Shown here: piece by piece, positions 1 through 54,430 of the stretch | Position numbering within the stretch: the first letter of the stretch is position 1 | Layout: the number at the start of each line of letters is the position of its first letter | Source: an uncultured Eubacteriales bacterium | GTDB taxonomy: Bacteria > Bacillota > Clostridia > Christensenellales > CAG-138 | Assembly (NCBI GenBank): GCA_902761365.1 | Contig: CACWJZ010000023.1 | Location: forward strand, 1 to 54,430 | Length of the DNA stretch: 54,430 bases | Reading direction: 5' to 3' | The notes under the pieces: generated by a model | The model's input: the letters and a program-made list of their open reading frames with translations, nothing else | Database searches by the model: none | What the model was told of the DNA's origin: nothing | Position numbers and translations under genes: made by a program

Positions 1-6
1 AAAGAT

Positions 7-534
7 ATGCGTATTTCCATTTCCGGAAAAAACCTTGAAGTCTCCGACTACATGCGGGAGACCGCGGAGAAGAAGCTGAACAAGCTCTCCAAGTTCTTCC
101 CCCAGGATGCAGACGCCCAGGTGAGCTTGGCCGTAGAGAAGAACCGCCACATCGTGGAGGTCACCGTTCCCTATGAGGGCCGTATCGTCCGGGCAGAGGA
201 GACCTCCGGCGACATGTACGCGTCTTTGGACAACGTGGTGAGCAAGCTGGAGAAGCAGGTGCAGCGGTATCGCACCCGCCAGGATCGTCGCCGCAAGTCC
301 GGCGAGGTCATTGCGGACTATGCCCCCGTGGCGCCGGAGGAGCCTGAAACCTTCACGCCCCGGATCGTGCGCACCAAGAAATTCGCCATCCGGCCCATGA
401 GCGAGGAGGAGGCCATGCTCCAGATGGAGATGCTGGGCCATTCCTTCTTCGTGTTCGAGAACGCCGAGACCGGCGACGTGAACGTGCTCTACGTCCGCAA
501 GGACGGCAACTACGGCCTCATCGAGCGCGCCTGA
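7..534 (+). CDS. hpf: Ribosome hibernation promoting factor, long form
   Basis: Binds the 30S subunit in stationary phase and drives formation of inactive 100S ribosome dimers. The 175-residue length fits the long HPF of Firmicutes. Residues 1-95 form the S30AE/YfiA beta-alpha-beta domain (it opens MRISISGKNLEVSDYMRETA and has a basic stretch near 88-97). After a linker rich in Pro and Glu, residues 118-175 form the C-terminal dimerisation domain (IVRTKKFAIRPMSEEEA, then LGHSFFVF and NVLYVRKDGNYGLIE). The ATG at 7 is the natural start, since homologues begin MxIxISGKN, but its ribosome site lies beyond the window edge. A strong terminator follows, so the gene appears to be the end of its transcript. 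Confidence 0.97.
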   Translation: MRISISGKNLEVSDYMRETAEKKLNKLSKFFPQDADAQVSLAVEKNRHIVEVTVPYEGRIVRAEETSGDMYASLDNVVSKLEKQVQRYRTRQDRRRKSGEVIADYAPVAPEEPETFTPRIVRTKKFAIRPMSEEEAMLQMEMLGHSFFVFENAETGDVNVLYVRKDGNYGLIERA

Positions 535-557
535 GCCAAAACCATTGTCCCCCCTTG

Positions 558-583
558 CGCCCCGCCCCGGCGGGGCGTTTTTT
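558..583 (+). terminator. Intrinsic terminator after hpf
   Basis: A 9-bp perfect GC stem (CGCCCCGCC / GGCGGGGCG) with a 2-base apical gap is followed by six T residues. It sits 24 bases after the hpf stop codon and just before the next promoter. Confidence 0.9.
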
Positions 584-597
584 ATGCGCGAAGGTTA

Positions 598-626
598 TTG
601 TCAAAGGGCGATCCCGCGCGTATACT
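598..626 (+). promoter_or_regulatory. Promoter of the VanZ-VOC gene, apparently leaderless
   Basis: TTGTCA (598-603), a 17-base spacer and TATACT (621-626). The ATG follows after only six bases (GTTGGT), so the usual transcription start, about seven bases past the -10 box, falls on the start codon. The -35 flank (TTGTCAAAGGG) resembles that of the promoter at 1758. Confidence 0.8.
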
Positions 627-632
627 GTTGGT

Positions 633-1721
633 ATGACCATTCCAGTGAACAGCCCCATCACCATCCTGGCCGTGACTGCCTTCGTGGCGGTCTTCATCGT
701 GCTGCTGCCCTTTATTGACCGGAGGGTCTGCCGCCGGCTGGGCCTGAACCTGCAGCACGGCCTCAGCGAGAACGCCAACGCCGACGCCCTTCTGAAGCTC
801 CGGCAGATGGTGCTCTATGCGGTTTTCCTGCTGTATATGGCGGCATTTATGGGGATCGTGTTCTTCTCCCGCAGCTCCGGCAACGCCTACCAGGTCCACG
901 TGGCCCCCTTCCAGGATCTGTACAACGCGGTGGAGATTGAGCAGGGCTTGGTGGACGTCATCGTGACCATCTTCCGGGAGGGTGTCGTGGAGGGCCTCTC
1001 CCGCATCGAGGTCATCCGCCCCCAGGACATATCCCAGGTGTATCTGAACGTGATGCTGTTCGTGCCCATGGGCTATCTGCTCCCGTATGTGTTCAACTGG
1101 TTCCGCGCCAAAGCCACCATTCGCCCGGTGCTGGCCTGCTTCGTCATCTCCCTCATCACAGAGAACATGCAGCTCATCTTTCGCCGGGGGCTCTACGACT
1201 TGGACGATCTGCTGTCCAACACCCTGGGCGGCTTCATCGGACAGCTGCTGTTCATCTCCATCGCATACGTGGTGACCCATCCCGATTGGAAGCGGGAGCT
1301 GAAGGCCTACCACCGCTGGAAACGCCACGCCCGGCACATGACCCTGTACCCCTTTGCACGGCGGATCGGCCTCTCCCGCACCACGCTCCTGGCAACCTAC
1401 GAAGAGGCGGTCTGGGACTTCTATGTGGACAAGCTGGGCTTTCGGGTGAAGAAGCAAGTCGTGAGCCTGGACGACATCGACACCCGGTTCCTGCTGGTCA
1501 TGGGCAGCTCCCAGGTGGAGATCATCTGCTTCAACAAAAGGAAGATGATCCCAGTCCAGTATCTCACCATCTCCGCCCGCAACCTGGGGAAGATCAAAAA
1601 GCGGCTGGAGAAAAACGGCATCCAGGTGGGCGAGTTTTGCCGGGACCCATACACGGACTTGAGATGCCTGTCCTTTACCGGTCCGGACCGGGTCTGCATC
1701 ACCGTCATCGAGGAACCATAA
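633..1721 (+). CDS. VanZ-like membrane protein fused to a VOC (glyoxalase-like) domain
   Basis: A 362-residue protein with hydrophobic segments near residues 10-30, 58-78, 142-162, 168-185 and 200-220, matching the VanZ-like family (FVPMGYLLPYVF, then SLITENMQLIFRRGLYDLDDLLSNTLGGFIG). VanZ proteins are linked to glycopeptide resistance, but most members have no known role. Residues about 255-362 look like a VOC/glyoxalase domain (EEAVWDFYVDKLGFRV, FLLVMGSSQVEIICF), an uncommon partner. The reading frame stays open upstream to 555, but the promoter at 598-626 implies the ATG at 633. No Shine-Dalgarno sequence precedes it. The VanZ assignment is strong; the VOC call is from sequence feel and its metal ligands were not resolved. 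Confidence 0.85.
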   Translation: MTIPVNSPITILAVTAFVAVFIVLLPFIDRRVCRRLGLNLQHGLSENANADALLKLRQMVLYAVFLLYMAAFMGIVFFSRSSGNAYQVHVAPFQDLYNAVEIEQGLVDVIVTIFREGVVEGLSRIEVIRPQDISQVYLNVMLFVPMGYLLPYVFNWFRAKATIRPVLACFVISLITENMQLIFRRGLYDLDDLLSNTLGGFIGQLLFISIAYVVTHPDWKRELKAYHRWKRHARHMTLYPFARRIGLSRTTLLATYEEAVWDFYVDKLGFRVKKQVVSLDDIDTRFLLVMGSSQVEIICFNKRKMIPVQYLTISARNLGKIKKRLEKNGIQVGEFCRDPYTDLRCLSFTGPDRVCITVIEEP

Positions 1722-1757
1722 CAAAAGATATATTAGGGAAAGGGAAGGAAACACTGC

Positions 1758-1787
1758 TTTACAAAGGGTCATTCCGTTTGGTATACT
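1758..1787 (+). promoter_or_regulatory. Promoter of the first NlpC/P60 lipoprotein, apparently leaderless
   Basis: TTTACA (1758-1763), 18-base spacer, TATACT (1782-1787), then GTCGGAC and the ATG at 1795. The transcription start is predicted at 1794/1795. No Shine-Dalgarno sequence can exist on such a transcript. Confidence 0.8.
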
Positions 1788-1794
1788 GTCGGAC

Positions 1795-3468
1795 ATGAGA
1801 GTTTTTTGGAAATCCATCTGCATATTGAGTTTGTGTCTGTTGTTGATCGCCCTGCCAGGCTGCCATCAGCAGGTGGAAGCCTACGAAGCCGTGGCGACAC
1901 TGCCCCCGCCTACGGCCACGGAGGTCCCCTCGACCCCCGAACCCACGATTGCGGTACAGGCGGTGCCCGTCACTATGGCCCCCACCTTCACGCCGATCCC
2001 CACCTTCACCGCGACCCCCGAGCCCACGTCGACACCCACACCCACTCTTGAGCCCACGCCGACGCCTACACCCACCTCGGTGCCCATGTATCGGCGAGAC
2101 TTTGAAGATGAAGTGCAGCGATTCCTCTTCCCTCTGTGGATGGGAGAGCCCGAGCCCACGCCTACGGTGGAGCCCCTGGCTACCCCGGACCCACGGGTGG
2201 AAGCCATAGGAAAGTTAGGCGCCATGGTCTTTGCCAACGTGCCCATCTATGCAAAACCCAATGAGTCCGCTGAAGTGTTGGCGCGGGAATCCTACCACCT
2301 GCTTTATATCCATAGCATCCATCGGGATTTCTATCGCGTCACCACCCAGGAGGGGCGGGAGGGGTATGTGAAGACCACTCAGATCACGCCCCTGACCGAG
2401 GCGCAGCTGGAAGCGTATCTTTCCGCCACCATGCAGCTCACCTTCACCGCAAGCAGGTATTCTCCGGATGCCTTTGTGACGGAGCTGACCAATTCGGAGG
2501 TTCGAGGCGGCATGGAGGAACGGATCTATTTCGCCCTCTGTCGACTGGGACTGGACTTTGAGCCCTTCTATTATCGGGTGTATCAGAAGGACCTGCAGGA
2601 CGATACCAAGTATCCGCGTTACTATAAGGACGAGGTATACAACTCCCTCCTGTTCAAGCTCTTCAACTCCACAGGGAGTCTGGTCTACTGTGAGGGCCAC
2701 AGGACCCAGTGGGAGTATGTGCCTGTGACGGGGGCGCTGCAGAAGGGGGACATCCTCTTCTTCTCTGAGCTGCCCAAGCGGAACACGGGGGTCCTGAAGG
2801 AATGCGAGTTCGTTGTAGCCGGGCAACATTCGGGCAACATCACCGACTGCGCTGTGTATCTGGGGAATGACAGCATCCTGACCCTTAAGGAGGGTCGGGT
2901 GGAGCGCATGGACGGCTTTGCCGCCAGCGAGCTTTTCAAGAGCTTCGACTCTGCTCGCCGCATCCACACCGAGGTGTACGATGACAAGCATCTGATCATT
3001 GAAGACATGATCGCCCAGATCTATGATTGCCTGGGCACGCCCTACAACAGCTTCAAGCGTACGGGGGACTTCTCTTTTGACTGCTCAGGCCTCATATCCT
3101 GGCTGTTAGTGCGGATGGAGATGTATCCCAAGGGATATGTATACCATAAATGGACGGATAGTTCCGCGTCGGGCCTGTCCAATATCAAGAATTATGTATG
3201 GCGTGGCGAGAAACAGGTCCATATGACCACGCCTGTGCCTATGAGAGAGGAGCTTACGTCCCTGGATGGCTTTGAGCGAGGGGACATCATTTTTCTGCTC
3301 AGATCCAAAGGCGGCACTGTTGGCCATGTGATGATCTATCTGGGTGAAGGGCGGGTGATCCATTCCACCTGGCTCAGCAGCAAGTACTCCGGGACTGTGG
3401 TGGCCAATTTCCGCAGGGCTCTGCAGCGGTTGTACTACACCTCCTTGCGCATCGAGAGCATCGACTGA
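1795..3468 (+). CDS. NlpC/P60 lipoprotein with Pro-Thr linker and SH3-like domain
   Basis: Predicted exported lipoprotein of 557 residues that cleaves cell-wall peptides. The signal peptide ends in a lipobox (LPGC, lipidated Cys23). Residues 35-130 are a Pro/Thr/Glu-rich spacer, and about 140-200 resemble a bacterial SH3 domain (GAMVFANVPIYAKP, then GYVKTTQI). The C-terminal NlpC/P60 domain has Cys430 in FDCSG, His511 in GHVMIYLG and His523 in VIHST. Residues about 240-370 look like a second, degenerate copy (KGDILFF, AVYLG) without catalytic residues. A paralogue lies tail-to-tail at 3529-5220. Because the signal peptide starts right at this ATG, the leaderless start is well supported. Confidence 0.9.
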   Translation: MRVFWKSICILSLCLLLIALPGCHQQVEAYEAVATLPPPTATEVPSTPEPTIAVQAVPVTMAPTFTPIPTFTATPEPTSTPTPTLEPTPTPTPTSVPMYRRDFEDEVQRFLFPLWMGEPEPTPTVEPLATPDPRVEAIGKLGAMVFANVPIYAKPNESAEVLARESYHLLYIHSIHRDFYRVTTQEGREGYVKTTQITPLTEAQLEAYLSATMQLTFTASRYSPDAFVTELTNSEVRGGMEERIYFALCRLGLDFEPFYYRVYQKDLQDDTKYPRYYKDEVYNSLLFKLFNSTGSLVYCEGHRTQWEYVPVTGALQKGDILFFSELPKRNTGVLKECEFVVAGQHSGNITDCAVYLGNDSILTLKEGRVERMDGFAASELFKSFDSARRIHTEVYDDKHLIIEDMIAQIYDCLGTPYNSFKRTGDFSFDCSGLISWLLVRMEMYPKGYVYHKWTDSSASGLSNIKNYVWRGEKQVHMTTPVPMREELTSLDGFERGDIIFLLRSKGGTVGHVMIYLGEGRVIHSTWLSSKYSGTVVANFRRALQRLYYTSLRIESID

Positions 3469-3476
3469 AACATATC

Positions 3477-3516
3477 AAAACGCCTTCCATCGGTTCAAGA
3501 TGGAAGGCGTTTTTTT
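3477..3516. terminator. Bidirectional terminator between convergent paralogues
   Basis: AAAACGCCTTCCATC, a 7-base loop, then GATGGAAGGCGTTTTTTT. The 11-bp stem has T tracts on both strands, so it can end transcription of both NlpC/P60 genes. Confidence 0.9.
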
Positions 3517-3528
3517 CATTTGAAACCC

Positions 3529-5220
3529 TCACGGCGGGGTGATGCGGTCGATCCGGAGAGCATTTTGATACAGGAGCTGCAGCTCAGGCCGGAAGAAGGC
3601 CACTACCGTGCCGTTGTACTCCTCTTCGATCTGGGTGGAATGGATCACCCGCCCCTTGCCCAGGTAGATCATGACGTGCCCCACCTTCGAATCGTTAGCC
3701 ACCTTGCGCAGGAAGACCAGGTCGCCTCGCTGCAGGGCGTCCATGTCGGGAAGGCCCTGTTTCGGGTCCCGCGTGACGGGGTTCTTGAGATAGATGTGCC
3801 GCTTATAGTGCCAGTAATAATGATCGATCCGGGAGAAGCCGGAAGCGTTGGTGCCTTTGAAGGGCTGACGGCCGTACAGTGCGGGGGTGATCTCCATGCG
3901 GATCAGCAGCCAGGAGATGAGGCCTGAGCAGTCGAAGGAATACTCCCCCTGTCGCTGGAAGTTGTTGTACGGCGTGCCCAGACAGTCATAGGTCTGGGCG
4001 ATCATCTCCTCGATGATCAGCTGCTTTTCGTCGAAGACCTCCAGGTGGATGCGGCGGGCGCAGTCCAGGGACGCTTTCAGGTCGTCTGTCCAGTCCACAG
4101 CCTTGATCTGTCCGCTTCGCAGGAGCAAGGCCTTCCCATCGCCCATGTACACGCCGCAGCCCGTCAGCGCCCCGGAGAAGGGGCCTTTCATGACGAATTC
4201 GTACCCGTCCAGCACCCCGCTGCTGCCCTTCTCCAACGGCTCGCTGAAGAAGAGGATGTCCCCCTTCTCCAGGGTCCCGTCGGAGGGAATGTACTCCCAC
4301 TGGGTAGGCTGGCCGTCGTAATAGACCAGCGTCCCCACCGTGTTGAACAGCTTGAACAGGAGGGAGTTGTAGACGGGAGATTTGTAGAACATGGGGTAGC
4401 GTTCGTCGTTGTCAAGCTGCTTCTGGTACACCTGATAGTAGAAGGGGTCGAAGTCCAGCCCCAGCCGCCCCAGGGCAGCGTAGATGCGGTCCGCCATGGA
4501 GCCTTCGTCCTCCCCGGTCTGCAGCTCCCGGATCAGGGCGTCCGGGGAATAGAAATCCACGGTCCGCTGGAGCTGCTGGACGGCGTCAAAATACCGGTCC
4601 GTGTCCTCCTGGGTGAGGATCACGCACTGGCTAGCCTTCACGTAGCCGGTCAGCCCCTCCTGAGTGGTCACGTAATAGTACTGCCGGTTATACACGTTGT
4701 GGATGTAGAACAGATGAAAGGACTCCCGTCCCTTCACAGGGGATTTCTCGCCGGGCCAGTTCAAAATGGGCACGTGAGCGAAGACCATGGCGCCCAACTT
4801 GCCCAGGTCCTCATTCAGCGGGTTGGCCGTGGACATGGGCGGTGGCGTGTGTGTGGGCTCCGGCGAACAGCTCAGCAGGGGGAAGAGCTGCGCCACCACG
4901 TCCTTGCGTCCGTCCAGCCGATTCAGGGGGATGGGCGTAGGGGTCGGCGTGGGTGTGGGAGTCGGTGTAGGTGTGGGGGTTGGAGTCGGCGTCGGCGTCG
5001 ACGTGGGGGTTGGTGTACAGGTGGGGGTGGGGGAAGGTGTGCATGTGGGCGTCAGCGTGGGGGTAGAGGTAGCCTCCGGCGACGGAGTGGGCGCATCGGT
5101 GGCAGCTGGCGATGCCGTGACGGCACTCTCTTGGACCGATGTAGGCTGCTTTGTGCAGCCGGGCAGGACCAGCACCGTCAGCAGGAGCAGAGCTATGGCT
5201 TTTTTCCAAAATGATTTCAT
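3529..5220 (-). CDS. NlpC/P60 lipoprotein, paralogue of the convergent gene
   Basis: A 563-residue predicted cell-wall peptidase with the same plan as its neighbour at 1795: lipobox LPGC with Cys22, Pro-Thr linker (about 40-100), SH3-like domain (GAMVFAHVPILNWPG), a degenerate NlpC/P60 copy (RIYAALGRLGLDFDPFYY, KGDILFFSEPLEKG, GCGVYMGDG) and an active C-terminal copy with FDCSG (Cys431), GHVMIYLG and VIHST. The ATG at 5220 is preferred over the in-frame TTG at 5226 because the promoter's -10 box lies seven bases upstream and MKSFWKK is a normal signal-peptide start. Its linker is almost pure TP repeats. The target bond is inferred from the family. Confidence 0.9.
   Translation of the reverse strand: MKSFWKKAIALLLLTVLVLPGCTKQPTSVQESAVTASPAATDAPTPSPEATSTPTLTPTCTPSPTPTCTPTPTSTPTPTPTPTPTPTPTPTPTPTPIPLNRLDGRKDVVAQLFPLLSCSPEPTHTPPPMSTANPLNEDLGKLGAMVFAHVPILNWPGEKSPVKGRESFHLFYIHNVYNRQYYYVTTQEGLTGYVKASQCVILTQEDTDRYFDAVQQLQRTVDFYSPDALIRELQTGEDEGSMADRIYAALGRLGLDFDPFYYQVYQKQLDNDERYPMFYKSPVYNSLLFKLFNTVGTLVYYDGQPTQWEYIPSDGTLEKGDILFFSEPLEKGSSGVLDGYEFVMKGPFSGALTGCGVYMGDGKALLLRSGQIKAVDWTDDLKASLDCARRIHLEVFDEKQLIIEEMIAQTYDCLGTPYNNFQRQGEYSFDCSGLISWLLIRMEITPALYGRQPFKGTNASGFSRIDHYYWHYKRHIYLKNPVTRDPKQGLPDMDALQRGDLVFLRKVANDSKVGHVMIYLGKGRVIHSTQIEEEYNGTVVAFFRPELQLLYQNALRIDRITPP
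4927..5080 (-). repeat. Low-complexity Pro-Thr coding repeat
   Basis: Degenerate 6-base units encoding Thr-Pro (on the plus strand GTGGGN/GTCGGN) make up the wall-spanning linker of the lipoprotein. Similar but shorter tracts lie at 1960-2085 and 11520-11680 in the other lipoproteins. Length change by slippage is plausible. Confidence 0.85.
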
Positions 5221-5227
5221 ATCCAAT

Positions 5228-5257
5228 AGTATACCAGAAAAAACGCCCTCCTGTAAA
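5228..5257 (-). promoter_or_regulatory. Promoter of the second NlpC/P60 lipoprotein, apparently leaderless
   Basis: On the minus strand: TTTACA (5257-5252), 18-base spacer, TATACT (5233-5228), then ATTGGAT and ATG at 5220. It has the same geometry as the promoters at 598 and 1758, with a similar short stretch between the -10 box and the ATG (GTTGGT, GTCGGAC, ATTGGAT). Confidence 0.8.
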
Positions 5258-5266
5258 GACCGGCGG

Positions 5267-5770
5267 TCATTCTCGGATGTCTACGTTTTGCGGCAAATGC
5301 TCCAGGAGGAAAGCCTTCACCATGTCATAGTCCTCCGGTGGAATATATAAAGTTACCCCTAATTCCAGGCGGATGGCGTCGTACTGGGGCAGGAGCCGGA
5401 CGCGGCGGACCCGGCTGAAGGTATGGGGACCGGCGGACTTGCCCCGGAAGGTGGTCACCTTTTCCTCGTCCATGGCAAAGGGGATGGGGTCGTCGCCCAT
5501 CAGGTACAGGATGCCTGCCGTCAGCAGGAACAGCCCCAGAAACAGCCCCAGGACCATCAGTGGCATATCCCAGCGGGACATGGTCATGGGGTTGGGGGAG
5601 CCGACGATGAGCAGCCCAACAGCGGCAAGAACGCCCATGGAACCATAGACCTTGACCATGATGGACAGGGCGTGCTTGTTGCGGCGGGGATTCATCCGAT
5701 ATGCCCAGCGATAGACCCCGTCCGCGCTTCGGGTGACTCGGTCGGGAAACTCTTTGAGATCGTAATACAC
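5267..5770 (-). CDS. Small two-helix membrane protein, function unknown
   Basis: A 167-residue protein with a basic N-terminal third, two adjacent membrane helices (about 42-60 and 70-93) and a cytoplasmic-looking tail with a PH-like beta-strand pattern (FAMDEEKVTTFRG, RVRRVRLLPQYDAIRLEL). The start is GTG at 5770, with GGGAGGTGA about seven bases upstream. Unlike its two upstream neighbours it has a normal leader: a -10 box TATACT lies at 5795-5790, but no clear -35 box is seen. I do not recognise a named family. The tail could be a bacterial PH/DUF-type domain. Confidence 0.75.
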   Translation of the reverse strand: MYYDLKEFPDRVTRSADGVYRWAYRMNPRRNKHALSIMVKVYGSMGVLAAVGLLIVGSPNPMTMSRWDMPLMVLGLFLGLFLLTAGILYLMGDDPIPFAMDEEKVTTFRGKSAGPHTFSRVRRVRLLPQYDAIRLELGVTLYIPPEDYDMVKAFLLEHLPQNVDIRE

Positions 5771-5874
5771 AGCAGTTCACCTCCCCGTCAGTATACCACG
5801 GCCATCCAGGGAAATGAAGTGCTTCTTGCGCGAAACATGTGGGCGTTGCGCCGTGGCGGCACCTCAATACGCCG

Positions 5875-5903
5875 TTGCAATTCATCCCGGGACGTGATAT
5901 ATT
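5875..5903 (+). promoter_or_regulatory. Promoter of the glycerol operon
   Basis: TTGCAA (5875-5880), 17-base spacer, TATATT (5898-5903). Predicted transcription start is near 5910, which gives a leader of about 174 bases before glpK. Confidence 0.65.
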
Positions 5904-5944
5904 GATACCATGAAATCTATGCGATCGGTGAGGAAAAACGAAGT

Positions 5945-7583
<1,639 letters not shown>

Positions 7584-7595
7584 AGGAGACGAAAG

Positions 7596-9059
7596 GTGAA
7601 CGAGGTATATGATGTGATCGTCGTGGGCGGCGGCGTGGTGGGCTGCGGCACAGCGCGGGAGCTGATGCGCCATACAGCCCGGGTGCTGCTGCTGGAGAAG
7701 ACCAACGACATCTGCAACGGCCAGAGCAAGGCCAACACCGCCATCATCCATGGGGGCTACGACGCCATGCCCGGCACCCTGAAGGCCAAGTTCAACGTGC
7801 TGGGCAACGCCATGTTCGATCGGCTCCATGAGGAGCTGGACGTGCCCGTAGAGTGGAACACCTCCCTGGTGGTGTCCTTCAGCTTGGAGGACCATCCGGC
7901 CCTGGAAAAGCTCCTGGAGCAGGGCATCCAAAACGGCGTCCGCGGCGAGCTTCGGATCATCGACGAGGCGGAGCTGAGAAGGCGGGAGCCCAACGTGGGG
8001 AGCGAGGCCAAGGAAGCGCTGCTGGTGGGCGCCGGCGGCATCGTCTGCCCCTACGAGCTGACCGTGGCCTATGCCGAGAACGCCGCCGAGAACGGCGCCG
8101 AGTTCCGGCGCAACGCGGAAGTGACCGAGGTCAAAAAGCTGGATAACGGCCGCTGGCAGGTGGTCTCTACCGCCGGGACCTTCGAGACCCGGGCGGTGGT
8201 GAACGCCGCCGGGACCTACGCCGACGTGCTCAACAACATGGTCTCTGCCCGCAAGGTCCACATCCGGCCCCGCCGCGGCGAGTACTATATCCTGGACAAA
8301 AAGTATAAGGACGTTTTCCACGCCACCATGTTCCAGCTGCCCACCAAAATGGGCAAGGGCATCCTGGTCGCCCCCACGGTGGACGGCACCGTGCTGGTGG
8401 GCCCCACCGCGGAGGACATCGACGACAAGGAGGACAAGCGGACCACGGCGGAGGGCCTTGAAAAGGCCCTGCGGGGCGCCAGCCGCACCTGGGAGCACAT
8501 CCCCACCCGGGGCTTCATCACCACCTTCTCGGGCTTGCGGGCCACCGGCGACACCGGCGACTTCATCCTGGGCGAGGCGGAGGATGCGCCCCTGTTCTTC
8601 AACTGCTGCGCTATCGAGTCCCCGGGCCTTTCCTCCGCACCGGCCATCGCCCAATGGACGGCGGAGCGGGTGGCGGAGCGGCTGGACCTGCAGCCCAACC
8701 CCGCGTTCGATCCCATCCGCAAGGCCATCCCCAAGTTCCGGGAGATGAGCGACGAGGCACGGGCGGCGGCCATCGCGGCCGACCCCGATTTCGGCAAGAT
8801 CGTCTGCCGCTGCGAGACCGTCACCGAGGCGGAGATCCGGGAGAGCATCCGTCGCCCCGTGGGCGCTCGGGACGTGGACGGCGTCAAGCGCCGCACCCGG
8901 GCCGGCATGGGCCGGTGCCAGGCGGGCTTCTGCACGCCCAGGACCGTGGAGATCCTGGCCGAGGAGCTGGGCATCTCCCCCCTGGAGGTCACCAAGTTCG
9001 GCGGCGATTCCCGGCTGTTGCAGGGCTATCTCTTCGAGGAGGGCAAGGACCATGCGTAA
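7596..9059 (+). CDS. glpA: FAD-dependent glycerol-3-phosphate dehydrogenase (GlpA-like) with BFD-type [2Fe-2S] domain
   Basis: Predicted to oxidise glycerol 3-phosphate to dihydroxyacetone phosphate under anaerobic conditions. The 487-residue protein has an N-terminal DAO-type FAD fold (VIVVGGGVVGCGTARELM) with the conserved KANTAIIHGGYDA motif, and a C-terminal BFD-like domain with CRCE (about 405-408) and GRCQAGFC (about 441-448), four cysteines suited to a [2Fe-2S] cluster. The GTG start at 7596 follows AAAGGAGA by six bases and lies 12 bases after glpK. It overlaps the next gene by eight bases, indicating translational coupling. The partner enzyme downstream is GlpB-like, and DUF1667 stands where enterobacteria have GlpC. 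Confidence 0.92.
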   Translation: MNEVYDVIVVGGGVVGCGTARELMRHTARVLLLEKTNDICNGQSKANTAIIHGGYDAMPGTLKAKFNVLGNAMFDRLHEELDVPVEWNTSLVVSFSLEDHPALEKLLEQGIQNGVRGELRIIDEAELRRREPNVGSEAKEALLVGAGGIVCPYELTVAYAENAAENGAEFRRNAEVTEVKKLDNGRWQVVSTAGTFETRAVVNAAGTYADVLNNMVSARKVHIRPRRGEYYILDKKYKDVFHATMFQLPTKMGKGILVAPTVDGTVLVGPTAEDIDDKEDKRTTAEGLEKALRGASRTWEHIPTRGFITTFSGLRATGDTGDFILGEAEDAPLFFNCCAIESPGLSSAPAIAQWTAERVAERLDLQPNPAFDPIRKAIPKFREMSDEARAAAIAADPDFGKIVCRCETVTEAEIRESIRRPVGARDVDGVKRRTRAGMGRCQAGFCTPRTVEILAEELGISPLEVTKFGGDSRLLQGYLFEEGKDHA

Positions 9060-10317
9060 CACGGACATTCTCATCATCGGCGGCGGCCCGGCCGGCCTTG
9101 CGGCGGCGGTGGGCGCCTATGAAGCCGGCGCCCGCGACATCCTGATCCTGGATCGGGAGGAACGGCTGGGCGGCATTCTCAAGCAGTGCATCCACAACGG
9201 CTTCGGCCTGCACACCTTCCAGGAGGAGCTGACGGGCCCCGAGTATGCGGAACGGTTCATCCGGCAGGTGGAGGCGCTGAGCATCCCCTATGAGACCGAG
9301 ACCATGGTCCTGGACGTGTCCCCCGACAAGGTGGTCACCTGCGTGTCCCGGACCCGCGGGCTCGAGCATATCAAGGCCAAGGCCGTCATCCTCTGCATGG
9401 GCTGCCGGGAGCGGCCCCGGGGCTCCTTAGGCACCCCCGGCGAGCGCTGCCCGGGCGTCTACACGGCCGGCACGGCCCAGAAGTTCACCAACTTAGAGGG
9501 CATGATGCCCGGCAAGGAGGTGGTCATCCTGGGTTCCGGCGACATCGGCCTCATCATGGCCCGCCGCATGACCTTCCTGGGTGCCAAGGTCCACGCCTGC
9601 GTGGAGCTGATGCCCTACAGTAGCGGCCTCAAGCGGAACATCGTCCAGTGCCTGGACGACTTCAACATTCCCCTGCTTCTCAGCCACACCGTGGTGGACA
9701 TCCGCGGCCGGGAGCATCTGGAGGGCGTCACCGTGGCGGAGGTCGGTCCCGACCTCAAGCCCATCCCCGGCACGGAGAAGGACTTCCCCTGCGACACGCT
9801 CCTGCTGTCCGTGGGCCTGATCCCGGAGAACGAGCTCTCCGAGATGGCCGGCGTGAAGATCGCCCCCAGCACCTCCGGCGCCGTGGTGGACGAGCAGCTG
9901 CAGACCTCCGTGCCCGGCATCTTCTCCGCGGGCAACGTGCTCCACGTCCACGATCTGGTGGACTTCGTCTCCGAGGAAGCCAAGAAGGCCGGCGCCAACG
10001 CCTGGCGGTACGTGCAGGATCAGCTCCCCCAGGGCGGCCGGAAGGTGCCCGTGGAGATGGGCTTCGGCGTAGGCGGCATCGTGCCCCAGTTCGTGTCCGA
10101 GAAGGCCGAGGGCACCGTCAGCTTCATGTTCCGGCCCCGGAACGTGTACCGCAACGCCCGGGTGATCGTGGAGATGAACGGGAAGGAGATCCTGTCCAAG
10201 CGGACCATGATCCTGGCGCCGGGGGAGATGGTCAATCTGAGCCTTCCCGCCCAAAAGCTTCAGGGGCTGGACAAAGCCGATTCCATTCTGATACGAATCG
10301 AGGTGCCGCAAGCATGA
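9052..10317 (+). CDS. NAD(P)/FAD-dependent oxidoreductase, GlpB-like subunit
   Basis: A 421-residue pyridine nucleotide-disulphide type flavoprotein. It has an N-terminal FAD loop (ILIIGGGPAGLAAAVGAYEAG), a second Rossmann loop for NAD(P) (VVILGSGDIGLIMARRM, about 160-176), the CRERPRG motif and a C-terminal FAD segment (VPGIFSAGNVLHVHDLVD). In clostridial genomes this family sits between the GlpA-like protein and DUF1667, and probably transfers electrons from the dehydrogenase to NAD+ or another carrier; that role is inferred from context. It overlaps glpA by eight bases and the next gene by an ATGA junction, so all four genes should be made together. Confidence 0.88.
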   Translation: MRNTDILIIGGGPAGLAAAVGAYEAGARDILILDREERLGGILKQCIHNGFGLHTFQEELTGPEYAERFIRQVEALSIPYETETMVLDVSPDKVVTCVSRTRGLEHIKAKAVILCMGCRERPRGSLGTPGERCPGVYTAGTAQKFTNLEGMMPGKEVVILGSGDIGLIMARRMTFLGAKVHACVELMPYSSGLKRNIVQCLDDFNIPLLLSHTVVDIRGREHLEGVTVAEVGPDLKPIPGTEKDFPCDTLLLSVGLIPENELSEMAGVKIAPSTSGAVVDEQLQTSVPGIFSAGNVLHVHDLVDFVSEEAKKAGANAWRYVQDQLPQGGRKVPVEMGFGVGGIVPQFVSEKAEGTVSFMFRPRNVYRNARVIVEMNGKEILSKRTMILAPGEMVNLSLPAQKLQGLDKADSILIRIEVPQA

Positions 10318-10667
10318 AATACGAACTGACCTGCATCAACTGCCCCATGGGCTGCCGCATCACGGCGGACTACGACGGGCAGGAAGTCACCAACATCCAG
10401 GGCTTCACCTGCGCCCGGGGCAAGGCCTACGCCCAGACGGAGATCACGGACCCCACCCGCATGGTCACCGCCCTGGTGGGCGTGGCGGGCACCCATGTGC
10501 CTCTGTCCGTCAAGACCCAGCGCCCCATCCGCAAGCCCCTCATCTTCGACGCCCTGCAGGCGATCCGCGGGACCACCGTGACGTCGCCGGTCCACATCGG
10601 GGACGTGGTGATCGAAAACGTCTGCGGCTCCGGCGTGAACGTGATCGCCACGGAGAACATCGAATAA
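10314..10667 (+). CDS. DUF1667 protein, iron-sulphur-type partner of the glycerol enzymes
   Basis: A small 117-residue protein with N-terminal cysteines in CINCPMGC (C-x2-C-x3-C) and a fourth in GFTCARG, an arrangement like the iron-sulphur loop of molybdopterin oxidoreductases. The remainder (PIRKPLIFDALQAI, HIGDVVIENVCGSGVNVIAT) matches DUF1667. It starts at an ATGA overlap with the flavoprotein and is followed by a terminator, so it ends the glpK operon. Cluster binding is inferred from the cysteine spacing; its role as an electron-transfer subunit in place of GlpC is inferred from conserved neighbourhood. Confidence 0.9.
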   Translation: MKYELTCINCPMGCRITADYDGQEVTNIQGFTCARGKAYAQTEITDPTRMVTALVGVAGTHVPLSVKTQRPIRKPLIFDALQAIRGTTVTSPVHIGDVVIENVCGSGVNVIATENIE

Positions 10668-10678
10668 AGCCACGAAAA

Positions 10679-10713
10679 AGCCTCCCAGCGCGTCAAAGCC
10701 GGGAGGCTGTTTG
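10679..10713. terminator. Terminator after the glycerol operon
   Basis: AGCCTCCC / GGGAGGCT stem with a 14-base loop, followed by a weak T stretch (GTTTG). AAAAAG on the 5' side may let it serve the convergent lipoprotein gene as well. Confidence 0.75.
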
Positions 10714-10726
10714 TCTGTGACAATTT

Positions 10727-11797
10727 TCAGTTCTGCCCCAGATAGGGGTTGGCCGGGTCCGGGTCCGTGGGGTCCCAGCCGCGCCCCTGCCGATCGGTGT
10801 ATGGCTCGCTCCAGATGATCTTGGGCGGTCTGGGGGGCGTGGGGCCCTTGTCCTTGGTGACCCACACGTTCACGGTTTCGAATTGGCTCAGATCATAGAT
10901 GTACTTGGCGTCCGCCACCGTCAGCCGCACGCAGCCGTGGGAGGCCATGGTCCCCAGCTTTTCATAGTTGCGCATCTTGGTCATCCGATGGGCCTTGGCC
11001 TTGTCGTACCCGGCGTCGTAGCTGATGGGCACGGAGTGGAACAGGTGCCCCTTGAAGAACCGGCAGGCCCAGAACCCGAAGCACAGGGTGTCCTCCTCCT
11101 CGGAGCCCAGGAGCTTGTACTCGTATCGCTCGTAGATTTTGTACTTACCCACGGGGGTGCCGTTTTTGCCCTTGCCCGAGGAGCAGATCATGATCCGATC
11201 CTCGATCCATTCCCCGCTCTCCCCGTGGAAAGATACCACGCTCTGAGTGGGCAGGTACAGGACCAGCAGCTTTTCTCCCTCCTTTTGGGGCGGCTCGGCG
11301 GGGGTATAGAGGGGCACCAGCAGTGTTCGCTCCACCCTGGCGCTGCCAGGGGCCACGCGGCCCGTTTCGTCGGCAGGATAGAAGCCTGGCTCGTCGTTCC
11401 CCACCCGACCATAGGAAAGGTACATATCCTTGTCGGCCCAGTAGAACAGCCCCGCGGTCTCGGCGGCAGTCAGGTATCGGACAGGCCGCAGGTCCCGGGG
11501 CATGGATGCCGCCTTGAAGGGGGCGGGCGTGGGCGTGGGCGCCGGGGTCGGCGTGGGCTCCGGCGTGGGACTGGGCGTTGGGCTGACCGTGGGCGTAGGC
11601 GTCGGCATCTTCGTCACCAGCACCGCCACCGGCGGCAGGAGCGTGGGGGTCGGGGTGGGCGTCGGGACCAGGGTGGGTTCCGCCGTGGGCGGGACCGTAG
11701 GCGCCACCTCCACCGTGGCGGCGGGCTTGACACAGGCCAGCAGGAACAGCAGGCCCAGGACCCCTATGCACTTGCCCAAAAGGCTCCGCTTTCGCAT
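10727..11797 (-). CDS. L,D-transpeptidase (YkuD) lipoprotein with Pro-Thr linker
   Basis: Predicted extracellular enzyme forming or editing 3-3 cross-links in peptidoglycan. The 356-residue protein has a lipobox (LLAC, Cys22), a Pro/Thr/Val-rich spacer (about 30-95) like that of the NlpC/P60 lipoproteins 7 kb away, and a YkuD domain. Its active-site motif SHGCVRL carries the catalytic Cys289, with the upstream His in FFKGHLFHSVP. The substrate strand ends with a Pro-rich tail. The ATG at 11797 has AGAGG 11 bases upstream, a moderate ribosome site. No neighbouring gene on the same strand suggests an operon. Confidence 0.92.
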   Translation of the reverse strand: MRKRSLLGKCIGVLGLLFLLACVKPAATVEVAPTVPPTAEPTLVPTPTPTPTLLPPVAVLVTKMPTPTPTVSPTPSPTPEPTPTPAPTPTPAPFKAASMPRDLRPVRYLTAAETAGLFYWADKDMYLSYGRVGNDEPGFYPADETGRVAPGSARVERTLLVPLYTPAEPPQKEGEKLLVLYLPTQSVVSFHGESGEWIEDRIMICSSGKGKNGTPVGKYKIYERYEYKLLGSEEEDTLCFGFWACRFFKGHLFHSVPISYDAGYDKAKAHRMTKMRNYEKLGTMASHGCVRLTVADAKYIYDLSQFETVNVWVTKDKGPTPPRPPKIIWSEPYTDRQGRGWDPTDPDPANPYLGQN

Positions 11798-11982
11798 GCT
11801 TTCGACGCCTCTTTCGTGAATTCGGGAAAAACCGTATCTATATCTTACTCGCGCCGCCCGCCAAAAGCAAGCCCGGGCCGGATCGGAGCTTGTAAAAAAC
11901 TTTTTGCTTTCGATCTATTATTTAGATAGATTTAAGATTCAAGGCGTAGGATGGGGCAACGAAATCAAGGAGGACACCGAAA

Positions 11983-13596
11983 ATGAAAACAAGATATACA
12001 AGATGGACCTGCCTGTTGATGGCCCTGTGCCTGCTGATGGGGCTCGTCCTGGGGTGCAGCGGTTTCGCCGCCCAGAGCGCCACGGAGTCGGAGCAGACCG
12101 TCGAAAGCGCAACGACGGCCCTGAGTACCGAAGCCGTCCAGAGCACGGCCACGGACGAGCAGACCAAGGACGGGACGCCCGTGGGGAATCCCCCCGAAGG
12201 CACGCCCCCTGAGGGCATGGGTCAGCCGCCTGCTGGGGAACGGCCCGAAGGCACGCCCCCTGAGGGCATGGGTCAGCCGCCCGCCGGGGAACGGCCCGAA
12301 GGCACCCCGCCCGGGGGCATGGGCCAGCCGCCCTCTGGGGGCCCCGGCGGCGGACCTGGCGGTCCCGGGGGCAGCAGCGCGGACATCGACTACTCCGGCG
12401 CGGTGGAGATCACCTCCGCTGACAGCCAGACCGATCAAACCTATGCCACCGACACCGTGGACCAGAGCGCCCTGCTCGTCGCCACCTCGGAGGCGGTCAC
12501 CATCGCCAATCCCACCGTCACCAAGTCGGGCAGCTCCAATGGCGGCGACAGCTGCAACTTCTACGGCCTGAACGCGGCGATCCTCGTCAAGGATGGGGCC
12601 AACGTCACCATCACTGGCGGCACAATTTCCTCCGACGCCTCCGGGGCCAACGGCATCTTCTGCTACGGCGGCAACGGCGGCAGGAACGGCGCTGCGGGGG
12701 ACGGCACCACCGTGACCGTCCGGGACACCGTCATCACCACCACGGGCAGCGGCTCCGGCGGCATCATGACCACGGGCGGCGGCGTGACCTACGCCTATGA
12801 TCTCACCGTCACCACCTCCGGCCAGTCCTCCGCGCCCATCCGCACGGATCGGGGCGGCGGCACGGTCTACGTGGACGGGGGCACCTACACCTCCCACGGC
12901 CTGGGCTCCCCGACCATCTACTCCACGGCGGAGATCCATGTGGCCAACGCTTCGCTCACGTCCAACCTGTCCGAGGGCGTGTGCATCGAGGGCAAGAACA
13001 GCATCGAGCTCACGGACTGCGATCTCACGGCCAACAACACGAAGTGCAACAGCAACGCCTCCTTCTTCGACACCATCATGATCTACCAGTCCATGTCCGG
13101 CGATGCGGACAGCGGCACCTCCTCGTTCACCATGACCGGGGGCACCCTGACCAGCAAAAACGGCCACGTCTTCCACGTGACCAACACCAACGCCATCATC
13201 AATTTGAACGGGGTCACGGTGGTCAACGAGGACGGCGAAGGCGTGCTCCTCTCCGTCTGTGACGATGGCTGGAGCGGGGCCGGGAATGTGGCCACCCTGA
13301 ACGCGAAGGGCCAGACCCTGGAGGGCTTGCTGCTGGTGGGCAGCAACGCCACCCTGACGCTGAATCTGACCGACGGGTCCGCCTTCATCGGCACCGTCAG
13401 CGGCGCCGTCACCAACGCCAAGGGGGCGACGGTCTCCACCGAAGTGGGCACAGTGAACGTGACGTTGGACGGTACCTCCACCTGGACGCTGACCGGCGAT
13501 ACCTACGTGACCTCCTTCACCGGCAACGCTTCCCGCGTCATCACCAACGGCTACACCCTATACGTGAACGGCATCGCCCTGACCGGTACGAAATAA
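11983..13596 (+). CDS. Surface lipoprotein with 17-residue repeats and right-handed beta-helix
   Basis: A 537-residue exported protein. The signal peptide ends near VLGC (Cys25). Residues 71-121 hold three tandem 17-residue repeats of the pattern PEGTPPEGMGQPPAGER, then a Gly/Pro hinge (about 122-133). The rest is rich in Thr, Ser, Asn and Gly with repeating short strands (VTITGGTISS, TVTVRDTVITTTGSG, FTMTGGTLTS, ATLTLNL), typical of a parallel beta-helix like those of pectate-lyase or adhesin folds. No catalytic motif is evident, so carbohydrate binding or adhesion is a guess. AAGGAGG lies nine bases before the ATG. Base composition is like the surroundings. Confidence 0.8.
   Translation: MKTRYTRWTCLLMALCLLMGLVLGCSGFAAQSATESEQTVESATTALSTEAVQSTATDEQTKDGTPVGNPPEGTPPEGMGQPPAGERPEGTPPEGMGQPPAGERPEGTPPGGMGQPPSGGPGGGPGGPGGSSADIDYSGAVEITSADSQTDQTYATDTVDQSALLVATSEAVTIANPTVTKSGSSNGGDSCNFYGLNAAILVKDGANVTITGGTISSDASGANGIFCYGGNGGRNGAAGDGTTVTVRDTVITTTGSGSGGIMTTGGGVTYAYDLTVTTSGQSSAPIRTDRGGGTVYVDGGTYTSHGLGSPTIYSTAEIHVANASLTSNLSEGVCIEGKNSIELTDCDLTANNTKCNSNASFFDTIMIYQSMSGDADSGTSSFTMTGGTLTSKNGHVFHVTNTNAIINLNGVTVVNEDGEGVLLSVCDDGWSGAGNVATLNAKGQTLEGLLLVGSNATLTLNLTDGSAFIGTVSGAVTNAKGATVSTEVGTVNVTLDGTSTWTLTGDTYVTSFTGNASRVITNGYTLYVNGIALTGTK
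12193..12345 (+). repeat. Three tandem 51-bp repeats in the surface lipoprotein
   Basis: Units at 12193-12243, 12244-12294 and 12295-12345. The first two are almost identical and the third has diverged. Each encodes 17 residues and keeps the frame, so loss or gain of a unit changes only the stalk length. Confidence 0.9.
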
Positions 13597-13607
13597 ACAG
13601 CAATCAA

Positions 13608-13641
13608 AAAGGACTGTCGCTGAGAAAGCGGCAGTCCTTTG
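13608..13641. terminator. Terminator between convergent genes
   Basis: AAAGGACTG-T-CGC pairs with GCG-G-CAGTCCTTT (one opposed mismatch) around a 7-base loop. A tracts and T tracts on either side allow use from both directions. Confidence 0.8.
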
Positions 13642-13653
13642 TCTATGGGTCGA

Positions 13654-14769
13654 TTACTCCTTATGCCGTGATTCCAGCCAGGGGAGCAGGTGCTCCCGAT
13701 GGAGGAAGTCCAATATGGCCACCCCGGGGATGGCCAGCAAAATGCCCGCCACGCCGAAGGCCCGGCCGCCCACGATGACGCCCACCAGGATCCACAGGCC
13801 GGAGACGCCCAGGGAATCCCCGAACAGCTTGGGCTTGAGGATATAGCCGTCGACGGTCTGAATGATGGCGGTGAAGATCAGGAAGGCCAAGGCGTGCCAG
13901 GGGTTCACCATCAGCAGCACGAAGCCGCCGATGATGCCGCCGATCACGGGGCCGAAGGTGGGGACCAGGTTGGTCACGGCCACCAGGAAGGAGACAAGGC
14001 CCACGTAGGGCATGCCCACGATGCCCATGAAGATGGCGTTGGCTCCACCCACGATCAGACTGTCCAGCAGATTGAAGACGATGTACCGGTTCAAAATGGA
14101 GTGGCACCGGCGCAGGACCTTTGCCAGCTTCTCATACTTCGGCTGTCCTAAAGCGGCGGTGAGGAGCCGCTGCCCGCCGGCCTTGAGCCGGGCCTTGTCG
14201 CCCAGCAGGTAGATGGACAGCAGGAAGGCGATGAGGAACTGGAGCGCCCCCTTGCCCACGCCCACGGAGGTGGAGAGGATAACACTCAGATTCTCCTTCA
14301 CGAACGCGGTGACGGTCTCGATCAGCGCCTCGGAGGAGCTGATGAACTTGTCCAGATCCAGCGCCGTGGCGGACACGCCCAGAGAGTTCAGCATGGTGTG
14401 GAGGGAGGCCACATACCCATCCAGGTTCCCGGCAAAGGTGGCCACGCTCTCGATGAGCTGGGGGATCAGCATGAGCAGCAGGAACACCAAGAAGAGGATG
14501 ACCGTGATGAAGGTCAGCAGATTGGAAAGGAAGATCCTGATCTTGTCCTTCTTGATGGCCCGAAACAGGGTCCGCCCGTAGAGCCCGGACAGGGGGTTAA
14601 CGATGTAGGCGATGATGGCGCCCCAGATCACCGGGGAGAAATAGCGGAAGAAGGTGCCGATCGCCCCCCGAACGTCGGTCCAGTTGGTCAGCGCCACATA
14701 GAGGATCACGGCGACACACAGCGATACCGCGTTGTTGTACCATGGCTTATCCCTGAGCTTGTTTTTCAT
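13654..14769 (-). CDS. AI-2E family transporter
   Basis: A 371-residue polytopic membrane protein of the AI-2E/PerM exporter family. Hydrophobic segments lie near 14-30, 38-60, 80-105, 175-200, 230-260, 270-300 and 330-360. The C-terminal half contains the family pattern NLVPTFGPVIGGIIGG and GDSLGVSGLWILVGVIVGGRAFGVAGILLAIP. Family members export small molecules or ions; AI-2 transport is not assumed for this one. The ATG at 14769 (AGGTGA five bases upstream) is preferred to an in-frame GTG three codons earlier, which would overlap the ribosome site. It appears monocistronic. Confidence 0.92.
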   Translation of the reverse strand: MKNKLRDKPWYNNAVSLCVAVILYVALTNWTDVRGAIGTFFRYFSPVIWGAIIAYIVNPLSGLYGRTLFRAIKKDKIRIFLSNLLTFITVILFLVFLLLMLIPQLIESVATFAGNLDGYVASLHTMLNSLGVSATALDLDKFISSSEALIETVTAFVKENLSVILSTSVGVGKGALQFLIAFLLSIYLLGDKARLKAGGQRLLTAALGQPKYEKLAKVLRRCHSILNRYIVFNLLDSLIVGGANAIFMGIVGMPYVGLVSFLVAVTNLVPTFGPVIGGIIGGFVLLMVNPWHALAFLIFTAIIQTVDGYILKPKLFGDSLGVSGLWILVGVIVGGRAFGVAGILLAIPGVAILDFLHREHLLPWLESRHKE

Positions 14770-14901
14770 ATGGATCACCTGCGTGCAAAAATCTTGATTT
14801 CATCATACCTATCCTTTGCCGGGAAGTCAAGACGCTATTCCTCCAAGACGGATTTTGCGACGAAATTTTGAGAAAACGGTTTAAATGGGGCCATCTCCGG
14901 C

Positions 14902-14930
14902 TTGATTCTTCGGGGTGCATACCCTATACT
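14902..14930 (+). promoter_or_regulatory. Promoter of the YbaK-like gene
   Basis: TTGATT (14902-14907), 17-base spacer, TATACT (14925-14930). The leader of about 77 bases contains AAGGGGC-TGC-GCCCCTT, a small hairpin just before the ribosome site. Confidence 0.75.
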
Positions 14931-15013
14931 GATAAAAACACGACTGTAAAAAGCGGCTGATAAAAAACGGCTGCTGAAAGGGGCTGCGCCCCTTCGGCGG
15001 AGGGGAGGATCAG

Positions 15014-15487
15014 ATGTCCATCGAAGCGGTGAAGGCCTATCTTTCAAAATACGGTGCCCAGGATCGGGTGCGGGAGTTCGACGTGTCCAGTGCCACCGTG
15101 GAGCTGGCGGCCCAAGCCCTGGGGGTCGAGCCCTGCCGGATCGCCAAGACCTTGTCCTTTTTGGTGGACGGCCACGCCATTTTGATCGTGGCGGCGGGGG
15201 ACGCCAAGATCGACAATCCCAAATACAAGGCCCGTTTCGGCACCAAGGCCAGGATGCTCACCCCCGACGAAGCGATCGCCCTGGTGGGCCACGCCGTGGG
15301 CGGCGTCTGTCCCTTCGGCGTCAACGATGGCGTGACGGTCTACCTGGACGAGTCCCTGAAGCGGTTTGCCACGGTGTTCCCGGCCTGCGGCAGCAGCAAC
15401 AGCGCCATCGAGCTGACCATCCCGGAGCTGGAGGCCTATTCGGGCTTCACCGCCTGGGTGGACGTGTGCAAGAATTGGCAGGGTTGA
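15014..15487 (+). CDS. YbaK/EbsC family aminoacyl-tRNA deacylase
   Basis: A 157-residue single-domain protein of the YbaK/ProX family, which hydrolyses mischarged tRNAs in trans (for example Cys- or Ala-tRNAPro). Family features include CRIAKTLSFLVDG with the conserved active-site lysine, AAGDAKIDNPKYKARFG, and the C-terminal VCPFGVNDGVTVYLDESL (GxxPFG pattern). The ATG follows GGGGAGGATCAG. Which tRNA is edited cannot be told from sequence. It stands alone between its own promoter and the following lipoprotein gene, which has a separate -10-like box. Confidence 0.92.
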   Translation: MSIEAVKAYLSKYGAQDRVREFDVSSATVELAAQALGVEPCRIAKTLSFLVDGHAILIVAAGDAKIDNPKYKARFGTKARMLTPDEAIALVGHAVGGVCPFGVNDGVTVYLDESLKRFATVFPACGSSNSAIELTIPELEAYSGFTAWVDVCKNWQG

Positions 15488-15596
15488 TCCCAGCCAATGC
15501 AGACATTTTTTATCATATGGCGGCAGAATTCATACTTATTCCGCATCCATGACGAATCTCCCTGATATACTCGATGCAGACAAGGAGGGCAGTCAA

Positions 15597-17207
15597 ATGA
15601 AACGGATTATCAGTATATATTTATGCCTCGTATTGTTTGCCTGCGTGCCAGCGGCCCGGCGGGAGGAAGCGGTGCGTCCCACGGCAACCACACCCGACGG
15701 ATCGGCGGCGACAGCCATACCGACCGAATCCCCGGCGGCAATCGCCGATGTTCTTGCAGAGCCCGACCGCTTCCCCGTGACGGAAGGGGTCGTCGCGTTG
15801 CCAACGACCGTGGAACCGGTGAACCTGGAGGACCATCTGCTCGTCTACGAGTCTGACGGCGCCACGTATCTCTATGCCTACGGCGAATCGGTTCTGCTCC
15901 ACCAGGGCGGAATATATGCGCGTGACCCGTACAATTACCTCACCGAGGGCACGGCGCTCACGTTCATCGAGCCCGGCGACGGCACCGTGCGCATCATCGA
16001 CCTGGACGATCCCCACAAGACCCCGATGACGGTGGACCCGGACGCGGTGAATGGCGTCCTGCGCTTTGCGACCTCCCAGGGCGGCAATGAGTTCCTGTTC
16101 CTGAAAAATGAGGGCGGCGAGGTCGGCGGCAAGCCTTTGGAAGCTCTGTATCTGTATAAGAATGGAGAAGCAAAGCGCATCGAAGAGAGCGTGGGCAACG
16201 TCGATCAGTTCAGCCTGTCCCCGGACGGGAATGCCCTGGTCTTCTATATGGACGATCCCCTGGGGGATTATTGTATGATGGAGGGCGGCGAGCCGGAAAA
16301 AATTAGCAGCTGGATCGAAGATATTAGCGAGGATCTCCAAACGGTGCTGGCGGTCGAAGGAAAAACTTTGACGCTGCACCGAAAGGGCGCTGAACCTCTG
16401 TTGCTTTCGGAGAATTATAAGGAATACTGGCCTGGGCTGATCAAGCCGGATGGGACGATCCGCTGGATAGAACAGGATCACACATACTGGCAGTTTGACG
16501 GCGCAGAGAAGAAAAAGCTGCTCGAAAATGTCGAATCTCCGAACACCACAGAATCCGGCATGTATGAGTTTTTCCGTGACGGCTCCCTGTACGTCCAGTT
16601 CGGCGACGACGCGCCGCTACTGATCTGCGCGAAAGAAGCCGATACGCGCGTGTTTCTCTCAAATACTCTGGAGGGCGGCAAACAGATCGTCTACGGAACC
16701 GTTTCGGATGCACAGGGCGCCGGGGCGTATATGCATCGAGCCACCTACGCCGTGACCGTGGATAGAAGCGGCGTTTCGGAGCCGACGCTGATCTCGGACG
16801 ACAACTATATGGTCGTGCCCTTCCGGGACGACTATATCGTGGTCAAGACCGAGGACACCATCACCTGCGACCTGTATTTTAAGGGAAAGCTGGTGGGCGT
16901 CGTGGACGATCTTTGGAACGATTACCATATTTCGGGGGAGGGAGAAACCCAGCTGTTGTACTATCGCAGCGAAGGAAGGCTCTGCCGCTTCGACGGCGAC
17001 AGGGTGACGGTGATCCTCGATTCCATCCCCAAAACCACGTCCCGGTGGCTCCGTATGCTGGAGGACGGTACGTTCCTGTACTGGGACGAAGACGTGCTGT
17101 ATTACTTCGATGGCGCATCCTTCCATCGTTTCCTGGAAGGCGTGGACGACTTCATGTTTGCGCCATTCCTGAAGGATGCCCTGAACGAGCGACTGATCCG
17201 CGATTGA
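15597..17207 (+). CDS. Exported lipoprotein, PD40-like repeats, function unknown
   Basis: A 536-residue protein with a short signal peptide ending in LFAC (Cys16) and a Thr/Pro/Ala-rich spacer (to about residue 65). The body consists of many short beta strands, with at least one TolB/PD40-like unit (QFSLSPDGNALVFYMD) and repeated aromatic-Asp-Gly turns (IKPDGTIRWI, FFRDGSLYVQFGDD, MLEDGTFLYWDEDVLYYFDG). This suggests a beta-propeller. No enzyme motif is seen, so a binding or sensing role on the cell surface is inferred. The ATG at 15597 has GGAGGGC nine bases upstream and TATACT at 15576-15581, although no good -35 box is visible. Confidence 0.75.
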   Translation: MKRIISIYLCLVLFACVPAARREEAVRPTATTPDGSAATAIPTESPAAIADVLAEPDRFPVTEGVVALPTTVEPVNLEDHLLVYESDGATYLYAYGESVLLHQGGIYARDPYNYLTEGTALTFIEPGDGTVRIIDLDDPHKTPMTVDPDAVNGVLRFATSQGGNEFLFLKNEGGEVGGKPLEALYLYKNGEAKRIEESVGNVDQFSLSPDGNALVFYMDDPLGDYCMMEGGEPEKISSWIEDISEDLQTVLAVEGKTLTLHRKGAEPLLLSENYKEYWPGLIKPDGTIRWIEQDHTYWQFDGAEKKKLLENVESPNTTESGMYEFFRDGSLYVQFGDDAPLLICAKEADTRVFLSNTLEGGKQIVYGTVSDAQGAGAYMHRATYAVTVDRSGVSEPTLISDDNYMVVPFRDDYIVVKTEDTITCDLYFKGKLVGVVDDLWNDYHISGEGETQLLYYRSEGRLCRFDGDRVTVILDSIPKTTSRWLRMLEDGTFLYWDEDVLYYFDGASFHRFLEGVDDFMFAPFLKDALNERLIRD

Positions 17208-17310
17208 CGCAAAACGCGCCGGACAATGTGATAAAACAGGCAGCCGTTTGCAGGATGGGCAAACTGTTCCCTACGGCACCCGCGTTTTCCTGTATGTGAC
17301 GTGTGGGATC

Positions 17311-17335
17311 GTAGGGGCGATTCACGAATCGCCCG
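17311..17335. repeat. REP-like palindromic element, copy 1
   Basis: GTAGGGGCGATTC / ACGAATCGCCCG form a hairpin in the intergenic stretch 17208-17409, which otherwise holds no gene. It shares the GTAGGGG...CCCG frame with the copies at 17369 and 28479. Confidence 0.65.
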
Positions 17336-17368
17336 TTTTGGATGATTTGCCTTGAACGTATAAAAAAC

Positions 17369-17393
17369 GTAGGGGAGGGCCTTGGCCCCCCCG
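17369..17393. repeat. REP-like palindromic element, copy 2
   Basis: GTAGGGGAGGGCC-TT-GGCCCCCCCG, an imperfect GC hairpin 33 bases after copy 1 and just past the 3' end of the HAD gene. It could also act as a weak terminator for that gene. Confidence 0.65.
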
Positions 17394-17409
17394 TGACTTA
17401 TTATTTAGA

Positions 17410-18075
17410 TCAGTTTCCCTTCTCCAGCTTGTCCATGACAGTCAGCAGCTCCTTCGGTTCGTCGATGACGAATTCGCTGCCCAGGCCCTCCAGGAAGGGG
17501 CGGCCCTTGAATCCCCAGCTGACGCCGCAGAAGTGGAGGCCGCTGTTGCGGGCAAACTGGAAATCCACCTCCGAATCCCCCACATAGAGGGCGTTGGCGT
17601 TTTTCACCTTCTGCATGTCCAGCACGAACTGCAAGCTGGCAGGATGGGGCTTCAGGGTGAACTTGCTGTTCTGGCCCTGGACCTGGCAGAACAGGTCCCC
17701 GTGGGGCGGGAACAGCTCCGAGATCATGTGCACCGCGTGGGCGTGGGGCTTGTTGGTGACCACGGCCAGGAGGTATCCCTTCTCCTTCAGGGCCTGCAGG
17801 GCCTCCGCCACGCCGGGGTAGGGGCGGGTGTGGTCCAGGGAGTGGAGGGTGTAGTCCTCAAAGAAGCTGTCCATCACGGGCTTCCAGTCGTTCTCCCGGC
17901 CATGGGGCATGGCCCGCTGGCACATATACGCCACGCTCCGGCCCACCATGCCCTGCACCGTGGACAGGGGATAGGGGTCGATGCCGTGCTTCTCCAAGGC
18001 TCGGTTCAGCGAGCCGGCTATATCTTCAATGGTGTTGCACAAAGTGCCATCCAGATCGAATGCGATCAGCTGCAT
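17410..18075 (-). CDS. HAD-family hydrolase, phosphoglycolate phosphatase-like
   Basis: A 221-residue haloacid dehalogenase-type phosphatase. Motif I is FDLDGTLCNT (nucleophile Asp8 and acid Asp10), motif II is VVTNKPHAH (about 115-123), motif III lysine lies near KPHPAS, and motif IV is YVGDSEVDFQFA. A helical cap (about 18-85) fits the PGP/Gph subgroup. The ATG at 18075 is chosen over an in-frame TTG at 18090 because GGAAAGGA lies between them at correct spacing. The substrate may be 2-phosphoglycolate or another small phosphate ester and cannot be fixed from sequence. Confidence 0.9.
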   Translation of the reverse strand: MQLIAFDLDGTLCNTIEDIAGSLNRALEKHGIDPYPLSTVQGMVGRSVAYMCQRAMPHGRENDWKPVMDSFFEDYTLHSLDHTRPYPGVAEALQALKEKGYLLAVVTNKPHAHAVHMISELFPPHGDLFCQVQGQNSKFTLKPHPASLQFVLDMQKVKNANALYVGDSEVDFQFARNSGLHFCGVSWGFKGRPFLEGLGSEFVIDEPKELLTVMDKLEKGN

Positions 18076-18159
18076 AGGGGTCCTTTCCAAATGGGATGAT
18101 GATCGTTGCCCCTATTGTATGCGCTTTTTTCTCAGTCGTCAAGAAAAACCGTGAAGCTC

Positions 18160-18188
18160 TTCACAAACGTCCCCCTCTCTGATATACT
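18160..18188 (+). promoter_or_regulatory. Promoter of the DUF2156-galactoside gene cluster
   Basis: TTCACA (18160-18165), 17-base spacer, TATACT (18183-18188). It would serve a long tight cluster of genes running to about 28.1 kb. Confidence 0.75.
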
Positions 18189-18230
18189 TATATCCAAAGG
18201 GACCCGCGCAGGCGGGCCCGGAGGAGGAGG

Positions 18231-18244
18231 TCCCCGATCGGGGA
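18231..18244 (+). other. Perfect palindrome between Shine-Dalgarno sequence and start codon
   Basis: TCCCCGATCGGGGA is self-complementary. It lies between GGAGGAGGAGG (18220-18230) and the ATG at 18249. Folding it would bring the distant ribosome site within working distance of the start codon. Confidence 0.55.
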
Positions 18245-18248
18245 TGGC

Positions 18249-19139
18249 ATGAGCGAGTTTATCCCGGTGAACTGTCGGAACATCGAGGCGACGGAGCCGT
18301 ATTTTTCTGCCTGCACCAACCGCATTTGCGACAACACGGCGGGGGTCACCTTCCAGTGGCGCAGGATTTTTAAGACCCATTTTACCATCGCCGGGGACAC
18401 CCTGGTGACCAGGTCGGTGTATAAGCACATCGGCCCCTGCTATTCCGTGCCGGTGGGTCCCGGGGACGTGAACGCTGGCTTTGCCGCCGCCGAGGTGGAC
18501 GCCCGGGCGATGGGGGAGGAGCTGCGCTTTGCTTGCGTGGGGGCGGATCAGCTGCCCCTCGTGGAGGCCCGATACGGGAACCTGTTCATTGCGGAGGAGA
18601 AGCGGGACTGGTTCGACTATCTCTACGAGGCGGAGACCTTTCGCACCTTCAGCGGCAAAAAGCATCACAGCCAGAAGAACCATGTGAACCGGTTCTACAA
18701 GGAGTTCCCCGAGGCGGAGTGCCGGGAGATCACCGAGGATATGTTCCCGGAATGCATAGCCTTTTTGGAGCGGATCGAAGCGGAGCACCCCGAGATGAGT
18801 GAGGTGGAGCGCAACGAGCTGAAGGGCACCATGGACCTTATCGAGCTCGCCTGCCGGCTCAATCAGCGAGCGGCCTGCCTGGTCACCCGGCTGGGCATCA
18901 CGGCCCTTTCTGTGGGCGAGATCAAGGGGGACACCCTCTTTGCCCACGCGGAGAAGGCGGACGTGAACGCCGCCGGCGCTTACCCGGCCATGGCCCAGGC
19001 CTTCGTCAACTTCATGGGCACCGGCTTCACCTACGTGAACCGGGAGGACGACGCCGGGGACGAGGGCATCCGATACAGCAAGCTCAACTATAAGCCCATC
19101 GAGCTCATTCCCAAGTATTTGGTCACCGTGTGCGCATAA
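18249..19139 (+). CDS. DUF2156 / phosphatidylglycerol lysyltransferase C-terminal-like protein
   Basis: A 296-residue soluble protein matching the DUF2156 family, a GNAT-like fold related to the catalytic half of MprF. Typical elements are FQWRRIFKTHFTIAGDTL near the start, KKHHSQKNHVNRFYKEFPEAE in the middle and GTGFTYVNREDDAGDEGIRYSKLNYKP near the end (the ExxGxxxLRxxKxxxxP pattern). There is no membrane part, so aminoacyl transfer to lipid is less likely than acylation of another target. The ribosome site is unusually far (18 bases) and separated by a palindrome. It is 12 bases upstream of the alpha-glucosidase and probably in the same operon. Confidence 0.8.
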   Translation: MSEFIPVNCRNIEATEPYFSACTNRICDNTAGVTFQWRRIFKTHFTIAGDTLVTRSVYKHIGPCYSVPVGPGDVNAGFAAAEVDARAMGEELRFACVGADQLPLVEARYGNLFIAEEKRDWFDYLYEAETFRTFSGKKHHSQKNHVNRFYKEFPEAECREITEDMFPECIAFLERIEAEHPEMSEVERNELKGTMDLIELACRLNQRAACLVTRLGITALSVGEIKGDTLFAHAEKADVNAAGAYPAMAQAFVNFMGTGFTYVNREDDAGDEGIRYSKLNYKPIELIPKYLVTVCA

Positions 19140-19151
19140 GAGGAGGCACCT

Positions 19152-20762
19152 ATGACACCGTGGTGGAAGGAACAGGCGGTCTATCAGATCTATCCCATGA
19201 GCTTTTGCGACAGCAACGGCGACGGCATGGGCGATATCCCCGGCATCATTTCCAAGCTCCCCTATTTGAAATCCCTGGGAGTGGGCATCCTCTGGCTCTC
19301 CCCGGTCTATCGCTCCCCTGGCGAGGACAACGGCTACGACATCTCCGACTATTGCGACATCGACCCCAAGTTCGGCACCCTCAGCGACATGGACGAGCTC
19401 ATCCAAAAGGCCAACGCTCTGGGGCTTCGGATCGTCATGGACCTGGTCATCAACCACACCTCCGACCAGCACTCTTGGTTCCAGAAGAGCCGCCGCCGGG
19501 AGGCTCCTTACGAGGATTTCTACATCTGGCGGGATGGCCGGGGCAAGCGCCCTCCCAACAACTGGACCAGCTTCTTCGGCGGCGGGGCCTGGGCCTTTGA
19601 CGAGGTCCGGGGCCAGTGGTATCTGCACCTGTTCGCCAAGGGCCAGCCGGACCTCAACTACCGGAACCCTGCCGTCATCGAGGCGGTGGAGCAGGTCATG
19701 GATTTCTGGCTCCGCCGGGGCGTGTCGGGCTTTCGGTGCGACGTCATCAACCTTCTTTGGAAGGACAGCCTGAAGAACGGCTTTCCCAAGGGCGCCCTGG
19801 TGGGCAGTGAATACTATATCGGCCGGCCCGGCTGTCACGAGCTGCTGCAGCGGTTCCGGCGGGACGTGCTTTCAAAATATGACTGCTTCACCGTGGGCGA
19901 GACCGTCCTCGTGTCCCCCAAGAAGGCCCGGGAGCTGACGGACCCCAACCGGGGCGAGCTCGACATGGTCTTCTCTTTCGAGCATATGAACGCGGACTGC
20001 TGGCTTGTCAAGTGGCTGCCCCGGAAGTTCAAGGCCCAGCGGCTCTTTGAAAGCCTCATCAAGTGGCAGAAGAAGCTCCCCTGGAATGCGGTCTACTTTG
20101 AGAACCACGACCAGCCCCGGTCCCTGTCCCGCTTTGGGGACAACAGCCCGGCGGCGGCCAAGGCCATCCTGACGTTGCTGCTGACCCTGCGGGGCACCCC
20201 CTTCGTCTATCAGGGGGAGGAGCTGGGCATGACCAACTTCGACTTCACCAGCATGGCGGACATCCAGGACGTGGAGTCTAAGAACATGGTGCCCACTCTG
20301 AAAAAGCTGGGCTTGAACGACACAAGGATATTCGAGCGCATGAAGAAGGCCAGCCGGGACAACGCCCGGACACCCATGCAGTGGACAAGCGGCCCTGAGG
20401 GCGGCTTCACCACCGGCACCCCCTGGATCAAGGTCAACGGCAATCATGTGACCATCAACGCCGAAACGGAGGAGAGCGATCCCGACTCCGTGCTGAACTG
20501 GTTCCGCACCCTCATGGCCTACCGCAACGGCAGCGACGTGTTGAAGCAGGGCAGCTTCCGCCTGGTCAGCCGGGAGAAGGGCTGGATGATCCTTGAGCGG
20601 CGGCTGGGGGCGGAGAAGGTCATCGTGGCGGTGAATTGGTCAGCAAAGCCCGCAAGGCTCCCCCTGCTGGGCTTTCCCGTGTTGTCCACCCACGGCACCG
20701 AAAGGATCGACTGCATGCTGAAGCCCTGGGAGGCGGTGCTGATCGAGGTGCGGCCCCAGTAG
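19152..20762 (+). CDS. GH13 alpha-glucosidase (oligo-1,6-glucosidase type)
   Basis: A 536-residue cytosolic glycoside hydrolase that releases glucose from short alpha-glucosides such as isomaltose, sucrose or maltodextrin ends. It begins WWKEQAVYQIYPMSFCDSNGDG, the subfamily hallmark. Catalytic elements are the nucleophile Asp in FRCDVINLL, the acid/base Glu in FTVGETVLV and the third acid in FENHDQPR; MDLVINHTSDQH is conserved region I. No signal peptide is present. AGGAGG lies five bases before the ATG. Together with the alpha-galactosidase downstream it could handle raffinose-family sugars, an inference from context. The exact substrate is open. Confidence 0.93.
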   Translation: MTPWWKEQAVYQIYPMSFCDSNGDGMGDIPGIISKLPYLKSLGVGILWLSPVYRSPGEDNGYDISDYCDIDPKFGTLSDMDELIQKANALGLRIVMDLVINHTSDQHSWFQKSRRREAPYEDFYIWRDGRGKRPPNNWTSFFGGGAWAFDEVRGQWYLHLFAKGQPDLNYRNPAVIEAVEQVMDFWLRRGVSGFRCDVINLLWKDSLKNGFPKGALVGSEYYIGRPGCHELLQRFRRDVLSKYDCFTVGETVLVSPKKARELTDPNRGELDMVFSFEHMNADCWLVKWLPRKFKAQRLFESLIKWQKKLPWNAVYFENHDQPRSLSRFGDNSPAAAKAILTLLLTLRGTPFVYQGEELGMTNFDFTSMADIQDVESKNMVPTLKKLGLNDTRIFERMKKASRDNARTPMQWTSGPEGGFTTGTPWIKVNGNHVTINAETEESDPDSVLNWFRTLMAYRNGSDVLKQGSFRLVSREKGWMILERRLGAEKVIVAVNWSAKPARLPLLGFPVLSTHGTERIDCMLKPWEAVLIEVRPQ

Positions 20763-20799
20763 GGTGGGATACCGAGTATTTATCATAAGGAGTACAGCC

Positions 20800-23121
20800 A
20801 TGATCGAGTGCAACGACAACGTTTTTCGCCTGGCCACGGCCCACACGGCCTATCTCTTTCGGGTGACCCCCTTTGGCCATCTCGAACACCTCCACTACGG
20901 CGGCCCTGTGTCCGTCGCCGACGGCGCGGCCCTGGCGGCCAAGACCACCATCGCCCGGGGTTCCTCCATCCTGTATGACGAGAGCAGCGACACCTACTGT
21001 TTGGACGATCTGCCCCTCGAATGGAGCGGCGTGGGCAAGGGCGACTTTCGCAACCCGCCTGCGGAGTTGACCCTCCCCGACGGAACCTTCACCAACGACT
21101 TCGTCTACGTCTCCCATGAGACCGCCTCCGGCCCCCGGCCCATGGAGGGGCTGCCCACGGCCTATGGCGACGACGCCGAGACGTTGATCCTCCACCTGAA
21201 GGAGAAGGCGGCCCCCGTGACCCTGGACCTCATCTATACCGGCTATTTCCGGGAGGACGTGATCACCCGCCGGGCGGTGCTGAAGAACGGGGGGGAGGCC
21301 CCCATCGTCATCGACAAGCTTATGAGCTACATGCTGGACATGGTGCCCGCGGCGGAGCTCACCTTCACCACTTTCGACGGCGGATGGATCCGGGAGGCCC
21401 GCCGCCACGATCGGCCCGTAGCTTCCGGCATCTACGTGAACGAGGGCAGCACCGGCGCTTCCGGCCACAAGCACAACCCGGGCGTGCTCCTCTCCGAAGC
21501 CCACTGCTCGGAGGAGCAGGGGCGCTGCTGGGGCTTCAACCTTCTGTACAGCGGCAATCACTACACCGCCGTGGAGAAGGCGGAGAACGGCCTCGTCCGC
21601 GTCATGGCGGGCATCAGCCCCCGCTGCTTCCGCTACACCCTGGCTCCCGGCGCAGCCTTCGAGACGCCGGAGGGGGTCATGACCTATTCCGACGGCGGCT
21701 TCAACGGCCTGTCCGCCCACTTTCACGACTTCATCAACGAGCACGTGATCCGGGGCGACTGGAAGGGCAAGGAACGGCCGGTGCTCTGCAACGATTGGGA
21801 AGCCTGTTTTTTTTCCTTTCGGGAGAGGAAGATCCTCTCCCTGGCCAAGCGGGCAAAAAAGGCGGGCGCTGAACTGTTCGTCCTGGACGACGGCTGGTTT
21901 CAGGGTCGGAACGACGACAAGGGCGGCCTCGGGGACTACACCGTGGATAAGAAGAAGCTGCCCCACGGCCTCGAGGGCCTCTGCGCGAAGATCAACCGGA
22001 TGGGCATGAGCTTCGGCCTCTGGGTGGAACCGGAGAGCGTCAACGAGAACAGCAACCTCTACCGGGCCCATCCCGACTGGGCGGTGAAGCTGCCCGGCCG
22101 CAAGCCCTCCTACGGGCGGAACCAGCTCCTGTTGGACCTGGTGAACCCGACGGTCCGGGACTACATCGTGGAGAACGTGAGCCGCATCCTGGACAGTTGC
22201 CCCATCGCTTACGTGAAGTGGGACATGAACCGGCACATGAGCGACATGTACTCCCCCTTCTGCGAGAACGGGGCCTTTTTCCACGAGTACATCAAGGGGC
22301 TCTACGACGTGCTGGGCCGCATCTTCTATCCCCGGCCCCACATCCTCTTTGAAAGCTGCTCCTCGGGCGGCAACCGGTTCGACCTGGGGATGCTCTGCTA
22401 CTCTCAGCAGATCTGGGCCAGCGACGACACGGACGCCATCGAGCGGGTGAAGATACAGGGGGGCTTGAGCTACCTCTATCCTGTGTCCACCATGGGCGCC
22501 CATATCTCCGAGGCGCCCCACCAGCAGACCCTGCGGGACACGCCGCTTTCCACCCGCTTTGCTACCTCCGCCTTCGGGGCGTTGGGCTGGGAGATGGATC
22601 TGGGCACCCTGACCCCCGCGGAGAAAAAGGAAGCCAGGAAGGATATGGAATTCTACAAGGCCCACCGCAAGACCTTCCAGTTTGGCCAGTTCTCCCGCCT
22701 CGGCCGTCAGAACGGCATGGAGACCTGGGTGGCCCGAGGGGAGAGGGAGGCTGTGGCCGCCCGCTTCCTCATGGACAATGAGGCCGCCGCACCGGCGGAC
22801 GTGCTGCGGGTGCCGGGCCTGGACCCCGATACGGCATACCGTGTGGAGCGGCAGACCCGGGGCGTCCGGGTGGGCCCCCTGGCCAGTTTGCTCAAGCACG
22901 TGGCCCCCGTGAGCGTGAAGAAGGGCGGGTTTATCATCCGCACCATCGACAAGTTCTTTATGCTCCCTGACGGGGAGGAAAGTTTCACCGCCACGGGCCG
23001 AGCCCTGGCGGAGGGGGTGCCCCTCCATACCCGGTTCATCGGCACGGGGTACAACAAGGACATTCGGATGCTGGGCGATTTCGGCTCCGATCTATACTGC
23101 ATCACACCGGAGGAAACATGA
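20800..23121 (+). CDS. GH36 alpha-galactosidase
   Basis: Hydrolyses terminal alpha-1,6-galactose from melibiose and raffinose-type oligosaccharides in the cytosol. The 773-residue length suits bacterial GH36. The nucleophile is Asp475 in YVKWDMNR; the acid/base region is the SDDTDAIE motif starting at residue 541; FVLDDGWFQGRNDDKGGLGDY and FESCSSGGNRFDLGML are family signatures. The ATG at 20800 has AAGGAG seven bases upstream; an in-frame GTG at 20764 lies too close to the previous gene. It joins galK by an ATGA overlap, so released galactose can be phosphorylated at once. Confidence 0.95.
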   Translation: MIECNDNVFRLATAHTAYLFRVTPFGHLEHLHYGGPVSVADGAALAAKTTIARGSSILYDESSDTYCLDDLPLEWSGVGKGDFRNPPAELTLPDGTFTNDFVYVSHETASGPRPMEGLPTAYGDDAETLILHLKEKAAPVTLDLIYTGYFREDVITRRAVLKNGGEAPIVIDKLMSYMLDMVPAAELTFTTFDGGWIREARRHDRPVASGIYVNEGSTGASGHKHNPGVLLSEAHCSEEQGRCWGFNLLYSGNHYTAVEKAENGLVRVMAGISPRCFRYTLAPGAAFETPEGVMTYSDGGFNGLSAHFHDFINEHVIRGDWKGKERPVLCNDWEACFFSFRERKILSLAKRAKKAGAELFVLDDGWFQGRNDDKGGLGDYTVDKKKLPHGLEGLCAKINRMGMSFGLWVEPESVNENSNLYRAHPDWAVKLPGRKPSYGRNQLLLDLVNPTVRDYIVENVSRILDSCPIAYVKWDMNRHMSDMYSPFCENGAFFHEYIKGLYDVLGRIFYPRPHILFESCSSGGNRFDLGMLCYSQQIWASDDTDAIERVKIQGGLSYLYPVSTMGAHISEAPHQQTLRDTPLSTRFATSAFGALGWEMDLGTLTPAEKKEARKDMEFYKAHRKTFQFGQFSRLGRQNGMETWVARGEREAVAARFLMDNEAAAPADVLRVPGLDPDTAYRVERQTRGVRVGPLASLLKHVAPVSVKKGGFIIRTIDKFFMLPDGEESFTATGRALAEGVPLHTRFIGTGYNKDIRMLGDFGSDLYCITPEET

Positions 23122-24284
23122 CGAAAGCAGAGTTGATCCAATCGTTTTATGAGACCTTTGGCTCCGGCGACGAGCCCCGCGTCTTCTTTGCCGGGGGCCG
23201 GGTGAACCTGATCGGGGAACATGTGGATTACAACGGCGGCCACGTGCTGCCCTGCGCCCTGACCATGGGCACCTGGTGCCTGCTGCGGCGGCGGCCGGAC
23301 GACCGGCTCCGGTTCTATTCTTTGAACTTCCCCCAGCTGGGCGTGCTGGAGGGGACTTTGTCCGACGTGCGCTGTGAGGCGCGGAACCAGTGGACCAACT
23401 ACGTGCTGGGCATGCTCTTTGCCCTGGGGGAGCGGGGCATCGCCCTCAGCTCCGGCTTCGAGATGCTGATCTACGGCAACATTCCCAACGGCTCGGGCCT
23501 TTCCTCCTCCGCCTCGCTGGAGATGGTGGCGGGGGCTGCCTTCCGGGCCTGTTACGGCCTCGACGTGACCAACGTGGAGCTGGCGCTTTTGGGCCAGCGG
23601 ACCGAGAACGGGTTCATCGGCCTCAACAGCGGCATCATGGACCAGTTCAGCATCGCCCTGGGCAAGGAGGACGCCGCGGTGTTCCTGGACACCGGCACCC
23701 TGAGCTACGAGTATGTGCCCGTGGAGCTTGGTGACAACGTGATCCTCATTATGAACACCTGTAAGCGCCGCACCCTGGCGGACTCCAAGTATAACGAGCG
23801 TCGGGTCCAGTGCGAAAGCGCTCTGAAGGCCCTGCAGCAAGCGCTGCCTGTGAAGGATCTCGCTTCGGTATCGCCGGAAGCCTTCGAGGCCAACAGGCAC
23901 CTCATCGAAAACGGGATCGAGCGGGACCGGGCGGAGCACGTGGTCTATGAGTGCGCCCGGACGCTGGAGGCCTGCAAGGCGCTGCGATCGGGGGACCTGG
24001 TCTCCTTTGGCAGGCTGATGAACGCCTCCCACGACTCCCTGCGGGATCTGTACGCCGTGTCCTGCCAGGAGCTCGATACCCTGGTCAACGAGGCGCGCAA
24101 GTGCCCCGGTGTGCTGGGGGTCCGGATGACCGGCGCCGGCTTCGGCGGCTGCGCCGTGGCCATCGTGGATCGGAACACCGTGGACGCGGTCATGGAGCAG
24201 GTGGGCCGGGCCTATGAACAGGCCATCGGCCACCCCTGCGCCTTCTATGTGGCCAGCATCGGCGGCGGCCCGAAGGAGCTGTAA
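23118..24284 (+). CDS. galK: Galactokinase
   Basis: Phosphorylates galactose to galactose 1-phosphate, the first step of the Leloir pathway. The 388-residue GHMP kinase has GRVNLIGEHVDYNGGHVLPCAL (galactokinase signature), the phosphate loop PNGSGLSSSASLE, and the C-terminal GAGFGGCAVAIV motif. The ATG overlaps the alpha-galactosidase stop and follows CCGGAGGAAAC. galT and galE are absent from the window. The following nucleotidyltransferase may have worked with this pathway but is damaged. Confidence 0.96.
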   Translation: MTKAELIQSFYETFGSGDEPRVFFAGGRVNLIGEHVDYNGGHVLPCALTMGTWCLLRRRPDDRLRFYSLNFPQLGVLEGTLSDVRCEARNQWTNYVLGMLFALGERGIALSSGFEMLIYGNIPNGSGLSSSASLEMVAGAAFRACYGLDVTNVELALLGQRTENGFIGLNSGIMDQFSIALGKEDAAVFLDTGTLSYEYVPVELGDNVILIMNTCKRRTLADSKYNERRVQCESALKALQQALPVKDLASVSPEAFEANRHLIENGIERDRAEHVVYECARTLEACKALRSGDLVSFGRLMNASHDSLRDLYAVSCQELDTLVNEARKCPGVLGVRMTGAGFGGCAVAIVDRNTVDAVMEQVGRAYEQAIGHPCAFYVASIGGGPKEL

Positions 24285-24329
24285 GCGCGGATAAACACAT
24301 CACATACAAAAAGTTGGAGGTATTGGAAA

Positions 24330-25206
24330 ATGAAGAAACCCATTCTCGTCATCATGGCAGCCGGCATGGGCAGCCGGTACGGCGGCTTGAAGCAGATGGA
24401 CCCGGTGGACAAGGAAGGCCACGTGAGAGAAGGCCGTGTGCATCATCAAACGGGAGATGGCCGAGGACTTCGAGGAGGTCATCGGCAGCCGCGTCCGGCC
24501 CTTCCTGGAGCTCGAATACGCTTTCCAGGATATGAACGCCCTCCCCGCGGGCTACAGCGTCCCCGAGGGACGGGTGAAGCCCTGGGGCACCACCCACGCC
24601 GTCCTGTCCGCCAAGGCTTTGATCGGCGACGCCCCCTTTGCTGTCATCAACGCCGACGACTTCTACGGGCGCGAGGCCTATAGGACCATCTTCGATTACT
24701 TGAAGGAGCCCCACAAGAGGGGCGAGTACGCCATGGTGGGCTACCTGCTCAAGAACACCGTCACCGACAACGGCCATGTGGCCCGGGGCGTGTGCGTGGT
24801 GGACGAGCACGACAATCTGACCTCCATTGCGGAGCGGCTGCGCATCGAGAAGCGTGACGGCGGCATCGCCTTCACCGAGGATGAGGGCAAGACCTACACA
24901 GCCCTCGATCCCGACGACACCGTGTCCATGAACTTCTGGGGCTACATGCCCGACTTCTTGGAGGAGGCCGAGAAGCGCTTCCCGGCGTTCCTGGACGAGA
25001 ACCTGCCCAAGAACCCCCTGAAGTGCGAATACCTGGTGCCCCGGCTCACCAACGATCTCATTGTGGAGGGCAAGGCCAGCGTGAAGGTACTCCACTGCGC
25101 CGCCAAGTGGCACGGCGTCACCTACAAGCAGGACATGCCCGCCCTGCAGCAGAGCATCCGGGAGATGAAGGCCGCCGGATTGTATCCCGATAATTTGTGG
25201 AAGTAA
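24330..25206 (+). pseudogene. Sugar-phosphate nucleotidyltransferase-like gene broken by an internal deletion
   Basis: The first frame (24330-24425) encodes MKKPILVIMAAGMGSRYGGL followed by KQMDPVDKEGHV, the nucleotide-binding N-terminus of a GlmU/RfbA-type nucleotidyltransferase. From 24427 the homologous sequence resumes in another frame (EKAVCIIKREMAEDFEEVIG) and runs intact to 25206, with PWGTTHAVLSAK and NADDFYGREAY. Relatives carry about 17 further residues between the two parts, so roughly 50 bases are missing and the frame is lost at 24426. GGAGG precedes the ATG. A short protein from the GTG at 24436 would lack the nucleotide-binding loop. A sequencing or assembly error is the alternative. 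Confidence 0.8.
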
Positions 25207-25209
25207 CCT

Positions 25210-26184
25210 ATGCTCTTTGACCTCGTCGCGCCCCATACCACCGTCTGCCTTGCGGGGATGTGCAAGAATGCGGGGAAGACCACTGCGCTGAACGCCCTCA
25301 TTCGTGGGGCCAGGGCGCGGGGCGTCGTCCTTGCGCTCACCTCCATAGGTCGGGACGGGGAGCGGGAGGACCTGGTCACCGGCACCTGCAAGCCCCCCAT
25401 CTACGTGACGGGGGGCACCTTGTTCGCCACGGCCCGGGGGCTGCTCCCCAAGTGCGACGTGACGGGGGAGATGTTGGACATGACCGGCATCCACACCCCC
25501 CTCGGTGAGGTGGCGATCCTGCGGGCCCTGTCCGACGGGTTCGTGGAGCTGGCGGGCCCATCCATGACGGATCAGATCGTGGCCCTGACGGAGAGGCTCA
25601 AGCGCTTCGGCGCCCAGAAAGTCCTGATCGACGGGGCACTGTTCCGCCGGAGCCTGTGCGCCCCCGAGGCGGCGGAAGGGGTCATCCTCTCCACCGGCGC
25701 CAGCTACGGCCCGGACATGGGGAAGACCGTGGCGGACACGGCCTTTGTGGCCGAGCTTCTGTCCCTGCCGGTCAGCGGCCCCTGGCCCGAGATGGCGGGC
25801 CGTCGCGTTGCCCGAAGGGCGGGGGAGATCGCGGCCCTCTTCGACGAGCTGCCCGCCGCCCTGGAGGGGCAGGGGGAAGCCCTCTTCGTCACCGGCGCCT
25901 TCACCGACGCCATGGCGGCATCGCTCCTGCGGCGCAAGAGCATCCCCCAGGAGATCGCAGTGGAGGACGGCACCCGGTTGCTGCTCTCTCGGGAGAACTA
26001 TGAAAAGCTCCGGGCCCGGGGCGTCGCATTCCGGGTCCGCCGTCAAAACACCCTGGTCGCCGTGACCGTGAACCCCTTCTCCGCCTATGGTGCGCCGTAC
26101 GACCCCGCCGCCTTCCAGCAGCTGGTGGCGGAGAAGGTGGACGTGCCCGTGGTGAACGTGCGGGAGGAGACTCAATGGAATTGA
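25210..26184 (+). CDS. kamB: Lysine 5,6-aminomutase reactivase subunit KamB
   Basis: A 324-residue protein with an N-terminal P-loop (CLAGMCKNAGKTTALNALI, about residues 14-32) and no close match to common GTPases. Its pairing with a MutS-like gene next to lysine-fermentation genes identifies it as KamB of the clostridial lysine cluster, which together with KamC is thought to exchange damaged cobalamin in lysine 5,6-aminomutase. Further conserved stretches are LTSIGRDGEREDLVTGTCKP and VLIDGALFRRSL. It starts three bases after the broken nucleotidyltransferase without a clear ribosome site and overlaps kamC by ten bases. It lies upstream of, not behind, the lysine riboswitch. Confidence 0.85.
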   Translation: MLFDLVAPHTTVCLAGMCKNAGKTTALNALIRGARARGVVLALTSIGRDGEREDLVTGTCKPPIYVTGGTLFATARGLLPKCDVTGEMLDMTGIHTPLGEVAILRALSDGFVELAGPSMTDQIVALTERLKRFGAQKVLIDGALFRRSLCAPEAAEGVILSTGASYGPDMGKTVADTAFVAELLSLPVSGPWPEMAGRRVARRAGEIAALFDELPAALEGQGEALFVTGAFTDAMAASLLRRKSIPQEIAVEDGTRLLLSRENYEKLRARGVAFRVRRQNTLVAVTVNPFSAYGAPYDPAAFQQLVAEKVDVPVVNVREETQWN

Positions 26185-27635
26185 ATCTACAGCAGCAACA
26201 GGATATAGGCCTGGACTTCGTGCTGGACCGGCTCTTGCCCCTAAGCCCTCTGGGCCGGGAGAAAAAGCGGGCCCTGCGCCCCTATGCCCGTTCGGAACGG
26301 GATGCCCTGCAAATGGAGCTGGAAAACCTGGGCAAGGCCGTGGCCCTGGGAGACGAGCCCGCCCTGCGCCGCTTCCGGCAGGGGCTGATGCAGCTTCGGG
26401 ACATCCGCGGCACCGTCTCCCGCCTGAAGGAACGGGATCTCGATCAGGTGGAGCTCTTTGAGCTCAAGCAGTATCTGCTGCTCCTGCGGGGCCTCGCTTC
26501 GGACTTCGACGAGCTGCAAGCGTCTGCCCATTGGGAAGGGCTCGTGCTTCAGGCCATGCCGGAGGCCCTGGCCATCCTGGACCCGGAGAACTCCGGCAAC
26601 CCGGCCTTCTCCCTGCGGGACCAGTGGTCGGGGGAATTGGCCGCCGTCCGCGAGGAAAAGCGGGCCATGGAAAAGCAGATCGCCCAGGCCGCCGGGGAAG
26701 ATAGGGAAGCCCTGCTCCTGCAGCGCACGGGGATCGTCCTTCGGGAAGCTGAGGCGGAGCAGCATCTATGCGCTGAGCTCTCTCAAAAATTGACGCCGTA
26801 TGCAGATGTTTTAGCCCAAAGCCTGGACATGCTGGGCCGTCTGGACCTGCTGTTTGCCAAGGCCGCCCTGGTTCGGGAGCTGGGCTGCGTCCAGCCGGTT
26901 CTTACAGATAACGAGCTGTCCTTCGTGAACATGGTCCATCCCGCCATCAGGGACAGCCTGCAGCGACAGGGGGCCGCCTTCACGCCCCTCAGTCTGTCCC
27001 TCGACCCCGGGGCCGCCGTGCTCACCGGGGCCAACATGGGCGGCAAGAGCGTGTGTCTCAAGACCCTGGCCTTGAATGTCTATTTGACCCATTGCGGTCT
27101 GTTCCCCTGCGCCGAAGAGGCGGCGGTGCCCTTCTTCGACGGCCTGTGCCTGGTCCGGGGGGAGGGGGAGGACGGCCGGGAGGGCCTTTCCTCCTTCGGC
27201 GGGGAACTCATGGCGGCGGACGCGGCCGCCCGGGCCGTGCAGCATGGCTTCTGCCTGGTCCTCTTCGACGAGTTCGCCCGGGGCACCAACCCCGCCGAGG
27301 CCGTGAAGCTCCAGCAGGGGGCCCTCGGTTACTTCAACGCTTCCGGCTCCATCTGCCTCTTCGTCACCCACTACGAGGCCGTGGCCGCCCGAGCGAGCCG
27401 CCGCTTCCTCACCCGGGGCATCCGGGACCTGAACGTGGCGGAAGGCCGTCGCCTCATGGAAGCCGGGGTCGACAAGCTCACGGTCCTGCGCCGGTTCATG
27501 GATTACGGCATCGAGGAGATCATCGACGCCGCCGTCCCCCAAAAGGCCCTCTCCGTGGCCGAGCTCCTGGGGGTGGAGGAGGGGCTCCTTTTAGCCATCC
27601 GGCAGGAATACATGCGCGAAAGGAACGAACCATGA
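26175..27635 (+). CDS. kamC: Lysine 5,6-aminomutase reactivase ATPase KamC, MutS-like
   Basis: A 486-residue protein with the ABC-type ATPase core of the MutS family: Walker A GANMGGKSVCLKT (Gly285, Lys291, Ser292), GLSSFGGELM (signature-like region) and Walker B CLVLFDEFARGTNP, then a His switch in FVTHYEA. It lacks the mismatch-binding and lever domains of a true MutS, keeping instead a helical N-terminus (1-240) with heptad-like charge patterns. KamB/KamC are known companions of kamDE in lysine-fermenting bacteria; reactivation of the B12 enzyme is the accepted proposal. GGAGGAGA precedes the ATG. The gene ends in an ATGA overlap with a zinc-ribbon gene. Confidence 0.88.
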   Translation: MELNLQQQQDIGLDFVLDRLLPLSPLGREKKRALRPYARSERDALQMELENLGKAVALGDEPALRRFRQGLMQLRDIRGTVSRLKERDLDQVELFELKQYLLLLRGLASDFDELQASAHWEGLVLQAMPEALAILDPENSGNPAFSLRDQWSGELAAVREEKRAMEKQIAQAAGEDREALLLQRTGIVLREAEAEQHLCAELSQKLTPYADVLAQSLDMLGRLDLLFAKAALVRELGCVQPVLTDNELSFVNMVHPAIRDSLQRQGAAFTPLSLSLDPGAAVLTGANMGGKSVCLKTLALNVYLTHCGLFPCAEEAAVPFFDGLCLVRGEGEDGREGLSSFGGELMAADAAARAVQHGFCLVLFDEFARGTNPAEAVKLQQGALGYFNASGSICLFVTHYEAVAARASRRFLTRGIRDLNVAEGRRLMEAGVDKLTVLRRFMDYGIEEIIDAAVPQKALSVAELLGVEEGLLLAIRQEYMRERNEP

Positions 27636-28126
27636 TGATCCCGGACCGCATAAAACAAAGCTTTTTGCTCACCGATCAAAGGCAGGATGGAGAGAACGCT
27701 CTGATCAGCGGGCGACTTATATGCTGCGGCCAATCCGATTTTTCCCTTCGTGTCGTTGGGACCATGCATCGAGGCCTTTTCCATCGGATGAACCTGTACC
27801 CCGGTGGAGAAGGGCTTGCTTTAGGCGCGACATGCGCTAAATGCGGAAAGAGGATCCTGGTATTCGATGACAAATCCGACGGATATGATACCTGCTTTTC
27901 CGCAACAGGAGAAACATCCTTTTCAACAGCAGGGCCGGTGCGGTGCGCCAAATGCGGGGGAGAATCCTTTTCCGTGGATCTGCGCTTTGAATATCCCGAC
28001 GAACGGGAGTTGGCCGACCTGGACTGTGCGACACCGGAGAATGCCTTCACCTGGATTTGGGCGTCTCTGACCTGCGCCGGATGCGGAAAAAAGTATACGG
28101 ATTTCATCAGCAGCGAAACGGTGTAA
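27632..28126 (+). CDS. Hypothetical protein with two CxxC zinc-ribbon pairs
   Basis: A 164-residue soluble protein coupled to kamC by an ATGA overlap. Three CxxC pairs are visible: CAKC (about 69-72), CAKC (about 106-109) and CAGC (about 149-152), suggesting bound zinc. The sequence between them is acidic and aromatic, with strand-forming stretches (SFSVDLRFEYPDERELADLDC, FTWIWASLTCAGCGKKYTDF). I do not recognise a family. Codon use is less GC-biased than in kamBC, so the gene may have joined the operon later. The fixed junction suggests a link to KamBC, but this is inference only. Confidence 0.7.
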   Translation: MMIPDRIKQSFLLTDQRQDGENALISGRLICCGQSDFSLRVVGTMHRGLFHRMNLYPGGEGLALGATCAKCGKRILVFDDKSDGYDTCFSATGETSFSTAGPVRCAKCGGESFSVDLRFEYPDERELADLDCATPENAFTWIWASLTCAGCGKKYTDFISSETV

Positions 28127-28170
28127 GCACGTTGGCGCTTGAGGAAGCAGGAATATATGACCCATCCCGA

Positions 28171-28200
28171 TTGACAAAGCGGCAACCTTTTTGATACAAT
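28171..28200 (+). promoter_or_regulatory. Promoter of the lysine fermentation operon
   Basis: TTGACA (28171-28176), 18-base spacer, TACAAT (28195-28200). The predicted start near 28207 is just upstream of the riboswitch aptamer. Confidence 0.85.
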
Positions 28201-28214
28201 AGCTACAACAGAAT

Positions 28215-28387
28215 ATGGTGGATAGAGGCGCGGCGCGCAGGGTACCCGGCGGGGAAAACGGGCGAACGGTCCCCCGGGAAAGGGGCGTAGCCGCCGAAAG
28301 AGGAGGGAGCTTCGCCGCTTCCGCTTCTTGGGGGCCGGGTGGACATTAGCTCGGCCACTGTCGTCTGTATGGATGAAGCGCTATCGA
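28215..28387 (+). ncRNA. Lysine (L-box) riboswitch aptamer
   Basis: Conserved L-box blocks occur in the right order: GATAGAGGCGCG (28221-28232), AGGGTA (28239-28244, variant of AGAGTA), GGAAAGGGGCGTAGCCGCCG ending in AAAG, GGCCGGGTGGACATTAG, CCACTGTCG, and the P1 3' strand GCGCTATC (28378-28385). The closing helix is GATAG (28221-28225) with CTATC (28381-28385), as in the Thermotoga type. It lies between a sigma-A promoter and kal. The 3' strand of P1 is shared with the following terminator, predicting lysine-induced antitermination. The rest of the gap 28127-28547 has only the terminator and one REP-like palindrome. Confidence 0.88.
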
Positions 28388-28417
28388 TACGGCTTTGACC
28401 GCGTCGATAGCTTTTTT
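28380..28417 (+). terminator. Riboswitch-controlled terminator
   Basis: GCTATCGA (28380-28387) pairs with TCGATAGC (28404-28411), with an inner CGG/CCG helix and six following T residues. Bases 28381-28385 are also the 3' strand of riboswitch helix P1, so the two structures exclude each other. Confidence 0.88.
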
Positions 28418-28478
28418 CATGGACGGAGCGCTATGGGAAGGTCTTTCTTTCCATGGCGTTTTTCTTTGGAAAGGCCCT

Positions 28479-28503
28479 GTAGGGGAGGGGCTTGCCCCTC
28501 CCG
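28479..28503. repeat. REP-like palindromic element, copy 3
   Basis: GTAGGGGAGGGGC-TT-GCCCCTCCCG, a near-perfect hairpin between the riboswitch terminator and the kal ribosome site. It closely matches copy 2 at 17369. Confidence 0.7.
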
Positions 28504-28547
28504 GGATAAATGAATAAAAGGATAAAAATGTATAAGGAGGCAGGAGT

Positions 28548-28931
28548 ATGCAAGTGACCATTCGGGTGCGCATGAGCGCCCACGACGCCCACTACGGCGG
28601 GAATTTGGTGGACGGCGCGAAGATGCTGGAGCTGTTCGGGGACGTAGCCACGGAGTTGTTGATCCGTCGGGACGGGGACGAGGGCCTGTTCTGTGCCTAC
28701 GACATGGTGGAGTTCAAGGCGCCGGTGTACGCCGGGGACTTCATCGAGGCGACCGGTGAGATCGTGTCAGAGGGCAACACCTCCCGGAAGATGGTCTTTG
28801 AGGCCCGGAAGGTCATCACCGCCCGGCCGGACATCAACGATTCCGCGGCGGAAGTGCTGGCCGAGCCCATCCTGGTCTGCCGGGCCAGCGGCACCTGCGT
28901 GACCCCCAAGGATAAACAAAGGAACAACTAA
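28548..28931 (+). CDS. kal: 3-aminobutyryl-CoA ammonia lyase
   Basis: Removes ammonia from L-3-aminobutyryl-CoA to give crotonyl-CoA, a late step of lysine fermentation to butyrate. The 127-residue protein has the single hotdog fold of the family; [31 protein letters not shown], with the conserved [10 protein letters not shown] element, is characteristic. AAGGAGGCAGGAGT precedes the ATG. It is the first gene behind the lysine riboswitch and is one base away from kce. The assignment is strengthened by the complete set of pathway partners downstream. Confidence 0.93.
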
Positions 28932-28932
28932 G

Positions 28933-29775
28933 ATGGAGAAATTGATCATCACCGCCGCCATCTGCGGCGCGGAAGTCACCAAGCAGCAGAACCCTGCCGT
29001 CCCCTACACCGTGGAGGAGATGGTCCGGGAGGCCCGGTCCGCCTATGACGCCGGCGCGGCCATCATCCACGTCCACGTCCGTTGGGACGACGGCACCCCC
29101 ACCCAGGACCGGGAGCGGTTCAGGGTGGTCATGGACGCCATTCGGGCGGAGCTCCCCGACGTGATCATGATCCCCTCCACCGGCGGCGCCACGGGCATGA
29201 AGCCAGAGGAGCGGCTGCAGCCCACGGAGCTGTTCCCGGAGATGGCCACCCTCGATTGTGGGACCTGCAACTTCGGCGACGAGATCTTTGACAACACCAT
29301 GCCCACCATGCGGGCCTTCGGCAAGCGGATGATCGAGAACCATATCAAGCCCGAGTACGAATGCTTTGAGATGGGCCATCTTGACACCATCCTGACCATG
29401 GCCCGCAAGGGGGAGGTCCCTGGCGCGCCAATGCAGTTCAACTTCGTGTTGGGCGTTCCCGGCTGTTCTCCCGCCACGGTGCAGAACCTGGTCTGGATGG
29501 CCAGCGCCATCCCCGCCGGTTCCACCTGGACCGCCACGGGCGTGGGCCGCAGCGCCTTCACCTTGGCAGCTCCCGCCATCGTCATGGGTGGCAACGTCCG
29601 GGTGGGCTTTGAGGACAACCTCTACCTCTCCCGGGGCGTGAAGGCCAGGAGCAACGGCGAGCTGGTGGAGAAGGTGGTGCGCCTCAGCCGGGAGTTGGGC
29701 CGGGAGATCGCCTCTCCCGCGGAAGCTCGGGCCATCCTGGGCCTCATCGGCGGCCCCAACCGCCCCGTTCACTGA
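28933..29775 (+). CDS. kce: 3-keto-5-aminohexanoate cleavage enzyme
   Basis: A zinc enzyme that condenses 3-keto-5-aminohexanoate with acetyl-CoA and yields acetoacetate and 3-aminobutyryl-CoA. The 280-residue TIM-barrel protein (BKACE family) shows the metal-binding HVHVRWDDG motif near residue 46, the initial IITAAICGAEVTKQQNPAVP, and later CNFGDEIFDN and GNVRVGFEDNLYLSRGV, all typical. Length is standard. AAAGGAACAACTAAG precedes the ATG. It lies between kal, which uses its product, and kdd, which supplies its substrate. Confidence 0.95.
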   Translation: MEKLIITAAICGAEVTKQQNPAVPYTVEEMVREARSAYDAGAAIIHVHVRWDDGTPTQDRERFRVVMDAIRAELPDVIMIPSTGGATGMKPEERLQPTELFPEMATLDCGTCNFGDEIFDNTMPTMRAFGKRMIENHIKPEYECFEMGHLDTILTMARKGEVPGAPMQFNFVLGVPGCSPATVQNLVWMASAIPAGSTWTATGVGRSAFTLAAPAIVMGGNVRVGFEDNLYLSRGVKARSNGELVEKVVRLSRELGREIASPAEARAILGLIGGPNRPVH

Positions 29776-29826
29776 ATATATTCATAACATACTAATAAAA
29801 ATACATTTTATACGGAGGAAAAATTC

Positions 29827-30867
29827 ATGGCACTCAAAGGCAACAAGTACGGCACCCATCGCGTCATCGAGCCCAAGGGCGTGCTCACCCAGGCGGCTTA
29901 CAAGATCGACAACAACATGGACGTTCTCTACTCCAACGAGATCATCTGCGACGTCCAGTCCCTGAACATCGACTCCGCCTCCTTCACCCAGATCGAGGAA
30001 GCCTGCGGCGGCGACGAGAAGAAGATCGGCGAGATGATCATGGGGATCGTAGGTGAGCGGGGCAAGCAGCAGAACCCCGTCACCGGCTCCGGCGGCATGT
30101 TCATCGGCACCGTGGCCTACATCGGCGAGGACTTGAAGGATCGGGATCTGAAGGTGGGCGACAAGATCGCCTCCTTGGTCTCCCTGTCCCTGACTCCGCT
30201 GCGCATCGACAAGATCCTGGCCGTCCACAAGGACATCGACCGGGTGGACATCGTGGGCAAGGCCGTGCTCTTTGAGAGTGGCATCTACGCCAAGCTCCCC
30301 AGCGACATGAGCGAAGCCCTGGCCCTGGCCGCTCTCGACGTGGCCGGCGCCCCCGCCCAGGCCCGCAAGCTCCCCAAGGAGGGCGATTCCGTCCTGATCC
30401 TGGGCGCCAACGGCAAGAGCGCGGTTCTCTGCGGCTACGAGGCCATGAAGAAGGTGGGCCCCACCGGCAACGTGGTGGGTCTCGTCAAGAACCCCAAGCA
30501 GGTCCCCGCCCTCATGGAGCTGGGCGTGTACCACAAGGTCATCGTGGCCTCCGCTACGGAGCCCGTGGCGGTGCTGGAGGCGGCCCTCGCAGCCAACGGC
30601 GGCAAGGAGTACGACATCTCCATCTGCTGCGTGAACCAGCCCAACTGCGAGATGAGCGCCATTCTGCCTGTGCGGGACGACGGCCTCGTATACTTCTTCT
30701 CCATGGCCACCAGCTTCACCAAGGCAGCCTTGGGTGCTGAGGGCATCGGCAAGGACGTGAACATGATCATCGGCAACGGCTACACCAAGGACCACGCCGA
30801 GATCACCCTGAACGTGCTGCGCGAAAATCCGAAACTGCGGGCCCTGTTCGACGAGAAATACGTATAA
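29827..30867 (+). CDS. kdd: L-erythro-3,5-diaminohexanoate dehydrogenase
   Basis: NAD(P)-dependent oxidative deamination of 3,5-diaminohexanoate to 3-keto-5-aminohexanoate. The 346-residue sequence starts GNKYGTHRVIEPKGVLTQAAYKIDN as in known Kdd proteins, with a nucleotide-binding segment around SVLILGANGKSAVLCGYEAMKK (about 180-200). The ribosome site is ACGGAGG. The gene follows kce after 51 bases and is separated from kamA by 284 bases of strong hairpins. Whether kamADE is transcribed through from kal or from an unseen promoter is not clear. Confidence 0.95.
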   Translation: MALKGNKYGTHRVIEPKGVLTQAAYKIDNNMDVLYSNEIICDVQSLNIDSASFTQIEEACGGDEKKIGEMIMGIVGERGKQQNPVTGSGGMFIGTVAYIGEDLKDRDLKVGDKIASLVSLSLTPLRIDKILAVHKDIDRVDIVGKAVLFESGIYAKLPSDMSEALALAALDVAGAPAQARKLPKEGDSVLILGANGKSAVLCGYEAMKKVGPTGNVVGLVKNPKQVPALMELGVYHKVIVASATEPVAVLEAALAANGGKEYDISICCVNQPNCEMSAILPVRDDGLVYFFSMATSFTKAALGAEGIGKDVNMIIGNGYTKDHAEITLNVLRENPKLRALFDEKYV

Positions 30868-30870
30868 TAA

Positions 30871-31055
30871 GCGCGTAGAAAAACACAGTTTTTCTACGCG
30901 CTGGGCTCCGCATTCGCTTCGCTTCCAGGTCTTGCCTATACACCTGCGGTGTACCGGGCGGCAAGACCTGCAAGGTGTCAAACACACCGCACATGTCGCT
31001 GCGTTTGACATATTAGAAGCCGCGCGTTCTTTTTTCCGAATTGCGTGCGCGCGGC
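30871..31055. repeat. Chain of four hairpins between kdd and kamA
   Basis: Perfect stems in series: 30871-30901 (14 bp, loop ACA), 30926-30970 (11 bp, enclosing TACACC-TGC-GGTGTA), 30976-31010 (TGTCAAAC/GTTTGACA) and 31019-31055 (GCCGCGCG/CGCGCGGC). No T tract follows the first, so it is not a classic terminator. The rest of the gap up to 31151 carries only the kamA ribosome site. Confidence 0.75.
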
Positions 31056-31151
31056 TACACCGCGCTTTGCGATGCCCGGCAAGTGTTAGGAACCGATAAA
31101 CAACAAAGCTTTCCTGGATAAGCTGAGATAAAAATGTAAAGGAGTCTGGAT

Positions 31152-32411
31152 ATGCATTTTGAGAATTATGCCCGGAAGAACGGGCTGTTCCGGGATGTGC
31201 CGGATGAACTGTGGAACGACTGGCACTGGCAGGTCAAGAACCGGGTGGAGACCCTGGAGGACCTGAAGAAGTATCTAAACCTGACCGAGGAAGAGGAGGA
31301 GGGCGTGCGCCGGACGCTGGGGCGCTTGCGCATGGCCATCACCCCCTACTACCTGTCCCTCATCGATCTCGAGGATGAATATGACCCCATCCGCCGCCAG
31401 GCGGTGCCCACGGCCCATGAGCTGGAATCGGCCCCCTACGAGGCGGCCGACCCCCTCCACGAGGACACGGATTCCCCCGTGAAGGGCCTGACCCACCGGT
31501 ACCCCGACCGGGTGCTGTTTCTGGTCACGGACCAGTGCTCCATGTACTGCCGCCACTGCACCCGCCGCCGGTTCGCCGGACAGACGGACTGCGCCGTGCC
31601 CATGGAGCAGATCGAGAAGTGCATCGAGTACATCCGGCAGCACGAGGAGGTCCGGGACGTGCTCCTTTCCGGCGGCGACGCCCTCATGTTGGGGGATGGG
31701 CTCCTGGAGCGGATCATCGCCGAGCTTCGGACCATCGAGCACGTGGAGATCATCCGCATCGGCTCCCGGACACCCGTGGTCTGCCCCCAGCGGATCACGC
31801 CGGAGCTGTGCGCCATGCTGAAGAAGTACCACCCCATCTGGGTCAACACCCACTTCAACCATCCCAACGAGATCACCCCCGAAGCGGCGGCGGCCTGCGC
31901 ACGCCTCGCCGATGCGGGCATCCCCCTGGGGAATCAGAGCGTGCTCCTGGCGGGCGTCAACGACTGCGTCCACGTGATGAAGAAGCTGGTGAACGAGCTG
32001 GTCTACATCCGGGTCCGTCCCTACTACATCTATGCTTGCGACCCCTCCCTGGGTCTCAGCCACTTCCGTACTCCGGTATCGAAGGGCATCGAGATCATGG
32101 AGGGCCTTCGGGGCCACACCAGCGGCCTGTGCGTGCCCACCTTCGTGGTGGACGCCCCCGGCGGTGGAGGCAAGACCCCGGTGATGCCCACCTACCTGAT
32201 TTCCCAGAAGCCCGGGAAGATCGTTCTTCGGAACTTCGAGGGCGTCATCACCACCTATTCCGAGCCCACTCACTATGAGGAGAACTGCCATTGCCCCGTG
32301 TGCACCGGCAAGCGGCAGGTGAACAAGGTGGGCGTAGCGGGCCTGGAGCAGGGCATGGAGCAGAAGTACATGACGCCCAAGGGCCTGTTGAGAGAGGAAC
32401 GGACAAAGTAA
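31152..32411 (+). CDS. kamA: L-lysine 2,3-aminomutase
   Basis: Radical SAM and PLP enzyme converting L-lysine to L-beta-lysine, the entry to this fermentation. Of 419 residues (usual 410-420), Cys129, Cys133 and Cys136 (CSMYCRHC) bind the [4Fe-4S] cluster. The family start FENYARKNGLFRDVPDELWNDW and the C-terminal PTFVVDAPGGGGKTPVMP, which includes the PLP lysine region, are present. Zinc-ligand cysteines at the C-terminus are seen in ENCHCPVCTGK. AAAGGAG lies nine bases before the ATG. The stop codon overlaps the kamD start (TAATG). Confidence 0.97.
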   Translation: MHFENYARKNGLFRDVPDELWNDWHWQVKNRVETLEDLKKYLNLTEEEEEGVRRTLGRLRMAITPYYLSLIDLEDEYDPIRRQAVPTAHELESAPYEAADPLHEDTDSPVKGLTHRYPDRVLFLVTDQCSMYCRHCTRRRFAGQTDCAVPMEQIEKCIEYIRQHEEVRDVLLSGGDALMLGDGLLERIIAELRTIEHVEIIRIGSRTPVVCPQRITPELCAMLKKYHPIWVNTHFNHPNEITPEAAAACARLADAGIPLGNQSVLLAGVNDCVHVMKKLVNELVYIRVRPYYIYACDPSLGLSHFRTPVSKGIEIMEGLRGHTSGLCVPTFVVDAPGGGGKTPVMPTYLISQKPGKIVLRNFEGVITTYSEPTHYEENCHCPVCTGKRQVNKVGVAGLEQGMEQKYMTPKGLLREERTK

Positions 32412-33967
32412 TGGCATCCAAGCTGAATCTGGATCAAAACAAGGTCAACAGGGCCAGGGCCGCCGCCCGACAGGTGGCCCTGGACACCCAGGCTTTCATC
32501 GATCAGCACACCACGGTCACCGTGGAGCGAGCGGTCTGCCGGCTGCTCCTCATCGACGGGGTGAACGAGGTGGGCGTGCCCCTGCCCAACGTGGTGGTGG
32601 ACCACCTGCTGGACAAGGGGCTGCTGCCCTACGGGGCGGCTTACGCCCTGGGCAACGCCATGGCGGAAACGGGCCTGACGCCCCAGGAGATCGCCGAGGC
32701 GGTGGACAAGGGGGAGCTGGACCTATCAAAGGTGGCGCCCCACAGCTTAGACGAGATCAAGGCCGCCATCGAGCCCACGGCGAGGGCCAGCGTAGAGCGC
32801 ATCCGGCAGAACGTGGCCCGGCGGAACGAGTATCTATCCGCATACGGCGATAAGGAAGGCCCCTACCTCTACGTCATCGTGGCCACGGGCAACATCTATG
32901 AGGACATCGTCCAGGCCAAGGCTGCCGCCCGGCAGGGGGCGGACGTGATCGCGGTCATCCGCACCACGGGCCAGAGCCTCCTCGATTACGTGCCCTACGG
33001 GGCTACCACCGAGGGCTTCGGCGGCACCTACGCCACCCAGGAGAACTTCCGGCTCATGCGGGCGGCTCTCGACGAGGTGGGGGCGGAGGAGCACCGGTAC
33101 ATTCGCCTGTGCAACTACTGCTCCGGCCTGTGCATGCCGGAGATCGCCGCCATGGGAGCTCTCGAACGGCTGGACGTGATGCTCAACGACGCCCTCTACG
33201 GCATCCTTTTCCGGGACATCAATATGCAGCGGACGCTGATCGATCAGAGCTTCTCCCGCCGGATCAACGCCTTTGCGGGCGTCATCATCAACACGGGCGA
33301 GGACAACTACCTGACCACGGCGGACGCGGTGGAGGAGGCCCACACGGTCCTCGCGAGCCAGTTCCTCAACGAGCAGTTCGCCCTCTGCGCGGGGCTCCCC
33401 GAGGAGCAACAGGGTTTGGGCCATGCCTTCGAGATCGACCCCGCCCGGGAGAACGGCTTCCTCTATGAGCTCGCCCAGGCCCAGATGGCCCGGGAGATCT
33501 TCCCCAAGGCGCCCTTGAAGTACATGCCGCCCACCAAGTTTATGACGGGCAACATCTTTAGGGGCCACGTGCAGGATGCCCTCTTCAACATGGTCACCAT
33601 CCTGACCGGCCAGAAGATCCATCTTCTCGGCATGATGACCGAAGCCATCCACACCCCCTTCATGTCCGATCGAGCCCTGTCCATCGAGAACGCCCGATAC
33701 GTGTTCAACACCATGAAGGACCTGGGGGAGGAGATGACCTTCAAGCCCGACGGCATCATGGCTCACCGGGCGGACGAGGTGCTCACCAAGGCCGCGGACC
33801 TGCTGGAAAAGATCGAGCATGACGGCCTCTTCGCCACCTTGGAGCGGGGCACCTTCGCCGACATCAAGCGCATGCGGGACGGCGGCAAGGGTCTTGGGGG
33901 CGTGGTGCTGCGTTCGGAGGGGTACTACAATCCCTTCCTTAGCCTGTTAGCGGGAGGTGCCAAATGA
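32411..33967 (+). CDS. kamD: Lysine 5,6-aminomutase alpha subunit
   Basis: Large PLP-binding subunit of the adenosylcobalamin-dependent mutase that moves the terminal amino group of beta-lysine to carbon 5. Length is 518 residues, as in known proteins. It starts MASKLNLDQNKVNRARAAAR and contains the TIM-barrel stretches GATTEGFGGTYATQENFRLMR and YRIRLCNYCSGLCMPEIAAMG-like segments and KYMPPTKFMTGNIFRGH. The ATG at 32411 is one base inside the kamA stop, with GAGAGGAA upstream. It ends in an ATGA overlap with kamE, as expected for equal synthesis of two subunits. Confidence 0.96.
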   Translation: MASKLNLDQNKVNRARAAARQVALDTQAFIDQHTTVTVERAVCRLLLIDGVNEVGVPLPNVVVDHLLDKGLLPYGAAYALGNAMAETGLTPQEIAEAVDKGELDLSKVAPHSLDEIKAAIEPTARASVERIRQNVARRNEYLSAYGDKEGPYLYVIVATGNIYEDIVQAKAAARQGADVIAVIRTTGQSLLDYVPYGATTEGFGGTYATQENFRLMRAALDEVGAEEHRYIRLCNYCSGLCMPEIAAMGALERLDVMLNDALYGILFRDINMQRTLIDQSFSRRINAFAGVIINTGEDNYLTTADAVEEAHTVLASQFLNEQFALCAGLPEEQQGLGHAFEIDPARENGFLYELAQAQMAREIFPKAPLKYMPPTKFMTGNIFRGHVQDALFNMVTILTGQKIHLLGMMTEAIHTPFMSDRALSIENARYVFNTMKDLGEEMTFKPDGIMAHRADEVLTKAADLLEKIEHDGLFATLERGTFADIKRMRDGGKGLGGVVLRSEGYYNPFLSLLAGGAK

Positions 33968-34755
33968 GCGGCGGACTCTATGATATGAGCGTCAAGAGCT
34001 TTGATCGGACCCTCGACTTGACCCGGATCAAAGCCTATGGCGACACCATGAACGACGGCAAGGTGCAGCTGAGCTTCACCCTGCCCGTGAAGGACGACGA
34101 GAAGGGCATGGAGGCCGCCCGGCAGCTGGCCCGAAAGATGGGCATTGAGGAGCCCAACGTGGCCGGGGCCGTCAAGCTGGACGAAGATTTCACCTTCTAT
34201 GTGGTCTACGGCTCCTGCATCCATACAGTGGACTATGAGCACATCGAGGTCAAGACCGTGGAGAGCAGCGTCATGTCCATGGAGGAGGTCAACGAATACA
34301 TCCGCAGCCACTTCGGCCGCAAGCTGGTGTTCGTGGGCGCGTCCACGGGCACGGACGCCCACACCGTAGGCATCGACGCCATCATGAATCGCAAGGGCTT
34401 CGCAGGCCACTACGGTCTCGAGCGTTACGAGATGATCGAGGCCTACAACCTGGGGGCCCAGGTGGAGAACGAGGAGTTCGTCCGCAAGGCCGTGGCCCTG
34501 AACGCGGACGTGCTGCTGGTGTCCCAGACCGTGACCCAGAAGGACGTGCATATCCAGAACATGACGGAGCTCATCGAGCTTTTGGAGGCGGAGGGCTTGC
34601 GCTCCCGGTTCGTGGTCATCTGCGGCGGCGCCCGGATCACCCACGAGCTGGCCAAGGAGCTGGGCTTCGACGCGGGCTTTGGCCCACGCAAGTTCGCCGA
34701 GGACGTGGCTTCCTTCGCTGTGGAGGAGCTGACGCGCAGGGGATTGGACCGCTGA
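33964..34755 (+). CDS. kamE: Lysine 5,6-aminomutase beta subunit
   Basis: Cobalamin-binding subunit of the KamDE mutase, 263 residues. The base-off/His-on motif is D131-A-H133-T-V-G136, followed by the Rossmann-like B12 domain with EAYNLGAQV, VLLVSQTVTQKDVHIQNM and FVVICGGARITHELAKELGFDAGFG. The N-terminal 100 residues form the dimerisation domain that starts DMSVKSFDRTLDLTRIKAYGD. GGGAGG is six bases from the ATG, and the start overlaps the kamD stop. Reactivation by KamBC, encoded 6 kb upstream, is expected. Confidence 0.96.
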   Translation: MSGGLYDMSVKSFDRTLDLTRIKAYGDTMNDGKVQLSFTLPVKDDEKGMEAARQLARKMGIEEPNVAGAVKLDEDFTFYVVYGSCIHTVDYEHIEVKTVESSVMSMEEVNEYIRSHFGRKLVFVGASTGTDAHTVGIDAIMNRKGFAGHYGLERYEMIEAYNLGAQVENEEFVRKAVALNADVLLVSQTVTQKDVHIQNMTELIELLEAEGLRSRFVVICGGARITHELAKELGFDAGFGPRKFAEDVASFAVEELTRRGLDR

Positions 34756-34766
34756 ACGGAGGGACT

Positions 34767-35183
34767 ATGGATATCCTTATCATCGACGGCCAGGGCGGGA
34801 ACCTGGGCCGGATGCTGACCCGGCGACTCAGGGAGGCTTTGCCTCAGGCGGACATCGTTGCCGTGGGCACCAACTCCACCGCCACGGAGAATATGCTCAA
34901 GGGCGGCGCCGACCGGGCCGCCACGGGGGAGAATGCCGTGGTGGTCAACGCCCGCCGGGCCAGGGTCATCACCGGCCCATTGGGCATCGTCATTGCGGAC
35001 GCCCTTATGGGGGAGGTGACTCCCGCCATGGCCATGGCCGTAGGCACGAGCGATGCCGTCCGGGTGCTCATCCCCATGAACCGTTGCGACACCCTGGTGG
35101 CCGGCGTGGCGGAAAAGCCCATGGGCGAGCTCGTGGAGGACGCCGTGCGCCGGATCGTGGGCCTGTTGGCAAAAGCGGATTGA
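34767..35183 (+). CDS. DUF3842 family protein
   Basis: A 138-residue protein matching DUF3842: it starts MDILIIDGQGGNLGRMLTRR, with a Rossmann-like Gly-rich turn, and continues VAVGTNSTATENMLKGGADRAATGENAV and ITGPLGIVIADALMGEVTPAMAMAVGTS. Members are common in Clostridia, but no function is known to me. It is 11 bases behind kamE with a good GGAGGG site, so it is probably the last gene of the lysine operon. Its stop codon lies inside the -35 box of the next promoter. Confidence 0.85.
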   Translation: MDILIIDGQGGNLGRMLTRRLREALPQADIVAVGTNSTATENMLKGGADRAATGENAVVVNARRARVITGPLGIVIADALMGEVTPAMAMAVGTSDAVRVLIPMNRCDTLVAGVAEKPMGELVEDAVRRIVGLLAKAD

Positions 35184-35209
35184 CAGGCAGCCCATTTCTT
35201 TGGTATACT
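35180..35209 (+). promoter_or_regulatory. Promoter of the ECF S-component gene
   Basis: Consensus TTGACA (35180-35185), 18-base spacer, TATACT (35204-35209). The -35 box overlaps the DUF3842 stop codon. Leader of about 128 bases. Confidence 0.9.
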
Positions 35210-35286
35210 GCTTCTGTCGGCAGGAAGCCGGCCCAGGGCTGCACGCCCCATACCAATACTACTCATTTTGAACGGATGCTTTGAAG

Positions 35287-35322
35287 GCATCGCCTTTCGT
35301 GAACGAAGGGCGGTGCTTTTTT
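35287..35322 (+). terminator. Attenuator-like terminator in the S-component leader
   Basis: GCATCGCCTTTCG, loop TGAA, CGAAGGGCGGTGC and six T residues, placed between the promoter and the ribosome site of its gene (ATG at 35344). Such placement implies regulated read-through. Confidence 0.85.
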
Positions 35323-35343
35323 GCATTCCAGAAAGGAATCTGT

Positions 35344-35877
35344 ATGAAAAACAAGAACGTTTTGAAGCTGACCTATGCGGGCCTCTGCCTGGCCCTGTGC
35401 CTGGTGCTGCCCTTTCTGACGGGCCAGATCCCCCAGATCGGCAGCAAGCTGCTGCCCATGCATATCCCCGTGCTCCTGTGCGGCTTCCTCTGCGGGCCGG
35501 TGTGGGGCCTTGGGGTGGGCCTGGTGGCGCCCATCCTGCGCTCCCTTCTCTTCGGCATGCCGCCCCTGTTCCCCACGGCCACGGCCATGGCCTTCGAGCT
35601 GGCGGCCTACGGCCTGCTCGCCGGTCTCTTCTATAAGCTCCTGCCCAAGAAGACCCCCTATCTCTATGTGGCTCTGATCCTCGCCATGCTGGGGGGCCGG
35701 CTGGTCTGGGGCCTCGCCATGACCGTCCTTATGGGCGTCAGCGGCAAAAGCTTCTCCCTGGCCGCCTTCTGGGCGGGCGCCTTCGCCAACGCCTGGCCGG
35801 GCATCATCCTGCAGCTGGTCCTGATCCCGCCGGTGGTGGCGGCCCTTAAAAAGGCCAAGCTCATGCTGAACGAATAG
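35344..35877 (+). CDS. ECF transporter S component
   Basis: A 177-residue integral membrane protein with about six helices. The N-terminal LKLTYAGLCLALCLVLPFLTGQIPQIGSKLLPMHIPVLLCGFLCGP is typical of substrate-binding S components that dock on a shared EcfA/EcfA'/EcfT module, which is not encoded here. The motif PMHIPVLLCGF is shared by many S subunits and does not settle the substrate; a vitamin or precursor is likely. AGAAAGGA precedes the ATG. Expression is probably controlled by the attenuator directly upstream, whose ligand is unknown. Confidence 0.88.
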   Translation: MKNKNVLKLTYAGLCLALCLVLPFLTGQIPQIGSKLLPMHIPVLLCGFLCGPVWGLGVGLVAPILRSLLFGMPPLFPTATAMAFELAAYGLLAGLFYKLLPKKTPYLYVALILAMLGGRLVWGLAMTVLMGVSGKSFSLAAFWAGAFANAWPGIILQLVLIPPVVAALKKAKLMLNE

Positions 35878-35968
35878 AAAAGGGACGCTTTTTTCTCCTG
35901 GTTATGGATTTTTCGTCGTGCGTATGCTATAGTAAAGGCGAATCATACAGAAATCGGGGGAAAGAAGA

Positions 35969-36691
35969 ATGGGTCTGTTTGACAAGAAGTATTGCAGCAT
36001 CTGCGGAGAGAAGATCGGCTTTCTGGGGAATCGGAAGCTGGAGGATGGGAACCTGTGCAAGACCTGCGCCCGAAAGCTGTCCCCCTTCTTCAGCGAGCGG
36101 CGGCATTCCACCGTGGAGGAGATTAAGGAACAGCTGGCGTACCGGGAGGCCAACAAGGAGAAGGTGGCCGCCTTCCATCCCACCCGCACCATCAACTGCC
36201 GGGAGTATCTCATCCTGGATGAGGACAAGCGGCAGCTGATCGTGACGGACAGCCGGAACTGGAAGGACGAGAACCCGGATGTCATCGACTTTTCCGACGT
36301 GACCGGCTGTGACGTCGATGTGGACGAGAGCCGCAGGGAGCTGTATCACAAGAACGCCGAGGGCAAGAACGTGAGTTACGAGCCCAAGCGGTATGAGTAC
36401 AGCTACACCTTCAACATGACCATTGCCGTCAACAACCCTTACTTCTCGGAGATCCCCATCCGGGTCAACGACAGCGAGATCAAATTCAGGGCCAGCTCGG
36501 AATACCATCGGGCGGAGGCGTTGGCCGAGGAGATCCGCGACCTGCTGATGGGCATCCGTGCGGACACCCGCAAGGCCGTGGAGGCCGCTGCAGCGCCTAA
36601 AAAGAAGGTGGTCTGCCCCTACTGCGGCGCCACCACCACCCCGGATGAGAAGGGTTGCTGCGAATACTGCGGCGCCCCCGTCAGCCAATAA
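35969..36691 (+). CDS. DUF4428 domain protein with zinc ribbons
   Basis: A 240-residue cytosolic protein. Residues 8-35 are a DUF4428-type zinc finger (CSICGEKIGFLGNRKLEDGN, then LCKTCARKL). The middle (about 60-185) is a beta-rich DUF4428-linked domain (LILDEDKRQLIVTD, YSYTFNMTIAVNNPYFSEIPIRVND), and the tail is a second zinc ribbon with CPYCGATTTPDEKGCCEYCG. Function unknown; such proteins sit in clusters of zinc-ribbon membrane genes, as here. The ribosome site GGGGGAAAGAAGA is moderate. A -10-like TATAGT at about 35928 precedes it. Confidence 0.82.
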   Translation: MGLFDKKYCSICGEKIGFLGNRKLEDGNLCKTCARKLSPFFSERRHSTVEEIKEQLAYREANKEKVAAFHPTRTINCREYLILDEDKRQLIVTDSRNWKDENPDVIDFSDVTGCDVDVDESRRELYHKNAEGKNVSYEPKRYEYSYTFNMTIAVNNPYFSEIPIRVNDSEIKFRASSEYHRAEALAEEIRDLLMGIRADTRKAVEAAAAPKKKVVCPYCGATTTPDEKGCCEYCGAPVSQ

Positions 36692-36716
36692 GAGATAATA
36701 GGACAAATACGTAAGA

Positions 36717-36744
36717 AGGCATCGCCTGCAGGCGGCGCCTTTTT
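36717..36744 (+). terminator. Terminator after the DUF4428 gene
   Basis: GGCATCGCC-TGCA-GGCGGCGCC with two weak pairs in the stem, followed by TTTTT. Confidence 0.7.
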
Positions 36745-36747
36745 AAG

Positions 36748-36776
36748 TTGACGCTGTCCCGGTGCCGTGGTATTCT
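36748..36776 (+). promoter_or_regulatory. Promoter of the zinc-ribbon/TPM pair
   Basis: TTGACG (36748-36753), 17-base spacer, TATTCT (36771-36776). It rules out an upstream GTG at 36767 as start codon of the following gene. Confidence 0.7.
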
Positions 36777-36811
36777 ATTGTATACACTGGGAAGAAAGCG
36801 AGGTAAGGCCT

Positions 36812-38389
36812 TTGGGTATCAAGTGCCCCAATTGCGGCGGGGGAATGGTCTTTGACATAGCCAAGCAGAAGCTGACCTGCCCCTACTGCGACAACCTCTG
36901 CACGGTGGCGGAATATCGGGTCAACAATGCCGCCGAATACGTGAATGACAACTATACCGTGAGCAGCTTTCGCTGCAAGAACTGCGGGGCGGAGCTGACC
37001 GCGCCAGAGGAGCAGACCGTGGCCTATTGTTCCTACTGCGGCGGCGAAGCCATGCTCCAGCAGAAGCAGACCGAGACCATCCGGCCCAAGCGGATCATCC
37101 CCTTCCGCAAGACCAAGCAGGACGCCATCCAGGCCTATGAGACCGCGGTGAAGAAGGTCCTTTACGTGCCCAAGGAGCTGAAGGATGCTTCCTTCCTGGA
37201 GGGCTTTCGGGGCGTATACCTGCCCTATTGGGGCATCGATGTAAACATCCCCCAGCGGGAGCTGTCCTTCAAGGGCACCCGCACCTATACCCAGGGCAGG
37301 TATGACTACCATGAGACCTATGATGTGACGGCCCAGGTGGGCGGGCAGGTGGAGGGAGCCATCTACGACGCCTCTGCCGCCTTCGACGACACCCTGGCTG
37401 CCCAGATCGCGCCCTTCGACCAGGGTGGGTCCAAGGCCTTCGATGAGGCGTATCTTGCGGGATTCTACGCCGACAAGGTGACCGCTCGGCCCGAGGTCTA
37501 CCGGAGCCTTGCTGAGGAGCAGGCGGCGGACAAGGTCTTTGAGAACATCAACAAGCAGGCGGGGAAGGTCACGGTGTCCGTCCCCAGCTCCAAGGAGAAG
37601 CGCATCGAGACCGTCGGCGCCAAGGCTACGGGGGAGAAGGTGTCCCTGTTCCCCGTGTGGTTCCTCACCTGGCGGAGGAAGGACAGGGTGGCCTACTCCG
37701 TCATGAACGGCCAGTCCGGCAAGATCAGCATGGACCTGCCCGTGGACCTGAAGCAGTTCTTCCTCTATTCCGCGGCGGCCGCGGCGATCCTGTTCGCGGT
37801 CCTGAGCCTCCTGCCTGCCTTCATCCAGCCCATGACCATGGCCGCTCTGTGCGCGGCGGGGCTGGTGCTGTCCGGGAGCATCCTCAACGGGGAGCTGCGA
37901 AAGATCCGGCTCCAGGAGCAGCACGTCTACGATTACGGGAACGAATCCGGGGAGAAGAAGGGCAAGCCCAAAGCAAAGGCTGCTTCCTGCCTGGGTTCCG
38001 TTCTCCGCTGGATATTGTACGGCCTCCTGGTGGCCCTGGCCTTTGGCACCACCACCGGCAGCAACGGCACCGTGGGCTACACCTTCCTGTTGGCGCTGAT
38101 CGGGCAGGCCGTCCTGACCGTGAAGCTCATCCGCAACGCGGCGGGCATGCAGCATAAGTCGGGCATCCTGCCTGCCCTGGTGTCCTTGGTCATCCTGGTC
38201 CTGGGGACCCTGGTGGGCGTGTACCCGGAGGTGTTCCCCAACGACGCCTGGTACTACGGTTTGGCCACCGGGTGCCTCGTCGGCATCCTCCTCAACGCGC
38301 TCTTTGCCATCGCCCGATACAACGACCTCGCCACCCGGCCGGTACCCAATTTCTTCAGAAGGGAGGGCGCCAACAATGCTAAGGCGTAA
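36812..38389 (+). CDS. Zinc-ribbon multi-pass membrane protein
   Basis: A 525-residue protein. Residues 1-35 hold CPNC and CPYC zinc pairs, a second ribbon follows at about 65-85 (CKNCGAEL, CSYCGG), a soluble beta-rich domain takes up 90-300, and then helices appear near 312-360 (two) and 400-500 (four). Such proteins (TFIIB-type zinc ribbon with membrane tail) are common in gut Firmicutes and have no assigned role. The start is TTG at 36812, with AGGTAAG just upstream; the frame begins LGIKCPNCGG like relatives. The end overlaps the TPM-domain gene by 14 bases, so the two are coupled. Confidence 0.82.
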   Translation: MGIKCPNCGGGMVFDIAKQKLTCPYCDNLCTVAEYRVNNAAEYVNDNYTVSSFRCKNCGAELTAPEEQTVAYCSYCGGEAMLQQKQTETIRPKRIIPFRKTKQDAIQAYETAVKKVLYVPKELKDASFLEGFRGVYLPYWGIDVNIPQRELSFKGTRTYTQGRYDYHETYDVTAQVGGQVEGAIYDASAAFDDTLAAQIAPFDQGGSKAFDEAYLAGFYADKVTARPEVYRSLAEEQAADKVFENINKQAGKVTVSVPSSKEKRIETVGAKATGEKVSLFPVWFLTWRRKDRVAYSVMNGQSGKISMDLPVDLKQFFLYSAAAAAILFAVLSLLPAFIQPMTMAALCAAGLVLSGSILNGELRKIRLQEQHVYDYGNESGEKKGKPKAKAASCLGSVLRWILYGLLVALAFGTTTGSNGTVGYTFLLALIGQAVLTVKLIRNAAGMQHKSGILPALVSLVILVLGTLVGVYPEVFPNDAWYYGLATGCLVGILLNALFAIARYNDLATRPVPNFFRREGANNAKA

Positions 38390-39179
38390 ACGATGGTTAT
38401 GTTGGCTGCTGCTGGCAGCGATGCTCATGATGGCCCTGCCCTGGCCCGCTTTGGCGGCGGAGGAGGCGGGGGAGAGCACCTACCGTGTGGTCATCGACGA
38501 CGAGGCGGACCTGCTCACCGAGGCGGAGGAAACGTTCCTGCGCACGTACATGGAGAAGGTGCTGCCCTTTGGCAACGCCGCCTTCGTGACCGTGAACAGC
38601 AACCCTACCACCACGGAGCGGCTGGCCGAGAACAAGTTCATGGAGTTCTTCGGGGACACCTCCGGCGCCCTGTTCATCATCGACATGGCCAACCGCTACA
38701 TCCAGCTTATCGCGGATGGGGCGGTGTATAAGACCGTCACCAGGACACGCTGCAATGAGATCACGGACAACATCTACCCCTATGCCACCAAGGGCGAATA
38801 CCTCCTCTGCGCCACCAAGGCCTTCGAGCAGGTGGTGAAGCTCCTGGAGGGCGGGCGAGTCGCTGCACCTTTCCGCTATGTGACCAACGCCTTCCTGGCC
38901 CTCTGCCTGGCGCTCCTGGGCAACTTCGCCCTTATGAGCCTGCAGCGGCGCAAGAAGGTTGCCCCGGAGAACGCCCTCAAGGTGCCGGTGGCTGTGAATG
39001 CGGCCAGCTCCGTGGCGAAGGCAGGGGTCGTGGCTGCGGTGGCGCTGACCATGCTGAACCAGCGCAAGACCAGGCACGTGGAAAGCTCCGGTGGCGGCGG
39101 CGGTCGCTCCGGCGGCGGCTTCTCGGGCGGCGGCGGTGGCGGCGGCTTCTCCGGCGGCGGTGGCGGTCATCGGTTCTAA
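38376..39179 (+). CDS. TPM-domain (YgcG-family) membrane protein
   Basis: A 267-residue exported membrane protein. The signal peptide (LLLAAMLMMALPWPALAAEE) is followed by a TPM_phosphatase domain (about 38-165; VVIDDEADLLTEAEETFLRTYMEKV, GALFIIDMANRYIQLIADG), one membrane helix (about 170-190) and a Gly-rich tail ending FSGGGGGHRF. This layout matches YgcG proteins, whose plant relative acts in photosystem II repair; the bacterial role is unclear. GGGAGGG lies nine bases before the ATG, inside the 3' end of the upstream gene. Confidence 0.88.
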   Translation: MLRRKRWLCWLLLAAMLMMALPWPALAAEEAGESTYRVVIDDEADLLTEAEETFLRTYMEKVLPFGNAAFVTVNSNPTTTERLAENKFMEFFGDTSGALFIIDMANRYIQLIADGAVYKTVTRTRCNEITDNIYPYATKGEYLLCATKAFEQVVKLLEGGRVAAPFRYVTNAFLALCLALLGNFALMSLQRRKKVAPENALKVPVAVNAASSVAKAGVVAAVALTMLNQRKTRHVESSGGGGGRSGGGFSGGGGGGGFSGGGGGHRF

Positions 39180-39209
39180 GTGCAGTATGATTCATTCAGG
39201 AGGCGTCAT

Positions 39210-39914
39210 TTGATACACGGAAGAAAAGTCATCGGCATCATCGGGGGCATGGGCCCCATGGCCACGGCGGACCTGTTCATCAAGATCATCGAAAGCACCG
39301 ATGCGAAGACCGATCAGGAGCATCTGCACGTGCTCATCGACAACAATACGGACATCCCCGACCGCACCGCCTGCATCCTGGCGGGGAGCGACGCGCCACT
39401 TGGTCCTATGGTGGAGAGCGCCCGGCGCCTGATCGCCCAGGGGGCGGATCTGCTGATCATCCCCTGCAACACCGCCCATTACTTTCACGCAGGCGTACAG
39501 GCGGCGGTGGATGTGCCCGTGCTGAACATGCCCGAGATCTCCGCCCGATACTGCGCCGAGAAGGGCTATACGTGCGTGGGGCTGCTGTCCACGTCCGGCA
39601 CCGTTCGCGCCCGCATCTACGAGCCCTACTTCGAAGAGCTGGGCATCCGCCTGCTCCATCCCACCCAAGTGGGCATCGACAACCTTATGTACCTCATCTA
39701 TGACGAGATCAAGGCCGGTCGCACGCCCCACCCGGAGCGGCTCTATCCCGAGATCGTGACATTGGAGCAGCAGGGCGCCCAGGCCTTTCTGCTGGCCTGT
39801 ACGGAGCTGCCGCTGGTCTTCCACGACGGGGGGCGGGTGCCCTTCATCGACCCCACGCGGCTCCTTGCCAGGGCGGCCGTGGCCGCGGCAGGCGGCCGGT
39901 TGAAGGGGGAATAG
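39210..39914 (+). CDS. Aspartate/glutamate racemase family protein
   Basis: A 234-residue PLP-independent racemase. The two catalytic cysteines are seen in IIPCNTAHYF (about 79-88) and LACTELPLVF (about 193-202), and GIIGGMGPMATADLF is the family start. The TTG at 39210 is taken as the start because AGGAGG stands eight bases upstream and MIHGRKVIGIIGGMGP aligns with relatives. The substrate is likely L-aspartate or L-glutamate, or a related amino acid. It is followed at 175 bases by a transporter-like pair and an M20 peptidase on the same strand. Confidence 0.93.
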   Translation: MIHGRKVIGIIGGMGPMATADLFIKIIESTDAKTDQEHLHVLIDNNTDIPDRTACILAGSDAPLGPMVESARRLIAQGADLLIIPCNTAHYFHAGVQAAVDVPVLNMPEISARYCAEKGYTCVGLLSTSGTVRARIYEPYFEELGIRLLHPTQVGIDNLMYLIYDEIKAGRTPHPERLYPEIVTLEQQGAQAFLLACTELPLVFHDGGRVPFIDPTRLLARAAVAAAGGRLKGE

Positions 39915-39933
39915 AGGAAAGATTAAAAGCATG

Positions 39934-40064
39934 CAGCTTTTCTTGAAAGAAAAGCTGCCCAAAAGAACTTTAAGAATGGAATAGACTGTTCTCTCTATCC
40001 ATGTTATCTTCTTAAGTTTCTCTTTTTCCGCCGCTTTTTCTCTTTACTAAAGAGAAAAAGCGGC
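39934..40064. repeat. Palindromic stretch with two long perfect hairpins
   Basis: GCAGCTTTTCTT-GA-AAGAAAAGCTGC at 39934-39959 and a 16-bp stem (GCCGCTTTTTCTCTTT with its complement, loop ACT) at 40030-40064. Between them an imperfect pairing of AACTTTAAGAA and TTCTTAAGTT exists. It may be a small mobile palindromic element. Confidence 0.7.
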
Positions 40065-40089
40065 AAAAAGAAAATCTCCGAGGTGCCCC

Positions 40090-40842
40090 ATGACCATTCT
40101 CACCCAGCTCAACGCCCCGCCCATCTACCTCATCTGCGGCGGGATCATCGCCTTCGTGGCGGTCCTTTGCGTGATCTTCCTCCTCCGCGCCTGGCGGGCG
40201 GGCCTCGCCCTGGGCATGGACAAAACCAAGATGAAGCGGGCCATCACATCGAGCGCCACCTTCTCCCTGCTGCCCAGCGTGGGGATCCTGCTGGGGGTCA
40301 TCGCCCTCTCGGGGAGCCTGGGCATCCCCTGGCCCTGGCTGCGCCTGTCGGTCATCGGCGCCCTCCACTACGAGACCCAGGTGGCCCAGGCGGCGGCGGA
40401 GCAGGTGGGCATGGGCACCCTGTCCGCGGCCAAGATGACGCCCGGCAGCTTTGCCACCATCGCCCTGCTCATGAGCATCTGCATCATGTGGGGCATGATC
40501 CTGTCCGTCTTCTTCAACAAGAAATACACCCAAAAGCTCACCGTCTCCCCGGAAAAGGCCGGCGGCGGCTTCGGGGACGTGGCCATGACCGCCATGTTCA
40601 TCGGCCTGGTCTCCGCCTATATGGGCAGCTACATCGGCGGTTTCGTGTCCGGCAACGGCCGCTTCACCTTCACAAGCGACTGGACGCCCATCGTCGTGGC
40701 GGCGGTCAGCGCCCTGGTCATGGCCGGGTTCGTGTACCTGGCCGAGAAGAAGCAAAAGGCCTGGGTGGAGAGCTTCTCCGTGGCCGGCAGCATGATCGTG
40801 GGCATGGCCGCGGCGGTGGTTCTGGGCCTGCTGGTGAAATAA
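40090..40842 (+). CDS. DUF5058 membrane protein, putative transporter subunit
   Basis: A 250-residue integral membrane protein with about six helices (10-32, 48-72, 118-140, 165-190, 200-218, 228-248). Its layout and sequence (GMDKTKMKRAITSSATFSLLPSVGILLGVIALSGSLGIPWPWLRLSVIGALHYE) match DUF5058. The family is always seen with a second membrane protein as here and near peptidases or amino-acid genes, which suggests amino-acid or peptide transport; this is inference. The ribosome site is CCGAGGTGCCCC. It is 16 bases upstream of its partner. Confidence 0.82.
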   Translation: MTILTQLNAPPIYLICGGIIAFVAVLCVIFLLRAWRAGLALGMDKTKMKRAITSSATFSLLPSVGILLGVIALSGSLGIPWPWLRLSVIGALHYETQVAQAAAEQVGMGTLSAAKMTPGSFATIALLMSICIMWGMILSVFFNKKYTQKLTVSPEKAGGGFGDVAMTAMFIGLVSAYMGSYIGGFVSGNGRFTFTSDWTPIVVAAVSALVMAGFVYLAEKKQKAWVESFSVAGSMIVGMAAAVVLGLLVK

Positions 40843-40858
40843 TAGGGAGGGGAGAGCC

Positions 40859-41545
40859 ATGGAAACAAAGCAAGTCAGCGAAAGCTGGGCCGCCTACACC
40901 CGCGGCACCCATCGCATCGGCCGCATCTGCACGGTCATCACCCTCCTTCTGCTGGTGGGCGCCCCCTTCCTCATGGGCGCATATCTGGGCGCGCTGCCTG
41001 ATCTTGGGGCTGTGGCCAAGGCCTTTTTGTCCGTGGGCCTGGTTTGGACCGTCAGCAGCGTGGTGGAGTTTTTGATCTACACCCCCATGCTGGGCGCAGG
41101 CGGCGGGTACCTCGCCTTCATCACCGGCAACCTCATCAACATGAAGATCCCCTGCGCCGTCAACGCCCGGGACATCGTGGGCGCCAAGACCGGCACCCCG
41201 GAGAACGAGATCATCTCCACCCTGTCCATCGCCACCTCGTCCCTGGTGACCATCCTGGTGCTGGCTCTCGGGGTGCTCCTGCTCACGCCGCTGAAGCCCA
41301 TCCTCCAGAGCGAAGCCCTGCAGCCCGCCTTCAGCAACGTGGTGCCCGCCCTCTTCGGGGCCATGGCCTACAAGTACTACCGCAACCACATGAACGTGGC
41401 CGTGGCGCCCCTGATGCTGATGAGCGTCCTGTTCGTCCTGGTGCCGAGCCTCATCGCCTCCACCAGCATGATGATCATCCCCTCCGGCGCCCTGGCCATC
41501 GGCATCGCCTGGCTGCTCTATGGGAAGCAGAGGAAAGGAGCCTGA
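40859..41545 (+). CDS. Membrane partner of the DUF5058 protein
   Basis: A 228-residue protein with about five or six helices. After a basic N-terminus (ETKQVSESWAAYTRGTHRIGR) come hydrophobic segments at 22-45, 55-80, 120-145, 165-180, 185-210 and 208-224. GAGGGYLAFITGNLINMKIPCAVNARDI is a striking conserved-looking loop, possibly a re-entrant substrate segment. AGGGAGGGGAGAGCC lies at proper spacing. The tight linkage to the DUF5058 gene (16 bases) and to the M20 peptidase (one base between stop and start) suggests a single transport and hydrolysis unit. Confidence 0.75.
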   Translation: METKQVSESWAAYTRGTHRIGRICTVITLLLLVGAPFLMGAYLGALPDLGAVAKAFLSVGLVWTVSSVVEFLIYTPMLGAGGGYLAFITGNLINMKIPCAVNARDIVGAKTGTPENEIISTLSIATSSLVTILVLALGVLLLTPLKPILQSEALQPAFSNVVPALFGAMAYKYYRNHMNVAVAPLMLMSVLFVLVPSLIASTSMMIIPSGALAIGIAWLLYGKQRKGA

Positions 41546-41546
41546 C

Positions 41547-42959
41547 ATGCTGTACGTTGGCATCGTCCTGGGGATCGTCGTTTTGCTGCTGCTGATCGCC
41601 CTCGTGCGGACCCTGTTGACCCCCAGTCTAAGGAGTGAATACGTGGCCAACGAGCCCGAGGCGGTCTCCCTGCCCCTCGCTCAGAAGCTCTCTAAGATGG
41701 TCCAGTGCGACACCACCTCCTTCGAGGGCCAGAACGACCCGGCGCGGTGGGAAGCCTTCCACCAGGTTCTGAAGGAGCTCTTTCCCCTGGTCCACGAGAA
41801 GCTGGAGGTCACGGACATCGACGGCAACCTCCTGTACTATTGGCAGGGCAAGAGCCGGGAAAAGCCCATCCTGCTCATGAGCCACCAGGACGTGGTGCCC
41901 GCGGGCGGCGAGTGGAAGCATCCGCCCTTCTCCGGCGACATCGCAGACGGCAAGGTCTGGGGCCGGGGCACCGCCGACACCAAGTGCTCACTTTTGGCCT
42001 TCCTGCAGGCCGTGGAAGAACTGCTCAGTGAGGGCTACACCCCCGATTGCGACGTGTACCTGTCCTCCTCCTGCACGGAGGAGTGGGGCGGCGACGGCTG
42101 TCCCAAGCTGGTGGAGGAGATCCGCCGCCGGGGCGTAGACCTGTTCCTGGTCATGGACGAGGGCGGCGGCATCATCCGGGAACCCATCGGCGGCATCCCC
42201 GGCAACTTCGCCATGATGGGCGTCTTCGAGAAGGGCTGCGGCGATGTGACCTTCACCGCCCGCGGCAAGGGCGGCCACGCCAGCGCCCCCGGAAAGGACA
42301 CCCCCATCGAGCGGCTGTCCGCCTTCGTGAGGGACGTGCAAAGATACCCCTTCCGGCGGAAGCTCCTGCCGGAGGTCAGCGCCATGTTTACGCGCCTCGC
42401 TCCCTACGGCTCCTTCCCCCTGAAGCTGGTGCTGGGGAATCTGTGGCTCTTCGGGCCCCTTTTGAAGCTGGCCCTGCCCGCCATCAGCCCCACCGCCGCC
42501 GCCATGCTCAAAACCACCGTGGCCTTCACCATGTCCTCCGGCTCGGAGGCTTTCAACGTGCTGCCCCGGACCGCCACCGTCAGCGCCAACATCCGCCTGA
42601 TCCCCCACCAGGGGCAGCAGGAGACCCTGGCCATCCTGGAGAAGCTGGCCAGGAAGCACGATTTGGAGATGACCGTGGTCAACGCCAACGACTTCACGCC
42701 GCCCCTGGACATCCAGGGCGAGGCCTTCCGGTCCGTGGAGGCCGCCATCCGGGAGACCTTCCCGGGGCTGCCCGCCATCCCCTACGTGGTCACCGGCGCC
42801 ACCGATGCCCGCTTCTATCAGCGGTATTTCCAAAACTGCGTCCGCTTCGCCCCGGTGATCTACGGCCCCGAGCAGATGGCCGGCATGCACGCCCCCAACG
42901 AGAACATCGAATACAACTGCCTCCCCGGCGCCGTCCGCCTCTACAAGAACCTCTCCTAA
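41547..42959 (+). CDS. M20 family metallopeptidase with N-terminal membrane anchor
   Basis: A 470-residue carboxypeptidase-type enzyme. Residues 3-23 form one membrane helix. Metal ligands are visible: His in LMSHQDVVPAG, bridging Asp in GRGTADTKCS, the catalytic Glu pair in CTEEWGGDG, Asp in VMDEGGG and the C-terminal His in MAGMHAPNE. A dimerisation domain begins at GKGGHASAPGKDTPIERL. M20 members cut dipeptides or deacylate amino acids. AGGAAAGGAGCC precedes the ATG. It ends the racemase/transporter cluster. Anchored orientation (catalytic part inside or outside) cannot be decided. Confidence 0.92.
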   Translation: MLYVGIVLGIVVLLLLIALVRTLLTPSLRSEYVANEPEAVSLPLAQKLSKMVQCDTTSFEGQNDPARWEAFHQVLKELFPLVHEKLEVTDIDGNLLYYWQGKSREKPILLMSHQDVVPAGGEWKHPPFSGDIADGKVWGRGTADTKCSLLAFLQAVEELLSEGYTPDCDVYLSSSCTEEWGGDGCPKLVEEIRRRGVDLFLVMDEGGGIIREPIGGIPGNFAMMGVFEKGCGDVTFTARGKGGHASAPGKDTPIERLSAFVRDVQRYPFRRKLLPEVSAMFTRLAPYGSFPLKLVLGNLWLFGPLLKLALPAISPTAAAMLKTTVAFTMSSGSEAFNVLPRTATVSANIRLIPHQGQQETLAILEKLARKHDLEMTVVNANDFTPPLDIQGEAFRSVEAAIRETFPGLPAIPYVVTGATDARFYQRYFQNCVRFAPVIYGPEQMAGMHAPNENIEYNCLPGAVRLYKNLS

Positions 42960-43004
42960 GCTATATAAGCATAGAAAACCGTTTTTATATCTCGCTGATG
43001 CTGA

Positions 43005-43190
43005 TTATCTCTTGGAAATGTCTTCTTCGCTTTCCATATTGGATAGAGCATATTCACAAGCTTGGATAACGAAACCTGAAAAAGAAGTATCTTTTCCGAT
43101 AATTGCACTCTCTATTCTCCGGATCAGAGAGACAGGGAAACGGATGGTTTTATTTTCAGTCTCTTTTCGATCGGATTTTACATGAAACAT
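43005..43190 (-). CDS. Small ribbon-helix-helix-like protein
   Basis: A 61-residue protein with a strand-helix-helix pattern (NKTIRFPVSLIRRIESAIIG, then SFSGFVIQACEYAL), like YlcI/YnfO or Arc-type DNA-binding proteins. The ATG at 43190 has a strong AAGGAGG nine bases upstream, which makes it the start in place of an upstream in-frame ATG at 43247. The gene is AT-rich, unlike all flanking genes, and divergent from the TM2 gene. It could be an antitoxin-like or phage-derived regulator, but no toxin partner is beside it. Confidence 0.65.
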   Translation of the reverse strand: MFHVKSDRKETENKTIRFPVSLIRRIESAIIGKDTSFSGFVIQACEYALSNMESEEDISKR

Positions 43191-43270
43191 CGTGGAATTC
43201 CTCCTTGCAATAAAAAGAATATTGCATAACGAATCACTAAACAGCATTGCAAAATATAGTGCATTATGTA

Positions 43271-43299
43271 TTGCTATTATTGCGGGGACCTGTTATACT
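43271..43299 (+). promoter_or_regulatory. Promoter of the TM2 gene
   Basis: TTGCTA (43271-43276), 17-base spacer, TATACT (43294-43299). It lies between the divergent small RHH-like gene and the TM2 gene. Confidence 0.75.
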
Positions 43300-43328
43300 T
43301 ATATTGCCCCAAATGAGAGGAGGATATT

Positions 43329-43682
43329 ATGGCTACAAAGTTTTGCAAATGGTGTGGTGAATCTATAGATGCAGATTGTGTGATTTGCCCTAAATGTGGA
43401 AAGCAAGTTGAGGAATTAAAGCAGAGCAGTCAACCGATTGTAATTAATAATAACAATACTGCGGCGGCTACTGCTGTAGTATATGGTGGCCATGGAAGGC
43501 CAAAAAATAAATGGGTAGCATTTTTCCTTTGCCTATTCTTAGGATTATTGGGAGCGCATAGGTTTTATGAAGGAAGAATCGGATTAGGAATTCTATACTT
43601 ACTGACGTTCGGCATATTCGGTATAGGTTGGATAATTGATATAATAAGATATTTATTCAAGCCTAATCCGTATTATGTGTGA
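43329..43682 (+). CDS. Zinc-ribbon TM2-domain protein
   Basis: A 117-residue protein. The N-terminal zinc ribbon (FCKWCGESIDADCVICPKCG) is followed by an Asn/Ala-rich linker and a TM2 domain with two helices (about 63-78 and 84-106; KNKWVAFFLCLFLGLLGAHRFYEGRIGLGILYLLTFGIFGIGWIIDI). TM2 proteins are widespread and of unknown function. AGAGGAGGATATT precedes the ATG. Codon use is AT-rich (AAA, GAT, TTA, ATA frequent), so it came from elsewhere together with the RHH-like gene. Confidence 0.9.
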   Translation: MATKFCKWCGESIDADCVICPKCGKQVEELKQSSQPIVINNNNTAAATAVVYGGHGRPKNKWVAFFLCLFLGLLGAHRFYEGRIGLGILYLLTFGIFGIGWIIDIIRYLFKPNPYYV

Positions 43683-43699
43683 TAGGTTAGAAATAGTAT

Positions 43700-43735
43700 A
43701 GACCGCCTCTGCTTTTTGGCGAGGTGGTCTTTTTG
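43700..43735 (+). terminator. Terminator after the TM2 gene
   Basis: AGACCGCCTC and GAGGTGGTCT form a 10-bp stem with one G-T pair and an 11-base loop, followed by TTTTT. Confidence 0.85.
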
Positions 43736-43755
43736 TATACCTGTGCAAATACCCG

Positions 43756-43785
43756 TTGCCATAAAACGTGACAATATGCTATACT
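43756..43785 (+). promoter_or_regulatory. Promoter of the dCMP deaminase gene
   Basis: TTGCCA (43756-43761), 18-base spacer, TATACT (43780-43785); leader about 21 bases with GGAGG. Confidence 0.8.
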
Positions 43786-43812
43786 AACCAAAATACCTTT
43801 GGAGGATGCGCT

Positions 43813-44232
43813 ATGGAACGGGTCAGCAAGCGGCAATACTATCTGGACATCGCGGCGGAGGTGGCGCGGCGGTCCACCTGCCTGCGGCGGCAGTACGGGG
43901 CCGTCATCGTGAAGAACGACGAGATCGTGGCCACCGGCTACAATGGCGCGCCCCGGGGCGACGAGAACTGCTGCGACGTGGGCGTCTGCTGGCGGGAGGC
44001 CCACGGCATCCCCCACGGGGAGCAGTACGAGAAGTGTGTGGCCGTCCACGCCGAGTGCAACGCCATCATTTCGGCCAGCCGCAACGAGATGCTGGGCTCC
44101 ACCCTGTACCTCTACGGCTTCGAGAACGGCAAGCCCCTCGTTAAGGCGGAACCCTGCGTCATGTGCTCCCGCATGATCAAGAACGCCGGCATCGCCATGG
44201 TCATCAACCAGACCGAGGATCGCCCCGTCTGA
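43813..44232 (+). CDS. Deoxycytidylate (dCMP) deaminase family protein
   Basis: A 139-residue zinc deaminase that would convert dCMP to dUMP for thymidylate synthesis. The zinc site is CVAVHAECNAI (His and catalytic Glu in HAE) and PCVMCSRM (two cysteines); further ligand-like cysteines in ENCCDVGVCWRE match the extra zinc site of ComEB-type dCMP deaminases. TTGGAGG lies eight bases before the ATG. It has its own promoter and no operon partner. An allosteric dCTP site is usual in the family but was not examined. Confidence 0.92.
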   Translation: MERVSKRQYYLDIAAEVARRSTCLRRQYGAVIVKNDEIVATGYNGAPRGDENCCDVGVCWREAHGIPHGEQYEKCVAVHAECNAIISASRNEMLGSTLYLYGFENGKPLVKAEPCVMCSRMIKNAGIAMVINQTEDRPV

Positions 44233-44270
44233 TCCTGCGATTTTTTGGGCCGAAAATCCCGTTTTTCCTC

Positions 44271-44299
44271 TTGACATTTCGGCCCCGGATGGCTACAAT
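44271..44299 (+). promoter_or_regulatory. Promoter of tRNA-Arg
   Basis: Consensus TTGACA (44271-44276), 17-base spacer, TACAAT (44294-44299), 35 bases before the tRNA. Confidence 0.85.
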
Positions 44300-44333
44300 A
44301 GATAAGCGTTCCGGGTGTGCTCGGAGCGGCAAT

Positions 44334-44409
44334 GCGCCCATAGCTCAGCGGATAGAGTGCCCGGCTACGAACCGGTAGGTCGAGAGTTCGAATCTCCCTG
44401 GGCGCGCCA
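44334..44409 (+). tRNA. tRNA-Arg, anticodon ACG
   Basis: A 76-base cloverleaf with acceptor stem GCGCCCA/TGGGCGC, D arm GCTC...GAGT, anticodon stem-loop around CTACGAA (anticodon ACG at 44367-44369), T arm with GTTCGAATC, discriminator G and encoded CCA. ACG is edited to ICG and reads CGU/CGC/CGA. The top pair of the anticodon stem (C-T) is a mismatch. A terminator follows at three bases. Confidence 0.95.
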
Positions 44410-44411
44410 AC

Positions 44412-44442
44412 AAAACAGACACCCCAATGGGGTGTCTGTTTT
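44412..44442 (+). terminator. Terminator of tRNA-Arg
   Basis: AAAACAGACACCCC, loop AAT, GGGGTGTCTGTTTT: a perfect 14-bp hairpin ending in T4, directly after the encoded CCA. Confidence 0.9.
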
Positions 44443-44450
44443 GCTATTGG

Positions 44451-44559
44451 GCGCGCCCGGGGAGATTCGAACTGGGTTCGGTAGTGAATCAGGCCCCAGT
44501 GGGGCCTTAGAGCCGAACCCTGAGCGAGCGTGAGCGAGTGTTCGAATCTCCCTGGGCGC
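44451..44559. repeat. Inverted and direct copies of the tRNA-Arg 3' end flanking a hairpin
   Basis: 44451-44473 is the reverse complement of tRNA bases 44385-44407 with one mismatch. 44540-44559 is an exact direct copy of tRNA bases 44386-44405. Between them lies a hairpin, GGGTTCGG (44474-44481) with CCGAACCC (44513-44520), enclosing AGGCCCC-AGT-GGGGCCT. No open frame is present. Confidence 0.85.
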
Positions 44560-44565
44560 ATACTT

Positions 44566-45240
44566 TTATCTCAGCACATACCTCAAGATCGCCACCGCCT
44601 GCAGGATGCTGCCCAGGAGCACAAAGAGGTGGAAGACGGAGTGGAACCAGCGATATTTTCCGCCGATGCCGTAGAGGATGGCGCCCACGGTGTAGGCGAT
44701 GCCGCCCGCAAGGAGCCAGTAGAAGCCAGCCTGGGTCATGGCCTCGATGGTCTGGGGCACGGCCAGGATGATGAGCCAGCCCATGGCGATATAGCAGACC
44801 ATGGACAGCACCTCGTATTTGTCTAGGTCGATGGCGGTCAGTGTGGTGGCCAGGGCCAGCAGCCCCCACTCAAGGCCGAAGAACACCCAGGCCAGGGCGG
44901 GGTGGAGGGGGCGGATGCCCGCCAGCAGGATGGGCGTGTAGGTGCCCGCGATCAGGGCGTAGATGGTGCAGTGGTCCAGCACCTGCATGACCTTTTTGGC
45001 CCGGCCGGGCTTGAGCCCGTGGTAGACACTGCTCATGGTGTAGAGCCAGATCATGGCGAGGCCATAGAGGATGGCGCTGACGATGCTCCAGGCGTCATGC
45101 TTGCAGGCGGACAGGATGATGCCCGCGATCAGCACGACGACACCGATCCCGCCGCCCACGATGTGGGTGACCATGTTCATGACTTCCTCGCCGTGGGTGT
45201 AGTCTGGGAGCTCCCGCTTGTCGATGGGCGTTCGTTTCAT
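44566..45240 (-). CDS. Hemolysin III family (PAQR-like) membrane protein
   Basis: A 224-residue seven-helix membrane protein. The pattern EEVMNMVTHIVGGGIGVVVLI starts the first helix; SSVYHGL (His of the metal site), LDHCTIYALIAGTYTP and the C-terminal WFHSVFHLFVLLGS are PAQR/HlyIII hallmarks, the three His sites fitting a zinc-dependent hydrolase core. Despite the name, members need not be haemolytic; roles in membrane lipid homeostasis are discussed. The ATG at 45240 has AGGTGG eight bases upstream; TATACT lies about 25 bases before it. Its 3' end meets the tRNA-derived repeats. Confidence 0.93.
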   Translation of the reverse strand: MKRTPIDKRELPDYTHGEEVMNMVTHIVGGGIGVVVLIAGIILSACKHDAWSIVSAILYGLAMIWLYTMSSVYHGLKPGRAKKVMQVLDHCTIYALIAGTYTPILLAGIRPLHPALAWVFFGLEWGLLALATTLTAIDLDKYEVLSMVCYIAMGWLIILAVPQTIEAMTQAGFYWLLAGGIAYTVGAILYGIGGKYRWFHSVFHLFVLLGSILQAVAILRYVLR

Positions 45241-45391
45241 GTATATCCACCTGCCTTTATACAAACAGTATAGCACGCTTTCCCGAAAAAAGGAATCGTC
45301 GTTTTTTTGCACGTCCTCGGCGGGACCATAGGAGCCGTTGCGTCCGGTGCTAATTATCCGTAAAAAATCGCCCTTTCCGCACAGGTCGGGA

Positions 45392-45421
45392 TTGCCTAAT
45401 GGGCCCCTGTGATGGTATACT
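45392..45421 (+). promoter_or_regulatory. Promoter of the CaCA antiporter gene
   Basis: TTGCCT (45392-45397), 18-base spacer, TATACT (45416-45421). Confidence 0.7.
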
Positions 45422-45460
45422 TAAGACAACACCTCAGATCAAGGAAAGGAACTGGGAAAA

Positions 45461-46438
45461 ATGCTGGTACCTGTTTTGTTGTTTCTTGTGGGATTCGGTT
45501 TGCTGATCAAGGGCGGCGACTGGTTCGTCGACGGCTCCGTGGGCATCGCACGGCGGTTCCACCTGCCGGAGCTGTTGATCGGCGCCACCATCGTGTCCAT
45601 CGGCACCACGCTGCCCGAGGTCATGGTCTCCAGCCAGGCGGCCATGGAGGGCAACGCCGGCATCAGCTACGGCAACGCCATCGGCTCCGTCATCTGCAAC
45701 GCCAGCCTTATCGCGGCCATCACCATCTCGGTCCGGCCCGGGAAGGTGAACCCCAAGTCCTTTGCGCTCCCCACGGCCTTCTTCTTCGCCGCGGCCGCTT
45801 CCTATGCCCTGGTGGCCTGGACCATGGGCCGCTTCCAGCGGTGGATGGGCATCCTGTACCTGGCTGCCTTCGTGGTCTATATGATCGTGTCCACCATGCA
45901 GATGAAGAAGCATCCGGAGCTGGCGGAGGAAGAGGAAGAGGAGGAAGCCGGCGGCAAGGCGAAGACCCTGTGGCAGGAGCTGCTGCTGCTGGTCGTGGGC
46001 GCGGTGGCCATCGCCATCGGCGCCCGGTTTCTGGTGGACAACGGCACCAAGATTGCCGCCGCCCTGGGCGTCCCCGATTCCGTCATCGGCCTCACCATGG
46101 TGGCCCTGGGCACCAGCCTGCCCGAACTCATCACCGCCATCACCAGCCTTGTGAAGGGCCACGGTTCCCTGTCCCTAGGCAACGTGATCGGCGCCAACCT
46201 GTTCAACATCATCCTGGTCAGCGGCACGGCCATCACCATCTCGCCCTTCGCCATCCCCGCGGAAAAGACCATCCTGAACGGCATCAATTCGAGCCTGGTC
46301 ATCGATCTGCCCATCATGCTGGGCGTGATGATGATCATGTGCCTGCCGACCCTGAGAAAGGGCGAACTCAAGCGCTGGCAGGGCATCCTGCTCCTGTGCA
46401 TCTACGTGGCCTTCACCATCTATCAGTTCGTTTCCTAA
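45461..46438 (+). CDS. Calcium/sodium antiporter (CaCA family, YrbG-like)
   Basis: A 325-residue cation exchanger with the internal duplication of the family. The alpha-1 repeat is GATIVSIGTTLPEVMVSSQAA, followed by GNAIGSVICNASL; the alpha-2 repeat is LTMVALGTSLPELITAITSL, followed by GNVIGANLFNI. The acidic residues in TLPE and SLPE and the GN motifs bind the ions. About ten helices are present. An acidic stretch (EEEEEEE, about 150) sits in the central cytoplasmic loop. The ribosome site is AAGGAAAGGAACTGGG. The gene is alone and ends at a terminator. Confidence 0.94.
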   Translation: MLVPVLLFLVGFGLLIKGGDWFVDGSVGIARRFHLPELLIGATIVSIGTTLPEVMVSSQAAMEGNAGISYGNAIGSVICNASLIAAITISVRPGKVNPKSFALPTAFFFAAAASYALVAWTMGRFQRWMGILYLAAFVVYMIVSTMQMKKHPELAEEEEEEEAGGKAKTLWQELLLLVVGAVAIAIGARFLVDNGTKIAAALGVPDSVIGLTMVALGTSLPELITAITSLVKGHGSLSLGNVIGANLFNIILVSGTAITISPFAIPAEKTILNGINSSLVIDLPIMLGVMMIMCLPTLRKGELKRWQGILLLCIYVAFTIYQFVS

Positions 46439-46455
46439 AGGAATAAGTAATCAAG

Positions 46456-46507
46456 ACGAGGGAGAGGGAGAGCGCTTCTAAAGGTTCTGGCCCTCTTCCT
46501 CGTTTTT
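46456..46507 (+). terminator. Terminator after the antiporter gene
   Basis: ACGAGG(G)AGAGGG pairs with CCCTCTTCCTCGT, with one bulge and a 22-base loop, followed by TTTT. The rest of the gap (46508-46635) shows no gene. Confidence 0.7.
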
Positions 46508-46635
46508 CTACTCACTGCACGTGGTCGTGCATAGTTGTGTTGATCAAATAATAAAAGGGATCACAAACCGGCATTGGACCGGTTCGAACCCCTCTTAAGC
46601 AATAAGGATAGGTCGTATTTGCGCCTTATAGACGC

Positions 46636-47076
46636 TTACCCCGCCAGTATCTCAAACCGGACCGCGCCGTCGAGGGCGGTGACGGCTAGGAGCAGGGATT
46701 CCAAGGAGCAGTTCATGCCGGAGGTCTCGGCGGCGATGGTGACCGCCGCACAGCCGTCGGTGGGGATGCTCTGGTTGATGGTGAGGATATTGGCCCCGGA
46801 GCGGGCGAAGACGGAGAGGACGTTGGAGAGCACGCCGGAGCGATTCTTGAGCAAGGCATAGAAGGTGATGATATGGCCGGTGGACATATCGGTGAAGGGC
46901 TGGATGGCGTCCCGATACTTATAGTAGGCGCTGCGACTGATGCCCACGGTCTTGGCTGCCTCGCCCGCCGTGCCGACCTCGCCCGCCCGCAGGAGCCGGT
47001 TCGCCTCGGCCACCTTCACAAAGATTTCCGGCAGCACCTCCGCCGCCACCAGATAATAGCGAGAACTGGTATTCAT
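46636..47076 (-). CDS. ACT-domain protein (PheB/UPF0735-like)
   Basis: A 146-residue regulatory protein. Residues 1-60 look like a small helix-turn-helix segment (VKVAEANRLLRAGEVGTAGEAAKTVGISRSAYYKYRD), and residues 70-146 form an ACT domain (ITFYALLKNRSGVLSNVLSVFARSGANILTINQS). The start at 47076 follows GGAGGAAAGACC. It is the downstream gene of a two-gene unit with homoserine dehydrogenase, separated by 33 bases. Since that enzyme lacks its own ACT domain, this protein may sense an amino acid for it. UPF0735 members often neighbour hom or phe genes. Confidence 0.9.
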   Translation of the reverse strand: MNTSSRYYLVAAEVLPEIFVKVAEANRLLRAGEVGTAGEAAKTVGISRSAYYKYRDAIQPFTDMSTGHIITFYALLKNRSGVLSNVLSVFARSGANILTINQSIPTDGCAAVTIAAETSGMNCSLESLLLAVTALDGAVRFEILAG

Positions 47077-47109
47077 GGTCTTTCCTCCTTTTCGATTCAC
47101 AGGGGCATA

Positions 47110-48216
47110 TCACAGCATGCCGTAGGGCAGGTGCGCCAGCAGCGCACCGGGGTCGATCTCGGACACGGCGGCAAAGGCCTCCAGGGCATCCGCGACGGTC
47201 TCCTGACGGACCGCATAGCGGCCATAGCTGCGGAACAGCCAGGTCTTGGGCTCGCCGTCGTTGCAGATGGGCAGGGGCGCTACCTCCCGGTCGCTGTAGA
47301 AGGACGCGGCGCCGCCGGCGATCTGCAGGCAATCCGCCAGCACGTTGGACGCCGTGGGCCAGCCGCCCGCCCCGGCGCCGGAAAAGCTCTGCTTGCCGAT
47401 GCGTCCCGCGTATAGAGACACCAGGTTGGCGCTGCCGTTGGTCTGGGCCTCCGGCGTGGCGGCGGGGAAGAGGGTGGGGCATACGAAGGCGCTGACGGCA
47501 TCGCCCTTCTTCTCGGCCCGGGCGATCAGCTTCCAGACCAGGCCCCGTTCACGGGCCCAGGCGATGTCCGCCACGGTCATGCGGGAGATGCCGATGCAGG
47601 GGATGTCCTGCTCCCGCAGCAGGGCGGAGAAGGCCAGATTGGCGCTCAGCACCAGCTTGCGCCGGGCGTCGTAGCCCTCCACGTCGTCGGTGGGGTCGGC
47701 CTCGGCATAGCCCAGCTGCTGGGCTTCCTTCAGCAGCTCGCCATAGGCGGCGTTGCGGGCCGTCATCTCCGACAGGATATAGTTGGTGGTGCCGTTCAAT
47801 ATCCCCTCCACGGCGGTGATTTTGTCCATCCGCGCCACCCGGCCGATGGAGCTCAGCCAGGGGATGCCGCCGCCCGCTGCCGCTGTGCACCGCAGGCACA
47901 CGCCGTTTTCCGCGGCCAAATTCACCAGCTCCCGGTAGTAGGCGCAGACCACCGCCTTGTTGGCGGTCACCACGTGCTTCTTCGCCCGCAGCGCCGAGGA
48001 GATGTATTCATAGGCCGGATGGATGCCGCCGATGAGCTCCACCACCAGCTCGATGGTCGCATCGTTCAGGATCTCCTCAAAGGAGCTCACCTCCCGGCAT
48101 ACGAGGCCCCGGGGGCGGCGGGTGAGGAGCGTGTTGACCTTCAGGGTCGGCTGCTCCTCGCACAGGGCATAGAACGCCTTGCCCACGGTCCCGTAGCCCA
48201 GCAATCCGATCTGCAT
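47110..48216 (-). CDS. hom: Homoserine dehydrogenase without ACT domain
   Basis: NAD(P)-dependent reduction of aspartate semialdehyde to homoserine. The 368-residue protein has the nucleotide loop GLLGYGTVGKAF, catalytic-domain motifs VVTANKAVVC, AAAGGGIPWLSSI and GILNGTTNYILSEMT, and YAEADPTDDVEGYDARRKL, all diagnostic. The C-terminal ACT domain found in many Hom proteins is missing; the protein ends near residue 368. Two ATG codons are possible; the one at 48216 has GGAGG seven bases upstream, the one at 48222 has it too close. Transcribed divergently from thrC. Confidence 0.95.
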   Translation of the reverse strand: MQIGLLGYGTVGKAFYALCEEQPTLKVNTLLTRRPRGLVCREVSSFEEILNDATIELVVELIGGIHPAYEYISSALRAKKHVVTANKAVVCAYYRELVNLAAENGVCLRCTAAAGGGIPWLSSIGRVARMDKITAVEGILNGTTNYILSEMTARNAAYGELLKEAQQLGYAEADPTDDVEGYDARRKLVLSANLAFSALLREQDIPCIGISRMTVADIAWARERGLVWKLIARAEKKGDAVSAFVCPTLFPAATPEAQTNGSANLVSLYAGRIGKQSFSGAGAGGWPTASNVLADCLQIAGGAASFYSDREVAPLPICNDGEPKTWLFRSYGRYAVRQETVADALEAFAAVSEIDPGALLAHLPYGML

Positions 48217-48269
48217 GCCCATGCCTCCTTTCCGTGCTTTTCTTCGGGTTGTCCGCGATAGAAAAACAC

Positions 48270-48298
48270 TTGACTTTCGTTAGCAGACAATATATCAT
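48270..48298 (+). promoter_or_regulatory. Promoter of thrC-thrH
   Basis: TTGACT (48270-48275), 17-base spacer, TATCAT (48293-48298). No T-box or other structured leader is apparent in the ~58-base 5' end. The divergent hom promoter must lie in the same 146-base gap but is less clear. Confidence 0.7.
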
Positions 48299-48362
48299 AT
48301 ACCATAATGAAAAGCAAGACTTTTTTCTCCGCATCGGCGTGAGAGAAAACATAAGGAGCCAT

Positions 48363-49850
48363 ATGATCTACCAAAGCACGCGAAACAACGACCTGAAGGC
48401 GTCCAGCGCCCAGGCGATCCTGGACGGCATGGCCGGGGACGGAGGTCTGTACAGCCCCGCGTCCCTCGACGATGCGGCGCTCGACTGGAAAGCCCTGCTG
48501 CCCCTCGACACCCAGGGCATGGCGGTGAAGATCCTGTCCGCCCTGCTGCCCTCGTTCAGCGAGGCGGAGATGGCGGCCCTGGTCCGGCGCGCCTACGCAG
48601 GTAAATTCGAGACCGATGAGCTGACGCCCACGGTGACCGTGGGGGAGGACACCGTTTTGGAGCTCTTCCGCGGCCCCACCAGCGCTTTTAAAGATGTAGC
48701 GCTGTCCATGCTGCCGGTGCTCATGACCGCTGCCCGGGAGAAGTGCGGCGTCAGCGACGAGATCCTTATCCTGACCGCCACCAGCGGCGACACGGGCAAG
48801 GCGGCTATGGAGGGCTTTCGGAACGTGCCCGGCACCCGGATCATGGTCTTCTACCCCTATGGCGGCGTCAGCCCCGTGCAACAGGCTCAGATGGCCACCC
48901 AGGATGGGGACAACGTCTGCGTCTGCTCGGTCCGCGGCAACTTCGACGACGCCCAGACCGGGGTGAAGCGCATCTTCGCCGCCGTGGCGCGGGAGAAGCT
49001 GCTGGCCGGCAAGGGCGTGCGCCTGTCCTCGGCCAACTCCATCAACATCGGTCGCCTGGCGCCCCAGGTGGTATACTACTTCAGAGCCTACGCGAACCTG
49101 GTCCAGAGCGGCCGGATCGCCCTGGGAGACCCGGTAGACTATGTGGTGCCCACCGGCAACTTCGGCGACATCCTGGCCGGGTACTTCGCCCGGGAGCTGG
49201 GCCTACCCGTGGGTCGGCTGGTGTGCGCCTCCAACGCCAACAACATCCTGACCGACTTTCTGACGACCGGCGTCTACGACCGCAATCGGCCCTTCTACCG
49301 GACGGTCTCGCCCTCCATGGACATCCTGGTGTCCAGCAATCTGGAACGGCTGCTGTTCCTGCTCTCCAAGGACGCCCAGTTGGTGGCGAGACTCATGGAT
49401 TCCCTGGGGAAGACGGGGGCGTATTCCGTCCCAGCCTCCCTGAAGAAGCAGCTGGATAGCCTGTTCTATGCGGGCAGCTGTGACGATGAGGGCACCAAGC
49501 GGGCCATCGGCCAGGTCTGGCAGCAGTACGGGTATCTCATGGACACCCATACGGCGGTGGCCTATGACGTGGCCCAGCAGTACAAGGCCGCCTGTCCCGG
49601 CCATGGGCCCGTGGTGATCCTGTCCACGGCCTCCCCCTATAAGTTCCCGGCGGCGGTCTTGGAGGCCCTGGGCGAGGACCCGGGGGAGGACGAATTCAAG
49701 GCCATGGAGCGGCTTCAGGACCGGACGGGCGTGCCCATGCCGAAGAACCTGAGGAACCTGCGGGAACGGCCCGTGCGGCACCGAGACGTGATCGAGCCGG
49801 GGGAGATGCTGAGCTACGTGTTGGAAAAAGCGGCGGGGAAGGAGAGATAG
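48363..49850 (+). CDS. thrC: Threonine synthase
   Basis: PLP enzyme converting O-phosphohomoserine to L-threonine. The 495-residue protein opens MIYQSTRNNDLKASSAQAILDGMAGDGGLYSP and has the PLP lysine in FRGPTSAFKDVALSMLP, with TATSGDTGKAAMEGF and SANSINIGRLAPQVVYYF as conserved motifs. The ATG at 48363 is chosen for its AAGGAG site and match to relatives. It lies one base before thrH and divergent from hom, forming a compact threonine locus. Confidence 0.96.
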   Translation: MIYQSTRNNDLKASSAQAILDGMAGDGGLYSPASLDDAALDWKALLPLDTQGMAVKILSALLPSFSEAEMAALVRRAYAGKFETDELTPTVTVGEDTVLELFRGPTSAFKDVALSMLPVLMTAAREKCGVSDEILILTATSGDTGKAAMEGFRNVPGTRIMVFYPYGGVSPVQQAQMATQDGDNVCVCSVRGNFDDAQTGVKRIFAAVAREKLLAGKGVRLSSANSINIGRLAPQVVYYFRAYANLVQSGRIALGDPVDYVVPTGNFGDILAGYFARELGLPVGRLVCASNANNILTDFLTTGVYDRNRPFYRTVSPSMDILVSSNLERLLFLLSKDAQLVARLMDSLGKTGAYSVPASLKKQLDSLFYAGSCDDEGTKRAIGQVWQQYGYLMDTHTAVAYDVAQQYKAACPGHGPVVILSTASPYKFPAAVLEALGEDPGEDEFKAMERLQDRTGVPMPKNLRNLRERPVRHRDVIEPGEMLSYVLEKAAGKER

Positions 49851-49851
49851 C

Positions 49852-50454
49852 ATGGATCTGGTTTGCTTGGATATGGAGGGCGTGCTGACGCCCGAAATCT
49901 GGATAGAGTTTTCCCGGGTCAGCGGCATCCCGGAGCTTCGGCGCACCACCCGGGACGAGCCGGACTACCGCAAGCTCATGCACTGGCGCATGGGCATCCT
50001 GAAGGAGCACGGCCTGGGGTTGAAGGAGATACAGGCCGTCATCGACGAGATCGAGCCTTTGCCCGGCGCCCGGGCCTTTCTGGACGCCCTGCGGGACCGG
50101 GCCCAGGCGGTGATCCTCAGCGATACCTTTCAGGAGTTCGCCAAGCCCCTCCTGGACAAGCTGGGCCGCCCCACCATCTTCTGCAACTCCCTGGTAGTGT
50201 CTGAGCACGGCGAGATCACCGACATCCGCATGCGCTGCCGTGATTCCAAGCTTTCCACCGTCCGTGCCCTGCAGAGCGTGGGCTTTGAAACCATCGCCGT
50301 GGGCGACAGCTACAACGATCTCGACATGCTCCAGGCCAGCAAGGCGGGCTTCCTCTTCCGCACCACGGATCAAATCCGGGCCGCCTACCCCCAGCTTCCC
50401 GCCTTCACCGAATACGACGATTTGCTGTTCGCCATCACGGGAGCTCTTTCGTAA
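49852..50454 (+). CDS. thrH: ThrH: phosphoserine phosphatase / homoserine phosphotransferase
   Basis: A 200-residue HAD-family protein matching ThrH, which can transfer phosphate from phosphoserine to homoserine. The motif I LDMEGVLTPEIW, with Glu where most HAD enzymes have the second Asp, is typical of ThrH. Motif II is ILSDTFQEF, motif III lies near RCRDSKLSTV and motif IV is VGDSYNDLDML. It begins one base after thrC. No homoserine kinase (thrB) is seen in the window, so ThrH probably makes the phosphohomoserine used by thrC. Confidence 0.92.
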   Translation: MDLVCLDMEGVLTPEIWIEFSRVSGIPELRRTTRDEPDYRKLMHWRMGILKEHGLGLKEIQAVIDEIEPLPGARAFLDALRDRAQAVILSDTFQEFAKPLLDKLGRPTIFCNSLVVSEHGEITDIRMRCRDSKLSTVRALQSVGFETIAVGDSYNDLDMLQASKAGFLFRTTDQIRAAYPQLPAFTEYDDLLFAITGALS

Positions 50455-50484
50455 ACGAACCGCATAAGGAGTATACCCTGGACT

Positions 50485-50527
50485 ATCCTGTAAAAGCCCC
50501 TTCACAGGGCCTGTTTACAGGATTTTC
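50485..50527 (+). terminator. Terminator after thrH
   Basis: ATCCTGTAAA pairs with TTTACAGGAT, with inner GCCC/GGGC, followed by TTTC. The hairpin ends the thrC-thrH transcript before the Y-family polymerase gene. Confidence 0.8.
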
Positions 50528-50586
50528 TGCTGTACCGGGGCATCGGGATGTGGTATTCTATAGAAAACGGGAAAGGAGGCGCGGAT

Positions 50587-52083
50587 ATGGAGAATCGCTG
50601 GTATGCGGCCATCGATCTAAAATCCTTCTATGCCTCCGTGGAGTGCGTGGAGCGGGGGCTGGACCCTCTGGACACCCTGCTGGTGGTGGCGGACGAGAGC
50701 CGGTCGCAGAAGACCATCTGCCTGGCCGTATCCCCCGCCCTGAAGGCCTACGGCATCCCCGGCCGGCCCCGCCTCTTCGAGGTGGAGGAGAGCATGCGCA
50801 AGGTGAACACCCTGCGCCAGATGGCCGCCCCGCGACGTAGGCTGGCGGGCAGCTCCACCTTCGCCCACGAGCTGCAGGCGGATCTGAGCCTGGCGGCGGA
50901 GTATATCACCGCGCGCCCTCAGATGCGCAAGTATGTGGCCTGCAGCGCCCAAATATACGGCATCTACCTTCGCTATGTGGCACCGGAGGACATCCACGTT
51001 TATTCCATCGACGAGGTGTTCATCGACCTGACCCGGTACCTCAACACCTATGGCCTCACGCCCCGGGCGCTGACGGAGCGGATGATGGAGGAGGTGCTGC
51101 GGGAGACCGGCATCACCGCCACGGCGGGCATCGGCACCAACCTGTACCTGGCCAAGGTGGCCATGGACATCGTGGCCAAGCACGCCGCCCCCAACGAGCA
51201 CGGAGCCCGGGTGGCGGAGCTGGATGAATGGAGCTATCGCAGGGAGCTGTGGGACCATCGGCCCCTCACCGACTTTTGGCGGGTGGGCCGGGGCACCGCC
51301 CGGCGGCTGGAGAGCCGGGGCATCTACACCATGGGTGACATCGCCCGCATGTCCCTGGACGCGGAGGACACCCTCTACAAGATCTTCGGCGTGAATGCGG
51401 AGTTGCTCATCGACCACGCCTGGGGCCACGAACCCTGCACCCTGGATGTGATCAAGGCCTATACGCCGGAGTCCAAAAGCGTGTGCGGCGGGCAGGTGCT
51501 CATGCGGCCGTACGCCTTCCGGGAGGCCCGGCTCATCGTCGGGGAGATGGCGGAAAAGCTGTCCATGGACCTGGTTTCCAAGGGGCTGCAGGCGGGGGAG
51601 GTGGGCCTGTACGTGTGCTACGACGTGGAGAACCTGGCCGGAGCCGCTCCTTACCATGGAGAGGTGGTCATGGACTACTATGGCCGCCCCATGCCCAAGC
51701 CAACCCACGGCGGCCATCGCTTCCGGGAACCCACCGCCTCCACCAAAAGCATCGTGGCGGCTATAGCAGCCATCTTCGACAAGGTGGTGGACCCCACGCT
51801 GACGGTGCGCCGCATCCATGTCTTCGCCGGGCGGCTCAAGGAGGTGGGAACGGACCCGATGGGCGGCCGCAGCGAGCAGCTGGACCTCTTCACCGACCCG
51901 GAGGCGGAGGAACAGGCGCGGCAGGCACGAGAAGTCCAACAGCAACGGGAGCACAAGGCCCAGCAAGCGGTGTTGGACATCCGCAAGCGGTTCGGCGGCA
52001 ACGCCATCCTAAAGGGCATGGACCTGAAGGAGGAAGCCACCACCAGGGACCGTAACGAGCAGATCGGTGGACACAAGGCTTGA
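50587..52083 (+). CDS. Y-family DNA polymerase (UmuC/UvrX-like)
   Basis: Translesion DNA polymerase of 498 residues. Catalytic acids are Asp in AAIDLKSFYASVECV and the SIDEVFIDLT pair (about 145-150); the little-finger domain follows after the helix-hairpin-helix GRGTARRLESRGIYTMGDIARM. At residues 431-435 stands QLDLF, a beta-clamp binding pentapeptide, then a charged helical tail to the end. The firmicute branch with long C-terminus (UvrX or UmuC-like) fits better than DinB. AAAGGAGG is seven bases before the ATG. No LexA-type box is obvious upstream. Confidence 0.93.
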   Translation: MENRWYAAIDLKSFYASVECVERGLDPLDTLLVVADESRSQKTICLAVSPALKAYGIPGRPRLFEVEESMRKVNTLRQMAAPRRRLAGSSTFAHELQADLSLAAEYITARPQMRKYVACSAQIYGIYLRYVAPEDIHVYSIDEVFIDLTRYLNTYGLTPRALTERMMEEVLRETGITATAGIGTNLYLAKVAMDIVAKHAAPNEHGARVAELDEWSYRRELWDHRPLTDFWRVGRGTARRLESRGIYTMGDIARMSLDAEDTLYKIFGVNAELLIDHAWGHEPCTLDVIKAYTPESKSVCGGQVLMRPYAFREARLIVGEMAEKLSMDLVSKGLQAGEVGLYVCYDVENLAGAAPYHGEVVMDYYGRPMPKPTHGGHRFREPTASTKSIVAAIAAIFDKVVDPTLTVRRIHVFAGRLKEVGTDPMGGRSEQLDLFTDPEAEEQARQAREVQQQREHKAQQAVLDIRKRFGGNAILKGMDLKEEATTRDRNEQIGGHKA

Positions 52084-52109
52084 AGTGCGAGAAATGTTTT
52101 TATACAACA

Positions 52110-52135
52110 AAAGGACCGCCTGGTGGCGGTCCTTT
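52110..52135. terminator. Bidirectional terminator between convergent genes
   Basis: AAAGGACCGCC, loop TGGT, GGCGGTCCTTT; A and T flanks on both sides. Confidence 0.85.
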
Positions 52136-52155
52136 GCGTGTGGGGTAACCGGTCG

Positions 52156-54381
52156 TCAGCGGCTGAACAGCACCTCGTTGAGATTTCCGTAGTACTGAGC
52201 GTGTTGCGTATTACTCCAATACAAAGCGGTGTCGTGAGCGTACTCGTAAATTTCCTGCAGTGTGATGCAGTTGTCGCCGTTGGCATCAGCAGGCATATGG
52301 CCAGAATAGATGCCGTTGGGATAGGAGCAGCCCATGCCTCGGATCAGGGCCGCGGTGAACTGTCCCTGGCGCAGGCCGGAGTCGTCATAGTAGTAATCGT
52401 GGGAGGTCTCCGTTTTGGACGATGCCGTGATAACGACGAACTTGCTCGTCGCCAGCTCGCCGGACTTTTCATTTGACGCAAGGCGATATCCGGAGAATGC
52501 ATCGATGGCGGCCTGGTTATACGCCTGCATCATCTGATCCACGGCTTGGTCGTCACCGTTCTTGTTGATGGCATCGCCGCTGAAGCAGCTGTCCAGAATG
52601 ACGATCACTCGACCGGGGATATAGGACAGCTTGTTGGCCAGCTCAGCGAAGGTAATATCGCTCCCGGCAATGGGACATATGGCACCGGATGACGAGCCGT
52701 GTCCCGAATAGTAGAACACGGATACGCTTTCGCTCGTGGCACCGAAGAAGGTGCTTTCAATGGCAGTCATGATCTGGCTGCGATCGCTGTTGGGCAGCGT
52801 CTTGGTGGCAAACTTGGTTTTCTTCAGGCCGCGCAGCATGCCTGCCATGGCGCTCATGTCGTTGACGCAACCGTAGAGCGGAGAAGAATCGTAATCATTC
52901 TCGCCGATGAGCAGGGCCCGATAGGTTCCTTTGACGCTGCCGGGTGCTGGCCTTACCGTCAGTTTGGCTGTAGAGGAGAGTTTCCCGTCCGTTTCATTAT
53001 ATGCCCAGCAGCGGAAGGCGATACCGTTCAAAGCGAGGGAACAGTCTGACAGAGAGAAATGGTCGTCATAACAACCCAACTCGAGCCAGTCCTTAGTGCC
53101 GGGGACCTTGTATTCCCAGGAATAACTGGTGGCGCCGGGGGCGTCCACTTTGAAAGAAGCACTTTCGCCTTCGAGTACGCTGACGGATTTGGGCTGCGTT
53201 TCGAATTTGACGTTTACAAACAGCTGCCCGGGGTTGCTAACTTCAGAGTTACCGTGGATGTCGTAAACAATGCAGCGGAAACACCAGGCGGTAATATGTC
53301 CGGTTGCGTTCAGCGTAAGGGTGTCGGACCCGTATTCCCAGATGGACCAGTCCGAATTGTTGCTGGGATCACCCCAGGGTTCCAGATACTGCCATAAGTA
53401 CATGGTGGCGCCCTGGGCCTTCACTTTGAAAGAGACCTCTTTGCCGGCGGTCGTCGTGATCTTCTTCTTGGGCTGGGTCTTGATCTTCAGCGGGGCGTAG
53501 TTTACCGTCAGCGTCGCCGCAGCGCTGGTCAGAGTGGCCGAACCGTTGGACACTTTGCAGCGGTACCGGTAGCCATCAATATCGTAGGAAGCCCATACAG
53601 CGATGGATTCCGACGTGACGCCGGCGTTTTGCCAGTTCGACTCGACAGCGGGGTTATCGCCGGCTTCCAGATACTGCCACTGGATGGAAGTGGCTCCGGT
53701 CGCCTTGACCTTGAAAGTGACGTACTTGCCATCGTCCGTCTTGATATCTTTGGGTTGGGTCTTGATGGCCAGGGCGGCGGTGTTAGCTTTTTTGTAGGTC
53801 CAGTCGGCGGACGTCAGAACCTGGTTGCCGTCGCGAATGAGGATCTTCAACCGGTCGTTCGACTTAGCGTCGTATCTGACGTAATTCAGCGCATAGCAAT
53901 TATAGAATGCGTACCAATCGATCAGTTTGACGCTTTTAGGAAGGTCTACGGACGCAAGGCTATAACAATTCTGAAATGCGGATTCGCCAATGGTCTTCAC
54001 CTTGCCGGGAATGGCGATAGTCGAGAGCGCGGAACATTTATAGAAGGAATAGGAACCGATAGAAGTAAGGCCCTTGGGCAGACTTACGCTCAGGATGTCG
54101 GAGGCAAATCCATATTGAGACCAGGGGGTGCACCCTTCGTCATACTCATACATGTTCCCGGAGCCGGTGATGGTCAGCTTCCGGGTATTGGAATAATATG
54201 TCCAATAAAGATTGGGACCGCATATACCGCTGTCGGAATAGTATTTATCCTCCACGCCTTCCTGGGGCGTTGGCGTAGTGACATCCGAAGCGGCCTTCGC
54301 CTCGCGGGCGCCAGGCAGCGCAAACGACGTTAGCAGCATCAAAGCGGTGACGATCCATGCCAGATACCTTCTTGCTTTCAT
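52156..54381 (-). CDS. Secreted caspase-like (C14) protein with LRR and Ig-like domains
   Basis: A 741-residue exported protein. Signal peptide about 1-31 (cut near AKAAS). Residues 75-175 carry BspA-type leucine-rich repeats (LTSIGSYSFYKCSALSTIAI, VKTIGESAFQNCYSLASVDL). Three Ig-like domains follow (about 195-290, 295-385, 390-475), each starting with a KTQPK/ETQPK phrase. Residues 485-735 are a caspase-fold protease with His561 in YYSGHGSS and Cys599 in ILDSCFSGD, plus an EF-hand-like loop DANGDNCITLQE. The ATG at 54381 is taken (AGGA site) rather than 54393, which touches GGAGG. The target is unknown; a role outside the cell is implied. Confidence 0.88.
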   Translation of the reverse strand: MKARRYLAWIVTALMLLTSFALPGAREAKAASDVTTPTPQEGVEDKYYSDSGICGPNLYWTYYSNTRKLTITGSGNMYEYDEGCTPWSQYGFASDILSVSLPKGLTSIGSYSFYKCSALSTIAIPGKVKTIGESAFQNCYSLASVDLPKSVKLIDWYAFYNCYALNYVRYDAKSNDRLKILIRDGNQVLTSADWTYKKANTAALAIKTQPKDIKTDDGKYVTFKVKATGATSIQWQYLEAGDNPAVESNWQNAGVTSESIAVWASYDIDGYRYRCKVSNGSATLTSAAATLTVNYAPLKIKTQPKKKITTTAGKEVSFKVKAQGATMYLWQYLEPWGDPSNNSDWSIWEYGSDTLTLNATGHITAWCFRCIVYDIHGNSEVSNPGQLFVNVKFETQPKSVSVLEGESASFKVDAPGATSYSWEYKVPGTKDWLELGCYDDHFSLSDCSLALNGIAFRCWAYNETDGKLSSTAKLTVRPAPGSVKGTYRALLIGENDYDSSPLYGCVNDMSAMAGMLRGLKKTKFATKTLPNSDRSQIMTAIESTFFGATSESVSVFYYSGHGSSSGAICPIAGSDITFAELANKLSYIPGRVIVILDSCFSGDAINKNGDDQAVDQMMQAYNQAAIDAFSGYRLASNEKSGELATSKFVVITASSKTETSHDYYYDDSGLRQGQFTAALIRGMGCSYPNGIYSGHMPADANGDNCITLQEIYEYAHDTALYWSNTQHAQYYGNLNEVLFSR

Positions 54382-54430
54382 GTGATCCTGCATCCTCCTG
54401 TATGATGATTTGAGCGTGTTTGCTCAGACG

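Follow-up and report, generated by a model that had tools for sequence, protein, structure and literature searches.

The window, the whole 54,430-nt stretch of DNA analysed here, carries an operon for lysine fermentation, kal-kce-kdd-kamADE, preceded by a leader with a lysine riboswitch (Table 1). All six genes pass their NCBIfam cut-offs, in agreement with the names given to them in an earlier sequence-only reading of the locus. The Rfam model RF00168 matched the leader on the forward strand with 67.8 bits (E-value 1.2e-15), over positions 1–182 of the 182 in the model. The gathering score is 30 bits, and the aptamer thus belongs to the RF00168 family by the curated cut-off and over the full model. 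The same reading had recognised an L-box from the letters, had placed its GATAG and CTATC strands correctly and had proposed this covariance-model search. A predicted promoter lies just 5' of the aptamer, and a similar arrangement is visible in the upstream part of the leaders from the same genus.

The genes kamB (NF052386) and kamC (NF052383), for the lysine 5,6-aminomutase reactivase, are found at 25210–27635 of the window. They lie upstream of the riboswitch and are therefore probably outside its control. After kamE there is a DUF3842 gene (34767–35183) and a gene for the substrate-specific subunit of an ECF transporter (35281–35877). A tRNA-Arg (acg) gene is located at 44334–44409.

Table 1. 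Features of the kal leader and operon, in window coordinates.
Feature	Position	Strand	Basis or remark
Promoter-like TTGACA-18-TACAAT (predicted)	28171–28200	+	11/12 consensus bases
Lysine riboswitch aptamer (RF00168)	28215–28391	+	Rfam model match
P1 5' strand GATAG	28221–28225	+	Model alignment and sequence
P5 5' strand TCGTCTG	28361–28367	+	Pairing possible with either copy
Copy 1 of the aptamer 3' closing half	28370–28385	+	RF00168 alignment
Copy 1, P5 3' strand	28370–28376	+	
Copy 1, J5/1	28377–28380	+	
Copy 1, P1 3' strand CTATC	28381–28385	+	
Terminator-like hairpin T1 + T6	28380–28417 (stem 28380–28411; TTTTTT 28412–28417)	+	P1 3' strand in 5' arm
Copy 2 of the aptamer 3' closing half	28420–28434	+	Near-copy of copy 1, P5 pairing
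Copy 2, P5 3' strand TGGACGG	28420–28426	+	
Copy 2, J5/1 AGCG	28427–28430	+	
Copy 2, P1 3' strand CTAT	28431–28434	+	
Terminator-like hairpin T2 + T5	28429–28463 (stem 28429–28458; TTTTT 28459–28463)	+	
Shine-Dalgarno-like AAGGAGG	28534–28540	+	Sequence
kal, 3-aminobutyryl-CoA ammonia lyase	28548–28931	+	NF052388, 200.5 bits, cut-off 160
kce, 3-keto-5-aminohexanoate cleavage enzyme	28933–29775	+	NF052387, 412.4, cut-off 382
kdd, L-erythro-3,5-diaminohexanoate dehydrogenase	29827–30867	+	NF052381, 261.6, cut-off 200
kamA, lysine 2,3-aminomutase	31152–32411	+	TIGR03820, 607, cut-off 525.4
kamD, lysine 5,6-aminomutase alpha	32435–33967	+	NF052384, 911.3, cut-off 600
kamE, lysine 5,6-aminomutase beta	33964–34755	+	NF052385, 401.1, cut-off 280

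The first hairpin and the direction of control

The terminator-like hairpin T1 is made of 12 pairs with one A–C mismatch and folds at −18.1 kcal/mol (z −4.8). A chance hairpin is ruled out, since none of 200 shuffled sequences folded as low and the arrangement recurs across the family (see below). P1 and T1 are mutually exclusive because the P1 3' strand and the 5' arm of T1 share positions 28381–28385. Against the reading of the two hairpins as terminators, a simple consensus scan listed none in 28100–28600 or 28360–28490. Our guess is that this may be owed to the mismatch in T1 and, for the second hairpin T2, to an extension of the stem into the T-run by G–U and A–U pairs. The counts given here come from a second terminator scan, as a scan that permitted branched folds produced stems that were too long.

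From the family to which the window belongs, 103 genomes were sampled, and KAL was above the cut-off in 69 of them. An RF00168 match is present upstream of kal, on the same strand and within 302 nt, in 62 of the 69. Laxer filters gave a match in five of the remaining seven kal leaders; these five were used in the copy-2 tests and are outside the 62 of the overlap count. In the last two leaders the letters of an aptamer are visible, yet RF00168 had no match even with laxer filters. In 60 of the 62 kal leaders, a terminator-like hairpin includes the P1 3' strand in its 5' arm; the same holds for 7 of the 38 lysine riboswitches found before other genes in the family (Fisher p = 8e-17, uncorrected for relatedness). 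The two exceptions among the kal leaders are G098, with two shared bases, and G059, and three of the seven overlapping hairpins outside kal are weak (about −10 kcal/mol). At position 5 of P1, the same base can pair with either partner in 53 of the 60 leaders, through several pair types. The overlap between P1 and the terminator is a conserved design of kal leaders.

An aptamer closing strand within the 5' arm of a terminator is the mark of an ON riboswitch, and T1 contains 28381–28385. Lysine-stabilised P1 is predicted to capture the 5' strand of T1, and ON logic, taken alone, is very probable. The lysine riboswitches of biosynthesis genes in B. subtilis and E. coli are OFF switches according to the accessible part of PMC11477304, and termination promoted by lysine would be the usual arrangement. 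For the kal leader we consider this highly improbable. With the P1 3' strand inside the 5' arm of the terminator, as in 60 of the 62 kal leaders, a P1 stabilised by ligand disfavours T1, and the downstream genes degrade lysine. Moreover, the corresponding proteins of Intestinimonas AF211 were up approximately 10-fold on lysine, with Kal not detected (PMC4697335; the word 'riboswitch' is absent from the accessible part of that text).

The sequence-only reading had placed CTATC in the 5' arm of a terminator, with two helices that cannot form together, and had proposed that lysine turns the operon on by blocking that terminator. The overlap is as described there, and the ON logic fits both the sequence and the design shared by the kal leaders. 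The mechanism, however, was incomplete, since T2 was missed: both copy 2 and T2 are positioned just past the end of the interval considered (28417). Blocking T1 alone would be insufficient because T2, a stable hairpin with a T-run, would still stop transcription.

The arrangement of aptamer and kal extends beyond the family. The KAL protein search gave identities of 91–99% among the at least 120 matches listed, and distant relatives were sought by genome searches. In the order and class samples, 10 of 31 above-cut-off KAL leaders have an aptamer within 700 bases upstream. There were 80 genome-contig loci in all; the genomes of 47 were searched and 34 of those were checked for position. The aptamer lies at most 1.5 kb before kal at 23 of the 34 loci (three of them on the same contigs as the order sample) and approximately 1.7 kb upstream at two more. 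The other 13 genomes comprised 10 family members already counted and three of Bacteroidales type, in which RF00168 had no match genome-wide. At L256 and L257 (family f4), another open frame seems by eye to be interposed between the lysine riboswitch and kal. The pooled set held 100 leaders, of which 97 are distinct.

A second closing half and its hairpin

Downstream of T1, the 3' closing half of the aptamer occurs a second time as copy 2. The P5 5' strand matches copy 2 at 7/7 positions. P1 forms four pairs with copy 2 and five with copy 1, which counts against a hand-over of the aptamer from one copy to the other. Within copy 2, the P1 3' strand and some of J5/1 fall in the 5' arm of T2. T2 folds at −20.8 kcal/mol (z −6.3), and 0/200 shuffles were as low. 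The spacing between the copies is 50 nt in the window and 49–112 nt across leaders, which is too short for a second full aptamer at copy 2 and excludes one. As read from the sequence, the leader holds one aptamer, two closing halves and two T-run hairpins, with each half and its own hairpin competing for shared bases.

Twelve genomes of the same genus were seen, and 10 of them have KAL (the two without a KAL match are G002 and G008). The 17-letter stretch TGGACGGAGCGCTATGG is invariant in all 10 kal leaders, whereas differences occur in copy 1 and in the loops of the hairpins. This is conservation and not covariation, as no copy-2 pair within the genus changed on both sides. Within the genus, conservation is higher in copy 2 than in copy 1. 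This speaks against a plain ON switch at T1, in which T2 would be weak or a backup, blind to lysine, and copy 2 a leftover of duplication. The T1–P1 overlap would suffice for ON logic, and genera g2 and g40 have no other design: a second core was found in 0/29 of their leaders (one unanchored). Still, an unsensed T2 of this stability with five T would lower expression even at high lysine, and we regard the plain switch as improbable. With T2 present, we infer that lysine must also act on T2, or else the operon stays low.

Second cores were sought in the 97 distinct leaders, 11 of which had no placement. A second core was found in 28 of the 86 placed leaders against 3.0 expected (maximum 8 in 500 simulations), and one with 4/4 P5 pairs in 22 of the 86 against a simulated mean of 0.008 (maximum 1 in 500 runs); P5 was misplaced in L156, L157 and L255 of this set. 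Improved anchors covered 87 of the 97 leaders, with 10 left out. They placed copy 2 in 28 kal leaders from 11 lineages, and 137/140 P5 positions pair. L255 is still misanchored in this set (4/5 pairs; the Rfam alignment shows another P5), and L154 was removed by hand (29 to 28 leaders), as its second core sits at the ribosome-binding site. With one leader per lineage, 53/55 P5 pairs form, a value reached in 0.25% of draws with the P5 strands of other leaders. P5 CGUC faces GACG of copy 2 in genus g1, P5 CAUC faces GAUG or GGUG, P5 CAUU (one leader) faces GAUG, and P5 CAUG faces CAUG or CGUG. A g5 leader has P5 CGUC with GAUG via G–U, and two Lachnospiraceae have P5 CAUG with AAUG, with one mismatch. 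None of the 38 non-kal lysine riboswitches (one without a P5 anchor) has a fully P5-paired second core; two of them have a later core within 250 nt.

Of 27 leaders, 22 have a T-run hairpin that overlaps copy 2 (L116 is outside the 27). The other five (G024, G071, G072, L112 and L142) lack one, and this also counts against a hand-over. A second listing of copy-2 leaders without a T-run hairpin there gives L112, L142, L175, L179 and L196. In some leaders (L145, L149) the best T2 stem extends into the P5 part of copy 2, and this part may thus be kept for T2. The complementarity of copy 2 and P5 may also be inherited by descent from copy 1.

In two relatives, copy 2 is a usable aptamer half according to the Rfam model. 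Truncated ahead of copy 2, the G003 leader scores 54.6 bits; when copy 2 is available, it scores 54.7 bits, with T1 within a 51-nt insert. G493 scores 47.9 bits on copy 1 (stricter filters; same contig via L115) against 61.2 bits on copy 2. The model chooses copy 2 in G006 and copy 1 in the window; the latter choice weighs against the mechanism proposed below.

Proposed control of two terminators by one aptamer

On balance, we favour a mechanism in which the 3' closing half of the RF00168 aptamer before the kal operon is doubled, each half overlaps the 5' arm of a terminator-like hairpin, and lysine would block first T1 and then T2 to turn the operon on. As the polymerase passes T1, lysine would keep P1 shut on copy 1, and T1 would be blocked. 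Later, T1 would fold behind the polymerase within an enlarged P5 loop. The lysine-bound (or re-bound) aptamer would then re-close on copy 2, and T2 would be blocked until the polymerase is gone. Without lysine, transcription would end at either hairpin, and therefore low leakage and a steep response are expected. Of these steps, the hand-over between the two copies is the one of which we are least sure, and we give it slightly less than an even chance. It would need a P5 strand, a junction and a P1 strand, which would account for their retention in copy 2. In general terms, there may be one sensor with two gates, the bound aptamer passing its closing strand from T1 to T2 along with the polymerase, in several lineages of lysine-fermenting Clostridia; we put this forward tentatively.

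Folding energies were calculated along the transcript. Before the 3' arm of T2 emerges (28436–28456 in the window), closing P1 costs, relative to the free fold, 1.7–4.7 kcal/mol on copy 2 and 5.5–9.5 kcal/mol on copy 1. Copy-2 closure is the cheaper in 27/27 leaders at this stage, in part since T1 is then free to fold. When the whole of T2 is present (from 28458 on), the cost in the window is 8.7–13.5 kcal/mol on copy 2 and 6.0–8.3 kcal/mol on copy 1. These later costs favour copy 1, and control at T2 would therefore have to be kinetic. Kinetic control is usual for riboswitches of this kind.

T2 could instead be reached by a relay, in which lysine holds copy 1 in P1 and the freed 3' arm of T1 pairs with copy 2 as an antiterminator for T2, so that the aptamer itself would at no point close again on copy 2. 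The stretch of RNA that separates the copies, with the T1 3' arm included, can form duplexes with the copy-2 region at −6.4 to −24.5 kcal/mol in all 19 leaders tested (of 28). The duplex of the window reaches −12.9 kcal/mol, but it is interrupted by bulges and is weaker than T2. Pairing of this sort is the likely design of the kal leaders of Clostridium and Thermoanaerobacter, judging from the predicted duplexes. In the six leaders of this type tested (L110, L084, L128, L133, L134 and L139), the 3' part of the first hairpin forms a predicted duplex of −12.1 to −18.8 kcal/mol with the region of the second terminator's 5' arm, and no copy-2 core was found in these six. By eye, the first hairpin is without a clear T-run in L133, L134 and L139. 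For the leader described here, a relay is the main rival of the favoured mechanism, but we judge it unlikely. Nothing in a relay requires copy 2 to keep a P5 3' strand, and this strand pairs with P5 across 11 lineages and does not vary within the genus. Hand-over and relay are not mutually exclusive.

Parts of this arrangement have precedents, and the sequence-only reading had doubted full novelty with good reason. Lysine riboswitches before kal/kce have been described as 'positively regulated' in C. sticklandii, F. nucleatum and Thermoanaerobacter (PMC5584792). They share ligand class, target genes and the positive regulation predicted here; expression-platform anatomy, a second closing half and a second terminator are not described in the accessible part of that paper. 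ON riboswitches that bury terminator pieces include certain glycine, adenine and lysine riboswitches (PMC2258182). In these, as here, aptamer and terminator compete directly, with no separate antiterminator, but a doubled closing half is not described in the accessible part. The kal leader agrees with the L-box of RF00168 in aptamer sequence and in consensus structure along the entire model. It differs in having the P1 3' strand directly within the 5' arm of a terminator and in carrying the 3' closing half twice. Tandem 'pseudo-cooperative' riboswitches, with 14 double lysine riboswitches among them, likewise make two serial terminator decisions on one ligand, and a steeper response is expected of them (PMC9481103). 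These are two riboswitches, each with its own aptamer. The kal leader has a single RF00168 match and not two complete aptamers: one aptamer body has two alternative 3' halves, and the two expression platforms in series, T1 and T2, are a structural prediction.

One aptamer with two platforms is not described as a class in the accessible part of PMC9481103, and a doubled closing half is not described in those of PMC12452182, PMC9337991, PMC2965389, PMC10907184 and PMC11477304. A kal leader with one aptamer and two terminators was not found in print within the open-access literature searched. As far as these partial texts go, kal lysine riboswitches and ON logic that buries a terminator are known already, and the doubled closing half is apparently new. 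Tandem riboswitches steepen the response by doubling the whole riboswitch. If the proposed mechanism is true, the same steepening would come from doubling approximately 15 nt only, the strand contested by sensor and terminator. It would add a class of 'single aptamer, several platforms', provide a test case for co-transcriptional strand hand-over, and explain how lysine fermentation stays off until lysine is abundant.

Lysine riboswitches before other genes

The window genome has three lysine riboswitches in all. The P1–terminator overlap is absent from the other two (L228 and L231), which precede an antiporter gene (sub-cut-off match), taken to be of NhaC type, and lysA. These two riboswitches probably use the opposite logic. 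The identities of non-kal genes across the family were taken from the first letters of the proteins. We presume on this basis that most of the 38 non-kal riboswitches precede NhaC-type antiporters, lysA, lysC, dapA or amino-acid binding proteins, with L216, L230 and L241 excepted. When six of the genes were compared with family models, lysA, aspartate kinase and dapA passed the cut-off, and two antiporters and a binding protein gave sub-cut-off matches. Three non-kal riboswitches, L212, L213 and L227, carry the P1–terminator overlap typical of kal leaders. They presumably precede NhaC-type antiporter genes, and the arrangement would suggest ON control of these genes, perhaps of export.
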